Source: Candidatus Woesearchaeota archaeon
GTDB taxonomy: Archaea > Nanobdellota > Nanobdellia > Woesearchaeales > UBA11576
Assembly (NCBI GenBank): GCA_018668595.1
Contig: JABJCP010000031.1
Span: forward strand, 24,964 to 88,963
Reading direction: 5' to 3'
DNA length: 64,000 bases
Below are positions 1 to 64,000 of this stretch, one piece after another. Numbering within the stretch: position 1 is the first letter of the stretch; each line of letters starts with the position of its first letter. Made by a program: the position numbers and the translations under genes. The notes under the pieces are model-generated. The model ran no database searches. It had not been told where the DNA came from and saw only the letters and a program-made list of their open reading frames with translations.

Positions 1-1
1 T

Positions 2-94
2 TTTCTTGTTGGAAAAATAATGGCTACGACGAAAGGTAAAGCAAGTCCTGCGGAAGTGAGTAAAATAATTAAAGAACTAATAGACAAAAACTAA
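2..94 (+). CDS. C-terminal fragment of GatB/GatE-type amidotransferase subunit (truncated at window start)
   Basis: Reads FLVGKIMATTKGKASPAEVSKIIKELIDKN*, resembling the GatB/GatE C-terminal tail (VGQVMKATKGKANPxxVNxLL). Confidence 0.6.
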   Translation, partial: FLVGKIMATTKGKASPAEVSKIIKELIDKN

Positions 95-193
95 ATTAGA
101 TCTAATTCTTATTATTAATAATATATCAAAACCTTAATTAAAATAAACAAAATTAGAATGAACAAACTTATTAAACAAAATTATTAAACCAAA

Positions 194-568
194 TTATAAA
201 TCTTCACTGACTGCTAAAACATCTTCCCAAACTTTTTCTTTATCAAGATCTTTTATTGGAACCCATTTAATTTCTTCTATTCCTTCTCCTTGTTTTAGTT
301 CTTGTTCAGGATCATCAAGACTACATTCAAAAACAGCTAAATTGTAATTTTTTCCATCTTCTTGTATTTCAAAAGCTCCAAATTGTTGTATTATTCTCGG
401 AGTTAATGATACTTGTTCTTCTACTGCAGAAATAGCCACTACTTCAGGATCATCTTCAGAACTAAACTCTTTTCCAGGTAATTCAAATAAACTACTTTTT
501 GTTTTCTTTACTAGCAAAAGAGTATTTCCTTTAGAGATTAAACATCTTGCGCTATGTATAGTATCCAT
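194..568 (-). CDS. NUDIX-like domain protein with degenerate Nudix box
   Basis: GKEFSSEDDPEVVAISAVEEQ resembles Gx5Ex7REUXEEXGU but lacks the RE and G positions. Confidence 0.6.
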   Translation of the reverse strand: MDTIHSARCLISKGNTLLLVKKTKSSLFELPGKEFSSEDDPEVVAISAVEEQVSLTPRIIQQFGAFEIQEDGKNYNLAVFECSLDDPEQELKQGEGIEEIKWVPIKDLDKEKVWEDVLAVSEDL

Positions 569-754
569 CTAATAACCCAAAATAATGCAGTATTTAAAAA
601 TTTAACTGAAAAAAACGTTATAAATTGTGCAATGACCACCCTAATCTAAAAAAAAGATAAAAACAAGTAAATCTAACTCAAACAAGATGTAATATAAAAT
701 CGAGTATATAGTATAGATAATTTTATAAAAACTGATTTTCCATAACTGCAACTT

Positions 755-1141
755 ATGGTTAAAGAAAACTTAATTTATCACGGCGTTATTCACAAACCAA
801 AAGGCAATAAAAATTATGTTGCAGAAGTGAATTTTAAACAAGGAATTATAGGAGAAGGTCCTACTTGGCAAGCTGCTAAAACTGCTGCTTGTAAAAGTCT
901 AAAAGAAGTCATTGATGAAAATCTAGAAATTGGTGAACCAATTCCTAAAGCACGACCCCTAATGACAATGGATGACGTTGCTAAGCACTTTTTTGGTAAT
1001 TTTCCAAAAAATAAAGAACTTTCAAAACAAGGTTCTGAAAGATATACCTTTACACCAACAAATCAAAGAGTCATAGTTGATTTTTACAAAGTAGAAAGTA
1101 CAAAAAATAACAGTAAATCATTTGTATTTGGAATATACTAA
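755..1141 (+). CDS. Hypothetical protein, HicB-like N-terminal region
   Basis: YHGVIHKPKGNKNYVAEVNFKQGIIGEGPTWQAAKTAACKSLKEVI resembles a HicB fold; no HicA seen nearby. Confidence 0.4.
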   Translation: MVKENLIYHGVIHKPKGNKNYVAEVNFKQGIIGEGPTWQAAKTAACKSLKEVIDENLEIGEPIPKARPLMTMDDVAKHFFGNFPKNKELSKQGSERYTFTPTNQRVIVDFYKVESTKNNSKSFVFGIY

Positions 1142-1208
1142 TTTTTTAAATTGATTCTTTTTATATTTTTTTAAAAGTTTATTTTAAGAATATAGCTTGT
1201 TGAAAATA

Positions 1209-2540
1209 TCATAAATTTATAACAGAATCTGCTTCTTTTTCTAACTTTTTTTCAAAATCTGCTACTTTTTCACCTTCATCTTTTTCAAGATCAAGAACTT
1301 CCATTATTAGTTTAATTTTTTTAGATTCTTTTTCTAAATCAAATATTTGTTCTGATGAATTAGCTCGACTAAACTGACCTACATGTTCTTCAATTAATTT
1401 TTGTTCTATTTCTTCTGCAGTACCTGCAACAACATTTATTTCTTGAAACTCTTTAGATGTTAATTTACTTGAATTCTTCAAAATAATCAATGCGCTTTTA
1501 TCATATATTTCTTTATAGATTTTTTTCCAATCAATTTCTGTTGTTTTCCCTTCTCTTAATTGACCAAACAATCTTAGTGTTACAACTGAATTATAGAATT
1601 GTTTAGTTCTTATTGTAGTTGTAATAAGTTCTTCACATTCTTGAGCTGTTTTCATATCACAATTTAAAGAAATACATTCCATATTACATACAACTATTGG
1701 TTGATAGGTTATAAGTCCATTTTCATAAATATAAAAACCCCCTCTTTTTAATTTTTCAATCTCTGAAAAACTATTGGGAAAAATAGGACCAGGATAAACT
1801 AAATTTTTATACTCGCCTACATCTTTGTGTTCTACTATATGGACGTGTCCACCTGCATAATAATCAAAGTTCTTCGGAAGTAATGAAACAGGCGCGCTTT
1901 CCATCTTTTCTAGTTCTTTAGGTTTTAATTCATCAAGTGCTGTATGAAATAAAAAGATTTTAAAGCCGTCATCTGTTTCTAAATTATCTTTAACTAATTT
2001 TGAATAATGTCTTTTTTCTAACATTCCTCTTTTTCCAATCATTCCAGTGAGTTTTACACCTGTCTTTGGGTCTTGTGTGAATTTTAATTTGAGTTTATCG
2101 TCAATAATATCCCCAACACACACATTAACTAAAAGACCTGCTTCTTCTAATACATCAAGAATTGTTTTCCCACTAGGACTAAAATCATGACTTCCTGCGA
2201 CTGTATAAACAGGTATTCCTCTATCTTTTAATTTACGAAGTAAACGAACAACTCCTTTAAGTTCAATAATTCCCGGAAAGCTATTATTAAACAAATCTCC
2301 GCTAATTAACAAAAAATCAATCTTTTTTTGAATACAAACATCTATTGCTTTTTCAAAAGACTGAAAGTTTAAATCTCTTAATTTTGCATCTCTCCACCCA
2401 CCAATATGACAATCTGCCATGTGTGCAAAACATAAATTATTTTGTTTAATAGAATTTAATTCGATATTATCTACACCTATATTATCTGCGCCAATATTAT
2501 CTAAATCAATATCATCTACATTAATAGATTCATTATTCAT
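1209..2540 (-). CDS. Mre11/SbcD-like DNA repair exonuclease
   Basis: Calcineurin-like motifs [40 protein letters not shown]; overlaps HerA gene by 4 nt. Confidence 0.85.
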
Positions 2541-4222
2541 CTTAATTTAACTCCTGAAAAATTCGATTGAGATTTTATTTCTACATTCATTTGATTAGGA
2601 TTAGTTTCATTATCTTCATTATTTTTATTAATTCCCTTATTTTCATTAGCTTCATTATTTTCATTAGTTCCACTATTTTCATTATGTTCATTAGCTTTAT
2701 TAGCTTCATTATTTTTATGTCGGTTCTTATGTTCATCTACTATCTTTTCAAAAAGAGGTACTTTAATAGGAATTGCAAATCTAGTAAAATTACTTGTAAT
2801 TAGTGCTTCTCCTCGATCAAGTGATGCGATATTTCTATCATCAGTAGATAAATCCTGAGATGCACTATCCATTATTGCTTGTCTTTCTGCTTTCATTTCC
2901 AAACCTAGCACAATTTTAGTATTCATATTTGCTAGTATTTGTCTAGGGATTAATGAAGGTAATTGAGTTATCGCAAGCAATCCAATTTTAAATTTTCTTC
3001 CTTCTCTTGCAATTCTTGCAAATATATTTGACCCTTTTTCCAACACTTCTTTTCCAAGTACTCTTGGTGCTTCTTCCAAAACAACTGAAATCACTGGTTT
3101 TTCAGAAAGTTTGCCTTGAGATTTATATCTTTGATATCTATTAAAAAGTTCTGAGGAAATCAAACTTCCTATTAGTAATTCTATTGAACCTGCAAAATTT
3201 GATGTGTCAACAACAACTGTTTTTCCTTGTTCTAATTCAGATATTATGTTTGCTACAGTAGATTCTCCTCCATTAAATTTAAACACTCCTTCTGCTTCTA
3301 AATGATCTCCATCGAATTTAATATCTAATATAGATAATAATCTTCTTTTGAGAACTCCTATTGTTGCTTCTAAATAATCTACATTAAGAGATTTTTCTAA
3401 AATAACTGACTCAATCCATTTTTCTTTATAGTGTTTATGATAACTATTCATAGCTTGTATTTGAGCATCAGAAAATGATACAACTCCGCTAAAATGTATT
3501 GGTTTTAGTACATTTAAATTAATCGCCAAGGTTTTAGTTCCAGGAGGTGGATTTTTAGGAGTATAATATATTACTCTACCATCAATTGCTGCAGAGTGAT
3601 CCTTTAATCCAGCGCCATTTCGTCCATAATATTCGTCATGAGGGTCTAATACCAACACCCCGCAATAGTCGACAGAAACAATACTCCAAAGCATTACTTT
3701 CACCATATTTGATTTTCCACGACCTGTTGTTGCAGGCACTAATATGTGGTGAGGAAATACATCTTTTCCATTTAAGTAAATTGGAAAATCTAATATTTGA
3801 TTTCCACTACGCAAATTTCCTAAAAACAAAGGATTATTTGGACGGGTAATAAAATCTAAATCATCTTTAGTAATAGCACGTACATCAGAAAAAAAATCAG
3901 GTAGTAATTTACAAGAGGTTATATTTTTAGATTCTATAGTTATTAGAGGTTTCATTAACGCAAGCACATAATTTCTTAGATTTTCATCAAATATTTTAAA
4001 TTCTGCATCTTGTTCTAATCTTAATCCTGAAATTAGTTCTAAATTAGTTTGAGATATTTGACTACCATATAATAATTCATAGACTTGAAGTATTGTTTTT
4101 TGACTATTTTGCTTGTTTTCTGAAACTAATAACTCACCTAATTGTATTTGTTCTTTACTCTTGCGTCTAACGCATAATTTACCAAATTCTCCACCAATTA
4201 TCTTTCCTTTTACTAAGTTCAT
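2537..4222 (-). CDS. herA: HerA-like bipolar DNA translocase ATPase
   Basis: Walker [60 protein letters not shown]. Confidence 0.9.
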
Positions 4223-4265
4223 AATTATTTCATAAAATAGAAGGGGATATTTAAATATTTATTTG

Positions 4266-4420
4266 CTGGGGTTTATTCCTGCTTGGGTTTCTTTAAAATC
4301 TGAAAGATTTCTAAGAGTTAGAAATGAGTTACATTTCAAACTAATACCCCTGAGCTCTAATCCAAGAAAATATCGAGGATAGCAATTCTAGGATTTTCGC
4401 TTTGTTTGTTAAACAAATAC
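4266..4420. ncRNA. Candidate structured intergenic RNA or leader
   Basis: Successive inverted repeats: AAATCTgaaAGATTT, GAAATGagttaCATTTC, GAAAAT..ATTTTC, TTTGTTTgttAAACAAA, possible closing GGGGT/ACCCC; strand unknown. Confidence 0.25.
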
Positions 4421-4511
4421 AAAAGTTGTTTAAATATCATTTAGTGAATATATGAATAGATGAGTAGAATTTGTTTTAAAAAATAGAAAAAAAATAAAAA
4501 AAAGAGAAGAA

Positions 4512-4919
4512 TTATTTCTTCTTTTTAGCAGGTTTTTTCTTTGCTACTTTTTTCTTAGCAACCTTCTTTTTAGCAGGTTTTTTCTTAGCTACTTTTTTCT
4601 TAGCAACCTTCTTTTTAGCAGGTTTTTTCTTTGCTACTTTTTTCTTAGCAGGTTTCTTCTTAGCTACTTTCTTTTTCTTAGCTTTTTTCTTCTTTCCGCC
4701 TCTTACCATCTTAGCACAAGAAATATCTCCATGCTTATCAACGAAATATAGGAAACCAGACTGTTTCTTAATTCCTACTTTTGCTACTTTCTTAGGTTTT
4801 GCTTTACTCTTGGTTTTCCCTCGAGCCATTTTAGCGCAGCTAACATCTCCATCCTTATCGACGAAGTAGAGAAGTCCAGCTTGCTTTTTAATTCCAACTT
4901 TTGCTACTTTTGTTGCCAT
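4512..4919 (-). CDS. Lysine-rich basic protein: duplicated KVGIKKQxGxLYFVDKxGDxSCAKM module plus (KKxAKKK)n tail
   Basis: Two copies of the ~35-aa module and a histone-H1-like Lys/Ala repeat tail. Confidence 0.75.
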   Translation of the reverse strand: MATKVAKVGIKKQAGLLYFVDKDGDVSCAKMARGKTKSKAKPKKVAKVGIKKQSGFLYFVDKHGDISCAKMVRGGKKKKAKKKKVAKKKPAKKKVAKKKPAKKKVAKKKVAKKKPAKKKVAKKKVAKKKPAKKKK

Positions 4920-5140
4920 TTTTTAATGACCTCCATATTTTAAAATATTGAGTTTTGATTATCGCCTCGTACAAAGAGTCGTTTCGAGTTAATTCAAAAC
5001 CCCCCATGAGAACTTATCCCTATAAATTTTGAAAATTTACAAATGTTAAATTTGTATAATGTTACCCCACTATAACAGATCAGTTAAAGTTCCCAAGATG
5101 ATAACACCTTCAATTCCAAACTAGTATATAAACCTTTTGT

Positions 5141-5168
5141 TTTTCTCGACGAAGTCTTGACGAGAAAA
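5141..5168. terminator. Stem-loop (8-bp stem) in intergenic region
   Basis: TTTTCTCG-acgaagtcttga-CGAGAAAA perfect inverted repeat. Confidence 0.35.
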
Positions 5169-5238
5169 TTAAGTGAAATTTAAAAATAAGAACAAATAAC
5201 TGATAATAATATTGCAATTATTAAAATTTAAAGAAAGA

Positions 5239-6033
5239 TCAATCAATTTCTAACTTAACTATTTGGTCTAATTCTCTCCGAGAAATAGCACATCCGTGAA
5301 GTTTAATACTCCAAAGAAAGGATTCGATGAGCATTTTTTTTGCGTCAGGCCTATTGATTAGATATTTATCCAATAATCCTTTTTCAAATGCAATTATTGC
5401 AAGTTCTATAGATCTTAATACTTTAATTCCTCTAACTTCTGCTAAAAACAAATCGAGTTGCTTTTGATCAACTTCAACTTTAGTTTTCAGTTTTTTTTCT
5501 AACATGTGCTGCAATTTAGCAGAATCTTCAATTAATAATCTAGTTGTTCTCTCATCGACAACTATTGCCAAAGATCCTAGTTTTAATGCTGCTGCAATCA
5601 CTTCCATTTCCGCAGGGTGAACTATTCGAATAAGTCTAGTTTTTGCTTTGAAAATAGAATTTGCCATATTTCCTAATCGTTTACATTCTTTAGAAATAAT
5701 ATCTGAACCTACTAACTTAAGAGTTCCTTTGGATATTTCTCGATTTACTTGTAATGCTTCTAGTTTAAATTTCTTTGTTGTTAGAGGATAATCAATTATT
5801 TCTTCTTTAACAGCAGAAGGTATGTAGAATTCTCCTCGAAAAGAAGTTTTTAATTCTTCAAGGATCCAAAGAAGATTGGTAGTTGTAAGACTAATTATAG
5901 GTCCAGAATCAAAAACCAAAGATTTAGTAGACGACGATTCAGTAGAAGTAGCTACATCTACAACGTCTGATAAATCCAATTTAGCCATATTAGATTTACT
6001 TATTTTTGGCTTAACGATTTTCATTGTTCCCAT
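5239..6033 (-). CDS. PIN-like domain protein
   Basis: LVFDSGPIISL N-terminus, EMEVIAAALKLGSLAIVVDERTTR core. Confidence 0.6.
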   Translation of the reverse strand: MGTMKIVKPKISKSNMAKLDLSDVVDVATSTESSSTKSLVFDSGPIISLTTTNLLWILEELKTSFRGEFYIPSAVKEEIIDYPLTTKKFKLEALQVNREISKGTLKLVGSDIISKECKRLGNMANSIFKAKTRLIRIVHPAEMEVIAAALKLGSLAIVVDERTTRLLIEDSAKLQHMLEKKLKTKVEVDQKQLDLFLAEVRGIKVLRSIELAIIAFEKGLLDKYLINRPDAKKMLIESFLWSIKLHGCAISRRELDQIVKLEID

Positions 6034-6046
6034 TTTGAAAAATTAA

Positions 6047-6613
6047 CTAATTAAATAAAGATCTTACAAAATTTATTCTCGTTTTAACATCAGAAGATAC
6101 ATCAAATTCATCATGAACTTTTGTTTTTCCCACATAACTCATAAGTTCCCACTGACCAATCCCTAGCATTTGAGCAGTTCTTGCTATGCTTATTCCGCCA
6201 CTGTGAATACCTGATGCTTTTTTTACTTGGGATTTTTCCATAACTTTTTCTATATACATTCTAAATTTATCATCAAATGTTGAAATTAAAAAGCCTATAT
6301 TTTCTATTGAATCTTGATAACCTTTAATATCATCAGATCTTAAAAATTGTTCTGCAGCATTCAACAGACTTTCCATTTGTTCAAAAAACTCAGTAGTTAT
6401 TTTTTGTTCCATTAATTTAGAAACCGCATATATTATTACTGCAATAGTTATGGAATTGTGATCTTGAAATATACTTGCATCTGTTATTGTAACTTCACTT
6501 AGCTTTTTCATGTCTTTATAACGATTATCTTTCAAAAACAGTTGTGCTTTTTTTAGAACTTCAAGAATATCTTGTTTAATCAAATCTTCCATAGGCTCAA
6601 TTTTGGGGCTCAT
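6047..6613 (-). CDS. Uncharacterized archaeal protein with C-terminal HTH-like segment (SIARTAQMLGIGQWELMSYVGKT)
   Basis: ORF 13 nt upstream of the PIN-like gene, same strand; HTH-like motif. Confidence 0.5.
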   Translation of the reverse strand: MSPKIEPMEDLIKQDILEVLKKAQLFLKDNRYKDMKKLSEVTITDASIFQDHNSITIAVIIYAVSKLMEQKITTEFFEQMESLLNAAEQFLRSDDIKGYQDSIENIGFLISTFDDKFRMYIEKVMEKSQVKKASGIHSGGISIARTAQMLGIGQWELMSYVGKTKVHDEFDVSSDVKTRINFVRSLFN

Positions 6614-7004
6614 GAATAAGGTTTATTGTTTTTAATTATTTAAAAGTTTCCCTCATAATAATCAAATACCCCTATAATTAAAAAATCAAATTATAATCAA
6701 AAAATATCAAATAATGACTAATAATAGATTTAGACAATGAATTAAACAATACAGTTAAACAATACAGTTAGATAAATCAAATCCTATATAATCGGATTCT
6801 ACATAACTAGTAAATGCGTTATAGTAACATTATTGCTATATTTTATTTCACCCAAAACTTTAAATAGTTCTAATAATCTCTAGTAGTACTATTTACAGAG
6901 AGTTGATAAAGCGTTTTATGAGTTCAATACATTCAAATAATTCATCTACAAAAAAAATAAAAGGGGCAAGTTTATTAACACTTTAATTTAAAATTGGTGA
7001 TCAA

Positions 7005-7637
7005 ATGATTAAATTTATGAAAAAATTTGTTAACAGAATTTTTAAAAATTTCTTTAAGAAACGCAAACAGTTAAAAATAGGTCTATATGGACCTCCGAAT
7101 GGCGGAAAGACAACCCTTGCAAACAAAATTTGCCAAGATTGGCTTGGGGAAGATATGGGTTTAGTTTCTAATGTTGCTCACGAAACACGAGAAATTCAAA
7201 TAAAAGAGCAGATTAATATTAAAAGCGGAAACAAAGAGCTTTCTTTTTCTCTTGTTGATACTCCCGGTATTGCTACTAAAATTGATTATGAAGACTTTTT
7301 GAAAAAAGGTATCAAAGAAAAAGACGCTAAAAAAAGAGCTAAAGAAGCGACAAGAGGAGTTATTGATTCAATTAAATGGCTCGATAAAATGGATATTGTT
7401 GTTGTTGTTCTTGATTCTACAAAGGATCCATATTCGCAAGTTAATATTACAATCATAGGGAATCTTGCTGCGCGAGATATTCCTGTTTTAATTATAGGAA
7501 ATAAAGTTGATCTTAAAAAGAGTAATCTTAAGAAGATTAAAAATGCATTTCCTCAATATGAAGTTGTTGGAATTTCTGCAAAGAAAGGAAATAATATCGA
7601 TAAAATGTACGAAGCTATGTTTGCATTAGCAGAATAA
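7005..7637 (+). CDS. Era/TrmE-like small GTPase
   Basis: Walker A GPPNGGKTT, DTPG, NKVDLKK, SAKKG motifs. Confidence 0.9.
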   Translation: MIKFMKKFVNRIFKNFFKKRKQLKIGLYGPPNGGKTTLANKICQDWLGEDMGLVSNVAHETREIQIKEQINIKSGNKELSFSLVDTPGIATKIDYEDFLKKGIKEKDAKKRAKEATRGVIDSIKWLDKMDIVVVVLDSTKDPYSQVNITIIGNLAARDIPVLIIGNKVDLKKSNLKKIKNAFPQYEVVGISAKKGNNIDKMYEAMFALAE

Positions 7638-7656
7638 AAAAGAGGTTTTTTAGAAA

Positions 7657-8070
7657 ATGGGACTTACATTACAATTCATTCCTTACGTTGAGATTGAAAC
7701 TCTTAGTTCAATAGGGAGAATTAGAAAAATACTTAATGCTGTTAAAGACGACAAAATTGTTTTATTAGAAGGTCGTCTCAAAAAAGAAGAAGAAGCTGAA
7801 CTTATTAAAGTCACTATGGAAGAAATAAATGCTGATTTTAAAGGAATCGAACTGGCAGTTATTTATCCTGAAACAACTAGTGTTGATTTTATTAAAAAAG
7901 TTAAACATGGTGTTGTTAGTTTATTAATGGGTGATCGTAGTGGACTTACAATTATTGGTCCGGCATCTATTGTTAAAGAAATCAAAAAAGATCCTAATAA
8001 AATTCAATTATTAACTAAAGATGCAAAAATTAAGAAGAAATCTACTAAGAAAAAAAAGAAAAGAAGATAA
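7657..8070 (+). CDS. DUF2073-like protein
   Basis: Conserved archaeal gene following the Era-like GTPase; MGLTLQFIPYVEIETLSSIGRIRKIL. Confidence 0.8.
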   Translation: MGLTLQFIPYVEIETLSSIGRIRKILNAVKDDKIVLLEGRLKKEEEAELIKVTMEEINADFKGIELAVIYPETTSVDFIKKVKHGVVSLLMGDRSGLTIIGPASIVKEIKKDPNKIQLLTKDAKIKKKSTKKKKKRR

Positions 8071-8123
8071 GTTACAATTAAAAACAATAATAAAAAATCA
8101 GAAACAAAAAATAGAGGAATACC

Positions 8124-8516
8124 ATGCCACATCAATGTGTTAGATGCAATATATTTTATGACGATGGAGCTAGTGAAATTCTCAAAGGTTGTAAATGCGG
8201 TTCTAGATTATTTTTTTATGTGCGAAAAGATGCTATTAAACGCGCTAAAGAATTAACAACAAATCTTACAGATAAAGATAAACATCAAATTGAAAAAGAT
8301 GTTTTAGATCTTGTTGATATTAGCGGGGATGAAACGCCTGTAATTTTAGATTTAGAAAGCGTTAGAATACTCGGCCCAGGAAAATTTGAATTAGATTTAG
8401 TTCAATTATTTAATAAAGATTATCCTTTGATTTACAAATTAGACGAAGGAAAATATGTAATTGACCTTGCAGAAACATTCAAACGACGAGAAGAATTATC
8501 TAAAAAAGATAAATAA
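8124..8516 (+). CDS. Zn-ribbon protein (DUF2072-like) of the GTPase/DUF2073 operon
   Basis: MPHQCVRCNIFYDDGASEILKGCKCGSRLFFYVR. Confidence 0.8.
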   Translation: MPHQCVRCNIFYDDGASEILKGCKCGSRLFFYVRKDAIKRAKELTTNLTDKDKHQIEKDVLDLVDISGDETPVILDLESVRILGPGKFELDLVQLFNKDYPLIYKLDEGKYVIDLAETFKRREELSKKDK

Positions 8517-8577
8517 TTAAAAATATTTTTTATTTCTAAGTAAAGTTCTAATTAATATTAATCAAAAAACACATATA

Positions 8578-9120
8578 ATGCTAATTCCTTTTATAAACAA
8601 AAACAAAAAGTATTTAAAAGAAACCTATAAATCTAGTAAGATCATGAAAATAAACGAATTACAAGCAGGACAAGGAAAAATAGAAGTAGAATTAGCAGTT
8701 GTTGAAGTCAGTGACGTAAGAGAATTTGAAAAATTCGGAAAAACTGGTCGTGTAGCAAACGCTATTTGCAAAGATGAAACTGGACAAATCAAAATTAGTC
8801 TTTGGAATGAGCAAATCGATCAGGTTAAAATTGGCGACAGAATAAAAATTGAAAACGGCTATGTTAATGAATGGAAAGGTGAACTTCAATTATCAACAGG
8901 TAAGTTTGGAACACTTACTGTTTTAAGTGGAAGCGAACCAGTTAAAGAGAATACAGATGAAGGAGAGCATATCCTTACACAAGACGAGAAAACTGAAGAA
9001 GAAGTTGGCTTTGAATCTGGAGACAGTCCGAGTTTAGAAGAAAGTGAAACAGACGACGAAAAAAAAGAATCAGATGACGTTGACGCAGGCGGTCTTGAAG
9101 TAGAAGAAGAAAAGATATAA
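8578..9120 (+). CDS. Single-stranded DNA-binding OB-fold protein (RPA/SOSS-B-like)
   Basis: GKTGRVANAICKDETGQIKISLWNEQIDQVKIGDRIKIENGYVNEWKGELQLS plus acidic tail; start may be the internal ATG at 8644. Confidence 0.85.
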   Translation: MLIPFINKNKKYLKETYKSSKIMKINELQAGQGKIEVELAVVEVSDVREFEKFGKTGRVANAICKDETGQIKISLWNEQIDQVKIGDRIKIENGYVNEWKGELQLSTGKFGTLTVLSGSEPVKENTDEGEHILTQDEKTEEEVGFESGDSPSLEESETDDEKKESDDVDAGGLEVEEEKI

Positions 9121-9189
9121 ATATATCATCTTAACTCTTTAAACATACAATAACTACTATACTTTCGAAGTATTAATTTTTAATCACAA

Positions 9190-9395
9190 GGGGCAGTAGC
9201 TCAATCTGGGAGAGCACTAGTTTGCGTTTTTTTGCAAAGTGAAACTGAAGAATTTTTTCCAGGTTTGTGATCTGATGAGGCTCAAGCCAATGAATTTCAG
9301 AGATCTAGGTGTTCCGGGTTCAAATATTGGTTGTGGAAAAAGCTGCATACTTGCAAGCCATATCCTGCAACCTATTGAAAGTCCCGGCTGCCCCA
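9190..9395 (+). tRNA. tRNA gene with at least two introns (anticodon arm and T-loop); isotype unresolved, Trp(CCA) possible
   Basis: Acceptor GGGGCAG/CTGCCCC + A73; D-arm GCTC..GAGC; anticodon stem CTAG/CTAG; T-stem CCGGG(9314-9318)/CCCGG(9383-9387) split by ~57 nt; 206 nt total. Confidence 0.8.
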
Positions 9396-9467
9396 CTTCT
9401 TTATTTTTTTATAAAATGTAGATATAGAATTTAAACTAAAATAATAAAGTATAAACCAATTAAAATA

Positions 9468-10424
9468 CTAATTATTTTCTTTCTCGACAAGCTCAGAAAA
9501 CGCATGGTTAATTGTTTGTTCATCCCAACCTAATCCAACCAAGTGTTGTTTAATTTGAACAGGGTGATAACCTTGGTTTTTTGTTTGTAAAATAAATGTT
9601 TTTAATTGATTTAATTTTTGTCTATGTGCAGTTATTTCTACTTCTTGTTTTTTAAGTTTATGTTGATGTTGTGTATGTAAAACAAGAATAGTTACACCAA
9701 CCATTACAAAAATAACCAAAAATAAATAAATTGCTAATGAGCTTAAAGTTTGAACTACTCCCGGACTTGATAAACTATGAGTCTCGTCTTGGAATCCTGT
9801 TTGTTCTAAATGAGATTGAAGTAATTTTTTTTCTGAATTTGATAAATCTTCTAAACAGCAAGATAAATCTGCATCAATAAGTTCTGCTGCAGATCCCATC
9901 ATTTCTACTGCACCACAAAACTTTTGTTTAAAATCATAATTACAAGTTATATCTCCTCCAGATTGAACAAATCTAGATTCTAAAATATAATATTTATTTC
10001 CTGCTCGACCAGATAGTAATACTCCTGGAGTAAATTTGGAGATGATTTCTGAAAACGCATCAAAATTATTGAATTTAATTATAAAATCTTCATTAGAAAT
10101 TCCGCTACAAAATACAGGTGCTTCATTAACAGACCAACCTGTTGTTCCTTTAACTGCGCTAAACCAGTTTTCTTGTTCACCACCAATACCAACACATAGA
10201 TTCATAGAATCTACATTTTTCATAAATGGTGATGCAGATAATGCTCCACCTAATTTCACACGAGCATCGGCTAAATTTGAGACTGCTTTTCCAGTTATTG
10301 TATGATCTGATTGTAAAATAAAATAGAGTCCTGCAACTAAAAATACTATGAACGCTAGATGAATAAAGAAATTCTTTGAAGTAGTCCCCTCTTTCATAAC
10401 ATTTCCTCTTTTTTTATTGAACAA
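9468..10424 (-). CDS. Membrane protein with C-terminal GWxxxxIxxA-type helical tail
   Basis: Two TM segments; C-terminal GYHPVQIKQHLVGLGWDEQTINHAF. Confidence 0.55.
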   Translation of the reverse strand: MFNKKRGNVMKEGTTSKNFFIHLAFIVFLVAGLYFILQSDHTITGKAVSNLADARVKLGGALSASPFMKNVDSMNLCVGIGGEQENWFSAVKGTTGWSVNEAPVFCSGISNEDFIIKFNNFDAFSEIISKFTPGVLLSGRAGNKYYILESRFVQSGGDITCNYDFKQKFCGAVEMMGSAAELIDADLSCCLEDLSNSEKKLLQSHLEQTGFQDETHSLSSPGVVQTLSSLAIYLFLVIFVMVGVTILVLHTQHQHKLKKQEVEITAHRQKLNQLKTFILQTKNQGYHPVQIKQHLVGLGWDEQTINHAFSELVEKENN

Positions 10425-10517
10425 ATTTTATTTTTATTAAACAAATTAAAAAATTATTAAACAATTAATAAACAATTATTAAAAAATTGTCAAAAAAATA
10501 TTAAAAACATAACCGCA

Positions 10518-12053
10518 TTATTTCTCTACTGCAGTTCCCAAGTTTTCAAAATCTTCTCCTGCAAAAAATAGATTTAATTTTTCATTAAGATCTTCAATTT
10601 TTACTCGTACTTGTTTTGCAGTATCTCTATTACGTAAAGTTAAAACTCCTTTCTCAAGAGTATCAAAGTCAACAGTTACACAAATAGGAGTTCCAATTTC
10701 ATCCATTCGAGCATATCGACGACCTACAGATCCACTTTTATCATAAAAGCAATTGAAATTATTTTTTACAGTCGCAAACACTTCTCTTGCTTTATCTTGT
10801 AATTTATTAATTAAAGGTAGTACTGCTACTTGCACAGGTGCGATTTTAGGATTTAATTTGAGTACAGTTACTTCATTTCCTTTTTCATCTTTTCTTGTCG
10901 AATATGCATCAAACATAAAAACTAAAAATGCGCGGTCTACACCAAGACTTGGTTCTGCAACAACAAAAGGAACTACTTTTTTCTTTGTTTCCTCGTCAAA
11001 GATGCTCATATCTTTTTTACTGTGTTTCATGTGTTGTTGTAAATCAAAATCACTTCTGTCTGCTATTCCTTGTAGTTCTTTCCATCCAAATGGAAATTTA
11101 TATTCTAAGTCCCAACAATCTGAACTGTAGTGAGCCATTTCATCTTTTCTGTGTTGTCTAATTCTAAAGTTTTCTTTGCACGCTCCAAGTTCTTCAAACC
11201 ATTTTGTTTCTGTTACAAGCCAAAATGCGTGCCAACCATTTGTTATAATTCCTTTTTCAAGTGCAACTGAAGCTTTCATCAAAACAGGTTCTTTTTCATT
11301 CTCTTGCATTTCTGCAGAATAAACTAATAATTCATAATCTTTTATTTCGTCGACGTATGGACATTCTTTTTCTTTATCAGGATGTACAAAATATTCTATT
11401 TCCATCTGTTCAAACTCTCTCAAACGGAATAAAAAGTTTCGTGGAGCAATTTCATTTCTAAATGCTTTTCCCATTTGTGCAATTCCAAAGGGTAATTTTA
11501 AACGAGAAGTTTCTACTACATTTTTAAAATTTGCAAAAATCAATTGTGCTGTTTCTCCTCTAAGATATGCTACTGCTTTATCTCCTTCTACAGGTCCAAC
11601 AAATGTTTTGAATAATAAATTAAAAACTTTACAATCTCCAAGTTCGTCACTTCCACATTTTGTACACTTAACATCTTTTTCTTTTATTAATTTATCAAAA
11701 TCTTCAGATGATAATCCTTCTGCCTGAACACCTAATTGATCTTCAACAATATGATCTGCGCGCATATTTTCATTACATTTTTTACATGCAACCATCACAT
11801 CTCCAAATCCACCAACATGTCCTGATGCTACCCATACCTTAGGATTACAAATTATACTACCATCAATTCCTACCATATCTTCTTTATCTTGTACATGATA
11901 TTTCCACCAAGAGTTCATTATATTTCTTTTTAGTTGAGCTCCTAATGGTCCATAATCAAAGAATCCTGAAAAACCACCATAAATTTCACTGCTAGGATAT
12001 ACAAATCCTTTTTTCTTACAAAACACTGCCATTTCGTCTATATTTATTGCCAT
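10518..12053 (-). CDS. glyS: Glycyl-tRNA synthetase
   Basis: KRGFxxPSSEIYGG-like N-terminus, YLRGETAQ, RNEIAPRNFLFRLREFEQMEIE, EPSLGVDRAFL. Confidence 0.95.
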   Translation of the reverse strand: MAINIDEMAVFCKKKGFVYPSSEIYGGFSGFFDYGPLGAQLKRNIMNSWWKYHVQDKEDMVGIDGSIICNPKVWVASGHVGGFGDVMVACKKCNENMRADHIVEDQLGVQAEGLSSEDFDKLIKEKDVKCTKCGSDELGDCKVFNLLFKTFVGPVEGDKAVAYLRGETAQLIFANFKNVVETSRLKLPFGIAQMGKAFRNEIAPRNFLFRLREFEQMEIEYFVHPDKEKECPYVDEIKDYELLVYSAEMQENEKEPVLMKASVALEKGIITNGWHAFWLVTETKWFEELGACKENFRIRQHRKDEMAHYSSDCWDLEYKFPFGWKELQGIADRSDFDLQQHMKHSKKDMSIFDEETKKKVVPFVVAEPSLGVDRAFLVFMFDAYSTRKDEKGNEVTVLKLNPKIAPVQVAVLPLINKLQDKAREVFATVKNNFNCFYDKSGSVGRRYARMDEIGTPICVTVDFDTLEKGVLTLRNRDTAKQVRVKIEDLNEKLNLFFAGEDFENLGTAVEK

Positions 12054-12216
12054 CGTTTACACCTATTAATTTATAATCAATTTACAACTAGTTCTATATC
12101 TCTTAGTTCTATCTCTCTTTATAGATTAAATATAACTTTTTATTTATATAGTTTATGTTAAATGAACTTAAATAAACATTAGAATTAATTATTACTTAAT
12201 TAAATTAACAAATAAT

Positions 12217-13491
12217 TTATTTAACCAACCACGCAACTTCATCTGCACCAAGTTCATACTTTTCAGCAAAATCTGCTCTTAATCCTTGATCTTTTTTCAT
12301 CATAAATTGCATGTAAGGTAAAACATCTTGAATAACTCTTCGCTTTGAAGTGTGCATCATCGAAGCAAGTTTTTCTGATATTGCAATTCTTTTTTGATAT
12401 TTCATTTTTGCTTGCCATAATTTCAAAAGACGCATTGTTGGTTTGTATTGTACAAATTTTTTGTATTTTTCTTTTTTTGAAAGTGCAACCCCTCCTGTCA
12501 AATACGCATTTACATAAACTAAAAATCGCCAATGCTGCCATCGTCTTATTCTTCGATTCATTATATCTGCTTTACTCATCCAATCATAAGCATTGGCCAA
12601 GTCTTCAGGTTCAGTATATTCATTAGGTAGGTTCTCGTCGAGCCATAACATTAATTGATTCAGATCTTCATCTACTTTATTCATAGCACTTAATGCTAAG
12701 TTTATATCAGTGGTTTTTAAAATTATAAGTAATGCATCTACTATTGATTGTTTTTGTAATCTCTCAGATAATTCATCTAATTCCCCTTTATTTAACCTGC
12801 CATCAGATGATAATATTTGCAAATCATTAATAGCTGCTCTAAGATCTCCTCCTGCTCGCCGAGCTAAAGCATCAATATCCTCTGGCACATATTCAATGTT
12901 TTCTAAATCTGCTATTTTTTTCAAAATAGATGAGATTGATCTATATTCTAAAATATTAAATTCTACTAATTCACAGATTTTTCTCATTGCTTTCATTTTT
13001 TGATCATAAGGATTTTCTCCAACAACTATTATGGGAAATGAACTTTTTTCAATAACTTTACTTAATTCTAATAATCCTCCTCTGTCTTTTGTTCCAGAAA
13101 TTCCATCTACTTCATCAACAAGTATTAATTTTCCACGAGCAAATAAACTCATTTGTTGTGTTGCACTTCCTAGAATTGAAGAAATATGATCTTTATTTCT
13201 AAAGTCACTTGCATTTAATTCAATAATTTCCAACTCAAGATCTTTTGCTATCGCATATACTGATACTGTTTTTCCACATCCTGGCGGACCATATAGAAAC
13301 ATTGCTTTTTTTCCACTTGATTTTACTTTAAATTTTTCAACAAAATCTTTGAGCCGTCCAACTGCAGTATCTTGCCCTACAACATCAGAACAATTAGCAG
13401 GAATATATTTCAAAATCCAGGGTTTATCATATTTTCGCATTTTATAATATAATAAAATATAGACTTGTTTATTAATTTTAGTATTGTTCAA
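12217..13491 (-). CDS. rfcL: Replication factor C large subunit
   Basis: LYGPPGCGKTVSVYAIA, ILVDEVDGI, GDLRAAINDLQ; start likely an internal ATG (MRKYDKPWILKYIP). Confidence 0.92.
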   Translation of the reverse strand: MNNTKINKQVYILLYYKMRKYDKPWILKYIPANCSDVVGQDTAVGRLKDFVEKFKVKSSGKKAMFLYGPPGCGKTVSVYAIAKDLELEIIELNASDFRNKDHISSILGSATQQMSLFARGKLILVDEVDGISGTKDRGGLLELSKVIEKSSFPIIVVGENPYDQKMKAMRKICELVEFNILEYRSISSILKKIADLENIEYVPEDIDALARRAGGDLRAAINDLQILSSDGRLNKGELDELSERLQKQSIVDALLIILKTTDINLALSAMNKVDEDLNQLMLWLDENLPNEYTEPEDLANAYDWMSKADIMNRRIRRWQHWRFLVYVNAYLTGGVALSKKEKYKKFVQYKPTMRLLKLWQAKMKYQKRIAISEKLASMMHTSKRRVIQDVLPYMQFMMKKDQGLRADFAEKYELGADEVAWLVK

Positions 13492-13530
13492 TATAAGACT
13501 AAATCATTAAAAAAAAATGTTAAACTTATT

Positions 13531-14469
13531 CTAATTTCCCAAATAATAAGGCATTTCTTGTCCACAGGCTTTTGATGCTATCTGACTCCCTAAATGTCCG
13601 CATGCTTCTAAATGAATTCCTTGTACATAACCAAAAAGAAATCCTGCAGCATATGAATCTCCTGCACCAGTTGTATTAACAACCTTAACAGGATATATAG
13701 GAATTTCAAAACTTAGACCCTTGTTCAAAACCACGCTTCCTTTTTTTCCTTTTTTAAAAAGTGTGATTTCACAAAGTTTACTTAATTCTTGTACAGCTTT
13801 TTCGGGTTCCACACCAACAAGTGCTTCTGCTTCTTCTTCGGTTACAAATAAAATATCAATATAATTATTAATTAAATGATCAATATTTTTTTTCTCAACT
13901 TCAACTACATTTTCAGCAGCTAAATCAAAACTTATTTTCGCACCAACTGATTTTGCATATTCTATTGCAGCCATTACTTTATCTGGTCGAGATAATAATT
14001 CATATCCAGATGTGTGAAAGATTTTGGTAAAATTCATCTGAGAAATATCAAATCCATAAGTTTCTGCTTGGCCCATATCAACCATCATGCTTCTTTCTCC
14101 ATCAGGAGTTATTAATGCATAACAAATACCGCTCCTTCCAGAGGTTATATCAAAACAATTATCAACTCCTATTGAGTTTAAATTTTTAATATAGTGTTTA
14201 CCAACTAAATCAGTTCCTAAACTTCCAAATAATCCACAATGTAATCCTAAATTAGAAGCTCCGCGAATTGTATTTGCAGGTGATCCTCCCGGAACTAGAA
14301 CTTTTTCTTTCTCTTCAATAAAATCTAAAAAACTGTTCAAATCAATATGTCTTTTTCTATTAAATGCTCCTTTTTTAAATCCTACATAATGAAGTTCTGC
14401 ATCAGTAACTGTAATAATGCAATCAGTTACTGCATTTGCAAGACCTACTAAATCTAATATTTTTTTCAT
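13531..14469 (-). CDS. PfkB-family sugar/nucleoside kinase (adenosine kinase-like)
   Basis: GGSPANTIRGASNLG and NTTGAGDSYAAGFLFG signatures. Confidence 0.88.
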   Translation of the reverse strand: MKKILDLVGLANAVTDCIITVTDAELHYVGFKKGAFNRKRHIDLNSFLDFIEEKEKVLVPGGSPANTIRGASNLGLHCGLFGSLGTDLVGKHYIKNLNSIGVDNCFDITSGRSGICYALITPDGERSMMVDMGQAETYGFDISQMNFTKIFHTSGYELLSRPDKVMAAIEYAKSVGAKISFDLAAENVVEVEKKNIDHLINNYIDILFVTEEEAEALVGVEPEKAVQELSKLCEITLFKKGKKGSVVLNKGLSFEIPIYPVKVVNTTGAGDSYAAGFLFGYVQGIHLEACGHLGSQIASKACGQEMPYYLGN

Positions 14470-14654
14470 CTATATCCCTCTATCTCAACAATAGTTTAAT
14501 AATACTAAGAACCTCTTTTTTGTTAACATAACCATCTACACTAATTAAAATTTAGGTATTAGAGTTTATAAGGTTTACTATATTTTATCATGTTTAATAC
14601 ATAAAAACACAATATAACTAAAAACAAAAAAATCAAAAAAAACTAAAACTGATA

Positions 14655-15239
14655 TTAGACCTTTCTTTCAACATAATTAACCAATGTTCTAATATCCATT
14701 CCAGTACTTCCAATTAAAGGAGTTAAAACATTAAAATAAGATCCTACAGCATAATGTCTAAACGGCAATCCTGTTATGTGTTTTAAACTTCCTGTCCTTC
14801 TTTTCTGACCTACCACTAGATAGCCTCCTTTAAAATTGGCTACAAATGGAACAATATAAACCCCTATTTCTTTTTGAGGTATGTAAAAATAAGTTACATT
14901 TGCCATAGTTTCAAAAGTCTTAAATCCCTTGCCAATCTTTTCGACAGCTTCTTTAAGTTTTCCTACTATAAACTGCTGAGGTTTAAAATCCAAATCAGAT
15001 TCAGAACCAGATCCAAATTCATCAGCCATATAATTTTTACAAGCGACTAGAATATGATTAGAATTATTACTTTTTTCAAGACCATATTGGTTTATTTCAG
15101 CTATAATTTCGCTCTTACGTTTGCGCATTTTACTAAAATCTTTTTCGATATGCTTGGATCTTGACCCTAACCACCAGAAAAAAGCTATTGATAAAGCAAT
15201 AGCAACCAATAAATAATAAATACCACTTACTGTAGCCAT
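14655..15239 (-). CDS. Hypothetical single-TM protein
   Basis: N-terminal TM SGIYYLLVAIALSIAFFWWLG. Confidence 0.55.
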   Translation of the reverse strand: MATVSGIYYLLVAIALSIAFFWWLGSRSKHIEKDFSKMRKRKSEIIAEINQYGLEKSNNSNHILVACKNYMADEFGSGSESDLDFKPQQFIVGKLKEAVEKIGKGFKTFETMANVTYFYIPQKEIGVYIVPFVANFKGGYLVVGQKRRTGSLKHITGLPFRHYAVGSYFNVLTPLIGSTGMDIRTLVNYVERKV

Positions 15240-15406
15240 ATAATCACCTATTTTATTTTATAAATATAATGAACTAGTTTAATTACAACAAATATAACTA
15301 TTTAAACATTTCTTAAACCAATCATAATATTACTAATATAAATATACAATACAAATATGCAATTCACCTAAACTTTTATAAACAATATCCTATCTCTGAA
15401 CTTAAA

Positions 15407-17920
15407 ATGTCATCAGAAACTAAAGAACAAAAACAAGAAGAAACAGAAGAAGAATTCCCTAAAAGATATGATCCTAAGGTAGAAGAACCTCATTGGCAAA
15501 AGTTTTGGGATGATAATCAAATATCTAAATTTGATCCTAAAGACACTACTAGAAAAATTTTTTCTATTGATACTCCTCCGCCTACGGTTTCAGGTAAAAT
15601 GCATTTAGGTCATGCATTTGGTAATTCTCAACAAGATTTTATTGCAAGATTCAAAAGAATGAATGGATTTAATGTTCTTCAACCATTTGGTACTGATGAT
15701 AATGGTCTTCCTACTCAAACTTTAATTCAAAAATTAAAACATGTTAGAGCAAAAGATCTTGGGCGAACTAAATTTAGTAAGCTTTGCATTGAAACTTTAG
15801 AAAATGAATTAAAACCTACATACTTAGCAGATTGGAAACGGTTAGGTATCAGTTGTGATTTTGATGTTAAATATTCTACTATCGATCCACACTCTAGAAA
15901 AGTTTCTCAAAAATCTTTTATTGATCTTTACAATGCAGGTCGGCAATATAGAATAGACGCGCCAGCAATGTTTTGTCCTCATTGTAAAACTGCAATTGCG
16001 CAAGTTGAATGTGAGGATAAAGATATTGCTAGTTTTTTTAATGATATTGTTTTCAAAATAACTACTGAAGATGGCAAAGAAGAGGAATTAATTATTGCAA
16101 CTACACGTCCTGAACTTCTTCCTGCTTGTGTTGCAATTTTTTATCATCCTGAAGACAAAAGATTCCATCATCTAAGAGGAAAAACTGCAAAGGTTCCATT
16201 ATATGATATGCAAGTTCCAATTCTAGAAGACAAACGTGCAGATCCCCAAAAAGGCACAGGTATTGTTATGTGTTGTACTTTTGGTGATCAAACAGATTGT
16301 GAATGGCAAAAAGCACACAAGTTACCAATTATTGAAGCTATTGGTAAAGACGGTAAGATGACAGAGGTTGCAGGTAAGTATCAAGGTAATAGTCCAGAAA
16401 TTGCGAGAAAACTAATTATTGAAGATCTTAAAGACAGCAAACTTCTTCTAACCCAAAAACCAATCACACACGCAGTTAATGTTCACGAACGTTGTGAAAC
16501 TCCTGTTGAATTTATTCAGTCTAAACAATGGTTTATAAAATATCTTGACTTAAAAGATAAAATGCTCGAGTGGGGAAATGAACTTAAATGGTTCCCACAC
16601 CATATGAAAAATCGTTATGATAATTGGGTTAATTGTCTTGCGTGGGATTGGTGCATCTCAAGACAAATTTTCTTTGGAATTCCTTTTCCTGTTTGGTATT
16701 GTAAAGATTGTGATGAAGTGATTCTTGCAAAAGAAGAAGATCTTCCCGTTGATCCACTAGAACAAAAACCACCCATAGATGAATGTCCTAAATGCAAATG
16801 CAAAGAATTTATCGGCGAGAAAGACATAATAAACACTTGGGCAACTTCGTCTTTAACGCCCACTATTGTAAAAGAACTTTTCAAAGGAGAACCTTGTTAT
16901 GAAAAACTAAAATCTGAACCTATGAGTTTACGTCCTCAAGGTCATGACATTATTTCATTCTGGTTATTCAATACTGTTGTTAAAAGTCAACTTCATCACA
17001 ATATGCTTCCTTGGAATGATTGTTTTATTAATGGTTGGATGCTTGATCCTAAGGGTAAAAAAATGAGTAAGTCAAAAGGAAATGTCGTCGAGCCTCAAGT
17101 TATGATTGAAAAATATTGTGCAGATGCGCTTAGATTCATGGCTGCAGGTTGTAGTCTCGGAGAAGATCTTCCTTTCCCTGAAAAAGAACTTGTTGCAGGA
17201 ACTAAAACACTTAATAAAATTTGGAATGCTTCAAGATTTGCATTAATGCATTTAGAAAACTTTGATCCTAATAGTATTGATAAAGAAAAAATTGAATCTA
17301 ACTTAGAAGTAATCGATAAGTGGCTTATTTCAAAATTAAATAAAGTAATAAAAGCAGGAACTGATTCTTTTGAAAAACATGAATTTTCAAAGTGTCGTTC
17401 TGAAACTGATAAATTTTTTTGGCAGGTATTTTGTGATAATTATTTAGAGCTTTGTAAATATAGAATTTATTCTGAAGATATTGAACCTGAAAAAAAATTG
17501 TCTGCTCAATATACTATATACAAAGTATTACTCGCAACATTAAAATTATATTCGCCATTCTTACCACATATTACTGAAGCAATTTATCAGAGATTCTTTA
17601 AAGAATTTGAATCAGATATTTCTATTCACATTTCTAAGTGGCCTAAATTTGAAGAAAATTTGATTAATGAAACTTCTGAAAATGCAGGTGATCTTGCAGT
17701 AGATATTGTGGGCGCAATTAGAAAATACAAAAGTGAAAATCAACTTTCTCTTAAATCAGAGCTTCCAGAACTAAATATTGACAAACCTGAGTTTGAGGAT
17801 AAGATTAATCTAGTAATCGCAGATATTTGTGCTGTAACCCACGCAAAAGGAGTTAAATTTGGAAAGCTTAATAAAGAACCTATCCTTACCAATGAGTTCG
17901 GCGTGGGCTTATATCTTTAA
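15407..17920 (+). CDS. valS: Valyl-tRNA synthetase
   Basis: PPPTVSGKMHLGHAFG (HIGH), KMSKSKGNVV (KMSKS), ATTRPELLPACVA editing domain. Confidence 0.96.
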   Translation: MSSETKEQKQEETEEEFPKRYDPKVEEPHWQKFWDDNQISKFDPKDTTRKIFSIDTPPPTVSGKMHLGHAFGNSQQDFIARFKRMNGFNVLQPFGTDDNGLPTQTLIQKLKHVRAKDLGRTKFSKLCIETLENELKPTYLADWKRLGISCDFDVKYSTIDPHSRKVSQKSFIDLYNAGRQYRIDAPAMFCPHCKTAIAQVECEDKDIASFFNDIVFKITTEDGKEEELIIATTRPELLPACVAIFYHPEDKRFHHLRGKTAKVPLYDMQVPILEDKRADPQKGTGIVMCCTFGDQTDCEWQKAHKLPIIEAIGKDGKMTEVAGKYQGNSPEIARKLIIEDLKDSKLLLTQKPITHAVNVHERCETPVEFIQSKQWFIKYLDLKDKMLEWGNELKWFPHHMKNRYDNWVNCLAWDWCISRQIFFGIPFPVWYCKDCDEVILAKEEDLPVDPLEQKPPIDECPKCKCKEFIGEKDIINTWATSSLTPTIVKELFKGEPCYEKLKSEPMSLRPQGHDIISFWLFNTVVKSQLHHNMLPWNDCFINGWMLDPKGKKMSKSKGNVVEPQVMIEKYCADALRFMAAGCSLGEDLPFPEKELVAGTKTLNKIWNASRFALMHLENFDPNSIDKEKIESNLEVIDKWLISKLNKVIKAGTDSFEKHEFSKCRSETDKFFWQVFCDNYLELCKYRIYSEDIEPEKKLSAQYTIYKVLLATLKLYSPFLPHITEAIYQRFFKEFESDISIHISKWPKFEENLINETSENAGDLAVDIVGAIRKYKSENQLSLKSELPELNIDKPEFEDKINLVIADICAVTHAKGVKFGKLNKEPILTNEFGVGLYL

Positions 17921-18105
17921 AATCTGCTATTTGAAGCTGTTTTAAACTGAGATTTAAAGATATATAATATTTAGTTGAGATATAGGAATAATTAAAAACT
18001 AGATTCTTTCATACCGATGTAATCGAAAAAATTACGATACGTGGGGCAATAATTACGAAAAAAAATGTCTTATAGAGACAACTAACTAGCTTGGAGGGCG
18101 AGCAA

Positions 18106-18747
18106 ATGAATAAAATAAAAAATAGTATATCCACTATATTAAAAGAGTATAATGTACCTATAGAAAAAACCGTTAATGGTCTTATGAGCTTACATTTTAC
18201 ACCTTTGGCAGCAGATAAGTTTGAAAAAGATATTGGATCTTTAGAAAATAGAATTGCAAGTAAAACTTATTTGGATCTAAAAGAAAATAACGAATTTTGT
18301 GTTGAAAAAGTTGAGAAAAAACAGTTTGTTGTTAATATAAATCAAAAATATATTACCAACATAGATGGTCAAGATATTGATTATCAAATGACTGGCGCAT
18401 TAGTTCTTGCGTTTGGAAGTCAAGGATATGCTTGTTTTGAATCAAATTATGGAGAACTTGATTTTTATAACAACACATTAGAAGTTATGAATCTTATTCA
18501 AAAAGATAGTTCTTTTATTGTTGATGACTTAGGCAAGGGCGTTTTTTTTATTGATTCAGAAGAGTGTACTGAAGAATTATTAGAAGAAGATTTAACAATT
18601 GTAGCATATGAAAATCAAAGTCATCTTCATCCAGAAGAAGTAGATTTTGATAATACCGACCAAGTATTAGCAGGACCTAGTGTTAGTAAAAAGCACGAAG
18701 AAGCTTCTAATGTTATGAATACATTTTCATACAACCCTGAAAATTAA
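18106..18747 (+). CDS. Hypothetical protein
   Basis: ATG at 18106 preceded by GGAGGG; ORF track starts at upstream TTG 18091. Confidence 0.6.
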   Translation: MNKIKNSISTILKEYNVPIEKTVNGLMSLHFTPLAADKFEKDIGSLENRIASKTYLDLKENNEFCVEKVEKKQFVVNINQKYITNIDGQDIDYQMTGALVLAFGSQGYACFESNYGELDFYNNTLEVMNLIQKDSSFIVDDLGKGVFFIDSEECTEELLEEDLTIVAYENQSHLHPEEVDFDNTDQVLAGPSVSKKHEEASNVMNTFSYNPEN

Positions 18748-18849
18748 AAGTTAAAAACAAAGAAAACATAGTTTAATTATTAAAAGAAATTTTAACTTTC
18801 AGAAATTTTTTATTTTCTTAATTTTATAAATTCAAAAATAATAATAATA

Positions 18850-20283
18850 TCAAATTCTTTTCCATCTTGTTCCTTGATGAGTATCTTCAACAATTATTCC
18901 CAATTCTTTAAGCTTGTCACGAAGCTCGTCTGATTTTGACCAATCTTTATTTTTTCGAGCTTCTTCTCGAGCCAATATCAGTTGTTTTTCTTCAACACTA
19001 AGCTCTCCTTTTTCATGGTTCATTACTCCAAGTACGCAGTCAAAACTCATCATTACATCTCTAACCAATTCTACATCTGAAATTACCAACTTATTTTCTG
19101 CAATTAATTTGTTGATTTCATTCATAAAATTAAATATTGCCGCAAGTCCGCCACTAATATTTAAATCGTCATCCATTGATTCTTCAAAAGATTTTTTAGC
19201 AGCATCAATAAATTTAGAAACCTGCGTATTAGAATCACCGCGGAGTTTTATCTCGTCGAGTTTATCAAGAAAATTGTAAAATTTAGATAATGTTTCGGGA
19301 ATTTGTTTTAGTTCATCTTCTCGAAAATCAAGTTGTTGACGATAATGTGTTCGAAGTAATTCAAATCTTATTGCTTTTGAATCATATCCTTTACTAATCA
19401 AATCATTAAGAGTATAAAAATTTCCTAAACTTTTGCTCATTTTTTCTCCATTTACTATTAAATGAGCATTATGAATCCAATAATTAACATATTTATGTCC
19501 TGATGCACATTCACTTTGCGCAATTTCATTTGTGTGATGTGGAAAAACTAAATCAACTCCTCCTGTGTGGATATCAAATGTTTCTCCAAGTATTTTTCTG
19601 CTCATCGCACTACATTCAACATGCCATCCAGGTCTACCTTTTCCAATTTCTGTGTTCCAAAAAACATCTCCATCTTCAGGAGCATATACTTTCCAAAGTG
19701 CAAAGTCTCGTGCATTTTCTTTTTCATATTCGTCTGATGAATCGAGTCTTCCATCTGCATTTTTCTTTAATTGTTCCACGTCAAGATTTGCAAGTTTCCC
19801 ATATTCAGAAAATGATTCTATTTTAAAATAAATATCTCCTTTTTCTGTTTTGTAAGCATGTCCTTTTTCAAGTAAAGTTTTGATCAATTCAACCATTTCA
19901 TCAATATTATCTGTTGCGCGAGGTAGGTGTTCGGGAATTTCGCAATTAAGAGTTTTCAAATCCTCCAAAAACTTTCCAGTATAAAACACAGTAAATTCTT
20001 TCAAGCTTTTTCCTTGAGCTTGAGAATCTCTTATTGTTTTGTCATCTACATCAGTTATATTCATCACATGATTCAAAGAATATCCTTTGTATTTCAAATA
20101 TCTCCGAAGCAAATCTACAAAAATAGATGCGCGAAGATTTCCAATATGTACTTGATTATAAACTGTCGGTCCACAACTGTACATTGAAACCTGCCCGTCT
20201 ACATTCGATTTGAACTCTTCTTTAGTTCTAGTGAGTGTATTAAATAATTTAAGAGCCATAATATAAAACAAAATTGACTTCAT
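18850..20283 (-). CDS. cysS: Cysteinyl-tRNA synthetase
   Basis: CGPTVYNQVHIGNLR, GWHVECSAMS, FPHHTNEIAQSE, KMSKSLGNF; start may be MALKLFNTL. Confidence 0.96.
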   Translation of the reverse strand: MKSILFYIMALKLFNTLTRTKEEFKSNVDGQVSMYSCGPTVYNQVHIGNLRASIFVDLLRRYLKYKGYSLNHVMNITDVDDKTIRDSQAQGKSLKEFTVFYTGKFLEDLKTLNCEIPEHLPRATDNIDEMVELIKTLLEKGHAYKTEKGDIYFKIESFSEYGKLANLDVEQLKKNADGRLDSSDEYEKENARDFALWKVYAPEDGDVFWNTEIGKGRPGWHVECSAMSRKILGETFDIHTGGVDLVFPHHTNEIAQSECASGHKYVNYWIHNAHLIVNGEKMSKSLGNFYTLNDLISKGYDSKAIRFELLRTHYRQQLDFREDELKQIPETLSKFYNFLDKLDEIKLRGDSNTQVSKFIDAAKKSFEESMDDDLNISGGLAAIFNFMNEINKLIAENKLVISDVELVRDVMMSFDCVLGVMNHEKGELSVEEKQLILAREEARKNKDWSKSDELRDKLKELGIIVEDTHQGTRWKRI

Positions 20284-20476
20284 TTATATTATTTATTATA
20301 GAAATCAACTCCGAATAACAATTTTAAGGCCACTGAAAAGTAGCAAAAAAAAGAAAGCTTTTTAAACTCGAACGTGCACATTAAGCAAATAAAGAGGTAA
20401 AATGATCAAATTAAACATACTATAGTAGTTATATAACAAAAATTCAAATAATTATAATTCAATATTTCCTAATAAA

Positions 20477-22111
20477 ATGATGCGATTAAAAAAAACAAAC
20501 GATTACAAAGAAAAAGTAGACGAAGCCCTAGATTTTCTAAAAGGATTCGAATCTGAGTTAAATCGACAACAATCAGGAATTCATACAGAACTAAGTCCAA
20601 CTAGTCAAATTGGTCCAGATGATGTGGGAAATACAGGACCAACATATAATGCTCAAAATCTTTCTGCACCTGTAGAATCAACAAAAGATATAAACGTCAG
20701 ATCATTAAGAGTTAAGTCTGCTACTAAAGGTTTTATGCGCTCATCTGATGAAAAAAAAGCAAGACTATTTTCCTCGAAAACATTAAGAATTGATGAAAAA
20801 TCAAAAAAAAATCTTGAAGATTGTGATGATAAAAATAATTTAGACACATCAGATCATTCTATGCTCTTTAGTTGTGCAGACAATTCGTCAGACCAATTAG
20901 ATGCCAGTAATGCGTTTAGTCAAGCAACGTATAAATCACCTGACGAATCATTTATGTTAGAAAAAAAATCAAAAGATGACAAAGATAATATAATTGAAGA
21001 AATTAATAGAGGATTATATAGAATTCTTTCAAGAGACAATATGCCTCATTTTGAACTTCGTCCAGAAAAAATTAAAGTTGGTGGATATTGGAAAGATGGA
21101 AAAGAATTAACTCTCGCACACATCATTACAGAAAATATAGGTGGGAAAGTGAGATTAAATAGAGATGCATTGTTTGAATACATCAAACCTCATCTTGGTT
21201 TTGAACGTGTTCAAGTTCATCTACCTGATCTTTTAATTGATCCTAGAACTCAAGACATTGATTGGTTTTCAATTACAACCGGAGATATTGAAAAAGTAGG
21301 TCATTTGTATCTTGACTTAGCAGAATTTCTTCATGAAGTTAATCAACGTCCAGAATATCAACAAAATAAAAGAAAAATTGTTATTCCTACACACCTCACG
21401 AATTGTGAAGTTTATAGAAATTCTAAAGGAATTAAAGTTTATGCAGGAGGAATTACTAAGCGTGATGAAAGAAATGCTGCATTTCGTGCAAATACAATTC
21501 TTGATTGGTTAGAAGAAAAATTTCAAGAAAAACAAATTGATGATATTATTATAGGTCTTGAAACTGGTCCTGGTGCGATCTACAAAAAAAATAATAAAAC
21601 CCCTGACAATTTAATTTATTCAATTATGAATAATCCAACTCATTTTCAGTTTCTGCTCGAAGGCAGAGAAGACTTTGCAAGATGTCTTGTAGATGTTGCT
21701 CATTTAGAATTCGATCCTGCAATAAACCACTCTTTGTTCCTTGCAATGGCAGTTGCAGAATATCATATTTCGGGAAACAGAAAAGATTCTGCAGGATTAC
21801 CTATAGGAGATGAGCATTTACCTGCAACAAAAGATACTCTTTCATGTTATGATGAAATTATTACTCTTACAAAACTCGCTTCTGAAAATATTTTCTTTTG
21901 TGCTGAAATGCAACAGCGCCATTTATCACCAACAGAATACATTAATCAAGTAACTAATTTTTTAAAACAAACAACAGAACCTATAAGACTTGATGATTAT
22001 AGAAATTGGAAAAAAATTGAAGCTGAAATAAAACAGCGTCCAGAATTAAAAGGAATTTACAAAGATAACTTAGATGAAAAAAGAATTGGCGAAGTAATGA
22101 GATTTGGATAA
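20477..22111 (+). CDS. Uncharacterized protein; C-terminal half possibly xylose-isomerase-like TIM barrel
   Basis: IIIGLETGPG..., DVAHLEFDP, EYHISGN, PIGDEHLPA spacing resembles sugar-isomerase/AP-endonuclease-2 barrels; disordered N-terminus. Confidence 0.45.
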   Translation: MMRLKKTNDYKEKVDEALDFLKGFESELNRQQSGIHTELSPTSQIGPDDVGNTGPTYNAQNLSAPVESTKDINVRSLRVKSATKGFMRSSDEKKARLFSSKTLRIDEKSKKNLEDCDDKNNLDTSDHSMLFSCADNSSDQLDASNAFSQATYKSPDESFMLEKKSKDDKDNIIEEINRGLYRILSRDNMPHFELRPEKIKVGGYWKDGKELTLAHIITENIGGKVRLNRDALFEYIKPHLGFERVQVHLPDLLIDPRTQDIDWFSITTGDIEKVGHLYLDLAEFLHEVNQRPEYQQNKRKIVIPTHLTNCEVYRNSKGIKVYAGGITKRDERNAAFRANTILDWLEEKFQEKQIDDIIIGLETGPGAIYKKNNKTPDNLIYSIMNNPTHFQFLLEGREDFARCLVDVAHLEFDPAINHSLFLAMAVAEYHISGNRKDSAGLPIGDEHLPATKDTLSCYDEIITLTKLASENIFFCAEMQQRHLSPTEYINQVTNFLKQTTEPIRLDDYRNWKKIEAEIKQRPELKGIYKDNLDEKRIGEVMRFG

Positions 22112-22170
22112 AAAAAATACAAAAGAAAATTAATCAAAAATAAAAAGCGACACGCGACAGGGAACAAAAA

Positions 22171-22761
22171 ATGACTTATGTAATAGAAGGAAAATTAAAA
22201 GTAAGTGAAAAACCAGAAAAATATTTGAATACTTATGTTGATTTTAAAAGAATAGAAAACGTTAGAGGCGGATCTACTACAACCAAAACTACTCATCTAA
22301 TCACCTCTTCTGAACGAATTGCTAACTGGCTAAATAAACGCGGCAACAATCTTGAATTGAATCAAGATTTAGAACGCGCAGTTGAGATGTGTCAACAAAG
22401 AGAAATTTCTATTTGTAAAAGTAAAATATTCAAACCAAAAAAAACATGGGAAGAATATTTAACTAAGACATTTAAAGAACAAAACAATCTAGAAACATTG
22501 AGTGGCGAACTAACAGTGTGGACTGAATTTAGATTTCCTTCACCTTGGCTTTATGTTTTTTCACATGGAGAACTAAATGAAAAATATATTTTTAATGGAA
22601 CTTTATTTACTCCAGAACAATATACAAAGCATGAAGGAACAAGACACACTACAGGAATTATTCTTGATACTCCTATACTAAAATTAAGAAAATCGAAAAC
22701 TACAACAAAAACTAAAACAAAAACATATACTCCATTTTCAGAAAGTGTACGTAGGAGGTAA
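22171..22761 (+). CDS. Hypothetical protein
   Basis: ORF closely spaced between 20477-22111 and 22767-23072. Confidence 0.5.
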   Translation: MTYVIEGKLKVSEKPEKYLNTYVDFKRIENVRGGSTTTKTTHLITSSERIANWLNKRGNNLELNQDLERAVEMCQQREISICKSKIFKPKKTWEEYLTKTFKEQNNLETLSGELTVWTEFRFPSPWLYVFSHGELNEKYIFNGTLFTPEQYTKHEGTRHTTGIILDTPILKLRKSKTTTKTKTKTYTPFSESVRRR

Positions 22762-22766
22762 ACAAA

Positions 22767-23072
22767 ATGACAGAACACAAAATTGAAATCTCAGGAAAAC
22801 GTATTAGGAATAAACACACACATTATGAAGTAAGACCTTATGTTGGTCCAAATCAGGCAATCATAACTCTCCGAGGAGATATTCTAGATAAATTCCAACA
22901 AAAATATGGAAAATCAATGCAAGATTACAACAAATTAAAAATTACAGTTGACTTACATCGAAACAGTGAACGAGTTAAAGAATGTCAAGATGCATATTCT
23001 CCTCCAAGTCAGCTCATGGGCAGTGTTCATTCTATTGATGATATTGCAATAATAGAAAAAGATAAAAAGTAA
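22767..23072 (+). CDS. Hypothetical protein
   Basis: ORF 5 nt after the previous stop; AGGAGGT upstream. Confidence 0.5.
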   Translation: MTEHKIEISGKRIRNKHTHYEVRPYVGPNQAIITLRGDILDKFQQKYGKSMQDYNKLKITVDLHRNSERVKECQDAYSPPSQLMGSVHSIDDIAIIEKDKK

Positions 23073-23130
23073 AAAACTATCCAACGAATAAAAATAAAAC
23101 AAATAAAAAACTAAAAAAATTAATGTATAA

Positions 23131-24630
23131 CTATTTCTTTTTCTTAACTGTTTTCTTCTTCACAACTTTTTTATTTAATTTCGCAACATTACTTTGTTTA
23201 CTCTCAAAAAAATCAATAGCTAACTTCAACTCTTTATGAGTTTTTGCATATTCCTGAATATCTATTCCTTGAGTATATGCTTCGCATGACTGAACCAACG
23301 CAGCAGCACCTTGTTTTGTTCCACGAGGATGTGCGTGACATCCTGCACCCATGGTGGTAATAAAATCTACTCCTCCCATCAAATCAATAAAAAGTTTAAG
23401 CAAAGTGGGATTGAGTCCTCCTGAAACTATAGGGCTACATTTTTTGACTCCTCGCCATTCATCATCGTCTAAAATTAAATGGTGTGCTAAATCTTCCTGA
23501 ACAAGTCGCATAGAATCCTTGTCCCTCGAAGGAATTTTTGACCAGGATTGTTCAAAAAAATGTCCTTTTGATTTAAAACGTAAAATTTCATGAGCCGCTA
23601 CTATATCTTCTCCAGGTGTTCCTGCCATTTTTCCAACACCTGCAGTTCCTGTGTGTATTCCTGAAGCACCTGCAAGACGTGCAAATTTAGATAATACTAA
23701 TACTGAAAATCCCATTGGATTTTCTACTCTAGTGAATGCTCCGTGTGCAGCTCTATGAAAATGTATAAACACTTCAGGATACCGTCGACGAAGTGTTTGT
23801 ACCGCCATCCACCCTGCAGTAATTCCATCTATTAAAAATGCATAACTTCCTTGTTCAAATCCTGCATCAACAATCAGTTCACAACGCTCAATCATTGTAT
23901 CAAAATCAGGAGATGATACATTAAATGAATGAACCTTCTTGCGACCTGTTTCTTTTACTGCTTTATCCATTGCAAATTTCACGTGCTTTACCATTTTTTT
24001 ATATGGGCAAAAATCTTGGTCTGCTTGTGGTTCATCATTTTTTACAAAGTCTCCACCGCCAGTCCAAAAATCATAACACACTTCTGCATATTCTGCAGAT
24101 GTCAATCCCATTTTTGGTTTTACTATTGTTCCTAGAATTGGTCGACCATAAACATCCAAGTATTTTCGCATATCATCTAGTGTATAACTTGGGCCATCAT
24201 ACTGTTCTAACATTGCAGGTGGAAACCAAACATCAAGTAGCTTAAGTGCAATTACTTCTTTCATTCCTAAAACATTTCCTACAATATAAGTCAAAATATT
24301 TTGTACATTTCCTCCTCGATCAAATAGTCTCCAAGGATATGCAATCCAAACCAAATTCCGACGAAGATCAAGATCATAAACTAGTGCATTCATCTCTCGA
24401 GAAAATGCAGTTTCTGTTTTTACACGAAAATTTGTTCCAGTAGATGATTCTGCTGCAACCTCTGAAGCGGCCTGTAATATATTCGCACCTTTAAATGGAA
24501 CTAAATTAAAAACGCAAAGAAGATAATCTCCCCTTGTTGGATTTCTAAGTTTCAAATTCACATATGCTTTTTGTTTTGGATTAAGCGTTTTTACAAGTTT
24601 TGAAAAATCTTGTTTTTTTTGTTTAGCCAT
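23131..24630 (-). CDS. rbcL: RuBisCO large subunit, form II/III-like, with Lys-rich C-terminal tail
   Basis: AAESSTGTN, GTIVKPKMGL, GGDFVKNDEP, HFHRAAHGAF, GASGIHTGTAGVGKM, IVSGGLNP, MGAGCHAHP; insertion between GKMAG and IVSGG resembles form II/III. Confidence 0.93.
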   Translation of the reverse strand: MAKQKKQDFSKLVKTLNPKQKAYVNLKLRNPTRGDYLLCVFNLVPFKGANILQAASEVAAESSTGTNFRVKTETAFSREMNALVYDLDLRRNLVWIAYPWRLFDRGGNVQNILTYIVGNVLGMKEVIALKLLDVWFPPAMLEQYDGPSYTLDDMRKYLDVYGRPILGTIVKPKMGLTSAEYAEVCYDFWTGGGDFVKNDEPQADQDFCPYKKMVKHVKFAMDKAVKETGRKKVHSFNVSSPDFDTMIERCELIVDAGFEQGSYAFLIDGITAGWMAVQTLRRRYPEVFIHFHRAAHGAFTRVENPMGFSVLVLSKFARLAGASGIHTGTAGVGKMAGTPGEDIVAAHEILRFKSKGHFFEQSWSKIPSRDKDSMRLVQEDLAHHLILDDDEWRGVKKCSPIVSGGLNPTLLKLFIDLMGGVDFITTMGAGCHAHPRGTKQGAAALVQSCEAYTQGIDIQEYAKTHKELKLAIDFFESKQSNVAKLNKKVVKKKTVKKKK

Positions 24631-24745
24631 AATAAATCCCTCCTTTTTTAAAATTTATAATTAAATGAAAAATTAAAAAAATAAAATAAAATAAAAAAAC
24701 ATAAAATAAAAAATAATCACTAATTAAAAAACAAATAATCAACAC

Positions 24746-25678
24746 CTAAACTTCTATCATAACCTTCCGCTCAGCAACATCAAGCACCAAGTGAATTATT
24801 TTAGATAAATGATAAAGAAGTTTAGTTTCATAAACATCATTTGTATGCATCTGTTTATCAATCATCGCAGATATTTTATCTTTTCTTTTAAGCAACTCAA
24901 GAGCACTATCATTATCAAATTTGTAATACAGTTTGTAAAAATAATCAAAAAACTCATTAACATGTTCAAACAATTTTAAATTACGCTTGTTGATTTCTTT
25001 AGTAAATTCATAATCTTCAAAATCCATGCAAAGTCGAGTATACTCATCACCAATATTTTCTAAACTCGAAATAATATAATGCATAGCATTAGTATCTGTA
25101 AAATTTTTATAACCTTTTTTGCTAAGTAATCTAAGACAAAAATTTGCAAATTTGTTTACATTCATATCTTGATAAAGCATATTACTTAATATTTGTTTAT
25201 CTTTTTTCTTTAAAGCATCAAGACTATCTTCTGCCATATTTTTCAACAATAAAAAAATTCTCCTAACCACAGTATCAAAATCCATATCTCCAGATCCCGT
25301 CATGTCTTTAATTAAACAACCTTTATCACTTTGCCGCATTATTGCCATTCCAAGTGAACTATCAACTACATTTTGAACAGCCCTAATATCTTCTGACTTT
25401 CCAAATATAATCTCAATCTCATCACATCCTTTTCTATATGCCGCAGTTATATATGCAAATATCAAGGTTTTATTAAGACCTGTAAGATCTATTTTGGCAG
25501 TTTTAATATCATATTCTTTTTCAGAAAAAAGTACCAAATTTGTTCCTTGCTCATCTATTTCTACCTCAGAGCCTGCAGATAATCCATATTTTTTAATCCA
25601 TTCTGCAGGAACAGTTAATGTAAGTGCATTATTTCCCTGTTTTACTAGTTTTCGCTTCATATCAATTAGTATACACAA
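24746..25678 (-). CDS. Phosphate uptake regulator (AbrB/SpoVT N-terminus + PhoU domains)
   Basis: KRKLVKQGNNALTLTVPAEWIKKYGLSAGSEVEID, then PhoU-like helices. Confidence 0.85.
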   Translation of the reverse strand: MCILIDMKRKLVKQGNNALTLTVPAEWIKKYGLSAGSEVEIDEQGTNLVLFSEKEYDIKTAKIDLTGLNKTLIFAYITAAYRKGCDEIEIIFGKSEDIRAVQNVVDSSLGMAIMRQSDKGCLIKDMTGSGDMDFDTVVRRIFLLLKNMAEDSLDALKKKDKQILSNMLYQDMNVNKFANFCLRLLSKKGYKNFTDTNAMHYIISSLENIGDEYTRLCMDFEDYEFTKEINKRNLKLFEHVNEFFDYFYKLYYKFDNDSALELLKRKDKISAMIDKQMHTNDVYETKLLYHLSKIIHLVLDVAERKVMIEV

Positions 25679-25801
25679 ACAAATATATAAACATTTCGAT
25701 CTAATATAATTCTATAACATTATATATATTCTATAAACAAGTTATATAACAATTCCTGCTCAAATAAATACTATCAACATAAACCAATTAGGAGGAATAA
25801 T

Positions 25802-26938
25802 ATGAATCCAGAAAAAATTATTAAAGAAACTCTAAAAGGCGCAAAATGTGACAAGGTGCAAAAATACAAAAATCTAGCCATCGTACCAATATTAACTTCA
25901 GATTTTTATGAAATGGATTGGCATAAATTTGCAGAACATAATCCGCAACACGCAATGATTTTTGGTGAATTTAAAAGAGATCCAATAAATTATTTGACAT
26001 TAGAAGAAGCTCTTAAAGAAAATGTTTTAGAAATTCACGAAACTGGAAATGTTAATAATTTAGAAGTTAGAAACAAATCAGGTAAAGAAATTCTTGTTGT
26101 TAAAGGAGAATATGTAATCGGAGGTAAGCAAAATCGAATGATTACTGTTAATGCGATGCTTGATCCTAATGCAAAACGCATTCAAATTCCCGTACACTGT
26201 GTTGAGCAAGGAAGATGGTCTAGGCCTGGAACATTTCAAGCTCAAATGAGAAGAGTGAGTACTGCACCGTCAAGTTTGAGAAGTAAAACAATGAAATCAT
26301 TTAGCGGACAATCAGGTCAAAATCAAACTTGGTGCGGTGTTAGTGAAGTATTAGGAGATGTTGGCGTGAGATCAAATTCATCTGATTGCGACCAAGCTTT
26401 TGAAGGACGAAAAGAAGATATCTCGGATGTTGTAAAAAAATTCACATACTTCAAAGACAAACAAGTTGGTTGTGTTGCTGCAGTTAATACTGGACAAGAA
26501 ACTTATTTTTTCGTTGATATGTTTGATCAACCTAAAACAATGGAACAACAATATGAACGATTAATTACAAGCTATGCTATTGATTCATTAAGATATAATA
26601 CAGATTCTGTAAAATTTAGTAAAGCAGACGGTCAAAAATTAGTAAATGAATTGATGAGTGCAGATCCTAGAGTAAGTAATTCATTAAGTCTTGGAAAAGA
26701 TGTTGAATTAGAAAAAGGTCATCCTAATGAAATATATGGTGCTGCATTAGTCCATAAAGATGTAATGGTTTACTTAGGTGCTAACATTAAATTAGATTCA
26801 AACAACAACAGAACCCGAATGGATGGTCCAAATAGAAACAACAACACAAACCATGGAACTCCAAGAAATCAAGGATCTGCTTACACAACAGGGAATAGTA
26901 TGTTAATTAGTCGTGGCGATCTTTTCCGTCGAAGATAA
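25802..26938 (+). CDS. ARPP-1/DUF6569-like protein
   Basis: LEEALKENVLEIHETGNVNNLEVRNKSGKEILVVKGEYVIGGKQNRM...IPVHCVEQGRW. Confidence 0.7.
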   Translation: MNPEKIIKETLKGAKCDKVQKYKNLAIVPILTSDFYEMDWHKFAEHNPQHAMIFGEFKRDPINYLTLEEALKENVLEIHETGNVNNLEVRNKSGKEILVVKGEYVIGGKQNRMITVNAMLDPNAKRIQIPVHCVEQGRWSRPGTFQAQMRRVSTAPSSLRSKTMKSFSGQSGQNQTWCGVSEVLGDVGVRSNSSDCDQAFEGRKEDISDVVKKFTYFKDKQVGCVAAVNTGQETYFFVDMFDQPKTMEQQYERLITSYAIDSLRYNTDSVKFSKADGQKLVNELMSADPRVSNSLSLGKDVELEKGHPNEIYGAALVHKDVMVYLGANIKLDSNNNRTRMDGPNRNNNTNHGTPRNQGSAYTTGNSMLISRGDLFRRR

Positions 26939-26949
26939 ACAAAAAAATC

Positions 26950-27118
26950 GTAGCACTGCTTTGGCATATAGTTGAACATTCATTGTTCAATTTTTTCGAG
27001 CATTGCTCGATGTTGTCAGTAACTTGTTACTGATGTATTGCAGAAAATGACCTGATTTTTGCAAGGTCATTTTCGTTAAGTAATTTTCATAGAAAATTAT
27101 AAACTGCCGCAGTGCTAC
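26950..27118 (+). ncRNA. Multi-hairpin intergenic element, copy 1
   Basis: Closing 10-bp stem GTAGCACTGC/GCAGTGCTAC enclosing TTGAACA/TGTTCAA, TCGAGC/GCTCGA, CAGTAA/TTACTG, GAAAATGACCT/AGGTCATTTTC, AATTTTC/GAAAATT. Confidence 0.65.
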
Positions 27119-27145
27119 TAAAAAAAGAATTTGAGGTACTAAAAA

Positions 27146-28120
27146 ATGAAACAGAACAAAATGCCGCCTCCGCGCAAATCAGGAATTACTATCGGAGACT
27201 TCACTGTAAATTTTGTTAGAACTTGCAGAGTGCTTGAAGGAAAAGTTAATGCTCTTCCCGCAGGACTTGGAAATTTTCCAGTCTATAATAATGTAGATTT
27301 TAAATCTGCAATTCCTAGTGACTGGAATCCAGAAGGCTTTTTTATGCCAATGTATACTCAAGAAGCTTTGTGGTTAAATTTTCCAAAAAGTTTCCAAGAA
27401 AACAAGCTTCCAAGTGCTGCAATAATTGCTGCAGGAAACATTAATGCAGTTACATGTAAACAAATTCAATTAAAAAAGAATGGAACTCTTGATATGCAAC
27501 TTGAAGAAACTCAAAATTATGTTGTTGTTCCTCCTCAGCCTTGGCTCGACGGATGGAAAGACAAAGATGATAAAATTTATCAGTTTGTTGCAGCGCAGAT
27601 GGGTTCTGGTCAAACTGTTGAAAGCCAAATTACTGGCGAAGAAAAATTTGGAGGAATTCAAATTGCAGTTTTTGAAAGCTTAAAAAAATACCACGACGAT
27701 CTAAAACCTCTACAGCGACCTAGAGAACATACGCTTGGATTAAAAAATTCATTTGAAAGTTATTCAGGTAATAGTCTAGGATCTATGCTTTATTGTTGCA
27801 ATGCAAAATCTGCTACAAAAAATCTTTCTGCAAGTCCTCGATCAATGGGTCTTGGCAGAGGTGGAGAAATTAAACAAAAGATTTACCCAGATTCACACGG
27901 ACTTCATGTTTGGAAGAAAAGTCCTACTGGAATTATTCAACTTTACATGGTTAATAGTGAAGACTTCAAACAAATCACTAGTCAAGCACCACCACCAACT
28001 CCAGTAACACACGAGCTTTACCAAAAACAAGGCATTCCTTGGTTTGAACTTCCCGACGTTAAAATGGGAGACACACAAGGAAGTGATATTTTCAAAGATT
28101 TAAACTCTGTAAAATATTAA
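27146..28120 (+). CDS. Conserved uncharacterized protein (YVVVPPQPWLDGW family)
   Basis: Long ORF, QNYVVVPPQPWLDGWKDKDDKIYQFVAAQMGSGQTVESQITGEEKFGGIQI. Confidence 0.65.
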   Translation: MKQNKMPPPRKSGITIGDFTVNFVRTCRVLEGKVNALPAGLGNFPVYNNVDFKSAIPSDWNPEGFFMPMYTQEALWLNFPKSFQENKLPSAAIIAAGNINAVTCKQIQLKKNGTLDMQLEETQNYVVVPPQPWLDGWKDKDDKIYQFVAAQMGSGQTVESQITGEEKFGGIQIAVFESLKKYHDDLKPLQRPREHTLGLKNSFESYSGNSLGSMLYCCNAKSATKNLSASPRSMGLGRGGEIKQKIYPDSHGLHVWKKSPTGIIQLYMVNSEDFKQITSQAPPPTPVTHELYQKQGIPWFELPDVKMGDTQGSDIFKDLNSVKY

Positions 28121-28152
28121 ATTTAAAAATTTACAATTTAAATTTTTTTATT

Positions 28153-28521
28153 TTGATTTTTATTAATTGTTTATTAAATTTAGAGGTGAGAGGGGAAAAC
28201 AAAGTGAGATATAAATTAAGACATACTAAAAAATTAGAAAATATAGTTGATACTACAAAAAAATTATATAATACTCAACCTAAATCTAACAAAAAAAATC
28301 CCTGGACCAAGATTAAAAAAGGACAGCAGGTTTGCGCAGTCGGAATGATATGTCTTGGCAGCATGCATGGAGTAGAAGGTGCAAACATAATCGCAGAAAG
28401 GTTAGATATGAATTATTTAACATATCCTATCATAGCAATAGTAATGTATAGTGCTATCACACTTAGTATTGTAAGCTATAAAGGAATTGGAGAATATTAT
28501 GAAACCAGGTATGGAAAATAG
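28153..28521 (+). CDS. Small membrane protein
   Basis: Two hydrophobic segments. Confidence 0.4.
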   Translation: MIFINCLLNLEVRGENKVRYKLRHTKKLENIVDTTKKLYNTQPKSNKKNPWTKIKKGQQVCAVGMICLGSMHGVEGANIIAERLDMNYLTYPIIAIVMYSAITLSIVSYKGIGEYYETRYGK

Positions 28522-28653
28522 ACACTACACTATATTAATAATTTTCCCACCATTTTAAAAATTTTTCTTTAGAAATAATTGGTGCTTTAAACGGGGGAAT
28601 AAATGTTTCAAGAGTTATTGTTCCATCATAACCATATTTTTTTAATATTTTAA

Positions 28654-29328
28654 TTATTTTTTCTTTACAACAAACACACAATGATCTTTTTCTAATGGAT
28701 CGAGTTCTTTGAAATCTACTACAACTAATGTTTTTTCGAGTTCTTCACGTACTTCTCTAAAAACTTGACGAGGTTTTCTTGCAACATCTATGCTTCTTGA
28801 TTTTACCGCATATATTCCAAAGCCCTCTTTTTTCAAATAAGTTTTACAGTTTTTCATAAATATTTCTGTTTGATTTCTTTGAGCCACGTCTTGAAATACA
28901 CAATCTACTGAGCTCATTAAATGTAAATATGTTTTTGGTTGACTAGCGTCTGCAAGTATGGGCATTACATTTTTTCTATCTTCGCACAAAAACACTAACT
29001 CCCTTGTTGTACGCGGTGCAAAATCTAATGCAAATACAAATCCTTCAGGTCCTACAATATCAGATACGTGTGAAACAGTAGTTCCAGTACTAGCGCCTAA
29101 ATAAAGAACAATACTTCCAGGATATATTCCAATTTGAGATACTCCTTTTACAAGTCCAGCACCCAGTTTTGATCTTTGAGGATCCCAAAGTCTATACTCC
29201 GCACCGCCATCTCTAATTAAATCTTCTCCATAAACAGACTTGCCTTTAACTAAATTCTTTGTTAAGAATTTTTTCCTTTTACCGTCGGTAAAATATATTC
29301 CTTTTAATTTATGTTCTTTAATTCTCAT
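28654..29328 (-). CDS. flpA: Fibrillarin-like rRNA/tRNA 2'-O-methyltransferase
   Basis: YRLWDPQRSKLGAGLVKG, VLYLGASTGTTVSHVSDIVGPEGFVFALDFAPR, DCVFQDVAQ. Confidence 0.96.
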   Translation of the reverse strand: MRIKEHKLKGIYFTDGKRKKFLTKNLVKGKSVYGEDLIRDGGAEYRLWDPQRSKLGAGLVKGVSQIGIYPGSIVLYLGASTGTTVSHVSDIVGPEGFVFALDFAPRTTRELVFLCEDRKNVMPILADASQPKTYLHLMSSVDCVFQDVAQRNQTEIFMKNCKTYLKKEGFGIYAVKSRSIDVARKPRQVFREVREELEKTLVVVDFKELDPLEKDHCVFVVKKK

Positions 29329-29409
29329 TTTATTTCAAATTTATAATCATTTAATATTTTTTAATAGTTAAATTTCAATAATTAAATTTTAATAATTAAA
29401 TTTTAATAA

Positions 29410-30456
29410 TTAATTTTCAAGTTTTAATTTGTCCTGAATTTCTTTTTTTAATTTATCTCCAATAAATTCTCCTTTAAAATAATCTACTTTCACAGCAATA
29501 GATATTTTATCAGCAAGCAGTCTTGCAGCTCGTGCTTTAATATCTTTTTTTGCACCAGTTACAAAAGGGTGATTAATTAGTATTCCATATTTTGGACAAC
29601 GAGCACCGGTTTTTATATGTCTAAATAATGCTTTTTCTGCACCGAGAAGTTGTATTGTTGATGCAGGAAATAAACTTAATTTTTCAAGTCCTCCTGCTAA
29701 ACTAACTAACTTACCTCCAATCATAGGACCACAAATTGCAAGAACATTAGGTGCTTCTTTTTTCATCAATTCATCAACATATTCTTTTTGATCTTCTTTT
29801 AATTTTCCAAGTTCAATTAATTGTTGGGCAACTCTTCGTAAAGCTAATAAATCATTATTATTTAAATCAATTCCCATTGATAATTCTATATTTAATTCTC
29901 TAAGTAATTCTTCTTTTGATTTTTTAAGAAGAATTTCTGCAAATTTTTCATGATCTGAAATAGTTCGTTCAAATTCAGGATTATAAAGTCCATACCATTC
30001 TCGAAGACGTTTGCCTAAATTGTTCATTATTTTATCTAGTTCGTCTATTTGATTCATTGCTTGTACAATTAATGCATCTTTTTTTACATCTTCAGATATT
30101 TTCTTTTTTACTAATCGAAGTGTTTTTGATTTTATTTCATTCAAAAACTTTTTTTCGCGAAAGTACGCAAGTATTTTAAGAGGGACATAAGATTTTCCAT
30201 TTGATTTTCCAAGCCCATATCCTGTTGAATTTCCAACTATTTTACCATCATATTTTTCAGCAAGTTGTTTTTCTTCATCAATAAGCTTGCCATTTTCGAG
30301 TTTTAGAATTCTAGAATAATCATCTTCAGAAAATAACAACTTATCTTCTACTTCAAACTGGTCATTAAATACCCATACCCCCAGTATATTTGCATAAATA
30401 TAGTTCATATTTCTCAAAACCACACTACTATTTTTAAAACTTTTGCTCCTCAACAC
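29410..30456 (-). CDS. Nop5/Nop56-like C/D RNP core protein
   Basis: MNNLGKRLREWYGLYNPEF, LGAEKALFRHIKTGARCPKYGILINHPFV. Confidence 0.95.
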   Translation of the reverse strand: MLRSKSFKNSSVVLRNMNYIYANILGVWVFNDQFEVEDKLLFSEDDYSRILKLENGKLIDEEKQLAEKYDGKIVGNSTGYGLGKSNGKSYVPLKILAYFREKKFLNEIKSKTLRLVKKKISEDVKKDALIVQAMNQIDELDKIMNNLGKRLREWYGLYNPEFERTISDHEKFAEILLKKSKEELLRELNIELSMGIDLNNNDLLALRRVAQQLIELGKLKEDQKEYVDELMKKEAPNVLAICGPMIGGKLVSLAGGLEKLSLFPASTIQLLGAEKALFRHIKTGARCPKYGILINHPFVTGAKKDIKARAARLLADKISIAVKVDYFKGEFIGDKLKKEIQDKLKLEN

Positions 30457-30988
30457 TAATTAGACTCTTAATATACATATTATCCATCATTTTTTGATAA
30501 ATATCTGCATTTAGTTCATCTAAACCAAGCAATTCTAACACATCAATCACAACTCTTTCAAACTCATCAATTTTCGAAGCATCATTTGTTAATGCCTCTA
30601 CTTCAACAATCATTCCCAAAAAATCTATTTTATTGAGTTCAATCTTAAGACCTTTAAATGAATAAGTCAATCGTTCTGTTTTTATTCGAGAGCACTTATC
30701 AAATCCTTTAGTCTTCAAATCTAAAATTAAATCATTAAGATTGCATAAACTCTCTTGAGTTTCGGTTTCTTCTCGTGCAACATCATTATAATCTCCAGAC
30801 TTATGTGTAACAACAAAAAAATCCTTGCCTTCAAAAACTCGAATTCTTAAAAAATAAGGTTCTCTAAATAAATAAGATACCATATTTTTAGAATCAACAA
30901 AAATAGCATTTGAATCTAACCACTTTTTTACTCTCTCAAATTCTGCTTCATTTGTTAATAAACTTCGTTTTTCAATTTCATAAGTCAT
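30434..30988 (-). CDS. CYTH-domain protein (class IV adenylate cyclase/ThTPase-like)
   Basis: YEIEKRSLL (ExExK-like), RIRVFEGKDFFVVTHKSG, VEVEAL. Confidence 0.75.
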   Translation of the reverse strand: MTYEIEKRSLLTNEAEFERVKKWLDSNAIFVDSKNMVSYLFREPYFLRIRVFEGKDFFVVTHKSGDYNDVAREETETQESLCNLNDLILDLKTKGFDKCSRIKTERLTYSFKGLKIELNKIDFLGMIVEVEALTNDASKIDEFERVVIDVLELLGLDELNADIYQKMMDNMYIKSLISVEEQKF

Positions 30989-31100
30989 AAAATCAATAAA
31001 AAAAGGTTTAATATATAAAATAAACTCTTAGAACACTTAAAAACCAAAAATACTGATTTTCTATCTCCCAGTAACAAGAAAACTTTTTAAACATATCGTC

Positions 31101-31673
31101 ATGAAATATAATAAATCCAACTATAAAATGGCTGAAATCAAAGAAATCAGGATTCATGGCAGGGGTGGTCAAGGTGCAGTTACTTATGCTCAACTACTTG
31201 CAATTTCATCTTTCTATGAGGGTTTTGAAACTCAAGCATTTCCAAAATTTGGTGTTGAGCGCAGAGGTGCTCCTGTTGAAGCATACTGCAGAATATCCAA
31301 AAAAACAATTAATTTAAGATCTCAAGTTTATAATCCTGAAATTATAGTAGTTCTTGATTCTTCTTTATTAGAATCTATTGATATTTGCAAAGGTATGCAA
31401 AGTGGAGGAATTTTAATTGTTAACACTTCTAAAAAACTTCCAAACGAATATCATACTCACAAAGTTTTTACAGTAGATGCATCTCATATCGCACTTGAAA
31501 TTTTCAAAAAAGATATTGTTAATACTGCAATGCTTGGAGCATATGCATCTGTTACAAAAGAACTTTCATTAAAGTCAATTTTCAAAGCATTAGAAGAAAG
31601 ATTTAAGCGTCGTCCAGATCTTATTGAAAAAAATAAACGCGCAGTTAGTGCAGTGTATCATTTGATTCAATAA
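31101..31673 (+). CDS. porG: Pyruvate/2-oxoacid:ferredoxin oxidoreductase gamma subunit
   Basis: IRIHGRGGQGAVTYAQLLA...FGVERRGAPVEAYCRI; start likely MAEIKEIR. Confidence 0.9.
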   Translation: MKYNKSNYKMAEIKEIRIHGRGGQGAVTYAQLLAISSFYEGFETQAFPKFGVERRGAPVEAYCRISKKTINLRSQVYNPEIIVVLDSSLLESIDICKGMQSGGILIVNTSKKLPNEYHTHKVFTVDASHIALEIFKKDIVNTAMLGAYASVTKELSLKSIFKALEERFKRRPDLIEKNKRAVSAVYHLIQ

Positions 31674-31718
31674 AAAAAATCATCAAATACAAAAATGAGA
31701 AAAATAAAAAAGAAAACA
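31672..31718. repeat. Direct repeat copy A spanning porD start
   Basis: AAAAAAAATCATCAAATACAAAAATGAGAAAAATAAAAAAGAAAACA; near-identical to 33243-33298. Confidence 0.7.
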
Positions 31719-32042
31719 ACAACAAAAAGCATCAAACCTGTGAAAAAAATAAAAAGTAAACCAAAAAAGAAACAGGAACTTAAAATTAGCGTAGGTGCTG
31801 CAGTTCTTACACCTGGCTCGTCGATAAAACATAAAACAGGAGATTGGAGATCTATGTATCCCGATTGGGATAAAAAAAAATGCACTCAGTGCATGGCTTG
31901 TTGGATGTATTGTCCTGATGATTCAATTCCTGTAAAAAATAAAAAACGTATTGAAACAGATCTTGATTTTTGCAAAGGTTGCGGTATTTGTGCCAAAGAA
32001 TGTATTTTTGGAGCAATCGAAATGAAAAAAGAAAAAAAATAA
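31695..32042 (+). CDS. porD: 2-oxoacid:ferredoxin oxidoreductase delta subunit (2x 4Fe-4S)
   Basis: CTQCMACWMYCP and CKGCGICAKECIFGAIE. Confidence 0.92.
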   Translation: MRKIKKKTTTKSIKPVKKIKSKPKKKQELKISVGAAVLTPGSSIKHKTGDWRSMYPDWDKKKCTQCMACWMYCPDDSIPVKNKKRIETDLDFCKGCGICAKECIFGAIEMKKEKK

Positions 32043-32061
32043 AAAAATGAGGAATGAATAA

Positions 32062-33219
32062 ATGCCAAGAAAAGTTATTGAAGCATCAACTGCAGTGGCA
32101 GAGGCTGTAAAATTTTGTAAACCTGCAGTTATTCCTATGTATCCAATTACTCCTCAGACCCATATAGTTGAAAGAATTTCAGAATTCATAAACGACGGGG
32201 ATTTAGATTCTGAAATGATTCATGTTGAAAGTGAACATTCTGCCCTTAGTGCTGCTATTGGATCATCTGCAACAGGAGTAAGAACATACACTGCGACCGC
32301 TTCTCAAGGTTTAGCATTAATGCATGAAGTTTTGTTTGTCGCTTCAGGTATGCGACTCCCTATTGTTATGAATGTTGCAAACCGCGCTTTGTCTGCTCCA
32401 ATTAATATTTGGAATGATCATTCAGATTCCATGGCTGCACGAGATTCCAGTTGGATTCAACTTTATGTTGAGTCTGCTCAAGAAGCTTTTGATACAACTA
32501 TTCAAGCATTTAAAATTGCAGAAAATAAAAAAGTTCTTCTTCCAATCATGGTTTGCCTTGATGGTTTTACTTTAAGTCATGTTTATGAACCTGTGGACTT
32601 GCCTCAACAAAGTAAAGTTAATGGTTATCTTCCAAAATATAAACCCTCAAACATTCTCGACGTGAAAAAACCAGTTTCGTTAGGACCTATTGGTTATCCT
32701 GATTCATTTATGCATTTCAAAAAAGCTCAACAAGATGCTATGGACAATGCACTTAAAATTATAAAAAAATCAAATTCAGAATTCAAAACTAGATTTAAAA
32801 GAAGTTATGGTAATGGTTTGATCGAAACATACAATTTAAAGGGTGCTAAATTTGCAATTGTTTGTGCAGGTTCTATTTGTGGCACTACAAGAGTGGCAGT
32901 TGATGAGCTTAGAAAGCAAGGCATAAAAGTAGGTTTAATAAAAATAAAATGCTTTAGACCATTTCCTAAAGAAGATATTATTGCAGCATGTAAAAAATTA
33001 ACAGGAGTTGCAGTTATTGATCGAGCAGTATCATTTGGTTTTGAAGGACCTATGTTTACAGATTTAAAAGCTGCAATTTTCAATGAAAAAAAGAAACCTT
33101 TAATACATTCATTTATTGCAGGTCTTGGTGGTCGTGACGTCACAAAAAATGATATGCTAACTATATTCAAAAAAATCTCAAAAACTAAAAAACCAATTAC
33201 AGAGTGGTTATTAGATTAA
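32062..33219 (+). CDS. porA: 2-oxoacid:ferredoxin oxidoreductase alpha subunit
   Basis: YPITPQTHIVERISEFI, VESEHSALSAAIGSSATGVRTYTATASQGLALMHEVL. Confidence 0.94.
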   Translation: MPRKVIEASTAVAEAVKFCKPAVIPMYPITPQTHIVERISEFINDGDLDSEMIHVESEHSALSAAIGSSATGVRTYTATASQGLALMHEVLFVASGMRLPIVMNVANRALSAPINIWNDHSDSMAARDSSWIQLYVESAQEAFDTTIQAFKIAENKKVLLPIMVCLDGFTLSHVYEPVDLPQQSKVNGYLPKYKPSNILDVKKPVSLGPIGYPDSFMHFKKAQQDAMDNALKIIKKSNSEFKTRFKRSYGNGLIETYNLKGAKFAIVCAGSICGTTRVAVDELRKQGIKVGLIKIKCFRPFPKEDIIAACKKLTGVAVIDRAVSFGFEGPMFTDLKAAIFNEKKKPLIHSFIAGLGGRDVTKNDMLTIFKKISKTKKPITEWLLD

Positions 33220-33242
33220 ACAAATCAAATTATTTGATAAAC

Positions 33243-33298
33243 AAAAAAAATCATCAAATACAAAAATAAGAAAAATTAAGTGATTAAAAAAGAAAACA
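33243..33298. repeat. Direct repeat copy B, with ATG changed to ATA
   Basis: AAAAAAAATCATCAAATACAAAAATAAGAAAAATtaagtgattAAAAAAGAAAACA. Confidence 0.7.
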
Positions 33299-33318
33299 GA
33301 TATGACAGGTGATTTTCA

Positions 33319-33528
33319 GTGACAGTCCATCATGTAATAACCCAAAGAAATTTAAAAACAATTTGCCCATATTGCAAACAGGATCTTCCGTCAGGAATTT
33401 GGGGCAATAGCTTCCCATCAACACAAGATTACAAAACAATAGAGTGCAAATGTGGCAAAAAAATACAAGTCAATAAAGAATCTATTGAAACAAAAATTAA
33501 ACATTTCCAGACTAAAGAATTAATGTAA
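33319..33528 (+). CDS. Small zinc-ribbon protein between porA and porB
   Basis: ICPYCKQDLPSG...IECKCGKKIQV; start GTG/ATG uncertain. Confidence 0.5.
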   Translation: MTVHHVITQRNLKTICPYCKQDLPSGIWGNSFPSTQDYKTIECKCGKKIQVNKESIETKIKHFQTKELM

Positions 33529-33534
33529 AAAAAA

Positions 33535-33699
33535 TTACTGCAGTGGTATATTATTTGAACAGGCACTGATCAATTTGTTCGAGCGTAGCTCGATGGTGTC
33601 AGTAACTTGTTACTGATGTGCTACGTAAGAACTGCCGATTTATGTAGGCAGTTCGTCGAGATGTCATACGCCACAGGCGATGATTGATTACCTCAGTAA
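33535..33699 (+). ncRNA. Multi-hairpin intergenic element, copy 2
   Basis: TTACTG/CAGTAA closing stem enclosing TCGAGCgtaGCTCGA, CAGTAACTTGTTACTG, GAACTGCC/GGCAGTTC, CGCCacaGGCG; core shared with 26950-27118. Confidence 0.65.
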
Positions 33700-33732
33700 T
33701 TTATTTTAAAAAAAAAAAGTTAACAAAAAAAA

Positions 33733-35754
33733 ATGAGTCCACAAAAAGAAAAACTAATAAACGCAATTCCTGAAAAAGAATATTTTGCCCAAGGACATAC
33801 TGCATGTGCGGGTTGTGCAACACCAATTATCATGAGACATGCCTTAAAAGCAGCAGGTAAAAACACAGTAGTTGTAAATGCTACAGGTTGTTTAGAAGTT
33901 TTCTCAAGTCCATATCCTACAACGTCTTGGAGAGTTCCTTGGATTCACGCAGCTTTTGAAAATGCAGCAGCAGTGGGTTCTGGTGTAGAGCGCGCATTAA
34001 AAAAATTAAATAAAAAAGATACTAATATTTTAATCGTGGGCGGCGATGGAAGTACGTTTGATATTGGTTTTCAAGCACTTTCTGGAGCTGCAGAAAGAGG
34101 TCATAATTTTTGTTATATTTGTTATGATAATGAAGCTTATATGAATTGTTTAAGTTTAGATAGTTTAATAATGACTAAACAGGGCCTTAAGCGAATAACT
34201 GAAATTAAAAAAGGCGATGTCGTTTATGCATTCAATCAAAAAAATCACACATTAGTTTTGAAAAAATGCACAGGTGTTTTTGATAATGGAATTAAACCAG
34301 TTTATGAGTTGTCTACATTACACCATTCTATTAAAGCAACAAGTAATCATCCATTCTTAACACTTAAAAGACAAGGAAGAGGTAAAGAAAGTTTTTTTGC
34401 ATGGAAACAATTAGGTCAACTAAAAAAAGACGATGAGATAGTTGTATTAAATAAATTAAATTTGGGAAAAAGTTATGAATTTAAAAAATTAAAATATTCT
34501 AAAAAAGGAGATTACAAAGTAAACAAAATAAATGAACTTAAAATACCTAAAAAAAGTACGCCTGAATTAATGGAATTATTAGGTCTTTATGTAGGTGATG
34601 GCTGGACTAGAACTCATAAAGCAGAAGTAGGATTCGCATTACCTAAAAACACTAAAGGAAGTAATAAATTAAAAATTTTACATAAAAAATTATTTGGAAA
34701 AGAACTTATTCAAAAAGAAAAGATATATGTATATATTTATTCGGTTAATTTTGCTAAATTTATCGATTCATTAGGTTTTGGTAAAGGCGCAAAAAATAAA
34801 CTTATTCCTGACTGGGTTTTCACTCTACCTCAAAAAGAAAAAGAAGCATTTGTAAACGGATTAATGCTTTCTGATGGATATATAATTAATAAAAGTCACA
34901 GATATGTTTCTGCAAGTTATGATTTACTCAAGACATTGAGATTATTATTACAAACAATGAATTATCGCGTTGGGAAAATTCATCAACAAACCAAAAAGAA
35001 AGGAACTCATGTTGTATATAGACAATTATTAGAAGATTCCACATATGGATATATATGTTTCAGTAAAAACAAAAAACCAAATACTAACAAATATCTCTCT
35101 CAAACAAAACAAAGAAATTTTTTAGCTGACAATAAATGGTTCAATACTGAAAAAGTAATATCAATAAAACTAATTAAACATGAGCCAACTCTTGATTTAA
35201 GAGTTGAAGGTGAACATAACTTTATTGCAGACGGTATTGTAGTTCATAACACGGGAATTCAGCGCTCAGGAGCAACCCCTAAGTTTGCATCAACTACAAC
35301 AAGTCCTCTTGGTAAAAAAGTTCATGGTAAAACTGAATTTAAAAAAGATATGCCCTTCATAATGGCAGCTCACAAGGCATACGTTGCAGTAACTAATGTT
35401 GCGTTCCCTCATGATCTTATTAAAAAAATAAAAAAAGGATTAGAATTTGATGGGCCTGCATATATTCAAGTTTTTTCGCCATGTACAACAGGCTGGAAAT
35501 TCCCTCCTGCAATAACTATTGAACTTGCAAAACTTGCTTTTAAAACAAGAATTTATCCTATGTATGAAATTGAGAATGGAGTTCTAAGACTTAGTCGTAA
35601 ACCATCAAATCATTTTCCTGTCGAGAATTATCTTAAACTCCAAGGAAGATTTCGTGGACTCACTGAAAAAGAAGCAAGAGAAATTCAAGAATTTGTTGAT
35701 GAAGAATGGGAGCGTTTAGAAAAACTTGATGAATACAAATTGAAATTGTTTTAA
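33733..35754 (+). CDS. porB: 2-oxoacid:ferredoxin oxidoreductase beta subunit (TPP-binding), intein-containing
   Basis: [48 protein letters not shown]|...|[10 protein letters not shown]; extein halves flank a 368-aa intein. Confidence 0.95.
34147..35250 (+). mobile_element. Intein with LAGLIDADG-like homing endonuclease motifs in porB
   Basis: Begins [17 protein letters not shown], HxxTSNHPF-type block B ([12 protein letters not shown]), [10 protein letters not shown] and [11 protein letters not shown], ends [20 protein letters not shown]. Confidence 0.95.
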
Positions 35755-35793
35755 AAAATTAACCCTAGTTCTATTTATAATTTTTAATTATCT

Positions 35794-36159
35794 TCAATTC
35801 CCAAAACCTATCAGTACAACACTTAATATAATAACAACCACTCCTGCCCATTTCATTTTATTCATTTTCTCGCCCAGGTATTTGACTGAAAATATACTTG
35901 ACCACACATATTGTAATGCGATAAAGGGATACAAAACAGAAAGTTCTCCAAATTTAAATGCAGTAAGAACTAATAGCATACTTATGCCATGACATCCTAT
36001 TCCCAAGACTGCTTTATTTCTAATCAAATCAATAAAACGCAGCTTAAATTCATCTGCACCCATTTTCATAAGTAATGCTCCAAGTCCTGCAAAAAATGAT
36101 GCAACACATATTAGCAATATAGTCCAAATAGGCGTATATAGAGGAATTATCGCAGTCAT
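35794..36159 (-). CDS. Small EamA/SMR-like 4-TM transporter half
   Basis: Four hydrophobic helices; GELSVLYPFIALQYVWSSIFSVKYLGEKMN. Confidence 0.75.
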   Translation of the reverse strand: MTAIIPLYTPIWTILLICVASFFAGLGALLMKMGADEFKLRFIDLIRNKAVLGIGCHGISMLLVLTAFKFGELSVLYPFIALQYVWSSIFSVKYLGEKMNKMKWAGVVVIILSVVLIGFGN

Positions 36160-36536
36160 TTTAGGGTTATCCTCTTTTTTTCTTTTGATCCTAGTCCAAT
36201 TAGAATTATCCCAATAATTATTCCTACAACTCCAATTATTTTGTAAATATTAATTATTTCATTCAAAAAAACGCTTGAGAAAATTATTACCCATACAAAA
36301 CTTAATGAATAAAATGGAAACAACACTGAAAGCTCGCCATGTCTAAATGCAAATATTAAAAGTCCTGCACCAATCCCATACAAAAACATCCCTAATAAAA
36401 GAGGGTAATTAGTAAGGATAGAAAACAATTCTAATACAAATTTGTTCATGCCTATTTTAAGAAATAATGATGCTGTCGAAGTTATTACAGTGCTAAAAAT
36501 AATTATTAATATTGCCCACCACTTTGTTTTTATCAT
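36156..36536 (-). CDS. Small EamA/SMR-like 4-TM transporter half (paralog)
   Basis: GELSVLFPFYSLSFVWVIIFSSVFLNEIIN; overlaps next gene by 4 nt. Confidence 0.75.
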   Translation of the reverse strand: MIKTKWWAILIIIFSTVITSTASLFLKIGMNKFVLELFSILTNYPLLLGMFLYGIGAGLLIFAFRHGELSVLFPFYSLSFVWVIIFSSVFLNEIINIYKIIGVVGIIIGIILIGLGSKEKKRITLK

Positions 36537-36599
36537 ATTACAAAAAACTGAAAATGTTAAAATACAAAAATTATAAAAATCATAAACAATTTATTTTAT

Positions 36600-38426
36600 T
36601 TACTTCTTTAATAAAATTTCTACTACTGCAGCATATGCAGGTCCTGTAATAAACACTCCTATTGATACTCCAATAATTGTTGTTAGTGCAAATCCTTTTA
36701 TGATTCCTGCTCCTGCAAAAAGTAAGGGTAACATTGCAACAACTGTTGTAAAGTATGCACCCATTATAATAAAGAATGCTCTTTTAATTCTTTCTTTCCA
36801 GCTTGATCCCTTTAATTCTCCTCTTAAAGTTTCATCTGTAATTACAATTTGATCGTCTACGCCTGTTCCTACTGCAACTATTATTCCTGCAATTGCTGCT
36901 AAGTCTAGGTTCCATTGTATTAATGCTGCAAGTCCTAAAAGTAATACTACTTCTGAAAACATAGTAAATAACATAGGCACTGCTACTTTCCATTCTCTAT
37001 ATCTAATGAATACTACTAATGCAACTGCACAAATTGCAAGTATTGCAATAAGAATTGCATTCTTAACAAATTCATTTCCAAGTACTGGAGATATTTCATC
37101 TGTTTTTACAATATTTAATTTAATTGGTAAACTTCCTGTAATTAAAACTGTTTGTAGTTTTTTCATACTTGCAAGTGTATCTATTACTGCTTCTTGTTGT
37201 GTTGCTCCAACTCCACTTCCACTAATTTGTATATCTGTTGCAGCTCGTCCTCTTAAGCTTGCTCCAATTTTTAGTGTGTCTACTTCAGAATCATCTAGGT
37301 ATAAAACTAAATCTTCGCTTAAGTATTCTTCATTTCCCTCTCCTACAACAATATCGAGTTTTGCAGTTTCATCTGCTTGTCTTTTTGCAGACTCAGGAGA
37401 TAATGCGATTGAGAATCTAAAAAAACAAACCCAAGACTCTTCATTTCCTGCTTGTCCACATGCTCTCATTGGATCTAGTCCACTACAATCTGCAGTTCTA
37501 CAAACGTGAGTTACATCTTTTCCTCCCTTAAAGACAGATGCATTACCAATTTTTGCTTCGAATTTTCCTTGTTTTGATAGAAGGTCTTTTACATCTTCTT
37601 TTTTTGCTCCTGCAATTTCAACTGCAATGTATTGATTTCCTTTTCCTAAAGGAGGAGGCAAGTCTTTTGTTTCTCTAACTACAATATCAGTTAATCCATA
37701 TACATTTAATCGTTCTTTTAAATTTGAAAGTAAGATGTCCATTTCATCAACAGAAACTTTTCGTTCAGGTTGTAAAAGTACTCTTGTTCCACCACTAAGA
37801 TCTAATCCTTTTCTTACATTTGTTGTTGGTGCTTGGTAAACTGATAAGCCTACATCTTTTGCTCCAATCACATTTTTTATAATAACCGGTGTTTCTATTT
37901 CTTCTATAACAATAACTTCTGATGTTAAATACATTCCAGTTTCATTTTCTACTATTTCTCCAAGAAGATTTCCTTCTTCATTATAATAGTCTTCAGGAAT
38001 AAAATCTTCTGATTCAATTTGAATTGTCTCAATGGTTGACGTTTCAACTTCTGTTATTTGTGTTTCGCCAGTATTAATTTGTTCATATTCAGGTTCTACA
38101 ATTAATTTGTATGTGCTTTCTGTTGTTTTAATTTGAATTGTTTTATTAGGTTCGAAACCTAACATTAAATCATAATAATCTTTTTCATTATAGATTCTTT
38201 GATTATTTAAAGATAAAATAACTTCTTTGGACATAGGTGTTGATTTTGCACTAGGATTTGATATTCCTGCCCAACTTGCAGTACTATTTGTTGCTACACT
38301 TCTTATTGCAACTCCATCTGCCATAAAGTTAGGATGTATTGCAACAATTGCTAATATAACTGCAATTACTAAAACAATAACTCTAACATTCTTGAATATG
38401 TCTTTTAATGCTTGTATAAAACTCAT
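36600..38426 (-). CDS. secD: Protein export protein SecD
   Basis: LDLSGGTRVLLQPE, AGIIVAVGTGVDDQIVITDE, GFALTTIIGVSIGVFITGPAYA. Confidence 0.93.
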   Translation of the reverse strand: MSFIQALKDIFKNVRVIVLVIAVILAIVAIHPNFMADGVAIRSVATNSTASWAGISNPSAKSTPMSKEVILSLNNQRIYNEKDYYDLMLGFEPNKTIQIKTTESTYKLIVEPEYEQINTGETQITEVETSTIETIQIESEDFIPEDYYNEEGNLLGEIVENETGMYLTSEVIVIEEIETPVIIKNVIGAKDVGLSVYQAPTTNVRKGLDLSGGTRVLLQPERKVSVDEMDILLSNLKERLNVYGLTDIVVRETKDLPPPLGKGNQYIAVEIAGAKKEDVKDLLSKQGKFEAKIGNASVFKGGKDVTHVCRTADCSGLDPMRACGQAGNEESWVCFFRFSIALSPESAKRQADETAKLDIVVGEGNEEYLSEDLVLYLDDSEVDTLKIGASLRGRAATDIQISGSGVGATQQEAVIDTLASMKKLQTVLITGSLPIKLNIVKTDEISPVLGNEFVKNAILIAILAICAVALVVFIRYREWKVAVPMLFTMFSEVVLLLGLAALIQWNLDLAAIAGIIVAVGTGVDDQIVITDETLRGELKGSSWKERIKRAFFIIMGAYFTTVVAMLPLLFAGAGIIKGFALTTIIGVSIGVFITGPAYAAVVEILLKK

Positions 38427-38449
38427 TTTGATCGTATCAAACTCCTAAA

Positions 38450-39568
38450 TTAATCTTGTCTATCTCCTTTTTTCTCAATATAATATCTGAGTATTGCTGC
38501 GTTTTGAAGCCAGGTATTAATAATATCTACCAATAAACCAATTATTAATATAAGCATTATTTGTTTTAATACTTCTGATGGTGTAAAAATAAATGCAATT
38601 GTTAGTGCAGACAATGTTGTTAAATTCATAGTTAATCCTGTTTTTGCAGCACCTATAACTCTGTCAAATACACTTCCTTCTTTTCGTTTAATAACTCTAG
38701 TTGTTAATAATATATCAGTATCTACACTATAACCAATTAACATTAAAAATGCTGCAATTCCTGCAGTGCTTAATTTAATACCTATCAAATCAATTATAGC
38801 CAGAGTAATTATCATATCACTAAAAGCTGCTAAAATTACTGCCAAACTTGGAACTGCTGTTCTAAAATAAATAAATACAACAAGCCCCATAAAAATAAAT
38901 GCTAAAAGTAATGCTGTTAGAATTTCTCTAAAAAAGCTTTGTCCTAAACTTGATCCTATTGTTTCAACAGTATAATCTTGTTGTTCTAAATTTAAGTGTA
39001 ATTTAATTGTATTAACTAATGAGTTTGTATCTACATCTGATGCGTCTATTATAATTCCTATTTGATTTCCAGCTTCAGAAAGCGATCGGACAGCAACATC
39101 AGATCCAGGTAATAAATTAAGTAATTCTTTTTCTAACAAATCATTACTAACAGAATCAAATTGTTCATTGAATGGAACTGTTACTGTAACTCCTCCTTTC
39201 AAACTTACTCCTTTGTTTACAAATTCTCCAGTAATTGCAAAATTTGCTCCAATTATAATAAATGCTAACACTAACATAATTACAGGAATAAGAAATAATT
39301 TTTTGTATTGATATTCATAAATATGTAATATTTTATTTATAAATTTTGATTCTGATTTTACAGAATGTGCTGAGTGAGTATACTGAGATTTTCCGTTTAC
39401 TTTGCCAGTTACTTTTCCTTTTAATGTTCCTTTTAATTTCCCACTAGCACCTTTAGAATCAGCTAATTTAGATGAATCATCAGAAGTTACTAAACCTGTA
39501 TTGGTTTCGCCTTTGACATATCTTGCTCCTTTCTGTCGCAGTAGTTTACGTTCTCTTCTAGATACCAT
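38450..39568 (-). CDS. secF: Protein export protein SecF
   Basis: GVSLKGGVTVTVP, FLMLIGYSVDTDILLTTRVIKRKEGS. Confidence 0.93.
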   Translation of the reverse strand: MVSRRERKLLRQKGARYVKGETNTGLVTSDDSSKLADSKGASGKLKGTLKGKVTGKVNGKSQYTHSAHSVKSESKFINKILHIYEYQYKKLFLIPVIMLVLAFIIIGANFAITGEFVNKGVSLKGGVTVTVPFNEQFDSVSNDLLEKELLNLLPGSDVAVRSLSEAGNQIGIIIDASDVDTNSLVNTIKLHLNLEQQDYTVETIGSSLGQSFFREILTALLLAFIFMGLVVFIYFRTAVPSLAVILAAFSDMIITLAIIDLIGIKLSTAGIAAFLMLIGYSVDTDILLTTRVIKRKEGSVFDRVIGAAKTGLTMNLTTLSALTIAFIFTPSEVLKQIMLILIIGLLVDIINTWLQNAAILRYYIEKKGDRQD

Positions 39569-39816
39569 TTCTACTCTTTCAAAATTGGGGTTATTAATAA
39601 AGGTTTCTAATCATTTTAATTAATCAGATAAATAGATCTATATAGGGAATTAGACAAACACCTGCACATTAGAAAGCTTTAAAAACCATTTTTTAAAAGT
39701 TTTGTAATCTAAAATCAATATGAAGAATATAAACAAATATAAATGAATAAAAATGAATAGTAAATGAATAATATACACAAAATTAAAAAACAAAATATAA
39801 TCTAAATTGATTAAAT

Positions 39817-41442
39817 TCAACCAAAATATTTCACAGCAGCATCTATCAATCCATAAAACAAAGGTGCAGGTGTTTCGAGCTTACTTTTGAGTTCTGGATG
39901 TGATTGTGTTGCAATAAAATAATGATGATCTTTTAGTTCAATAAACTCAACAAGTATTCCATCTTCAGACATTCCAGATAATACTAACCCATTATCGCGC
40001 AAACAATCATGATAATCTGGATTTACTTCATATCTATGTCTATGTCTTTCCCATGCTTCTGTTGATCCATACAATGTATGCGCTAGTGTTCCTTTTGTGA
40101 GTATTGCTTTGTATGCTCCAAGTCTCATAGTCCCACCTTTGTTTTGTATTTGTATTTGTTCTGGCATTATGTCTACAACTGGTTCTGGTGTTTTTGAATT
40201 AATTTCAGTACTATTTGCATCTTTTAATCCGCATACATGTCGTGCAAATTCTGTTACTGCTAATTGTAATCCTAAACAGATTCCTAAGAACGGCAATCCT
40301 TTTTCTCTACAATATTTTATTACAGATATTTTTCCTTCTGTTCCTCTTGTTCCAAATCCTCCTGGAACAATAACTCCTGCAACACCTTTTAATAATTCTG
40401 AAACTGTTTTTTTATTTTCTTCTATTTCAGTTGTTTCTATGAATTTAAGATTTATTTTTCTTTTGAAGTGTGCACTGCAATGCATTAGTGCTTCATTTAT
40501 ACTGGCATAACTATCTGCAAGTTTTGTATATTTTCCACAAATTGCAATTGTGATTTCGCCGTCTGGCGAATCTAAATTATCAAGTAGCTTGCTCCATTTT
40601 CTAAGATTTGGAGGGCTATAAATATTCAATTTTTTATGTATTATTTCACAAATTCCTTCTTTTTCAAAAATAATCGGAATTTTATAAACATTATCTACAT
40701 CAACACCACTTATTACTGCTTCTTTTTCTACATCACAAAATGTAGCTATTTTTTCTTTGATTTTCTCGTCTAGAAATTCAGGACATCTTCCTATAATTAT
40801 ATCTGGTTGGATTCCTCGTTCGCGCAATAGTTTTACACTTTGTTGTGTTGGTTTACTTTTTTGTTCATTCACTCCTGCAGGTATTGGGACATATGTTAAG
40901 TGAACATAAAGCACATTCTCCTCGCCAAGATCTTTTTTTAATTGTCTACATGCTTCAATATAAAGTTCTGTTTCTATATCTCCCACAGTTCCACCTAATT
41001 CTATTATTAGTATGTCTGCTTCTTCTTTTTTTGATACATCATAAAATTTACTTTTTATTAAATCTACAACATGAGGTACGTATTGTACAGTTCTTCCAAG
41101 ATAGTCTCCTCGTCGTTCTTTTTCTCTAACTTCATTATATACCTTGCCCATTGTTAAATTTTGTTCAAATTTACAAGTAACTCCTAAGTATCTTTCATAA
41201 TGGCCAAAATCCATATCTACTTCTCCACCATCATCTAAAACAAACACTTCTCCGTGTTCAATTGGATTCATTGTTCCTGGATCTACATTCAAGTATCCAT
41301 CTAGTTTCATAGGCACAACTTTTAGCTTACTGCTTAGTAAGTGACCTATGCTTGCTGCTGCAATTCCTTTCCCTAGACCTGATAGAACTCCGCCTGTGAC
41401 TATTATTACTTTTAGTTGTTTCTGCTTTTTTGTCATAAGCAA
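39817..41442 (-). CDS. pyrG: CTP synthase
   Basis: KVIIVTGGVLSGLGKGIAAASIG, YLNVDPGTMNPIEHGEVFVLDDGGE, PFLGICLGLQLAV. Confidence 0.97.
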   Translation of the reverse strand: MLMTKKQKQLKVIIVTGGVLSGLGKGIAAASIGHLLSSKLKVVPMKLDGYLNVDPGTMNPIEHGEVFVLDDGGEVDMDFGHYERYLGVTCKFEQNLTMGKVYNEVREKERRGDYLGRTVQYVPHVVDLIKSKFYDVSKKEEADILIIELGGTVGDIETELYIEACRQLKKDLGEENVLYVHLTYVPIPAGVNEQKSKPTQQSVKLLRERGIQPDIIIGRCPEFLDEKIKEKIATFCDVEKEAVISGVDVDNVYKIPIIFEKEGICEIIHKKLNIYSPPNLRKWSKLLDNLDSPDGEITIAICGKYTKLADSYASINEALMHCSAHFKRKINLKFIETTEIEENKKTVSELLKGVAGVIVPGGFGTRGTEGKISVIKYCREKGLPFLGICLGLQLAVTEFARHVCGLKDANSTEINSKTPEPVVDIMPEQIQIQNKGGTMRLGAYKAILTKGTLAHTLYGSTEAWERHRHRYEVNPDYHDCLRDNGLVLSGMSEDGILVEFIELKDHHYFIATQSHPELKSKLETPAPLFYGLIDAAVKYFG

Positions 41443-41660
41443 AAAAAATGAATTAAAGATCTATTTAAAGTTTTATAACGATTACTTGATAAGAAAAAAA
41501 TACAGCTGAAAAAAAAGTAGGAATAATAAATTATATTATACTAATTTATACTAATTCAAACTACAAAATTTAAAAAAATAAACTAACACAAAATGACAAA
41601 TAACAAAAATAAGAATGGCAATATCAAAAAAAAATAAAAATCTAAAAAATTAAACCAGAT

Positions 41661-42104
41661 TTATGCAACTACTTCTACAAGCTCTACATTAAATATCAAA
41701 GTTTTTTCAGCAAGTGGATGATTCAAATCTAATGTTACTTCAGCATCAGTAAATGAAACAACCTTTGCAGGAATAACTTGTCCAGTTGGTGCTTGAAGTG
41801 TTAGAACTGCTCCTTCTTTTAGCTCAACATTTTCTGGAACCATATCTTTTGGAACTTTTTGAATTAATTTATCCATTCTATTTCCATATGCTTTTTCTGG
41901 AGGAATTTTAAGTTCTTTTTTATCTCCAGGTTCCATTCCAACAAGTCCTTCTTCAAATCCTTTGATAACTTGTCCTGCGCCTACTTCAAACTCTAAAGGA
42001 TCTTTTCCTTCAGAACTATCAAATACTTCTCCATTATCAAGTGTTCCCTTGTAATGTACTTTTACTTTATCGCCAACTTTTACTGCCATTATAGCACCTC
42101 GCAT
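41661..42104 (-). CDS. FKBP/SlyD-type peptidyl-prolyl isomerase
   Basis: VKVHYKGTLDNGEVFDSS, GAGQVIKGFEEGLVGMEPGDKKELKIPPEKAYG, LDLNHPLAEKTL; likely starts MAVKVGDKV. Confidence 0.93.
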   Translation of the reverse strand: MRGAIMAVKVGDKVKVHYKGTLDNGEVFDSSEGKDPLEFEVGAGQVIKGFEEGLVGMEPGDKKELKIPPEKAYGNRMDKLIQKVPKDMVPENVELKEGAVLTLQAPTGQVIPAKVVSFTDAEVTLDLNHPLAEKTLIFNVELVEVVA

Positions 42105-42225
42105 TATTAATTAATATTGAAATAACCTGAAATTATAGAGTAAATATTAGAATTACCCTCTAATCACACTTAATATTCAATGCAAAAACAAATTATTTAT
42201 AAAGGTTATTGTTTTAGGGACTGAG

Positions 42226-42843
42226 ATGGTGTTTTTTAATATTTTAGAAATAATAGATATTATTGCTATGAGTTTAGTAATAGGGTTTATTTTTAAAGAT
42301 ATGTTTCGAGCACCTAAACATATGGGCTATGATCCTTTATCCCATTATAAATATAGAAAAAGTTCTACATCTGCAGCACTCAAAAATTTTTTCTCAGATG
42401 ATTTTAAATTTGCAGTAATGGTAACTGCACCTGCAGTTATTTTTCATGAATTTGGCCATAAATTTGTCGCATTAGCAATGGGTTTTACTGCAGAATTTCA
42501 CGCAGCATATGGTTGGTTGGTTTTAGGAATTGTTATGAAATTAATTAGTTCAGGTTTTGTATTCTTTGTTCCTGCTTATGTTTCTATTTATGGAGCAATG
42601 CATCCATTACAACATTCACTTATTGCTTTCGCAGGTCCATTAGTTAATCTTATTATATTCACAGCATCATGGTTATTATTAAAAAATAAACAATTTGCAA
42701 GAACACATAAAAAGTGGATTCCTGCACTACACATGACTAAAAGAATTAATCTTTTCTTATTTGTATTTAATATGATTCCTATTCCTGGATTTGATGGATC
42801 TAAAGTTTTTGGCGGTCTACTTAAATGGATTGGAATTTTATAA
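42226..42843 (+). CDS. M50-like (site-2 protease type) membrane metalloprotease
   Basis: VIFHEFGHKFVALAMG (HExxH), FNMIPIPGFDGSKVF. Confidence 0.85.
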   Translation: MVFFNILEIIDIIAMSLVIGFIFKDMFRAPKHMGYDPLSHYKYRKSSTSAALKNFFSDDFKFAVMVTAPAVIFHEFGHKFVALAMGFTAEFHAAYGWLVLGIVMKLISSGFVFFVPAYVSIYGAMHPLQHSLIAFAGPLVNLIIFTASWLLLKNKQFARTHKKWIPALHMTKRINLFLFVFNMIPIPGFDGSKVFGGLLKWIGIL

Positions 42844-43320
42844 TTGAATAATGTTATTTGGAAGATGATCGATTCCTCCAAATTCAAGTATGGAAATTGA
42901 TTTGATTTTTTCTTTTATTTTAGGATCCACATAAGTAATTGACATCTCATCAATTCCACCTATACTCTCGCAATCATCTTCAATTAAAATATCAGGAATA
43001 ATTCGTTCAATAACTTCTCGATAATTTTCGTTTTCTCGTCGAAAGATTAATTCACCTTTTGGGAAATTATATATTTTAATAACAGTTCTTATTTGATTTA
43101 TTTCTTTAGATTTTATGCGCGATGTTAAATAAATAATATCTACGCCATCATCTTTCCAATTTTGCAATTTTTCAACCGAATTGAATATAGGAACATAATG
43201 TTCATAATCTCTTACTGATTTTTGCTTTGTTTTTACTTGTCTAATTATTTCTTCTCTAGTATGATTAATAGCATCTTTATGCATCATTATTGTTCCTTCT
43301 GTAAAAATTAATAATTTCAT
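42838..43320 (-). CDS. Hypothetical protein (HAD-like possibility)
   Basis: Internal start MKLLIFTEGTIMMHKD at 43320 avoids overlap with upstream gene; YLTSRIKSKE, ILIEDDCESIGG. Confidence 0.5.
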   Translation of the reverse strand: MKLLIFTEGTIMMHKDAINHTREEIIRQVKTKQKSVRDYEHYVPIFNSVEKLQNWKDDGVDIIYLTSRIKSKEINQIRTVIKIYNFPKGELIFRRENENYREVIERIIPDILIEDDCESIGGIDEMSITYVDPKIKEKIKSISILEFGGIDHLPNNIIQL

Positions 43321-43324
43321 TTTA

Positions 43325-43978
43325 TTAAATGTTCTTAGAAATATAAACTCGATACCCACTTTGTCTTTTAACAACATCCACGTTTCCAAATATTTCTTCC
43401 ATTTTTTTAGAAAGTGTTTTACCCCCTTTTGTATGTCTTGCAACAATTTGCAAAGTACCATCAACATTCAAAAAGTTTTTAGATTCAGTTATCATATCAA
43501 AACAAAGTTGTTTGCCTGCAGATTGAGGAGGATTAAGTAATATCCCATCAAATTTTTCATCACAACTCAGCTTAGAAAATTTATCCGCACATAATGTTTC
43601 GCTAAATTTAAAATTCATACCATTTAATTTAATATTTTTGCGTGTTAGAATTATTGCTCGTTGATTCGAATCAGAAAAAATAACATTAACGTCGGGAAAT
43701 AATCTTTTTAGAACTATCCCCACAACACCATATCCACAACCTAAATCAAGCACCCTTCCTGATTCTGGAATAATCATATTTTCTACTAAAACTTCTGTTC
43801 CACGATCTACTTTCGTTTTGCTAAATACTCCTGGCGCAACATAAAATTTAAATTCTGTACCTCGTAAAAAAGCTTCGATTTCATCAATATCAAATCTACT
43901 AGATTGTTTTTTAGAATAATAGTGTTCTGCTTTAGGAGACGAATTAGAATTATTTTTTGATTTAATTTGTTCTGACAT
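43325..43978 (-). CDS. RsmC-like class I SAM methyltransferase
   Basis: VLDLGCGYGVVGIVLKR, DGILLNPPQSAGKQ. Confidence 0.85.
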   Translation of the reverse strand: MSEQIKSKNNSNSSPKAEHYYSKKQSSRFDIDEIEAFLRGTEFKFYVAPGVFSKTKVDRGTEVLVENMIIPESGRVLDLGCGYGVVGIVLKRLFPDVNVIFSDSNQRAIILTRKNIKLNGMNFKFSETLCADKFSKLSCDEKFDGILLNPPQSAGKQLCFDMITESKNFLNVDGTLQIVARHTKGGKTLSKKMEEIFGNVDVVKRQSGYRVYISKNI

Positions 43979-43980
43979 TT

Positions 43981-44781
43981 TTAAGGCATTATTTTATACC
44001 ATCTCATCAACAATCGGTCTTTTGCTTTAACAATATCTTCACCAACACCCTGTATTATTATACAGTTACTATCATAAATTATTTTTGTCGGTTCCCCTTC
44101 TTTAAAATAAACAACTGATTTATTCAAATCATCACAAGTTGTTATTTCTTTATTTCTACATCCAGGATCTTCATGAGATGTACACCCTGATTCCAACCAA
44201 TATCCAAATGCTTTTGCAAGACTCGTGCTAAAGCCGCCATTTGCAACTGCAATATACTTTAAACTAGCTGTCGCATTAGAATCAAATGTTATCCATAATT
44301 TTTTCTCTGCAAAATAATCTTCATTTAATATTCCTTCAACAGGTATATGTTTTATTGATTCAGGATCATTATTAAATGCTAAGTCATAAATTGCATTTTC
44401 AAGTTGTGCTTGAGTATACCAAACACCTCCGAAGTTTACAAAACTGTATCCATTATATACATAGCCTTCTTCAGAATCAAGATCTCCTGCAATATTTTCT
44501 GAATGTAATTGATCAGGAGATTTAATAATTTGTTTATCATTCAAAACAAATCTTCCCAAAAAAAATGCTGCAAATATTAATACAAGAATTCCTAAAAGAA
44601 TTACTAATTTTCTATCAGATCCTTTATTAGATGGATCTGAATCAGAAAAATTATCACAAGAGTCAAAACCATTATCTTCTAAGTCTTTTGTTGCTTTTTT
44701 AGCAATCTCTTCATGCAACTCATCTACAGATTTAGTTTTTTTCTTTGAATGTGCTACTGATTTTGATTCTTTATTTTTCAT
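43981..44781 (-). CDS. Hypothetical single-TM protein
   Basis: TM LVILLGILVLIFAAFFLG; C-terminal region similar to next gene (NxCIxIxG..xxVKDRLL). Confidence 0.5.
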   Translation of the reverse strand: MKNKESKSVAHSKKKTKSVDELHEEIAKKATKDLEDNGFDSCDNFSDSDPSNKGSDRKLVILLGILVLIFAAFFLGRFVLNDKQIIKSPDQLHSENIAGDLDSEEGYVYNGYSFVNFGGVWYTQAQLENAIYDLAFNNDPESIKHIPVEGILNEDYFAEKKLWITFDSNATASLKYIAVANGGFSTSLAKAFGYWLESGCTSHEDPGCRNKEITTCDDLNKSVVYFKEGEPTKIIYDSNCIIIQGVGEDIVKAKDRLLMRWYKIMP

Positions 44782-45407
44782 TCCATAACACCAATTAATG
44801 AGTATAAGATTCTATCTTTAACTGCGAGTATACCATACCTTGTGCCTTTTATTTCTAAACAATTATTTTCTAATTCAATACTAGTTGCATTTGCTTCTTC
44901 AAACAATACTACAGATACTGATACTGTTGCGTTTTCACAAGTAATCACAGGCATTTCAAAATACAAATCATTTTCTTGAGTAACTCCATTTTGCACATAA
45001 ACATTTTTGTATTTTGCTAAAAAAGTTCCAAGCTCAAATCTTACTAATTCCAGTACATCAACTTCTTTTGAGACTGGATTAAATGAAATATACATCATTA
45101 AGTTATTTTGAAAAAAATCAACAGATTCCTTTGATAAATTAATCATTTCTATATCTCCAGGAAGATACTGAAATAATAGTTGTTCTCCACCAACATTAAG
45201 TATCCAACCTTGATTTGATCGTTTGAATTTGTAATTATTATAGTGTTCTGTGTCTTCACTATTCATATTTACTCCACCAAACATCATACCTACAATAGAT
45301 ATTACAAGTACTGCTCCAAATATTATTGTCCAAAGCACTTCTTTTCGCATTTTCTTCTTTTTATAATTAGTTTGTTTTCCGATTTTGTGTTTTCTAATTC
45401 TTGACAT
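44778..45407 (-). CDS. Hypothetical single-TM protein, related to downstream neighbor
   Basis: TM VLWTIIFGAVLVISIVGMMFGG; C-term ENNCLEIKGTRYGILAVKDRIL. Confidence 0.5.
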   Translation of the reverse strand: MSRIRKHKIGKQTNYKKKKMRKEVLWTIIFGAVLVISIVGMMFGGVNMNSEDTEHYNNYKFKRSNQGWILNVGGEQLLFQYLPGDIEMINLSKESVDFFQNNLMMYISFNPVSKEVDVLELVRFELGTFLAKYKNVYVQNGVTQENDLYFEMPVITCENATVSVSVVLFEEANATSIELENNCLEIKGTRYGILAVKDRILYSLIGVME

Positions 45408-45622
45408 TGTATAACTAAGAATTTTTGTTTGGTTTATAATATTTTCTAAGCATTTAGAAAAAAAAGAGTGAAAAGAACATGTTCAAAACCAAAAAGTATT
45501 TAAATGAAATATTACTCAGTAATTATTAATAAGAATAAAATAGCAAACATAAGCAAAAGTATGTAAAAGTATGATTCATGTTTTTAACAAAAAATTAAAG
45601 CTAACACTTAAAAACTCTAAAA

Positions 45623-45784
45623 ATGAAAGACCGTATTACTATTACAATAGGCAAAGAATTGCTAAAATATTTAGATCAGAAAATAAATCAAAAAATATTT
45701 GCAAATCGAAGTCATGCTCTTGAATTCCTTATTTATCAAAAGATAGAAGATGAAAAAATAACAAAAACAAAAGATAAAAATTAA
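45623..45784 (+). CDS. 53-aa ribbon-helix-helix-like regulator (below ORF-track cutoff)
   Basis: MKDRITITIGKELLKYLDQKINQKIFANRSHALEFLIYQKIEDEKITKTKDKN*. Confidence 0.65.
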   Translation: MKDRITITIGKELLKYLDQKINQKIFANRSHALEFLIYQKIEDEKITKTKDKN

Positions 45785-45820
45785 ACACAAAAAAAAACAT
45801 AACTAAAAAAGAGACTAAAA

Positions 45821-46636
45821 ATGAAATCTTCAAAAAAATCAAAATCAAACAACATTGCAATCAAACTTACCAATGTTTGGAAAATCTATAAAATGGGGGA
45901 AGTAGAAGTTCCTGCACTAAGAGGCTTAAGTCTCGAAATTAAAAAAGGAGAATTTGTATCAATAATGGGACCTAGTGGCTCTGGTAAATCAACATCCATG
46001 AACCTTGTTGGTTGTCTAGATATTCCAACAAAAGGACAAGTATACCTAAGTCACAAAAATATTGCTTCTATGACTGAATCTAATCTTGCACAAATTCGAG
46101 GTAAAAAAATAGGATTCATATTTCAACAATTTAATCTAATAAATACACTTTCTGCTCTTGAAAATGTTACTCTGCCTATGATTTTTCAAAAAGTTCCGCA
46201 AATAAATCGAGATCATAGAGCGACAAAACTTTTGAAAATGGTAAAATTAGGACACAGAATTTATCATAGACCTTCTGAAATGAGTGGTGGTGAACAACAA
46301 AGAGTTGCAATTGCAAGAGCGTTAGCAAATGATCCAGATATTATTCTTGCAGATGAACCTACTGGAAACCTTGATTCAAAAACAGGACAAGAAGTTATGA
46401 AAATATTAACAGATCTTAATAGACTTGAAGGAAAAACAATAATCATAGTAACTCACGACGAAGAAGTTGGTCGTTGTGCAGATCGTATGGCCATTCTTAA
46501 AGATGGTCAAATATTAGAAATTCAAAATTTGAAGAACAAACACAAAAAATGTGGTATTGGAAAAAAACAAACAAAACAACAAACAACAAAATTAATTAAA
46601 AAAAAAGAAATAAAAAAACAATCAAACAAAAAATAA
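45821..46636 (+). CDS. ABC transporter ATPase (MacB/LolD type)
   Basis: GPSGSGKST, LSGG-equivalent MSGGEQQRVAIARAL, ILADEPTGNLD. Confidence 0.95.
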   Translation: MKSSKKSKSNNIAIKLTNVWKIYKMGEVEVPALRGLSLEIKKGEFVSIMGPSGSGKSTSMNLVGCLDIPTKGQVYLSHKNIASMTESNLAQIRGKKIGFIFQQFNLINTLSALENVTLPMIFQKVPQINRDHRATKLLKMVKLGHRIYHRPSEMSGGEQQRVAIARALANDPDIILADEPTGNLDSKTGQEVMKILTDLNRLEGKTIIIVTHDEEVGRCADRMAILKDGQILEIQNLKNKHKKCGIGKKQTKQQTTKLIKKKEIKKQSNKK

Positions 46637-46710
46637 CAAAGAGAAAAAAAATAGAAACTAAAAGGAAAAAAAATTAAAATATAACAATCAAAAAATAAAG
46701 GTGATTCCCC

Positions 46711-48048
46711 ATGAAAAATAAAATTACAAACAAAATAATATTTGTATTAACATTAATCGCGTTAATGATTATCTCAATGATTGCAGTTTCTGCAACAAAT
46801 ATTGCAGACATAGCAGACATGGGAGAATGGCCTCATCTAAAAGTTTCCCTGATTAATCAAGATCCCGATCCTGTAGAACCAGGAAGTTATGTAGAAATAA
46901 GATGGATGGTTGAAAATTTAGGAAGTCTTTCTGCAAAAAATGTAGAATTTGAAATTATCCCCCAATACCCCTTCACATTATTACCTGGAACATCAGCACT
47001 AAAAGATATTGGTTCTTTAGAAGGTGCTCAGATGGGAGATAATAAAGTTGTTCTTTATTATAAATTTAAAGTTGATGAAGATGCTGTCGAAGGCACAAGT
47101 CATTTAAAATTAAGATACAAAATTGATGATGGCAGTTGGGTTAATTTAGATGAAACTGATATTTTGGTTAGTACTGTAGATGCTGCTTTAATGGTTACAT
47201 CTGTCAAAACAGATCCTAAAGTAGTAGCACCTGGTGAAGAATTTGAAATTAGTATTAAACTTAAAAACATGGCAGATTCTGTAATGGAAGATATTGATTT
47301 AGAATTAGATCTTTTTTATTCAACAATAGATCGATTAGCCGCGATTACCACTGCAGACGCATATTATGAAGCACTTCCTTTTGCACCAATTCAAAGCTCA
47401 TCAAAAAGACATGTTCAAAGTTTAAAACCTAATCAAGAAACAATATTGACATACAAATTAATGGCATATCCTAATGCAGAATCTAGAGTTTACAAAGTTC
47501 CGGTTAGTCTCTCATATTACGACGAGGAAGATACAGCATATTCCAAAGAAGAGATCATAGGTGTAGTAGTGGGTGCAGAACCTGAATTAATAATTGATTT
47601 TGATAGTAGTACACTCCAACAAGCAAACACTGCAGGAACTATTAGCATCAAGTTCATAAACAAAGGTGTTAGTAATATTAAATTTTTATACGTAAAAATT
47701 CCTGATAATGCACAATTTGATGTTACATCATCTAATAGCGATTATATTGGAAATATCGATTCTGATGATTATGAAAGTACAGATTTTTCTGTGTTCTTGA
47801 ATAGTTTAAATGAAAATAATGAAGTTACAGTTCCACTAGAAATTAGTTTTAAAGATGCAAATAACAAAGGATATGAACTTGAAAAGGAAATAACATTCAA
47901 AATTCATCCTCCTGATAAAACAGGTGAACAAAAAAGTAGAAGTGCTATGATTATAACATTTGTTATAATAATAATAATTATAGTCTATTTAATTTATAGA
48001 AGTTGGAGAAAAAAACAAAAACGTAAAAAGCTTGAAAAAGACAATTAA
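46711..48048 (+). CDS. Exported CARDB/COG1361-like protein with C-terminal TM
   Basis: Signal peptide, Ig-like NxGxxxAKNVEF repeats, C-terminal TM. Confidence 0.75.
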   Translation: MKNKITNKIIFVLTLIALMIISMIAVSATNIADIADMGEWPHLKVSLINQDPDPVEPGSYVEIRWMVENLGSLSAKNVEFEIIPQYPFTLLPGTSALKDIGSLEGAQMGDNKVVLYYKFKVDEDAVEGTSHLKLRYKIDDGSWVNLDETDILVSTVDAALMVTSVKTDPKVVAPGEEFEISIKLKNMADSVMEDIDLELDLFYSTIDRLAAITTADAYYEALPFAPIQSSSKRHVQSLKPNQETILTYKLMAYPNAESRVYKVPVSLSYYDEEDTAYSKEEIIGVVVGAEPELIIDFDSSTLQQANTAGTISIKFINKGVSNIKFLYVKIPDNAQFDVTSSNSDYIGNIDSDDYESTDFSVFLNSLNENNEVTVPLEISFKDANNKGYELEKEITFKIHPPDKTGEQKSRSAMIITFVIIIIIIVYLIYRSWRKKQKRKKLEKDN

Positions 48049-48096
48049 ATTTTACTTTAAATTTTTTCTTTAAATTTAACATAGGTAGGTTATATT

Positions 48097-49314
48097 ATGA
48101 TTGGAGATTTTTTTATTTTAGCATTAAAAAATTTAAGAAGAAGAAAGCTAAGAAGTTGGCTTACAGTTCTAGGTATTTTTATTGGCATTACTGCAGTTGT
48201 CACTTTGATTTCTCTTTCGCAAGGTATGAGAGATAGTATTAATGAACAATTTGAAAAAATTGGTAAAAGTAGAATCATGATTGTTCCAGGAGGTGCATTT
48301 TTTGGACCCATGAGTTCATCAGCTTCGGTTGATACTCTTAGTGAACGAGAAGCAGAATTAGTAAACAAAATTCATGGGATTGAACTTGCCAGCGGAATTA
48401 TTTCAGATACAGGCGTAATTGAATATAAAGATGAGTTAGAATCTTTTTCTGTTTGGGGCATGCATACAGATTCTGAAAGGACTAAATACTATAAATCAAT
48501 AGGGCTTCTTGACATAGGCAAAGGACGTGAATTTAAAGCATCCGATAATCACAAAGCAATAATAGGCCATAAAATAGCCTATGAAACTTACGAAGAAGAT
48601 ATTCATGTAGGAAATAAAATAACAATTAATGGAATTGATTTTAATGTTATTGGAATTCAAAACGAAATTGGAACTGGAATGCATGATAGTTTAATTAGAA
48701 TTCCTATTGAATCAGCAAGAGAACTTTTTGAAAAACCAAATAATATTGATGTAATTATTGCCAAAGTTGCTGATGGCGAAAACATTGATGATGTGATTGA
48801 TGAAATTGAAAAAGTTTTGCGAAAGTATAGAGATGTTGATGAAGGTGAGGAAGATTTTTCAGTTCAAAGCTCTGCTCAAACAATTGAACAACTCAATGGA
48901 ATTCTTGCAATGGTTCAAGGCGTACTTGTAGGTATTGCTGCAATCTCATTACTTGTTGGCGGAATTGGAATTATGAACACAATGTATACATCAGTTCTTG
49001 AACGTAGAAAAGAAATTGGAATTATAAAATCTGTCGGTGCACGAAATTCATATGTATCCTTACTTTTCCTTATTGAATCTGGAATGCTTGGAACTGTAGG
49101 GGGCATAATTGGTTTACTTTTAGGCTATGGATTTAGTAAAGTGGCTCAGTTAGCAGCATCTATGTTCGACGTTTCTTTAGTACCTAGTTTTGGATTTAGT
49201 CTAATATTAGGAGCATTATTATTTTCATTTTTAATCGGAGCTATGAGCGGGTTATTACCTGCAAGACAAGCTGCAAAACTTCAACCAGTAGATGCCTTAA
49301 GAAAAAAAAGATAA
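48097..49314 (+). CDS. MacB/FtsX-type ABC permease
   Basis: LRRRKLRSWLTVLGIFIGITAVVTLISLSQG, GGIGIMNTMYTSVLERRKEIGIIKSVGA. Confidence 0.93.
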   Translation: MIGDFFILALKNLRRRKLRSWLTVLGIFIGITAVVTLISLSQGMRDSINEQFEKIGKSRIMIVPGGAFFGPMSSSASVDTLSEREAELVNKIHGIELASGIISDTGVIEYKDELESFSVWGMHTDSERTKYYKSIGLLDIGKGREFKASDNHKAIIGHKIAYETYEEDIHVGNKITINGIDFNVIGIQNEIGTGMHDSLIRIPIESARELFEKPNNIDVIIAKVADGENIDDVIDEIEKVLRKYRDVDEGEEDFSVQSSAQTIEQLNGILAMVQGVLVGIAAISLLVGGIGIMNTMYTSVLERRKEIGIIKSVGARNSYVSLLFLIESGMLGTVGGIIGLLLGYGFSKVAQLAASMFDVSLVPSFGFSLILGALLFSFLIGAMSGLLPARQAAKLQPVDALRKKR

Positions 49315-49390
49315 AATAACAAAAGATAAATTAACAAAAAATAAGAAAATAAAAACAAAATGAAAAAATAAAAATTTAAACCTCAAAAAA

Positions 49391-50590
49391 ATGTTAGATT
49401 ACTTTATTTTAGCAGTTCATTCAATCACTGCGCGAAAAATGAGAACTTTACTTACCATGATAGGTATATTTATTGGTGTTGCTGCAGTTGTATCTCTCAT
49501 TTCTATAGGTCAAGGTTTACAAGATGCTGTTACTGAACAATTCGAAAATATGGGCGTGGATAAAATAATGGTTATGGCTAAAGGAAGTTTTTTAGGCATA
49601 GGCGATAAAATTTTTGAAGATGAAGATGCAGAAGTTATTAGAAAAACAAGAGGTGTTAAACGTGCAGGAGGGATGTTATACAAATCTCTTCAAGTTAGCA
49701 CAAGAGATGAAACAAAATATACTTTTGTGACGGGAATTCCTCAAGATGAAACAAAAGAAATTATTAATAGTATGTCTAGTTTTACAATTACTCATGGAAG
49801 AGATCTAAAAAAAGGAGATAGGTACAAAGCAGTTGTTGGAAGTTGGGTTCATCAAGGCAAATTCTTTGACCGAAAAGTAGATATAGGAGATTCTATACAA
49901 GTTGAAGGGAAAAAATTTGAAGTAATAGGTGTTATTTCTGAAATTGGAAATCCTCAAGACGATTCTCAACTTTTAATCAGTTTAGATGTTGCAAGAGATG
50001 TTTTAGAAGAACCTGATAAATTAGATATAATCATAGCGCAAGTCAATCCCGAAGAAAATGTTGAAATTGTAGCAGAAAGAATGAGCAAAGATCTAAGAAA
50101 AAGTAGAGGTTATGATGAAGGTGATGAAGATTTCACAGTTCAAACATCTGCACAACTAATGGAATCATTTGGTTCGATTTTTGCAATTATTAGTGCAGTT
50201 CTTATTGGAATTGCAGTAATTTCTTTACTCGTCGGGGGAGTAGGGATTATGAACACAATGTATACATCAGTTCTTGAGCGAACTCCTGAAATTGGAATTA
50301 TGAAAGCAATTGGTGCTAGAAATGAAGATGTGTTCAAAATATTTTTGATTGAGTCAGGAATTCTCGGATTAGGCGGGGGAATAATAGGAGTTATTTTAGG
50401 TGTTGGAATTAGTAAACTTGTTGAAATAGGAATTCACGCAACAGGTGTTACGTTTATTTCTGCATATTTTTCGTGGTATCTTATTGTAGGTGCACTTTCT
50501 TTTTCATTTATTGTAGGTGTACTTTCTGGAATTCTTCCTGCAATGCAAGCTTCTAAACTTATTACTGTGGATGCTCTTAGGTATGAGTAA
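49391..50590 (+). CDS. MacB/FtsX-type ABC permease (paralog)
   Basis: MRTLLTMIGIFIGVAAVVSLISIGQG, GGVGIMNTMYTSVLERTPEIGIMKAIGA. Confidence 0.93.
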   Translation: MLDYFILAVHSITARKMRTLLTMIGIFIGVAAVVSLISIGQGLQDAVTEQFENMGVDKIMVMAKGSFLGIGDKIFEDEDAEVIRKTRGVKRAGGMLYKSLQVSTRDETKYTFVTGIPQDETKEIINSMSSFTITHGRDLKKGDRYKAVVGSWVHQGKFFDRKVDIGDSIQVEGKKFEVIGVISEIGNPQDDSQLLISLDVARDVLEEPDKLDIIIAQVNPEENVEIVAERMSKDLRKSRGYDEGDEDFTVQTSAQLMESFGSIFAIISAVLIGIAVISLLVGGVGIMNTMYTSVLERTPEIGIMKAIGARNEDVFKIFLIESGILGLGGGIIGVILGVGISKLVEIGIHATGVTFISAYFSWYLIVGALSFSFIVGVLSGILPAMQASKLITVDALRYE

Positions 50591-50778
50591 AACAAATATT
50601 ATAAAGTCAAGAAACAACAAGTGACAGACTTTACTATACGCGTGAAAAAACAAAAAAAGCTAATTAATTAAAAAAATCCCAGATACTATTCGTGTTTTTT
50701 TCGTTTTGTGTTAAATTCTAATAAGAATATTTAAAACTAAAAACTGTAGTGAATAGTTTGTAATACTCGAACTCTCTT

Positions 50779-50792
50779 CTCGCTAAAGGTGA
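50779..50792 (+). promoter_or_regulatory. Leader motif CTCGCTAAAGGTGA, copy 1
   Basis: Shared with 53332-53345 and 54876-54889. Confidence 0.6.
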
Positions 50793-50839
50793 GTTCTATA
50801 AAATTATAATATAACATTACTAAAAAATAGGGGAAAACT

Positions 50840-51334
50840 ATGTTAAACAAACTAATAGATAAACTAAGATTTAATTCAAAATCAAATGCAAAAAATAAAA
50901 AACAAGAGTTATTAGAAAATACAAAACCAAAAATTATTTTGCCCAACTTACAACAAAAGGACATAACTAAACTTGTAGGTGAAACAGTAGATTCTACAAT
51001 AACAAAACTTATAATTTCCCAGCATGGCTATTCTGATTATTCAACTCATTTAAATCAAGATACTGAATTTTATTGGGGATATTATAATTGTTTTCGCAAT
51101 TGCATGAATAAAATAATTGAACCAAAGTATCTTCTAAAGAATGTAAATTCTGCATTAAAAAAAAATCATCCAGGCATTGCGCCTGCGTTTGATAAAGTTA
51201 GTAGAGAAACATATCTAACTGCAATTTCTTATGTTATAAAATCAAAAACAGATTCAATCAAAAAGTATTGGGATCATTATTTGAATCAATGCGAAGCTAG
51301 ACGAGAAAAAGAAAAGGAGGTAAAAAATGAGTGA
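50840..51334 (+). CDS. Hypothetical protein, overlaps AAA+ gene
   Basis: ORF with 8-nt overlap to downstream ATPase. Confidence 0.55.
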   Translation: MLNKLIDKLRFNSKSNAKNKKQELLENTKPKIILPNLQQKDITKLVGETVDSTITKLIISQHGYSDYSTHLNQDTEFYWGYYNCFRNCMNKIIEPKYLLKNVNSALKKNHPGIAPAFDKVSRETYLTAISYVIKSKTDSIKKYWDHYLNQCEARREKEKEVKNE

Positions 51335-53081
51335 TAAAAAAAAGAAGATAAAAGAAAGTGCAAAACAAGATAGTCATTTTATTGATTTGTATAAACAAGC
51401 AAAAGTAGATCTTCTAAAAAGAATTTATTATGATTTAAAAAAAACAGGAAATTTAAATTCTCACGATATGCCTTCATTTAATTATGCAGATGATACTGTT
51501 AAAATAACATTTCAAGTTCAAAATCCGGCTGTTAACGAAGAATGTGTTGCAGAATTATTTGATTTAGTAAATTTCTATTACCCACCTGAAAATGGATCTC
51601 TATTTAAAATGTATTTAGGAATGAATGACGCACATAATTTATTATTTAGTAGGACTTATGATCTTAAATCATCTGAAGATGCCCCCTGTGAAGAAAAAGA
51701 AAAAAAAGAAAAAAAGAAGGAGAAAAATGACAAAGAAAATTCAGAAAACAGCGAAAACAAAAATAAACATCCTTCAAAAAATGAAATTTCAAATCAAGAT
51801 AGTATAGATGACTTATTAGATCCTGATGATGACCCATATGAAGAAAGTAGTTTGTCTGAAAATTCATTTGCTAAAATTTATGATGAATTTGAAAAAGATA
51901 TTTATACAAAACAATTTAATATTGGAATAAAATATGATGAACAAAATAAAACAATTCTTATGCGCGCATTTATTGATTATTTAATAGACGAACATGATAA
52001 AGATTTTATTTTTGATATGTATAAACTATTCATGCCAAGAAAACAAAACACATCCAATCAATTAAATGAATTAACTGAAATGGGAATTGGAGTTATTAAA
52101 CCAAATCCTGAAAATAATTGGAACTGTGTGGGAGGATATACAGATGTAAAAGAAAATATTCAAACCAATATTATTTTACCTTACACCCATCCAGAGCTTC
52201 TTGAAAAAATGTATCAGAGCACTAGAAAAAGTCCTCCAAGTTTTAAAGGAAATGTTGCATTATTTGAAGGTACTTATGGTGTTGGTAAAACAATGCTTGC
52301 AAAAATTATTGCATCAGAATTAAAAATGCCGTTGGTAGAAGTTAATGTTCAATCCATCATGTCTAAATGGTTTGGAGAATCTGAAAAGCGTCTTGCAAAA
52401 ATTTTTTCTATTTGTAAAGAAATGCCCTGTGTTCTTTTTCTTGATGAACTTGATTGTTTTGTGGGTTCAAGAGATGGTGGAATGCATGAAGCCACAGGAA
52501 GAGTATTATCTGTTTTGCTAACAGAGCTTGACGGAATCACATCAAGCAGAACAAATCTAATTTTAGGCGCTACAAATCACGCAGATAAATTAGATGGAGG
52601 AATACTTAGCAGATTTAATAAAAATAAAATTTATTTTCGCCTGCCAGAAATTGAAGAAAGAACAAAAATTTATCAAATATATGCTAAGCATTTAGATAAA
52701 GAAAGTTTACAAATTTTAGCAGAAAATTCAGAAGGTTTTAGTGGGCGAGATATTAAAGGAATTTGCGAAGTTGCAGAAAAAAAACAGTTAAAAAAAATAT
52801 TTTATGAAAAAAGAGACTCTGAAACAAAAATAGAACTTGTTAGTAATATAGATAATGATAATATATACAATAAACTAGAAACTGAAACCAATAATAAAAA
52901 AAATAATGAACTTAATAATGAAATAAATAATGAAATAAATAAAAAAACATATAATAAGATAATTGAACTAACTAAAGAGTTTAATCCTCCTTCCATCAAC
53001 AATTATTTAGAAAGTATTCGTGAATTAAAACCTAATAAATATGAAAAAAAGAGGTTAGGCTTTGCAATCTATAAAAAATGA
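51327..53081 (+). CDS. AAA+ ATPase (Cdc48/FtsH-like core) with disordered N-terminal insert
   Basis: VGGYTDVKENIQ, FEGTYGVGKTMLAKIIA, VLFLDELDCFVGSRDGG, LGATNHADKLDGGILSRF. Confidence 0.9.
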   Translation: MSDKKKKIKESAKQDSHFIDLYKQAKVDLLKRIYYDLKKTGNLNSHDMPSFNYADDTVKITFQVQNPAVNEECVAELFDLVNFYYPPENGSLFKMYLGMNDAHNLLFSRTYDLKSSEDAPCEEKEKKEKKKEKNDKENSENSENKNKHPSKNEISNQDSIDDLLDPDDDPYEESSLSENSFAKIYDEFEKDIYTKQFNIGIKYDEQNKTILMRAFIDYLIDEHDKDFIFDMYKLFMPRKQNTSNQLNELTEMGIGVIKPNPENNWNCVGGYTDVKENIQTNIILPYTHPELLEKMYQSTRKSPPSFKGNVALFEGTYGVGKTMLAKIIASELKMPLVEVNVQSIMSKWFGESEKRLAKIFSICKEMPCVLFLDELDCFVGSRDGGMHEATGRVLSVLLTELDGITSSRTNLILGATNHADKLDGGILSRFNKNKIYFRLPEIEERTKIYQIYAKHLDKESLQILAENSEGFSGRDIKGICEVAEKKQLKKIFYEKRDSETKIELVSNIDNDNIYNKLETETNNKKNNELNNEINNEINKKTYNKIIELTKEFNPPSINNYLESIRELKPNKYEKKRLGFAIYKK

Positions 53082-53331
53082 AAAATGAAAAATAAGCTAC
53101 AAATAATGAAAACACATAATATTTTTGGCATTTTTAAAATTAATGAACTATTGTTTCGTGTTTTTTTCATAAGTAGTCATTTTTGTCTGAGAACTTATAT
53201 AAGTTTTCTCGACATAAACTATACTGTGGTGTTAGGGGTATAAAAAAATAATTAACAAACTAAACTAATACAATCAACAAGCACAAACATACTAACTTAA
53301 TTGACTAGCGCTAATCAAACACTCGCTAGAA

Positions 53332-53345
53332 CTCGCTAAAGGTGA
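53332..53345 (+). promoter_or_regulatory. Leader motif CTCGCTAAAGGTGA, copy 2 (plus partial ACTCGCTAGA at 53321)
   Basis: Immediately precedes ATG at 53350. Confidence 0.6.
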
Positions 53346-53349
53346 AACA

Positions 53350-53811
53350 ATGGATTATTTAAGTGAAACTGCTATAAATATTTATAAAAATGATATCAAA
53401 AATGAAAAATATGCGGTTGCGGCGGACTGCGCATCATCGGCAGGCTTTGCTATGTCAACTATTACATCCCAGTATCCAAGCACATTCATATTTTATACAC
53501 TCAACACTTTTCTCGGCGGGTTAAGACTTTTCAAAGGTTATTCTTTTATTCCAAAAACAACAGGCATCACAGATAAACTTGTAGATTATATTACTCCTGT
53601 TGCAGGAATAGGTGCTCTTGCTCTTTCTATTCAAAGTTTTATTGTGGGAGAACATCGCTACTGTGTTGAAATGATTGGCCTTAGTACTGGATGTCTTGGT
53701 TTTTCTGCATCAAGATATTTTAGATCAAAAAAATCTGACGACAAATATAATGGATTAAGTGACTTGCTAAAAATAAATAAATTAAAAAAAGAAGAGGGGC
53801 GTTTTAAATGA
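53350..53811 (+). CDS. Hypothetical membrane protein
   Basis: Several hydrophobic segments; 4-nt overlap with protease gene. Confidence 0.55.
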   Translation: MDYLSETAINIYKNDIKNEKYAVAADCASSAGFAMSTITSQYPSTFIFYTLNTFLGGLRLFKGYSFIPKTTGITDKLVDYITPVAGIGALALSIQSFIVGEHRYCVEMIGLSTGCLGFSASRYFRSKKSDDKYNGLSDLLKINKLKKEEGRFK

Positions 53812-54665
53812 ATAAATTATTAACAACAGTATTAGCTTGCACAATGGGTCTTCAATTTAGTTGCGGTCCTGCATTACAAGAAATTAAACAAATTACACAA
53901 AAAGAAAATAATAGATTAGAACAAGTAATAGTAAACAATATTAATAATTTAGCTGAATCTGTTTATTGTATTAAAACAAAAGCAGAATATAATTTTAATA
54001 ATGAAAATAAGACAATACAAGGAACTGGAACTGGTTTTGTATACAAAGTTAATAACAATCATTCATATATTATTACAAATGCACATGTAGTAAACTTTCC
54101 AGAAACAATTTTAGATTTTGACATTAATAGTGGTTTAAAACTATATTCAAAAAATTCTGAAAAAATTAATATTATAGATAATATCCGAGATTCAAATCCT
54201 GCTGACGACATACCTCTCGAATTAGTAATCATGAATACTGAATTAGACATTGCAATTTTAAGAACACCATCAAAATTAAAGAAATCAAATAAATTCATAG
54301 TAGATCCTACAATAAATCCAATACCTGGTGAAACTGCGTATTTAATAGGATACCATTTAGGATATTTTAAAGGAATTTCTAAAGGAATTGTTGCCAATCC
54401 TGCGGTGGGATTTACTATTGCTAAAGATAGGGAAAAACATTTTATTATTTTTGACATTAGCGGAGATAGAGGTAGTTCTGGAGGGCCGTATTTTATACAA
54501 CGAGAAAATAAATTGTATTGGGTTGGAACAAATTGTGTTAAACTAAGTGCAGATGGGTTTATGGGAGGAGTTCACATATCTGAATACAAAGATATGTTGG
54601 CATTTAATCCTGATTTGATTTTACCCGACGAGAATATAATTAACAATGGAAAACCGAATGGGTAG
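53808..54665 (+). CDS. Trypsin-like serine protease, putative lipoprotein
   Basis: N-term LACTMGLQFSCG; catalytic TNAHVV, ELDIAIL, GDRGSSGGP. Confidence 0.85.
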   Translation: MNKLLTTVLACTMGLQFSCGPALQEIKQITQKENNRLEQVIVNNINNLAESVYCIKTKAEYNFNNENKTIQGTGTGFVYKVNNNHSYIITNAHVVNFPETILDFDINSGLKLYSKNSEKINIIDNIRDSNPADDIPLELVIMNTELDIAILRTPSKLKKSNKFIVDPTINPIPGETAYLIGYHLGYFKGISKGIVANPAVGFTIAKDREKHFIIFDISGDRGSSGGPYFIQRENKLYWVGTNCVKLSADGFMGGVHISEYKDMLAFNPDLILPDENIINNGKPNG

Positions 54666-54706
54666 TAATAACCCGTATGCCGAAAGTCCCTTCGGTTTTT
54701 CTTAAT
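54649..54706 (+). terminator. Hairpin terminator-like / alternative-fold region
   Basis: GGGTagtaataACCC and CCGAAagtcccTTCGGTTTTT; AAACCGAA can alternatively pair with TTCGGTTT. Confidence 0.55.
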
Positions 54707-54875
54707 ATCAAAAAAATAATATTATATTAAGCAAATATTATTCAAAAACAACCATTCCAGATAATTTATTCAAAATAATTTATTTAAAATTACTCATTCA
54801 AAACAATTCATTCAAAATCATCAATTCGTAATAATTCAAAAAAAAAAAAAATCAATAAAAATTATTTATTCAAAA

Positions 54876-54889
54876 CTCGCTAAAGGGGA
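54876..54889 (+). promoter_or_regulatory. Leader motif CTCGCTAAAGGGGA, copy 3
   Basis: See copies 1 and 2; ~55 nt upstream of ATG 54945. Confidence 0.6.
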
Positions 54890-54944
54890 ATTCTGACTAA
54901 ACAACATTCCCCTCATTAAAAAGAGGCAATATAGAGGGGTCAAG

Positions 54945-57458
54945 ATGAAAAAAGAAAAAAAGTTAGAAGAGGTTGTTTCAAATACATATGAAAAAAAGTT
55001 TCTTTATCTAGGAGAATTATCACTAGGAACTAAAATTTATGATGATCGAGCCATGGATGGCCTAGTAGAATTTATTAAGGATCAAAAAATAAATAAAAAA
55101 ATTGATGGTGTGATAATTAATGGAGGCATTCTTCCATACATCCCTAATTATTATGGAATCCAAAATTCAGAAGAAATGCGATTTCTTGGAAATGATAAAA
55201 ATAAAGAATTGTCTGAACGCTCAATTGAAGCATTAAACGGAAATTTAAGTAAAAAAGATAAAGAATATATAACTAATTTTGTCGCTCAAAAAATTACCAA
55301 TATGGGCGAAGCAGTTGATTTGTCTAGACGAGAAATTAGTAAATTAAATGAACTTTTAACAGATATTGAAATACATTATATTCAAGGAGAAGAAGATATT
55401 AAAAATATTAAAGGATTAAAAGAAATAAAAATTAATGATTATAAACGATTTAGAAAAAATCTTGGAACTGTAGAAGAAAAATGTGGTAAAATTCAAAAAG
55501 AACTTGATGAATCAAATTTAGAAAAAGATTTATATAATTATGAAAAAGATATTTTAAAAAAATTAAAAAAAATTCTTTATGTTAAAGATTCAGAAGAATT
55601 AGTTAATAATAAACTTAACAAATTTATCAAAGAAAATAATGAAATACTAAATGAATTGAATGAAAATGGTTCAAACAGAACTGAATTAAATGAAAACGAA
55701 TTTGGCGAAAATAATATATTAAATTTTTTGACAAATATTTCTTCAAAAAAACAAGTTTTTAAACGACTCAATCAAATAAATACATCAATTGAATCTATTA
55801 AAGAAAAAATAAAAGATCGAGAACTTAAAATTCGCCAATATGAACTTCAAGTAAACGCGATGATGCGCGAAAAAGAAGCTGCAGGTTTTTTTTCTTTAAC
55901 TAAACGAAAACAAATAAATGCCGACGAGGAAGAATTATTATTTAGACTTGCTAAAAATGAATATAATTCATTAATATACAATATATTTGATTCATACAGA
56001 AATTTTCATGTTCACTCAGGTTTTGAAATTGATATAACTCTCAAAGGTATTGATTTTTGCTTGGCCCATTCATCATCAAATAGATCTTATGCGCCTATTT
56101 TAACAGATATAAAAAATGCAAAACAAAGAAATCATGCATTAAATAAAACAAAAACTAAAGTTCCAGATATTTATCTCACTGCTCACGGAAAAGGAGGATT
56201 TAGAGTTCAGCCTCAACCAAAAAAATCTGAACCAACACAAAAAAAAGATCACTCATACGGTAAAAATTTTAGAAAAACTCCCAAATATTGTTTTAACATA
56301 AAATTACCTGCGTTCCAATCAATTAAAAAACTAGCAGCCATACGAAAAAAGGGTTTAAAAAATTGGCACGTGTCTAGATTCGAAGCAAACAATTATGCAT
56401 CAGGCGCAGTTATTCACACAATTTATCCAAATAAAATAAATGAATTTGAATTTATTAGCGTCGATGAATTAATTAATTACAAAAAAAATGAAACAATAAA
56501 AGAAAATGAATTGGTTAAAGGTTCAACAATGTCTGATTCGCACATTGGTTGCCCAAACGCGCCAGGCAGACCTAGCAATTATGACATATTAGAAGCATCG
56601 AAAAAAGTAATTAAAGAATATTCTCCTAAACTCATAGTACTTAACGGGGATATAATTCATGGGTCATTAGAAAAACATTTTGGATCAAATGAACAATATT
56701 TAGCGCTTCCTCCTGTATATTTAGATGAGAAAGTAAATCAAGTTATAAACAGCATTCTGTCCGATAAAGAAAAAATAGAAGTAATTTCTTATTTGAACAA
56801 GGTTTTTAGAGAATCAATTCCCATAACTAATGTTAGCAAACAAAAAGTAGAATTTAAAAAACGCTTAGTACCATTTCTACAAAATTTTATAGAAGAATCC
56901 TGCCAAATCATATTAGTAAGTGGAAATCATTATAATGAAACCAGTAAGTTTTTTGACGAAGCTACTGATTTGAGCACATTACTAGATGCAAAATATCTAG
57001 ATTCGAAAGATCTTCATGTTGTTTCTGCATTCGGAGAAAAATATGGCGTTGGAGAATTAGATCTTGATTTTGGTTCATTATATGTTGCACACTCTCCAGG
57101 AAGAGGACCAGATCAAGTTCTTGGAGGTATGAATAAATTATTAAATTCAAATCGAAATTCTCGTCTTGCAATATTTGGTCACACACATCACTGCGGCATA
57201 GGTTTTGGAGATGGAACTTTTATTGTTAGTTGTCCAGGAATGCAACCCTGGAGTCCCTATGTAGATAATGCTGGTTTATATCCTGGTCCAAGGGGGTTAA
57301 TCAATTTTGAAATTCATGAAAATAAAGAATATATGAAATGGCAATTTGTTCTTGAAGATTCTTTAGAGCATTTAAATTATTTAACTCAACCACCAAGTGA
57401 AGATATTTTAAATCGTGCAGAAATTACAGAAATAATTGAGGTAAATAACGATGGGTAG
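54945..57458 (+). CDS. Tandem metallophosphoesterase: degenerate N-terminal domain, coiled-coil insert, intact C-terminal domain
   Basis: C-term STMSDSHIG, VLNGDIIHGS, LVSGNHYNE, AHSPGRG, FGHTHHCG; N-term remnants GELSLGTKIYDD, VIINGGI, AHSSSNRSY, LTAHGKGG. Confidence 0.8.
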   Translation: MKKEKKLEEVVSNTYEKKFLYLGELSLGTKIYDDRAMDGLVEFIKDQKINKKIDGVIINGGILPYIPNYYGIQNSEEMRFLGNDKNKELSERSIEALNGNLSKKDKEYITNFVAQKITNMGEAVDLSRREISKLNELLTDIEIHYIQGEEDIKNIKGLKEIKINDYKRFRKNLGTVEEKCGKIQKELDESNLEKDLYNYEKDILKKLKKILYVKDSEELVNNKLNKFIKENNEILNELNENGSNRTELNENEFGENNILNFLTNISSKKQVFKRLNQINTSIESIKEKIKDRELKIRQYELQVNAMMREKEAAGFFSLTKRKQINADEEELLFRLAKNEYNSLIYNIFDSYRNFHVHSGFEIDITLKGIDFCLAHSSSNRSYAPILTDIKNAKQRNHALNKTKTKVPDIYLTAHGKGGFRVQPQPKKSEPTQKKDHSYGKNFRKTPKYCFNIKLPAFQSIKKLAAIRKKGLKNWHVSRFEANNYASGAVIHTIYPNKINEFEFISVDELINYKKNETIKENELVKGSTMSDSHIGCPNAPGRPSNYDILEASKKVIKEYSPKLIVLNGDIIHGSLEKHFGSNEQYLALPPVYLDEKVNQVINSILSDKEKIEVISYLNKVFRESIPITNVSKQKVEFKKRLVPFLQNFIEESCQIILVSGNHYNETSKFFDEATDLSTLLDAKYLDSKDLHVVSAFGEKYGVGELDLDFGSLYVAHSPGRGPDQVLGGMNKLLNSNRNSRLAIFGHTHHCGIGFGDGTFIVSCPGMQPWSPYVDNAGLYPGPRGLINFEIHENKEYMKWQFVLEDSLEHLNYLTQPPSEDILNRAEITEIIEVNNDG

Positions 57459-57963
57459 AAAAAATTACCGTCGGAATAAAAAAACGTCTAAGAAATCTAA
57501 TAAAAATAAGTATTCTGAAAAAAAATATTCTGAAAATAATTATTCTACAAATACTAATTCAAATAATTTAGTTAACATAGTAGATTCTAATAAAGATAAA
57601 TATGATTCTGAAAGAAAACTAAATAATAACATAAAAAAAGAAAACAATACTTATGTGAAAGGATCTTTCAAACAACACCAAACTTATGTTTCTGAACTTG
57701 AATCTGAAATAAAAGATAGATATCAACTAGTTTTAAAAGAAATAGAATATAGAGATCCAATTTCTGATAAATTGATTGGCGAACTTGATTTAGTGGGAAT
57801 TATCAATGGCGTTTGGCATATCTATGAAGTAAAGTGTAATGATGGATATGAAAAAGCAGTTAATCAACTTTATCGCGCAAAAAAATATTTGAGCGAATGT
57901 GCCGACGAGATTCTTTTATTTTATTATTCTGGAAGTAAAAAAGAATTAAAAGAGGTAGCTTGA
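57451..57963 (+). CDS. PD-(D/E)XK-like nuclease
   Basis: IGELDLVGIINGVWHIYEVKCNDG; disordered basic N-terminus; 8-nt overlap upstream. Confidence 0.7.
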   Translation: MGRKNYRRNKKTSKKSNKNKYSEKKYSENNYSTNTNSNNLVNIVDSNKDKYDSERKLNNNIKKENNTYVKGSFKQHQTYVSELESEIKDRYQLVLKEIEYRDPISDKLIGELDLVGIINGVWHIYEVKCNDGYEKAVNQLYRAKKYLSECADEILLFYYSGSKKELKEVA

Positions 57964-57964
57964 A

Positions 57965-59059
57965 ATGTATGGAGAAAATAATAGAATAATTAGAAATCTA
58001 AAAAAGATTATTTCATATTCACTAATTGGCTCTACCTTAGTTTTACCTGCTTGTTCAGAACTAAAACCTCATAAACCAAAACCACAAACAACAATTGATT
58101 CGATAACTGAACAAATTCCTGCATGTCCTAGAGATTCTGCTTGTAATCCTGAAAATAGATTTGTTGAATCTGAACTAGACGACATATCGTCTGAGAACAT
58201 AGATCTTGAAAACTCGCAAGTTAATGAAACTCAACCGATAAAACCAATTAGAGATATTGAACAAGTTATTCGAGAATCCAGAGGAACAAATAAATATGCC
58301 ATATTGATTGTAGGTCATGATTCTCGACCAGAAGCAGCAAAGGTTTTTAGAAATGATATAAATATAATGACAGAGGTTTTAGAAAAAAATGATTATTCCA
58401 TATTTATTTTGGATTCAGATAATGAATCTGAAGAAGATATTTACAAAACTATTCAAGAAGTTTCAAAAAACAGCAACGAAAATACTCAACTCTTTTTTTA
58501 TTATACAGGCCACGGTAATTTAGAAAATGGTTGCACTACACTAAGTTATAATCCTTCACTCCAAGAAAATTATCTAGTCGGACATGCAGTATCAGATGAT
58601 GAAAATCAAAATCAGCTTCAAATAATAGTTCCTGATGGCAAAATTAAATCAGAAGAATTGTTTTATTATTTGAAAAAATTTAAAGGAAAAATTGCTACAG
58701 TTATTGACGCGTGTCATGCTGGAGGAATTATAGATTGTCGTCCAAAAAATTATAGAGGCGTTATAATTACTTCATCTTCAAAAGATAAAACAAGTAAGTT
58801 TTCTTATTCATTGGGCTTAAGCTATTTTACTAAAGTATTTGCAGAGTGCTTAGATGATTTAGGCAGTGCACAAATTTGTTCTCCTGATAATAACTATAAT
58901 TTAGAAGAGTCTAGCGACTCAAATGATATTAACTTAGGTAATTTAGAATTAGATGAATGTCTAAAACTAAGTGAATTTTCTCAAGGATTTATTTTTTTAT
59001 TAGGTAAAGTTAATTTTTTCGATCATCAATTTGAAGTAACAGAATCATACAATCTTTGA
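57965..59059 (+). CDS. Caspase-like (peptidase C14/metacaspase) protease, putative lipoprotein
   Basis: N-term LVLPACSE lipobox; LFFYYTGHG (His) and ATVIDACHAGG (Cys) dyad. Confidence 0.85.
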   Translation: MYGENNRIIRNLKKIISYSLIGSTLVLPACSELKPHKPKPQTTIDSITEQIPACPRDSACNPENRFVESELDDISSENIDLENSQVNETQPIKPIRDIEQVIRESRGTNKYAILIVGHDSRPEAAKVFRNDINIMTEVLEKNDYSIFILDSDNESEEDIYKTIQEVSKNSNENTQLFFYYTGHGNLENGCTTLSYNPSLQENYLVGHAVSDDENQNQLQIIVPDGKIKSEELFYYLKKFKGKIATVIDACHAGGIIDCRPKNYRGVIITSSSKDKTSKFSYSLGLSYFTKVFAECLDDLGSAQICSPDNNYNLEESSDSNDINLGNLELDECLKLSEFSQGFIFLLGKVNFFDHQFEVTESYNL

Positions 59060-59091
59060 TACAATTAAAGTTTAGGGGGTATCTTAACGGG

Positions 59092-59286
59092 GTGTTTAAA
59101 TTGAAAATTTTATGGAAAATTCGGTGGAAAGCCCGTAAACTAAAACGCGTAATTAAACGACACATAAAAAATTCGAGTGCTAGTCGTTTAATAAAAAAAG
59201 ATAGATTTGTCTCTTGTCGTTTAAACAAAGGAGATGTAATTCATATTCGTGTTGATAGATGCGGAGCAAAAAACGTTAGAAAATAA
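59092..59286 (+). CDS. Small highly basic protein
   Basis: GTG start after GGGG (ORF track start 59056); FKLKILWKIRWKARKLKRVIKRHIKN. Confidence 0.4.
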   Translation: MFKLKILWKIRWKARKLKRVIKRHIKNSSASRLIKKDRFVSCRLNKGDVIHIRVDRCGAKNVRK

Positions 59287-59390
59287 TACAAAAAATAAAA
59301 CATAAAACAAAGTTTGAAAAAAACGAAAATAAAACCAAAAAAAACCAAAAAAAATCAAAAAAAAGCTAAACTAGACATGCCTAAAAAAAA

Positions 59391-60386
59391 ATGTTTTGGA
59401 AAAAAAGAAAACAAAAAAAAGAGAATGAATCTATAAAACAAAATAAAAAAATAAAGATTAAAAATAGATCTCTGGCACATAAAATTCGTAATTATGTTGC
59501 TATTGCACTAATTCCATTAACATTATATGTTGGTTCTGGATTCATATTAAATAATATTAGCACCCCTGACAAACAAATTAATCAAACTCGTAAAGATATA
59601 GATGTGATCGAATATAATTATAATCAAAGAAAATCTGATTTTTATAATGAATTTGTTTTGGAAACTGTTCTTCTTAATTATGTGGTTGACGAATTGTATA
59701 AAAAAAATGATGAAAAAATAAATGTTTCTTTAGATGTTGTTGTAGATGCTAGTGTTAAAGATTTTTACGATAATTGTTATAAAGAAGGTATTTGTAAAGA
59801 AAATGAATCTTGGATGTCAAGAATTACAACTGCACTTGCAGGACTTAAAATATATGATCAGTTCGATATTAACTTTACCATAAATAAAGTTCTACCTCTA
59901 GATATGCAAATTTATGAAAGAATAAATAAAGATCGTTGCTATGTTTATTTATCAGAGGATATTGATTCATTTCAGTTATTAGACGAAATTAAACAAAAAT
60001 ATTTAGCTAATTTTGATAACAATGGGAAAAAAAGTGCGGAACTTATCATCACATTTGTTCAATATGGAGCAAATATTTCTCCAATAAGAGGATTGGTAGA
60101 TGATATTGGGGGAGATTATACTTTTGTTGTTTTAGATGAAAAAGATGAAAATAATATTCATACTACTGTTCATGAAATAGGTCATTTATTTAGTGCAGAA
60201 CATCTTGAACAAATAAGAAAAATGTCATATCCTATAATAGATACTTTAGTCGATCCATTTCATTTTATTGAATTAGAAGTTGGAATAATGGGTTACAAAG
60301 CAGGTTCAAGACCCATGACTAAATTCGATTTTGTCGAAGAAAATAAAAATAGAATAAATGGAAATAAAAATAGATTTGAAGATTAA
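59391..60386 (+). CDS. Membrane-anchored metzincin-like metalloprotease
   Basis: N-terminal TM; TTVHEIGHLFSAEH = HExxHxxxxxH followed by downstream Met (GIMGYKAG). Confidence 0.75.
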   Translation: MFWKKRKQKKENESIKQNKKIKIKNRSLAHKIRNYVAIALIPLTLYVGSGFILNNISTPDKQINQTRKDIDVIEYNYNQRKSDFYNEFVLETVLLNYVVDELYKKNDEKINVSLDVVVDASVKDFYDNCYKEGICKENESWMSRITTALAGLKIYDQFDINFTINKVLPLDMQIYERINKDRCYVYLSEDIDSFQLLDEIKQKYLANFDNNGKKSAELIITFVQYGANISPIRGLVDDIGGDYTFVVLDEKDENNIHTTVHEIGHLFSAEHLEQIRKMSYPIIDTLVDPFHFIELEVGIMGYKAGSRPMTKFDFVEENKNRINGNKNRFED

Positions 60387-60558
60387 ACAACAAAAACATA
60401 ATTTTATCGACAAAAATACGAATTTTGACTAGATTAATCATTATCATTTTAGTTTTTTGCAAATTATTCTTCTATTTTTTCGATATAATAAACAAGTTCT
60501 GACCATTAAGTAATACGATAAGAAAGTTTTATAAATTTCAAAAGAATTATTAGCATAG

Positions 60559-62055
60559 ATGAAAAATATGTTCTCTAAAGAGTTATTAAAAGAATCAGAA
60601 CTAGAAAAAAGAATTTACAACGAATTCGTAGATAGATCTCAATTTTTATTTGAAATTAAAAAACCATATTCTAAAATTCTAGATCCCTATAAAGAATCAA
60701 AATATCCATTAAATAGAGTGGGTATGTTTCCAAGAGTTACTAAAAAATATTTGCAAAATTGGATTGATATTTCTCAATTAATTAAATTATTAAAAACTAG
60801 TAAAATAAAAGATGATTTATATTCATTCGAATCTGAATCTAAATTACGAGATTCTATTTGGAATGTCTTATATGATATAGGGTCTGATTCATACACAACA
60901 AACGATGAATGGATTGGAAATGATAGTTTTGATCAAATAGATTCTAGAATTGAAGAAACTACTAAAATAACAATTGCTGCAAATAAATTACTTGCGTTTA
61001 CAACAGAAAATAAAATAAAATCATTCTTTGAAAATTTTGAATATAAAAAGAAATATGCAAAAACTCCCTATTTTACAATATTCGATATAGGTCCAGGATC
61101 TGGAAATACAATAGTTCCACTCATAGAATTAATCCATTCTCTTTCCAATCAAGGTCATGTTCCTAAGAATTACCAAGATCATATTCATGTCATGCTTATA
61201 GACGGAGATGTTAGAAGTCTTAATAAAACAAAAAACCTACTTAGAAATGGAAAAACATTCAATTCTTTGAAATATGTTGATTATATTCGTGCAAATTTTG
61301 GAAGATTACATTTAAATCCTCATTTAGATTCATTTCAAAATCGTGTTGATTTAATTGTTTCAGGTGCTGCGATAATGCATAACACAAACAAGACTCAGTT
61401 CTTTAAGTCACTATATTCTATTTTAAAACCTGATGGAACAATGTGTATTTGGGATTGGTATTGCGGACCAACATTTGCTGCTCCTTATTTAAAATTAGGA
61501 GAAAATAACACCATAGTAAATACAGATACAGATTCATTCATATTTGAACCAACACAAGAATTTACAGAAGAATTTTATAGACTTAGTGAAAATACATTAA
61601 AGAAACGTATCATTTATGAAGTTACTCTAGAAGAAGCTGAAGAGACTGAAGCAAATTTTCAAGCTTGGCTAGGATTATGGGGATACATAGATAGAAACAA
61701 ATCAACAGGAAAACTTATTGAACGCTATGTTGATGGCCTGCCTGTATCAAAATATTTAAATAAACTTTTTTGGGCAAAGATAAAAACAGAAGATGGATTT
61801 AATTATATTAAAGATTTTTTAATAAAAACCATAATAAAAAAAGATATTCAACCATTTGGTTCTAAAACTGCATATTATTTTATAGAAGGTTATGGTGAGA
61901 ATTATTCTGAATTAATGAAAGAATCTGGTTTTTTTGAACCTAGAGACATTTCATTTGACTCAGTATATGGCGATTTCAGGCAAATGATTCCTTCGATTGA
62001 AATGGAACATTTAGGAAAAGCTATAAAATTTTCTTTTGGAGATAAAAAAACATAG
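60559..62055 (+). CDS. Class I SAM-dependent methyltransferase
   Basis: IFDIGPGSGNTIVPLIELIH, MLIDGDVRSLNK, SILKPDGTMCIWDWYCG. Confidence 0.8.
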   Translation: MKNMFSKELLKESELEKRIYNEFVDRSQFLFEIKKPYSKILDPYKESKYPLNRVGMFPRVTKKYLQNWIDISQLIKLLKTSKIKDDLYSFESESKLRDSIWNVLYDIGSDSYTTNDEWIGNDSFDQIDSRIEETTKITIAANKLLAFTTENKIKSFFENFEYKKKYAKTPYFTIFDIGPGSGNTIVPLIELIHSLSNQGHVPKNYQDHIHVMLIDGDVRSLNKTKNLLRNGKTFNSLKYVDYIRANFGRLHLNPHLDSFQNRVDLIVSGAAIMHNTNKTQFFKSLYSILKPDGTMCIWDWYCGPTFAAPYLKLGENNTIVNTDTDSFIFEPTQEFTEEFYRLSENTLKKRIIYEVTLEEAEETEANFQAWLGLWGYIDRNKSTGKLIERYVDGLPVSKYLNKLFWAKIKTEDGFNYIKDFLIKTIIKKDIQPFGSKTAYYFIEGYGENYSELMKESGFFEPRDISFDSVYGDFRQMIPSIEMEHLGKAIKFSFGDKKT

Positions 62056-62162
62056 TGCTTACAAATATTAATTTACTAACTCCTATTAATTTACTTACAA
62101 ACTTTAATTTAATTAATAACTTTAATTTACTTGTCAACTTTGATTTACTTACAACCCTTGAT
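62055..62162. repeat. Six tandem 18-bp units
   Basis: Units: GTGCTTACAAATATTAAT, TTACTAACTCCTATTAAT, TTACTTACAAACTTTAAT, TTAATTAATAACTTTAAT, TTACTTGTCAACTTTGAT, TTACTTACAACCCTTGAT. Confidence 0.85.
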
Positions 62163-63180
62163 TGTCATTCAAATTCAAAAATCTATGTTTTTCTCCAGGT
62201 AAATAATTTATTCCTATTTCTGAATAAGTCATACAGGTTTGATAATCTTTTAACGTATCTGCAAATTCAACACGAATTTGATTCATAAATTCATGTAATT
62301 GAGATGAATTCTCGACGTCAATTTCAAATTCTAAATCACTATGACCTACTGCTTCAGTGACATAAACAACATAAGGTTCACATCTTAAGAATTCAATTAA
62401 TTTCATCATTTTTTGTTGTGTTAAATCCTTCAGTAAAAGAATTACTTTAAATCTTTGAAATCCTAATTTGGTTAAATCAATATAAGGCCTATATCCCTGA
62501 ATTATTCCTTTATTTCTTAATTTTCTCATCCTATATTTTATACCATTGGGAGTTACGTCTAGTTTTTTAGCAATAGCCAAAGTAGATATACGCCCGTCTT
62601 TTGCTAACAAACCAAGAATTTTTAAATCAGTTTCATCATAAGATTCAATATTTTTATTGCCACCTACAATAAGTTCAGAATAATCTTTTGCATCATAAAT
62701 ATAATTATGTTTGAAATGATATACTTTTGTTGCAATACTCACATATTTTTCTTTAAAATAATTTCCATATTTATAAGAAATCTCGTCAACAACTTCTTTA
62801 AAATCGGGTATTGTTTGAGCCCAAATTACAAATACTAAATCCCAAGGACCTCTGGTATTAACAATCCAGCCTATTGATTTATGCTTTGCAGCATATTCCA
62901 TTATTTCTTTTTCTTTAGAAACATCCACATTTTGAAATCGCATAAAAAATCTACATAAGTGATATCCTAATTTAGTTATATTAAGAACTGCATAATATCC
63001 TTTTATAATTCCTTTTTTTTCAAGATTTTTAATGCGATAATTTACAACTTCTTTTGAAACCCCTATTTTTTTTGCTATTCTAGCAACTGGTTGTCTTGCA
63101 TTTAAATCTAGCTCTGCAAGTATTTTTTTGTCTTTGGCATCTAATTTGTTAACTATGTTATTTTTATTAATTATTTTGAT
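62149..63180 (-). CDS. Tandem Lrp/AsnC-family regulator, extended N-terminally relative to ORF track
   Basis: Frame stays open upstream of Met at 62943 and encodes an AsnC HTH (LDAKDKKILAELDLNARQPVARIAKKIGVSKEVVNYRIKNLEKKGIIKGYY); GGGGTGA at 63182-63188; no ATG/GTG/TTG start seen, so start is unresolved. Confidence 0.75.
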   Translation of the reverse strand: MKIINKNNIVNKLDAKDKKILAELDLNARQPVARIAKKIGVSKEVVNYRIKNLEKKGIIKGYYAVLNITKLGYHLCRFFMRFQNVDVSKEKEIMEYAAKHKSIGWIVNTRGPWDLVFVIWAQTIPDFKEVVDEISYKYGNYFKEKYVSIATKVYHFKHNYIYDAKDYSELIVGGNKNIESYDETDLKILGLLAKDGRISTLAIAKKLDVTPNGIKYRMRKLRNKGIIQGYRPYIDLTKLGFQRFKVILLLKDLTQQKMMKLIEFLRCEPYVVYVTEAVGHSDLEFEIDVENSSQLHEFMNQIRVEFADTLKDYQTCMTYSEIGINYLPGEKHRFLNLNDNQGL

Positions 63181-63513
63181 TTCACCCCATATTTAATCAA
63201 AAAAATCGAAAATATCACGAACTATTCATCAGCAACAGACATATAATCTAAGAATCATTGTAATTAATACAGTTAGCGTCATTACTTTAATACATAAACA
63301 GGAATTACCCATTTAATTGTCAGCGTTTTTTCTAAAAATTAACGGAATTTTTGCCGACGAGGTTCAATTTTGTAAAATTTTTGGTCTTACATTAAATATA
63401 TGGTGAAACTAGTATTTAAACATTGCGTTTAATTAAAAAAATCATAAAGAACTTTTATAATTTTGCACAACATACTATACTATAGGGTGGAGTAAGTGGG
63501 AAAAAGAGGCATA

Positions 63514-64000
<487 letters not shown>

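Follow-up and report, generated by a model that had tools for sequence, protein, structure and literature searches.

The window, by which we mean the whole stretch of 64,000 nucleotides that was analysed, carries at 9190-9395 of its forward strand a gene for tRNA-Phe with the anticodon GAA, divided by three introns into four exons. The introns measure 23 nt at tRNA position 30/31, 52 nt at the canonical position 37/38, and 57 nt at position 59/60 in the T-loop. The features of the locus are as follows.

8578..9120, + strand: OB-fold-like gene (a putative fold), upstream of tRNA-Phe; synteny anchor
9158..9162, + strand: putative TATA-box-like TATAC, read from the sequence, some 28-32 nt before the 5' end of the tRNA
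9190..9220, + strand: exon 1, tRNA-Phe positions 1-30 (5' strand of the acceptor stem, D arm, first part of the anticodon stem); Rfam tRNA match
9221..9243, + strand: intron 1, 23 nt, 30/31; central helix CACT/AGTG, inner helix TTGC/GCAA
9244..9250, + strand: exon 2, positions 31-37, ACTGAAG; anticodon GAA at 9247-9249
9251..9302, + strand: intron 2, 52 nt, 37/38; central helix CTGA/TCAG; holds an element conserved among relatives
9303..9324, + strand: exon 3, positions 38-59 (3' strand of the anticodon stem, variable loop, 5' strand of the T stem and the greater part of its loop)
9325..9381, + strand: intron 3, 57 nt, T-loop 59/60; central helix TTCA/TGAA, outer helix GGG/CCC
9382..9395, + strand: exon 4, position 60 through discriminator A73
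9397..9409, + strand: putative terminator-like T-rich stretch, 3' of the gene, a reading of the sequence

Taking the introns out leaves a perfect 74-nt cloverleaf with stems of 7, 4, 5 and 5 pairs, and ARAGORN calls the joined exons, GGGGCAGTAGCTCAATCTGGGAGAGCACTAGACTGAAGATCTAGGTGTTCCGGGTTCAAATCCCGGCTGCCCCA, as tRNA-Phe(gaa) with every stem paired. The acceptor strands, GGGGCAG...CTGCCCCA, lie at 9190-9196 and 9388-9394, and the T arm is broken after TTCAAA. All four exons follow one another in order inside 206 nt, with no separate or reordered units, so the gene is neither split nor permuted. The broken anticodon arm first suggested tRNA-Cys(GCA); Phe(GAA) is by far the better fit, and the tRNA-Cys(GCA) gene sits elsewhere.

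Detection of the introns and their splice motifs

The gene was missed by ARAGORN run without introns, and by a scan of the entire window at the Rfam gathering threshold. A sensitive cmscan at the locus gave an RF00005 match that spans exactly 9190-9395 (33.9 bits against a gathering threshold of 29, E 1.6e-5), the alignment passing over the inserted stretches of the anticodon arm and T-loop. The exon boundaries come from a splice search, in which dynamic programming threads the locus through the tRNA-Phe consensus of relatives while the introns are scored for the bulge-helix-bulge (BHB) motif. The score rises from -1 with no intron to 57 with one, 80 with the best two, and 94 with three, and extra introns add nothing; the maximum over 100 dinucleotide shuffles was 16.

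Each of the three junctions has a central helix with all four pairs Watson-Crick. The motifs read CACT-AG|T ... AGTG-AA|A for intron 1, CTGA-AG|A ... TCAG-AG|A for intron 2, and TTCA-AA|T ... TGAA-AG|T for intron 3, and the observed BHB scores were reached by 1, 6 and 9 of 20000 mononucleotide shuffles, respectively. The inner helix of intron 1 is perfect and its outer helix weak, while in intron 3 the outer helix is complete and an inner helix is also present. Four features of an archaeal BHB-type tRNA intron are found here: the cloverleaf is restored, BHB motifs (a 4-bp helix between two 3-nt bulges that hold the splice sites) lie at the joints, introns are absent from the orthologous gene in relatives, and the genome encodes both the splicing endonuclease EndA and the ligase RtcB.

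An earlier note on this DNA, made by reading the letters, had seen a tRNA gene broken by at least two introns, one of them in the T-loop, with the acceptor, D and T stems recoverable upon their removal; the cmscan match, the splice score of 94 and the ARAGORN call on the spliced exons bear this out. The T-loop interruption of about 57 nt that it proposed is intron 3, and its suspicion of a third intron is confirmed by the splice scores. It was only partly right in two places. The 70-75 nt assigned to the anticodon arm agree with a total of 75 nt, but this total is made up of two introns, and the T-loop intron does have BHB ends, though as a full hBHBh' motif rather than the relaxed form. The anticodons it had considered, TTTGC near 9231 and TTCCA near 9258, were both wrong.

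It is possible to read the anticodon arm as holding one intron of about 75 nt, which would make two introns in total and give the tRNA another anticodon. Such readings do exist, with the intron placed after position 34, but they score about 15-17 points lower, break the anticodon stem, and have a weak central helix. In the same-genus genome G001, moreover, the exon CACTAGACTGAAG is contiguous. We consider this reading highly improbable.

The tRNA-Phe gene in relatives and the other tRNA genes of the genome

The genome is taken as woesearchaeal from a single gene encoded nearby: its GlyRS is 54-68% identical to those of Woesearchaeota, Pacearchaeota and Nanoarchaeota MAGs, the best matches being Woesearchaeota- and Nanoarchaeota-labelled. 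This agrees with the DPANN-like host that had been supposed for the multi-intron tRNA. The neighbourhood of the OB-fold-like gene and tRNA-Phe is kept in many genomes of the order, and it was used to locate tRNA-Phe in relatives. The mature tRNA-Phe of G001 is identical to the one described here save for one D-loop base, and its gene has introns at 20/21 and 37/38 only. Since the exons of G001 run unbroken across 30/31 and 59/60, two of the three joints are fixed independently of the splice search. At the syntenic locus of G002 and G006 (L016) the introns are at 20/21, 37/38 and 59/60, and G004, G005, G007 and G008, all of the same family, have no intron in tRNA-Phe. The inserts could in principle be an artefact of a chimeric read join, as this is a draft assembly in multiple contigs. 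Yet related sequence is found at the same sites in independently assembled relatives (the 37/38 element in nine genomes, the 59/60 intron in G002 and G006), and an artefact is barely credible.

Among 49 genomes whose syntenic tRNA-Phe was cleanly solved, 21 have no intron, 13 have one, eight have two, five have three, and two have four. The census took only solutions with all stems paired; multi-intron solutions that failed this, G079, G054, G071 and G075 among them, were excluded. Position 37/38 is used 18 times, followed by 59/60 (11), which is the commonest non-canonical site among relatives, then 4/5, 20/21 and 46/47 (4 each), 27/28 and 18/19 (3 each), 44/45 (2), and 25/26, 30/31 and 38/39 (1 each). 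The central helix scores at least 3.5 of 4 in 26 of the 34 non-canonical introns. The two four-intron genes are those of G058 (L088), at 4/5, 20/21, 37/38 and 59/60, and of G021 (L177), at 18/19, 25/26, 37/38 and 46/47; when they are limited to three introns or fewer, one stem is left largely unpaired and the scores drop by 12 and 22 points.

Two further observations concern particular introns. Acceptor-stem introns of 29-31 nt occur at 4/5 in the tRNA-Phe of G050 (L109), G092 (L093), G058 and G072 (L160); here the 5' leader participates in the BHB, and the central helix is perfect in the first three. The element in intron 2, at 9268-9306, is conserved in nine genomes as GATCT-GATGA-GGC..GCC-RATGA-..-CAG-AGATC. 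Within it the intron is base-paired to exon positions 38-42, there is a GATGA/RATGA internal loop, and two of the intron-exon pairs have changed on both sides between clades. A covariance model of the element also picks up, weakly, the intron at 37/38 in the tRNA-Cys of this genome (L010; 18.9 bits, E 0.08). A box C/D RNA was considered as the content of intron 2; by eye, a clean pair of C and D boxes was not seen.

The interruption of tRNA-Phe is far from a single case in this genome. The assembly (2.32 Mb, 45 contigs, 90.5% complete) has RF00005 matches for 14 tRNAs, and about 21 tRNA genes were recovered through T-arm patterns and splice-aware search. About 19 of these 21 are interrupted, only Pro(TGG) and Val(GAC) being intact, and together they hold at least about 25 introns, with the class II genes and one Thr-like gene tentative. 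More than one intron is found in Lys(TTT) (19/20 and 37/38), Arg(TCT) (19/20 and 29/30), Met(CAT) and Thr(TGT) (both 30/31 and 37/38), and the non-canonical sites across the genome are 19/20, the 20/21 region, 29/30, 30/31 and 59/60. The pair of introns at 30/31 and 37/38 that Thr-TGT (L009) and Met-CAT (L011) carry is also that of tRNA-Phe, which suggests that intron sites are preferred in common across isotypes.

The searches sampled loci around matches, and the D-arm pattern returned only Phe and Ala, so that the tRNA count is a minimum; the isotypes Leu, Ile, Glu, Trp, Tyr and Asp are missing from it. Two T-arm patterns, YGTTCRAWYCR and AGTTCRANYCT, gave no clear excess over controls, although some of their matches are tRNAs. 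The scarcity of intact genes is not a search bias, since intact genes are the easiest to detect. Standard tRNA search finds 9-20 tRNAs in several relatives that are at least 90% complete. For the present genome, G018, G020 and G021, which are 90-100% complete, standard detection gives 9-14, consistent with tRNA interruption throughout the order.

The gene could also be a pseudogene disrupted by insertions, as the earlier note had allowed, with a working copy in the unassembled part of about 10%; an assembly in 45 contigs does leave room for one. A second tRNA-Phe, intact or otherwise, was not found in the assembly by RF00005, the D-arm pattern, or BLAST of the mature tRNA. What argues against a pseudogene is that after splicing all stems and tRNA-specific bases are intact, that a valid BHB lies at each joint, that relatives have tRNA-Phe at the same locus, several of them with introns, and that most other tRNAs of the genome are interrupted as well. 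This makes it very unlikely.

The splicing enzymes and a possible order of splicing

For splicing there is one EndA gene, which lies outside the window and encodes a protein of about 176 aa, the length of a single-unit enzyme. Its catalytic residues Tyr, His and Lys are Y112, H122 and a Lys within the stretch STKKR; RtcB is also present in a single copy. The nearest solved structure is the catalytic subunit of the Nanoarchaeum equitans enzyme (3iey_A, E 2.5e-37), followed by the Methanocaldococcus jannaschii EndA (1a79, E 1.4e-30), with which residues 12-176 align near-colinearly with a gap of only one residue. An insertion of 11-18 residues of the CSL or ASL type is absent from that alignment. 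As judged from its sequence, EndA is of the alpha type and alpha4-like, and it may form a homotetramer. The reported correlate of the alpha4 type, that only canonical 37/38 introns occur, is not part of its definition and does not hold here. A K-P-G loop between the catalytic Tyr and His, VYDRG[VI]KPGEDHA[KR]W, is conserved in this EndA (L027) and its relatives (L054-L083), and on sequence grounds it is a candidate for altered substrate handling.

We put the probability at about nine in ten that this is a functional, single-copy woesearchaeal tRNA-Phe(GAA), made from one precursor of about 206 nt from which EndA would excise the three introns, leaving the exons for RtcB to ligate. The locus would be transcribed into that single precursor; EndA, perhaps as an alpha4 homotetramer, would recognize the BHB at each junction, and RtcB would presumably ligate what is left. 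Folding predictions suggest an order for these steps. In the full precursor the predicted probability of pairing is 0.07 for the intron 2 central helix and 0.02 for the anticodon stem, and without intron 1 these values rise to 0.74 and 0.82, respectively. The central helix of intron 1 has to compete with the D stem, its probability being 0.19 in the full precursor, and the intron 3 helix stays at 0.73 in all states. If these predictions are correct, intron 1 would leave first, its removal allowing the anticodon stem and the intron 2 BHB to form, and intron 3, which folds independently, may be removed at any time. A comparable dependence between closely spaced introns is known in other archaea (PMC8450103).

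Comparison with known endonuclease types and multi-intron tRNAs

It has been reported that the alpha4 and alpha2 endonucleases cleave only the canonical BHB, while non-canonical introns are permitted by the CSL- or ASL-bearing (alpha beta)2 and epsilon2 enzymes, and that intron diversity tracks these types (PMC4033280, PMC4090602, PMC12397907). Unless a second subunit has gone undetected, this rule does not hold for the present order. Splicing might indeed be carried out by a heteromeric endonuclease, as in N. equitans, whose second subunit is here too diverged or is unassembled. Among solved structures this EndA is nearest to a catalytic subunit from just such an enzyme, non-catalytic subunits can be poorly conserved, and at about 90% completeness the gene could have been missed. 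On the other hand, this EndA matches the N. equitans second subunit as well (3iey_B, 5.5e-16), so a comparable subunit should be detectable. EndA was found in 94 of 100 relatives, in nearly all of them as one copy; the few second matches, some at contig ends, were unchecked individually. In G020, which is 100% complete, and in the four-intron G021, which is 98% complete, a search for a second EndA returned only sub-threshold noise up to E 10. A heteromeric enzyme is therefore a serious but unlikely alternative. The other proposal, that a lone alpha-type EndA, lacking both a partner subunit and any of the loops known to confer specificity, gained a broad BHB specificity, and that introns then spread widely, up to four in one gene, in breach of the rule that ties their diversity to enzyme architecture, we regard as an even bet.

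Two of the solved enzymes bring systems close to this one. The M. jannaschii alpha4 EndA is near-colinear in sequence and also encoded by a single gene, but alpha4 is reported as canonical-BHB-only, whereas the order described here has many non-canonical introns. N. equitans and Nst1 share with it the closest solved EndA sequence (PDB 3iey) and BHB-type processing (PMC3655853). N. equitans, however, has split tRNAs, which are unnecessary here, and the second subunit NEQ261, and Nst1 has only two intron-containing tRNAs.

ARMAN-1 and ARMAN-2 (Micrarchaeota) also belong to the DPANN archaea. They are likewise ultrasmall archaea with multiple and non-canonical tRNA introns (PMC4033280, PMC12397907), but their endonuclease is a three-unit epsilon2 enzyme with an ARMAN-specific loop, and the single-unit EndA here has no comparable insertion. 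In the Thermoproteales the resemblance is in the genes themselves: a single tRNA gene can hold three BHB introns, only one of them at the canonical site and the T-loop included, and interrupted tRNAs occur throughout the genome. They average 0.84 introns per gene with a maximum of three (PMC8450103), and in Pyrobaculum islandicum the introns of tRNA-Pro are at 25/26, 37/38 and 56/57 (PMC4090602). Their endonuclease, in contrast, is the two-subunit (alpha beta)2 enzyme, while the order here is a DPANN lineage with one alpha-type gene.

Multi-intron tRNAs are therefore of a known kind, and what is new is the clade, the relatives with four introns, and the poor fit between these introns and the type of endonuclease. 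The four introns per gene in G058 and G021 exceed the published archaeal maximum of three. No survey of tRNA introns in DPANN archaea or Woesearchaeota was found in open-licence full texts, with bioRxiv preprints outside the scope. Widespread introns would explain the low tRNA counts that a standard search returns in these genomes, and the range from zero to three tRNA-Phe introns inside one family makes a natural series in which intron gain and loss can be measured. If the present picture is true, this order, in which a tRNA gene can hold as many as four introns and the endonuclease comes from one alpha-type gene, would directly contradict the coupling between endonuclease type and introns.
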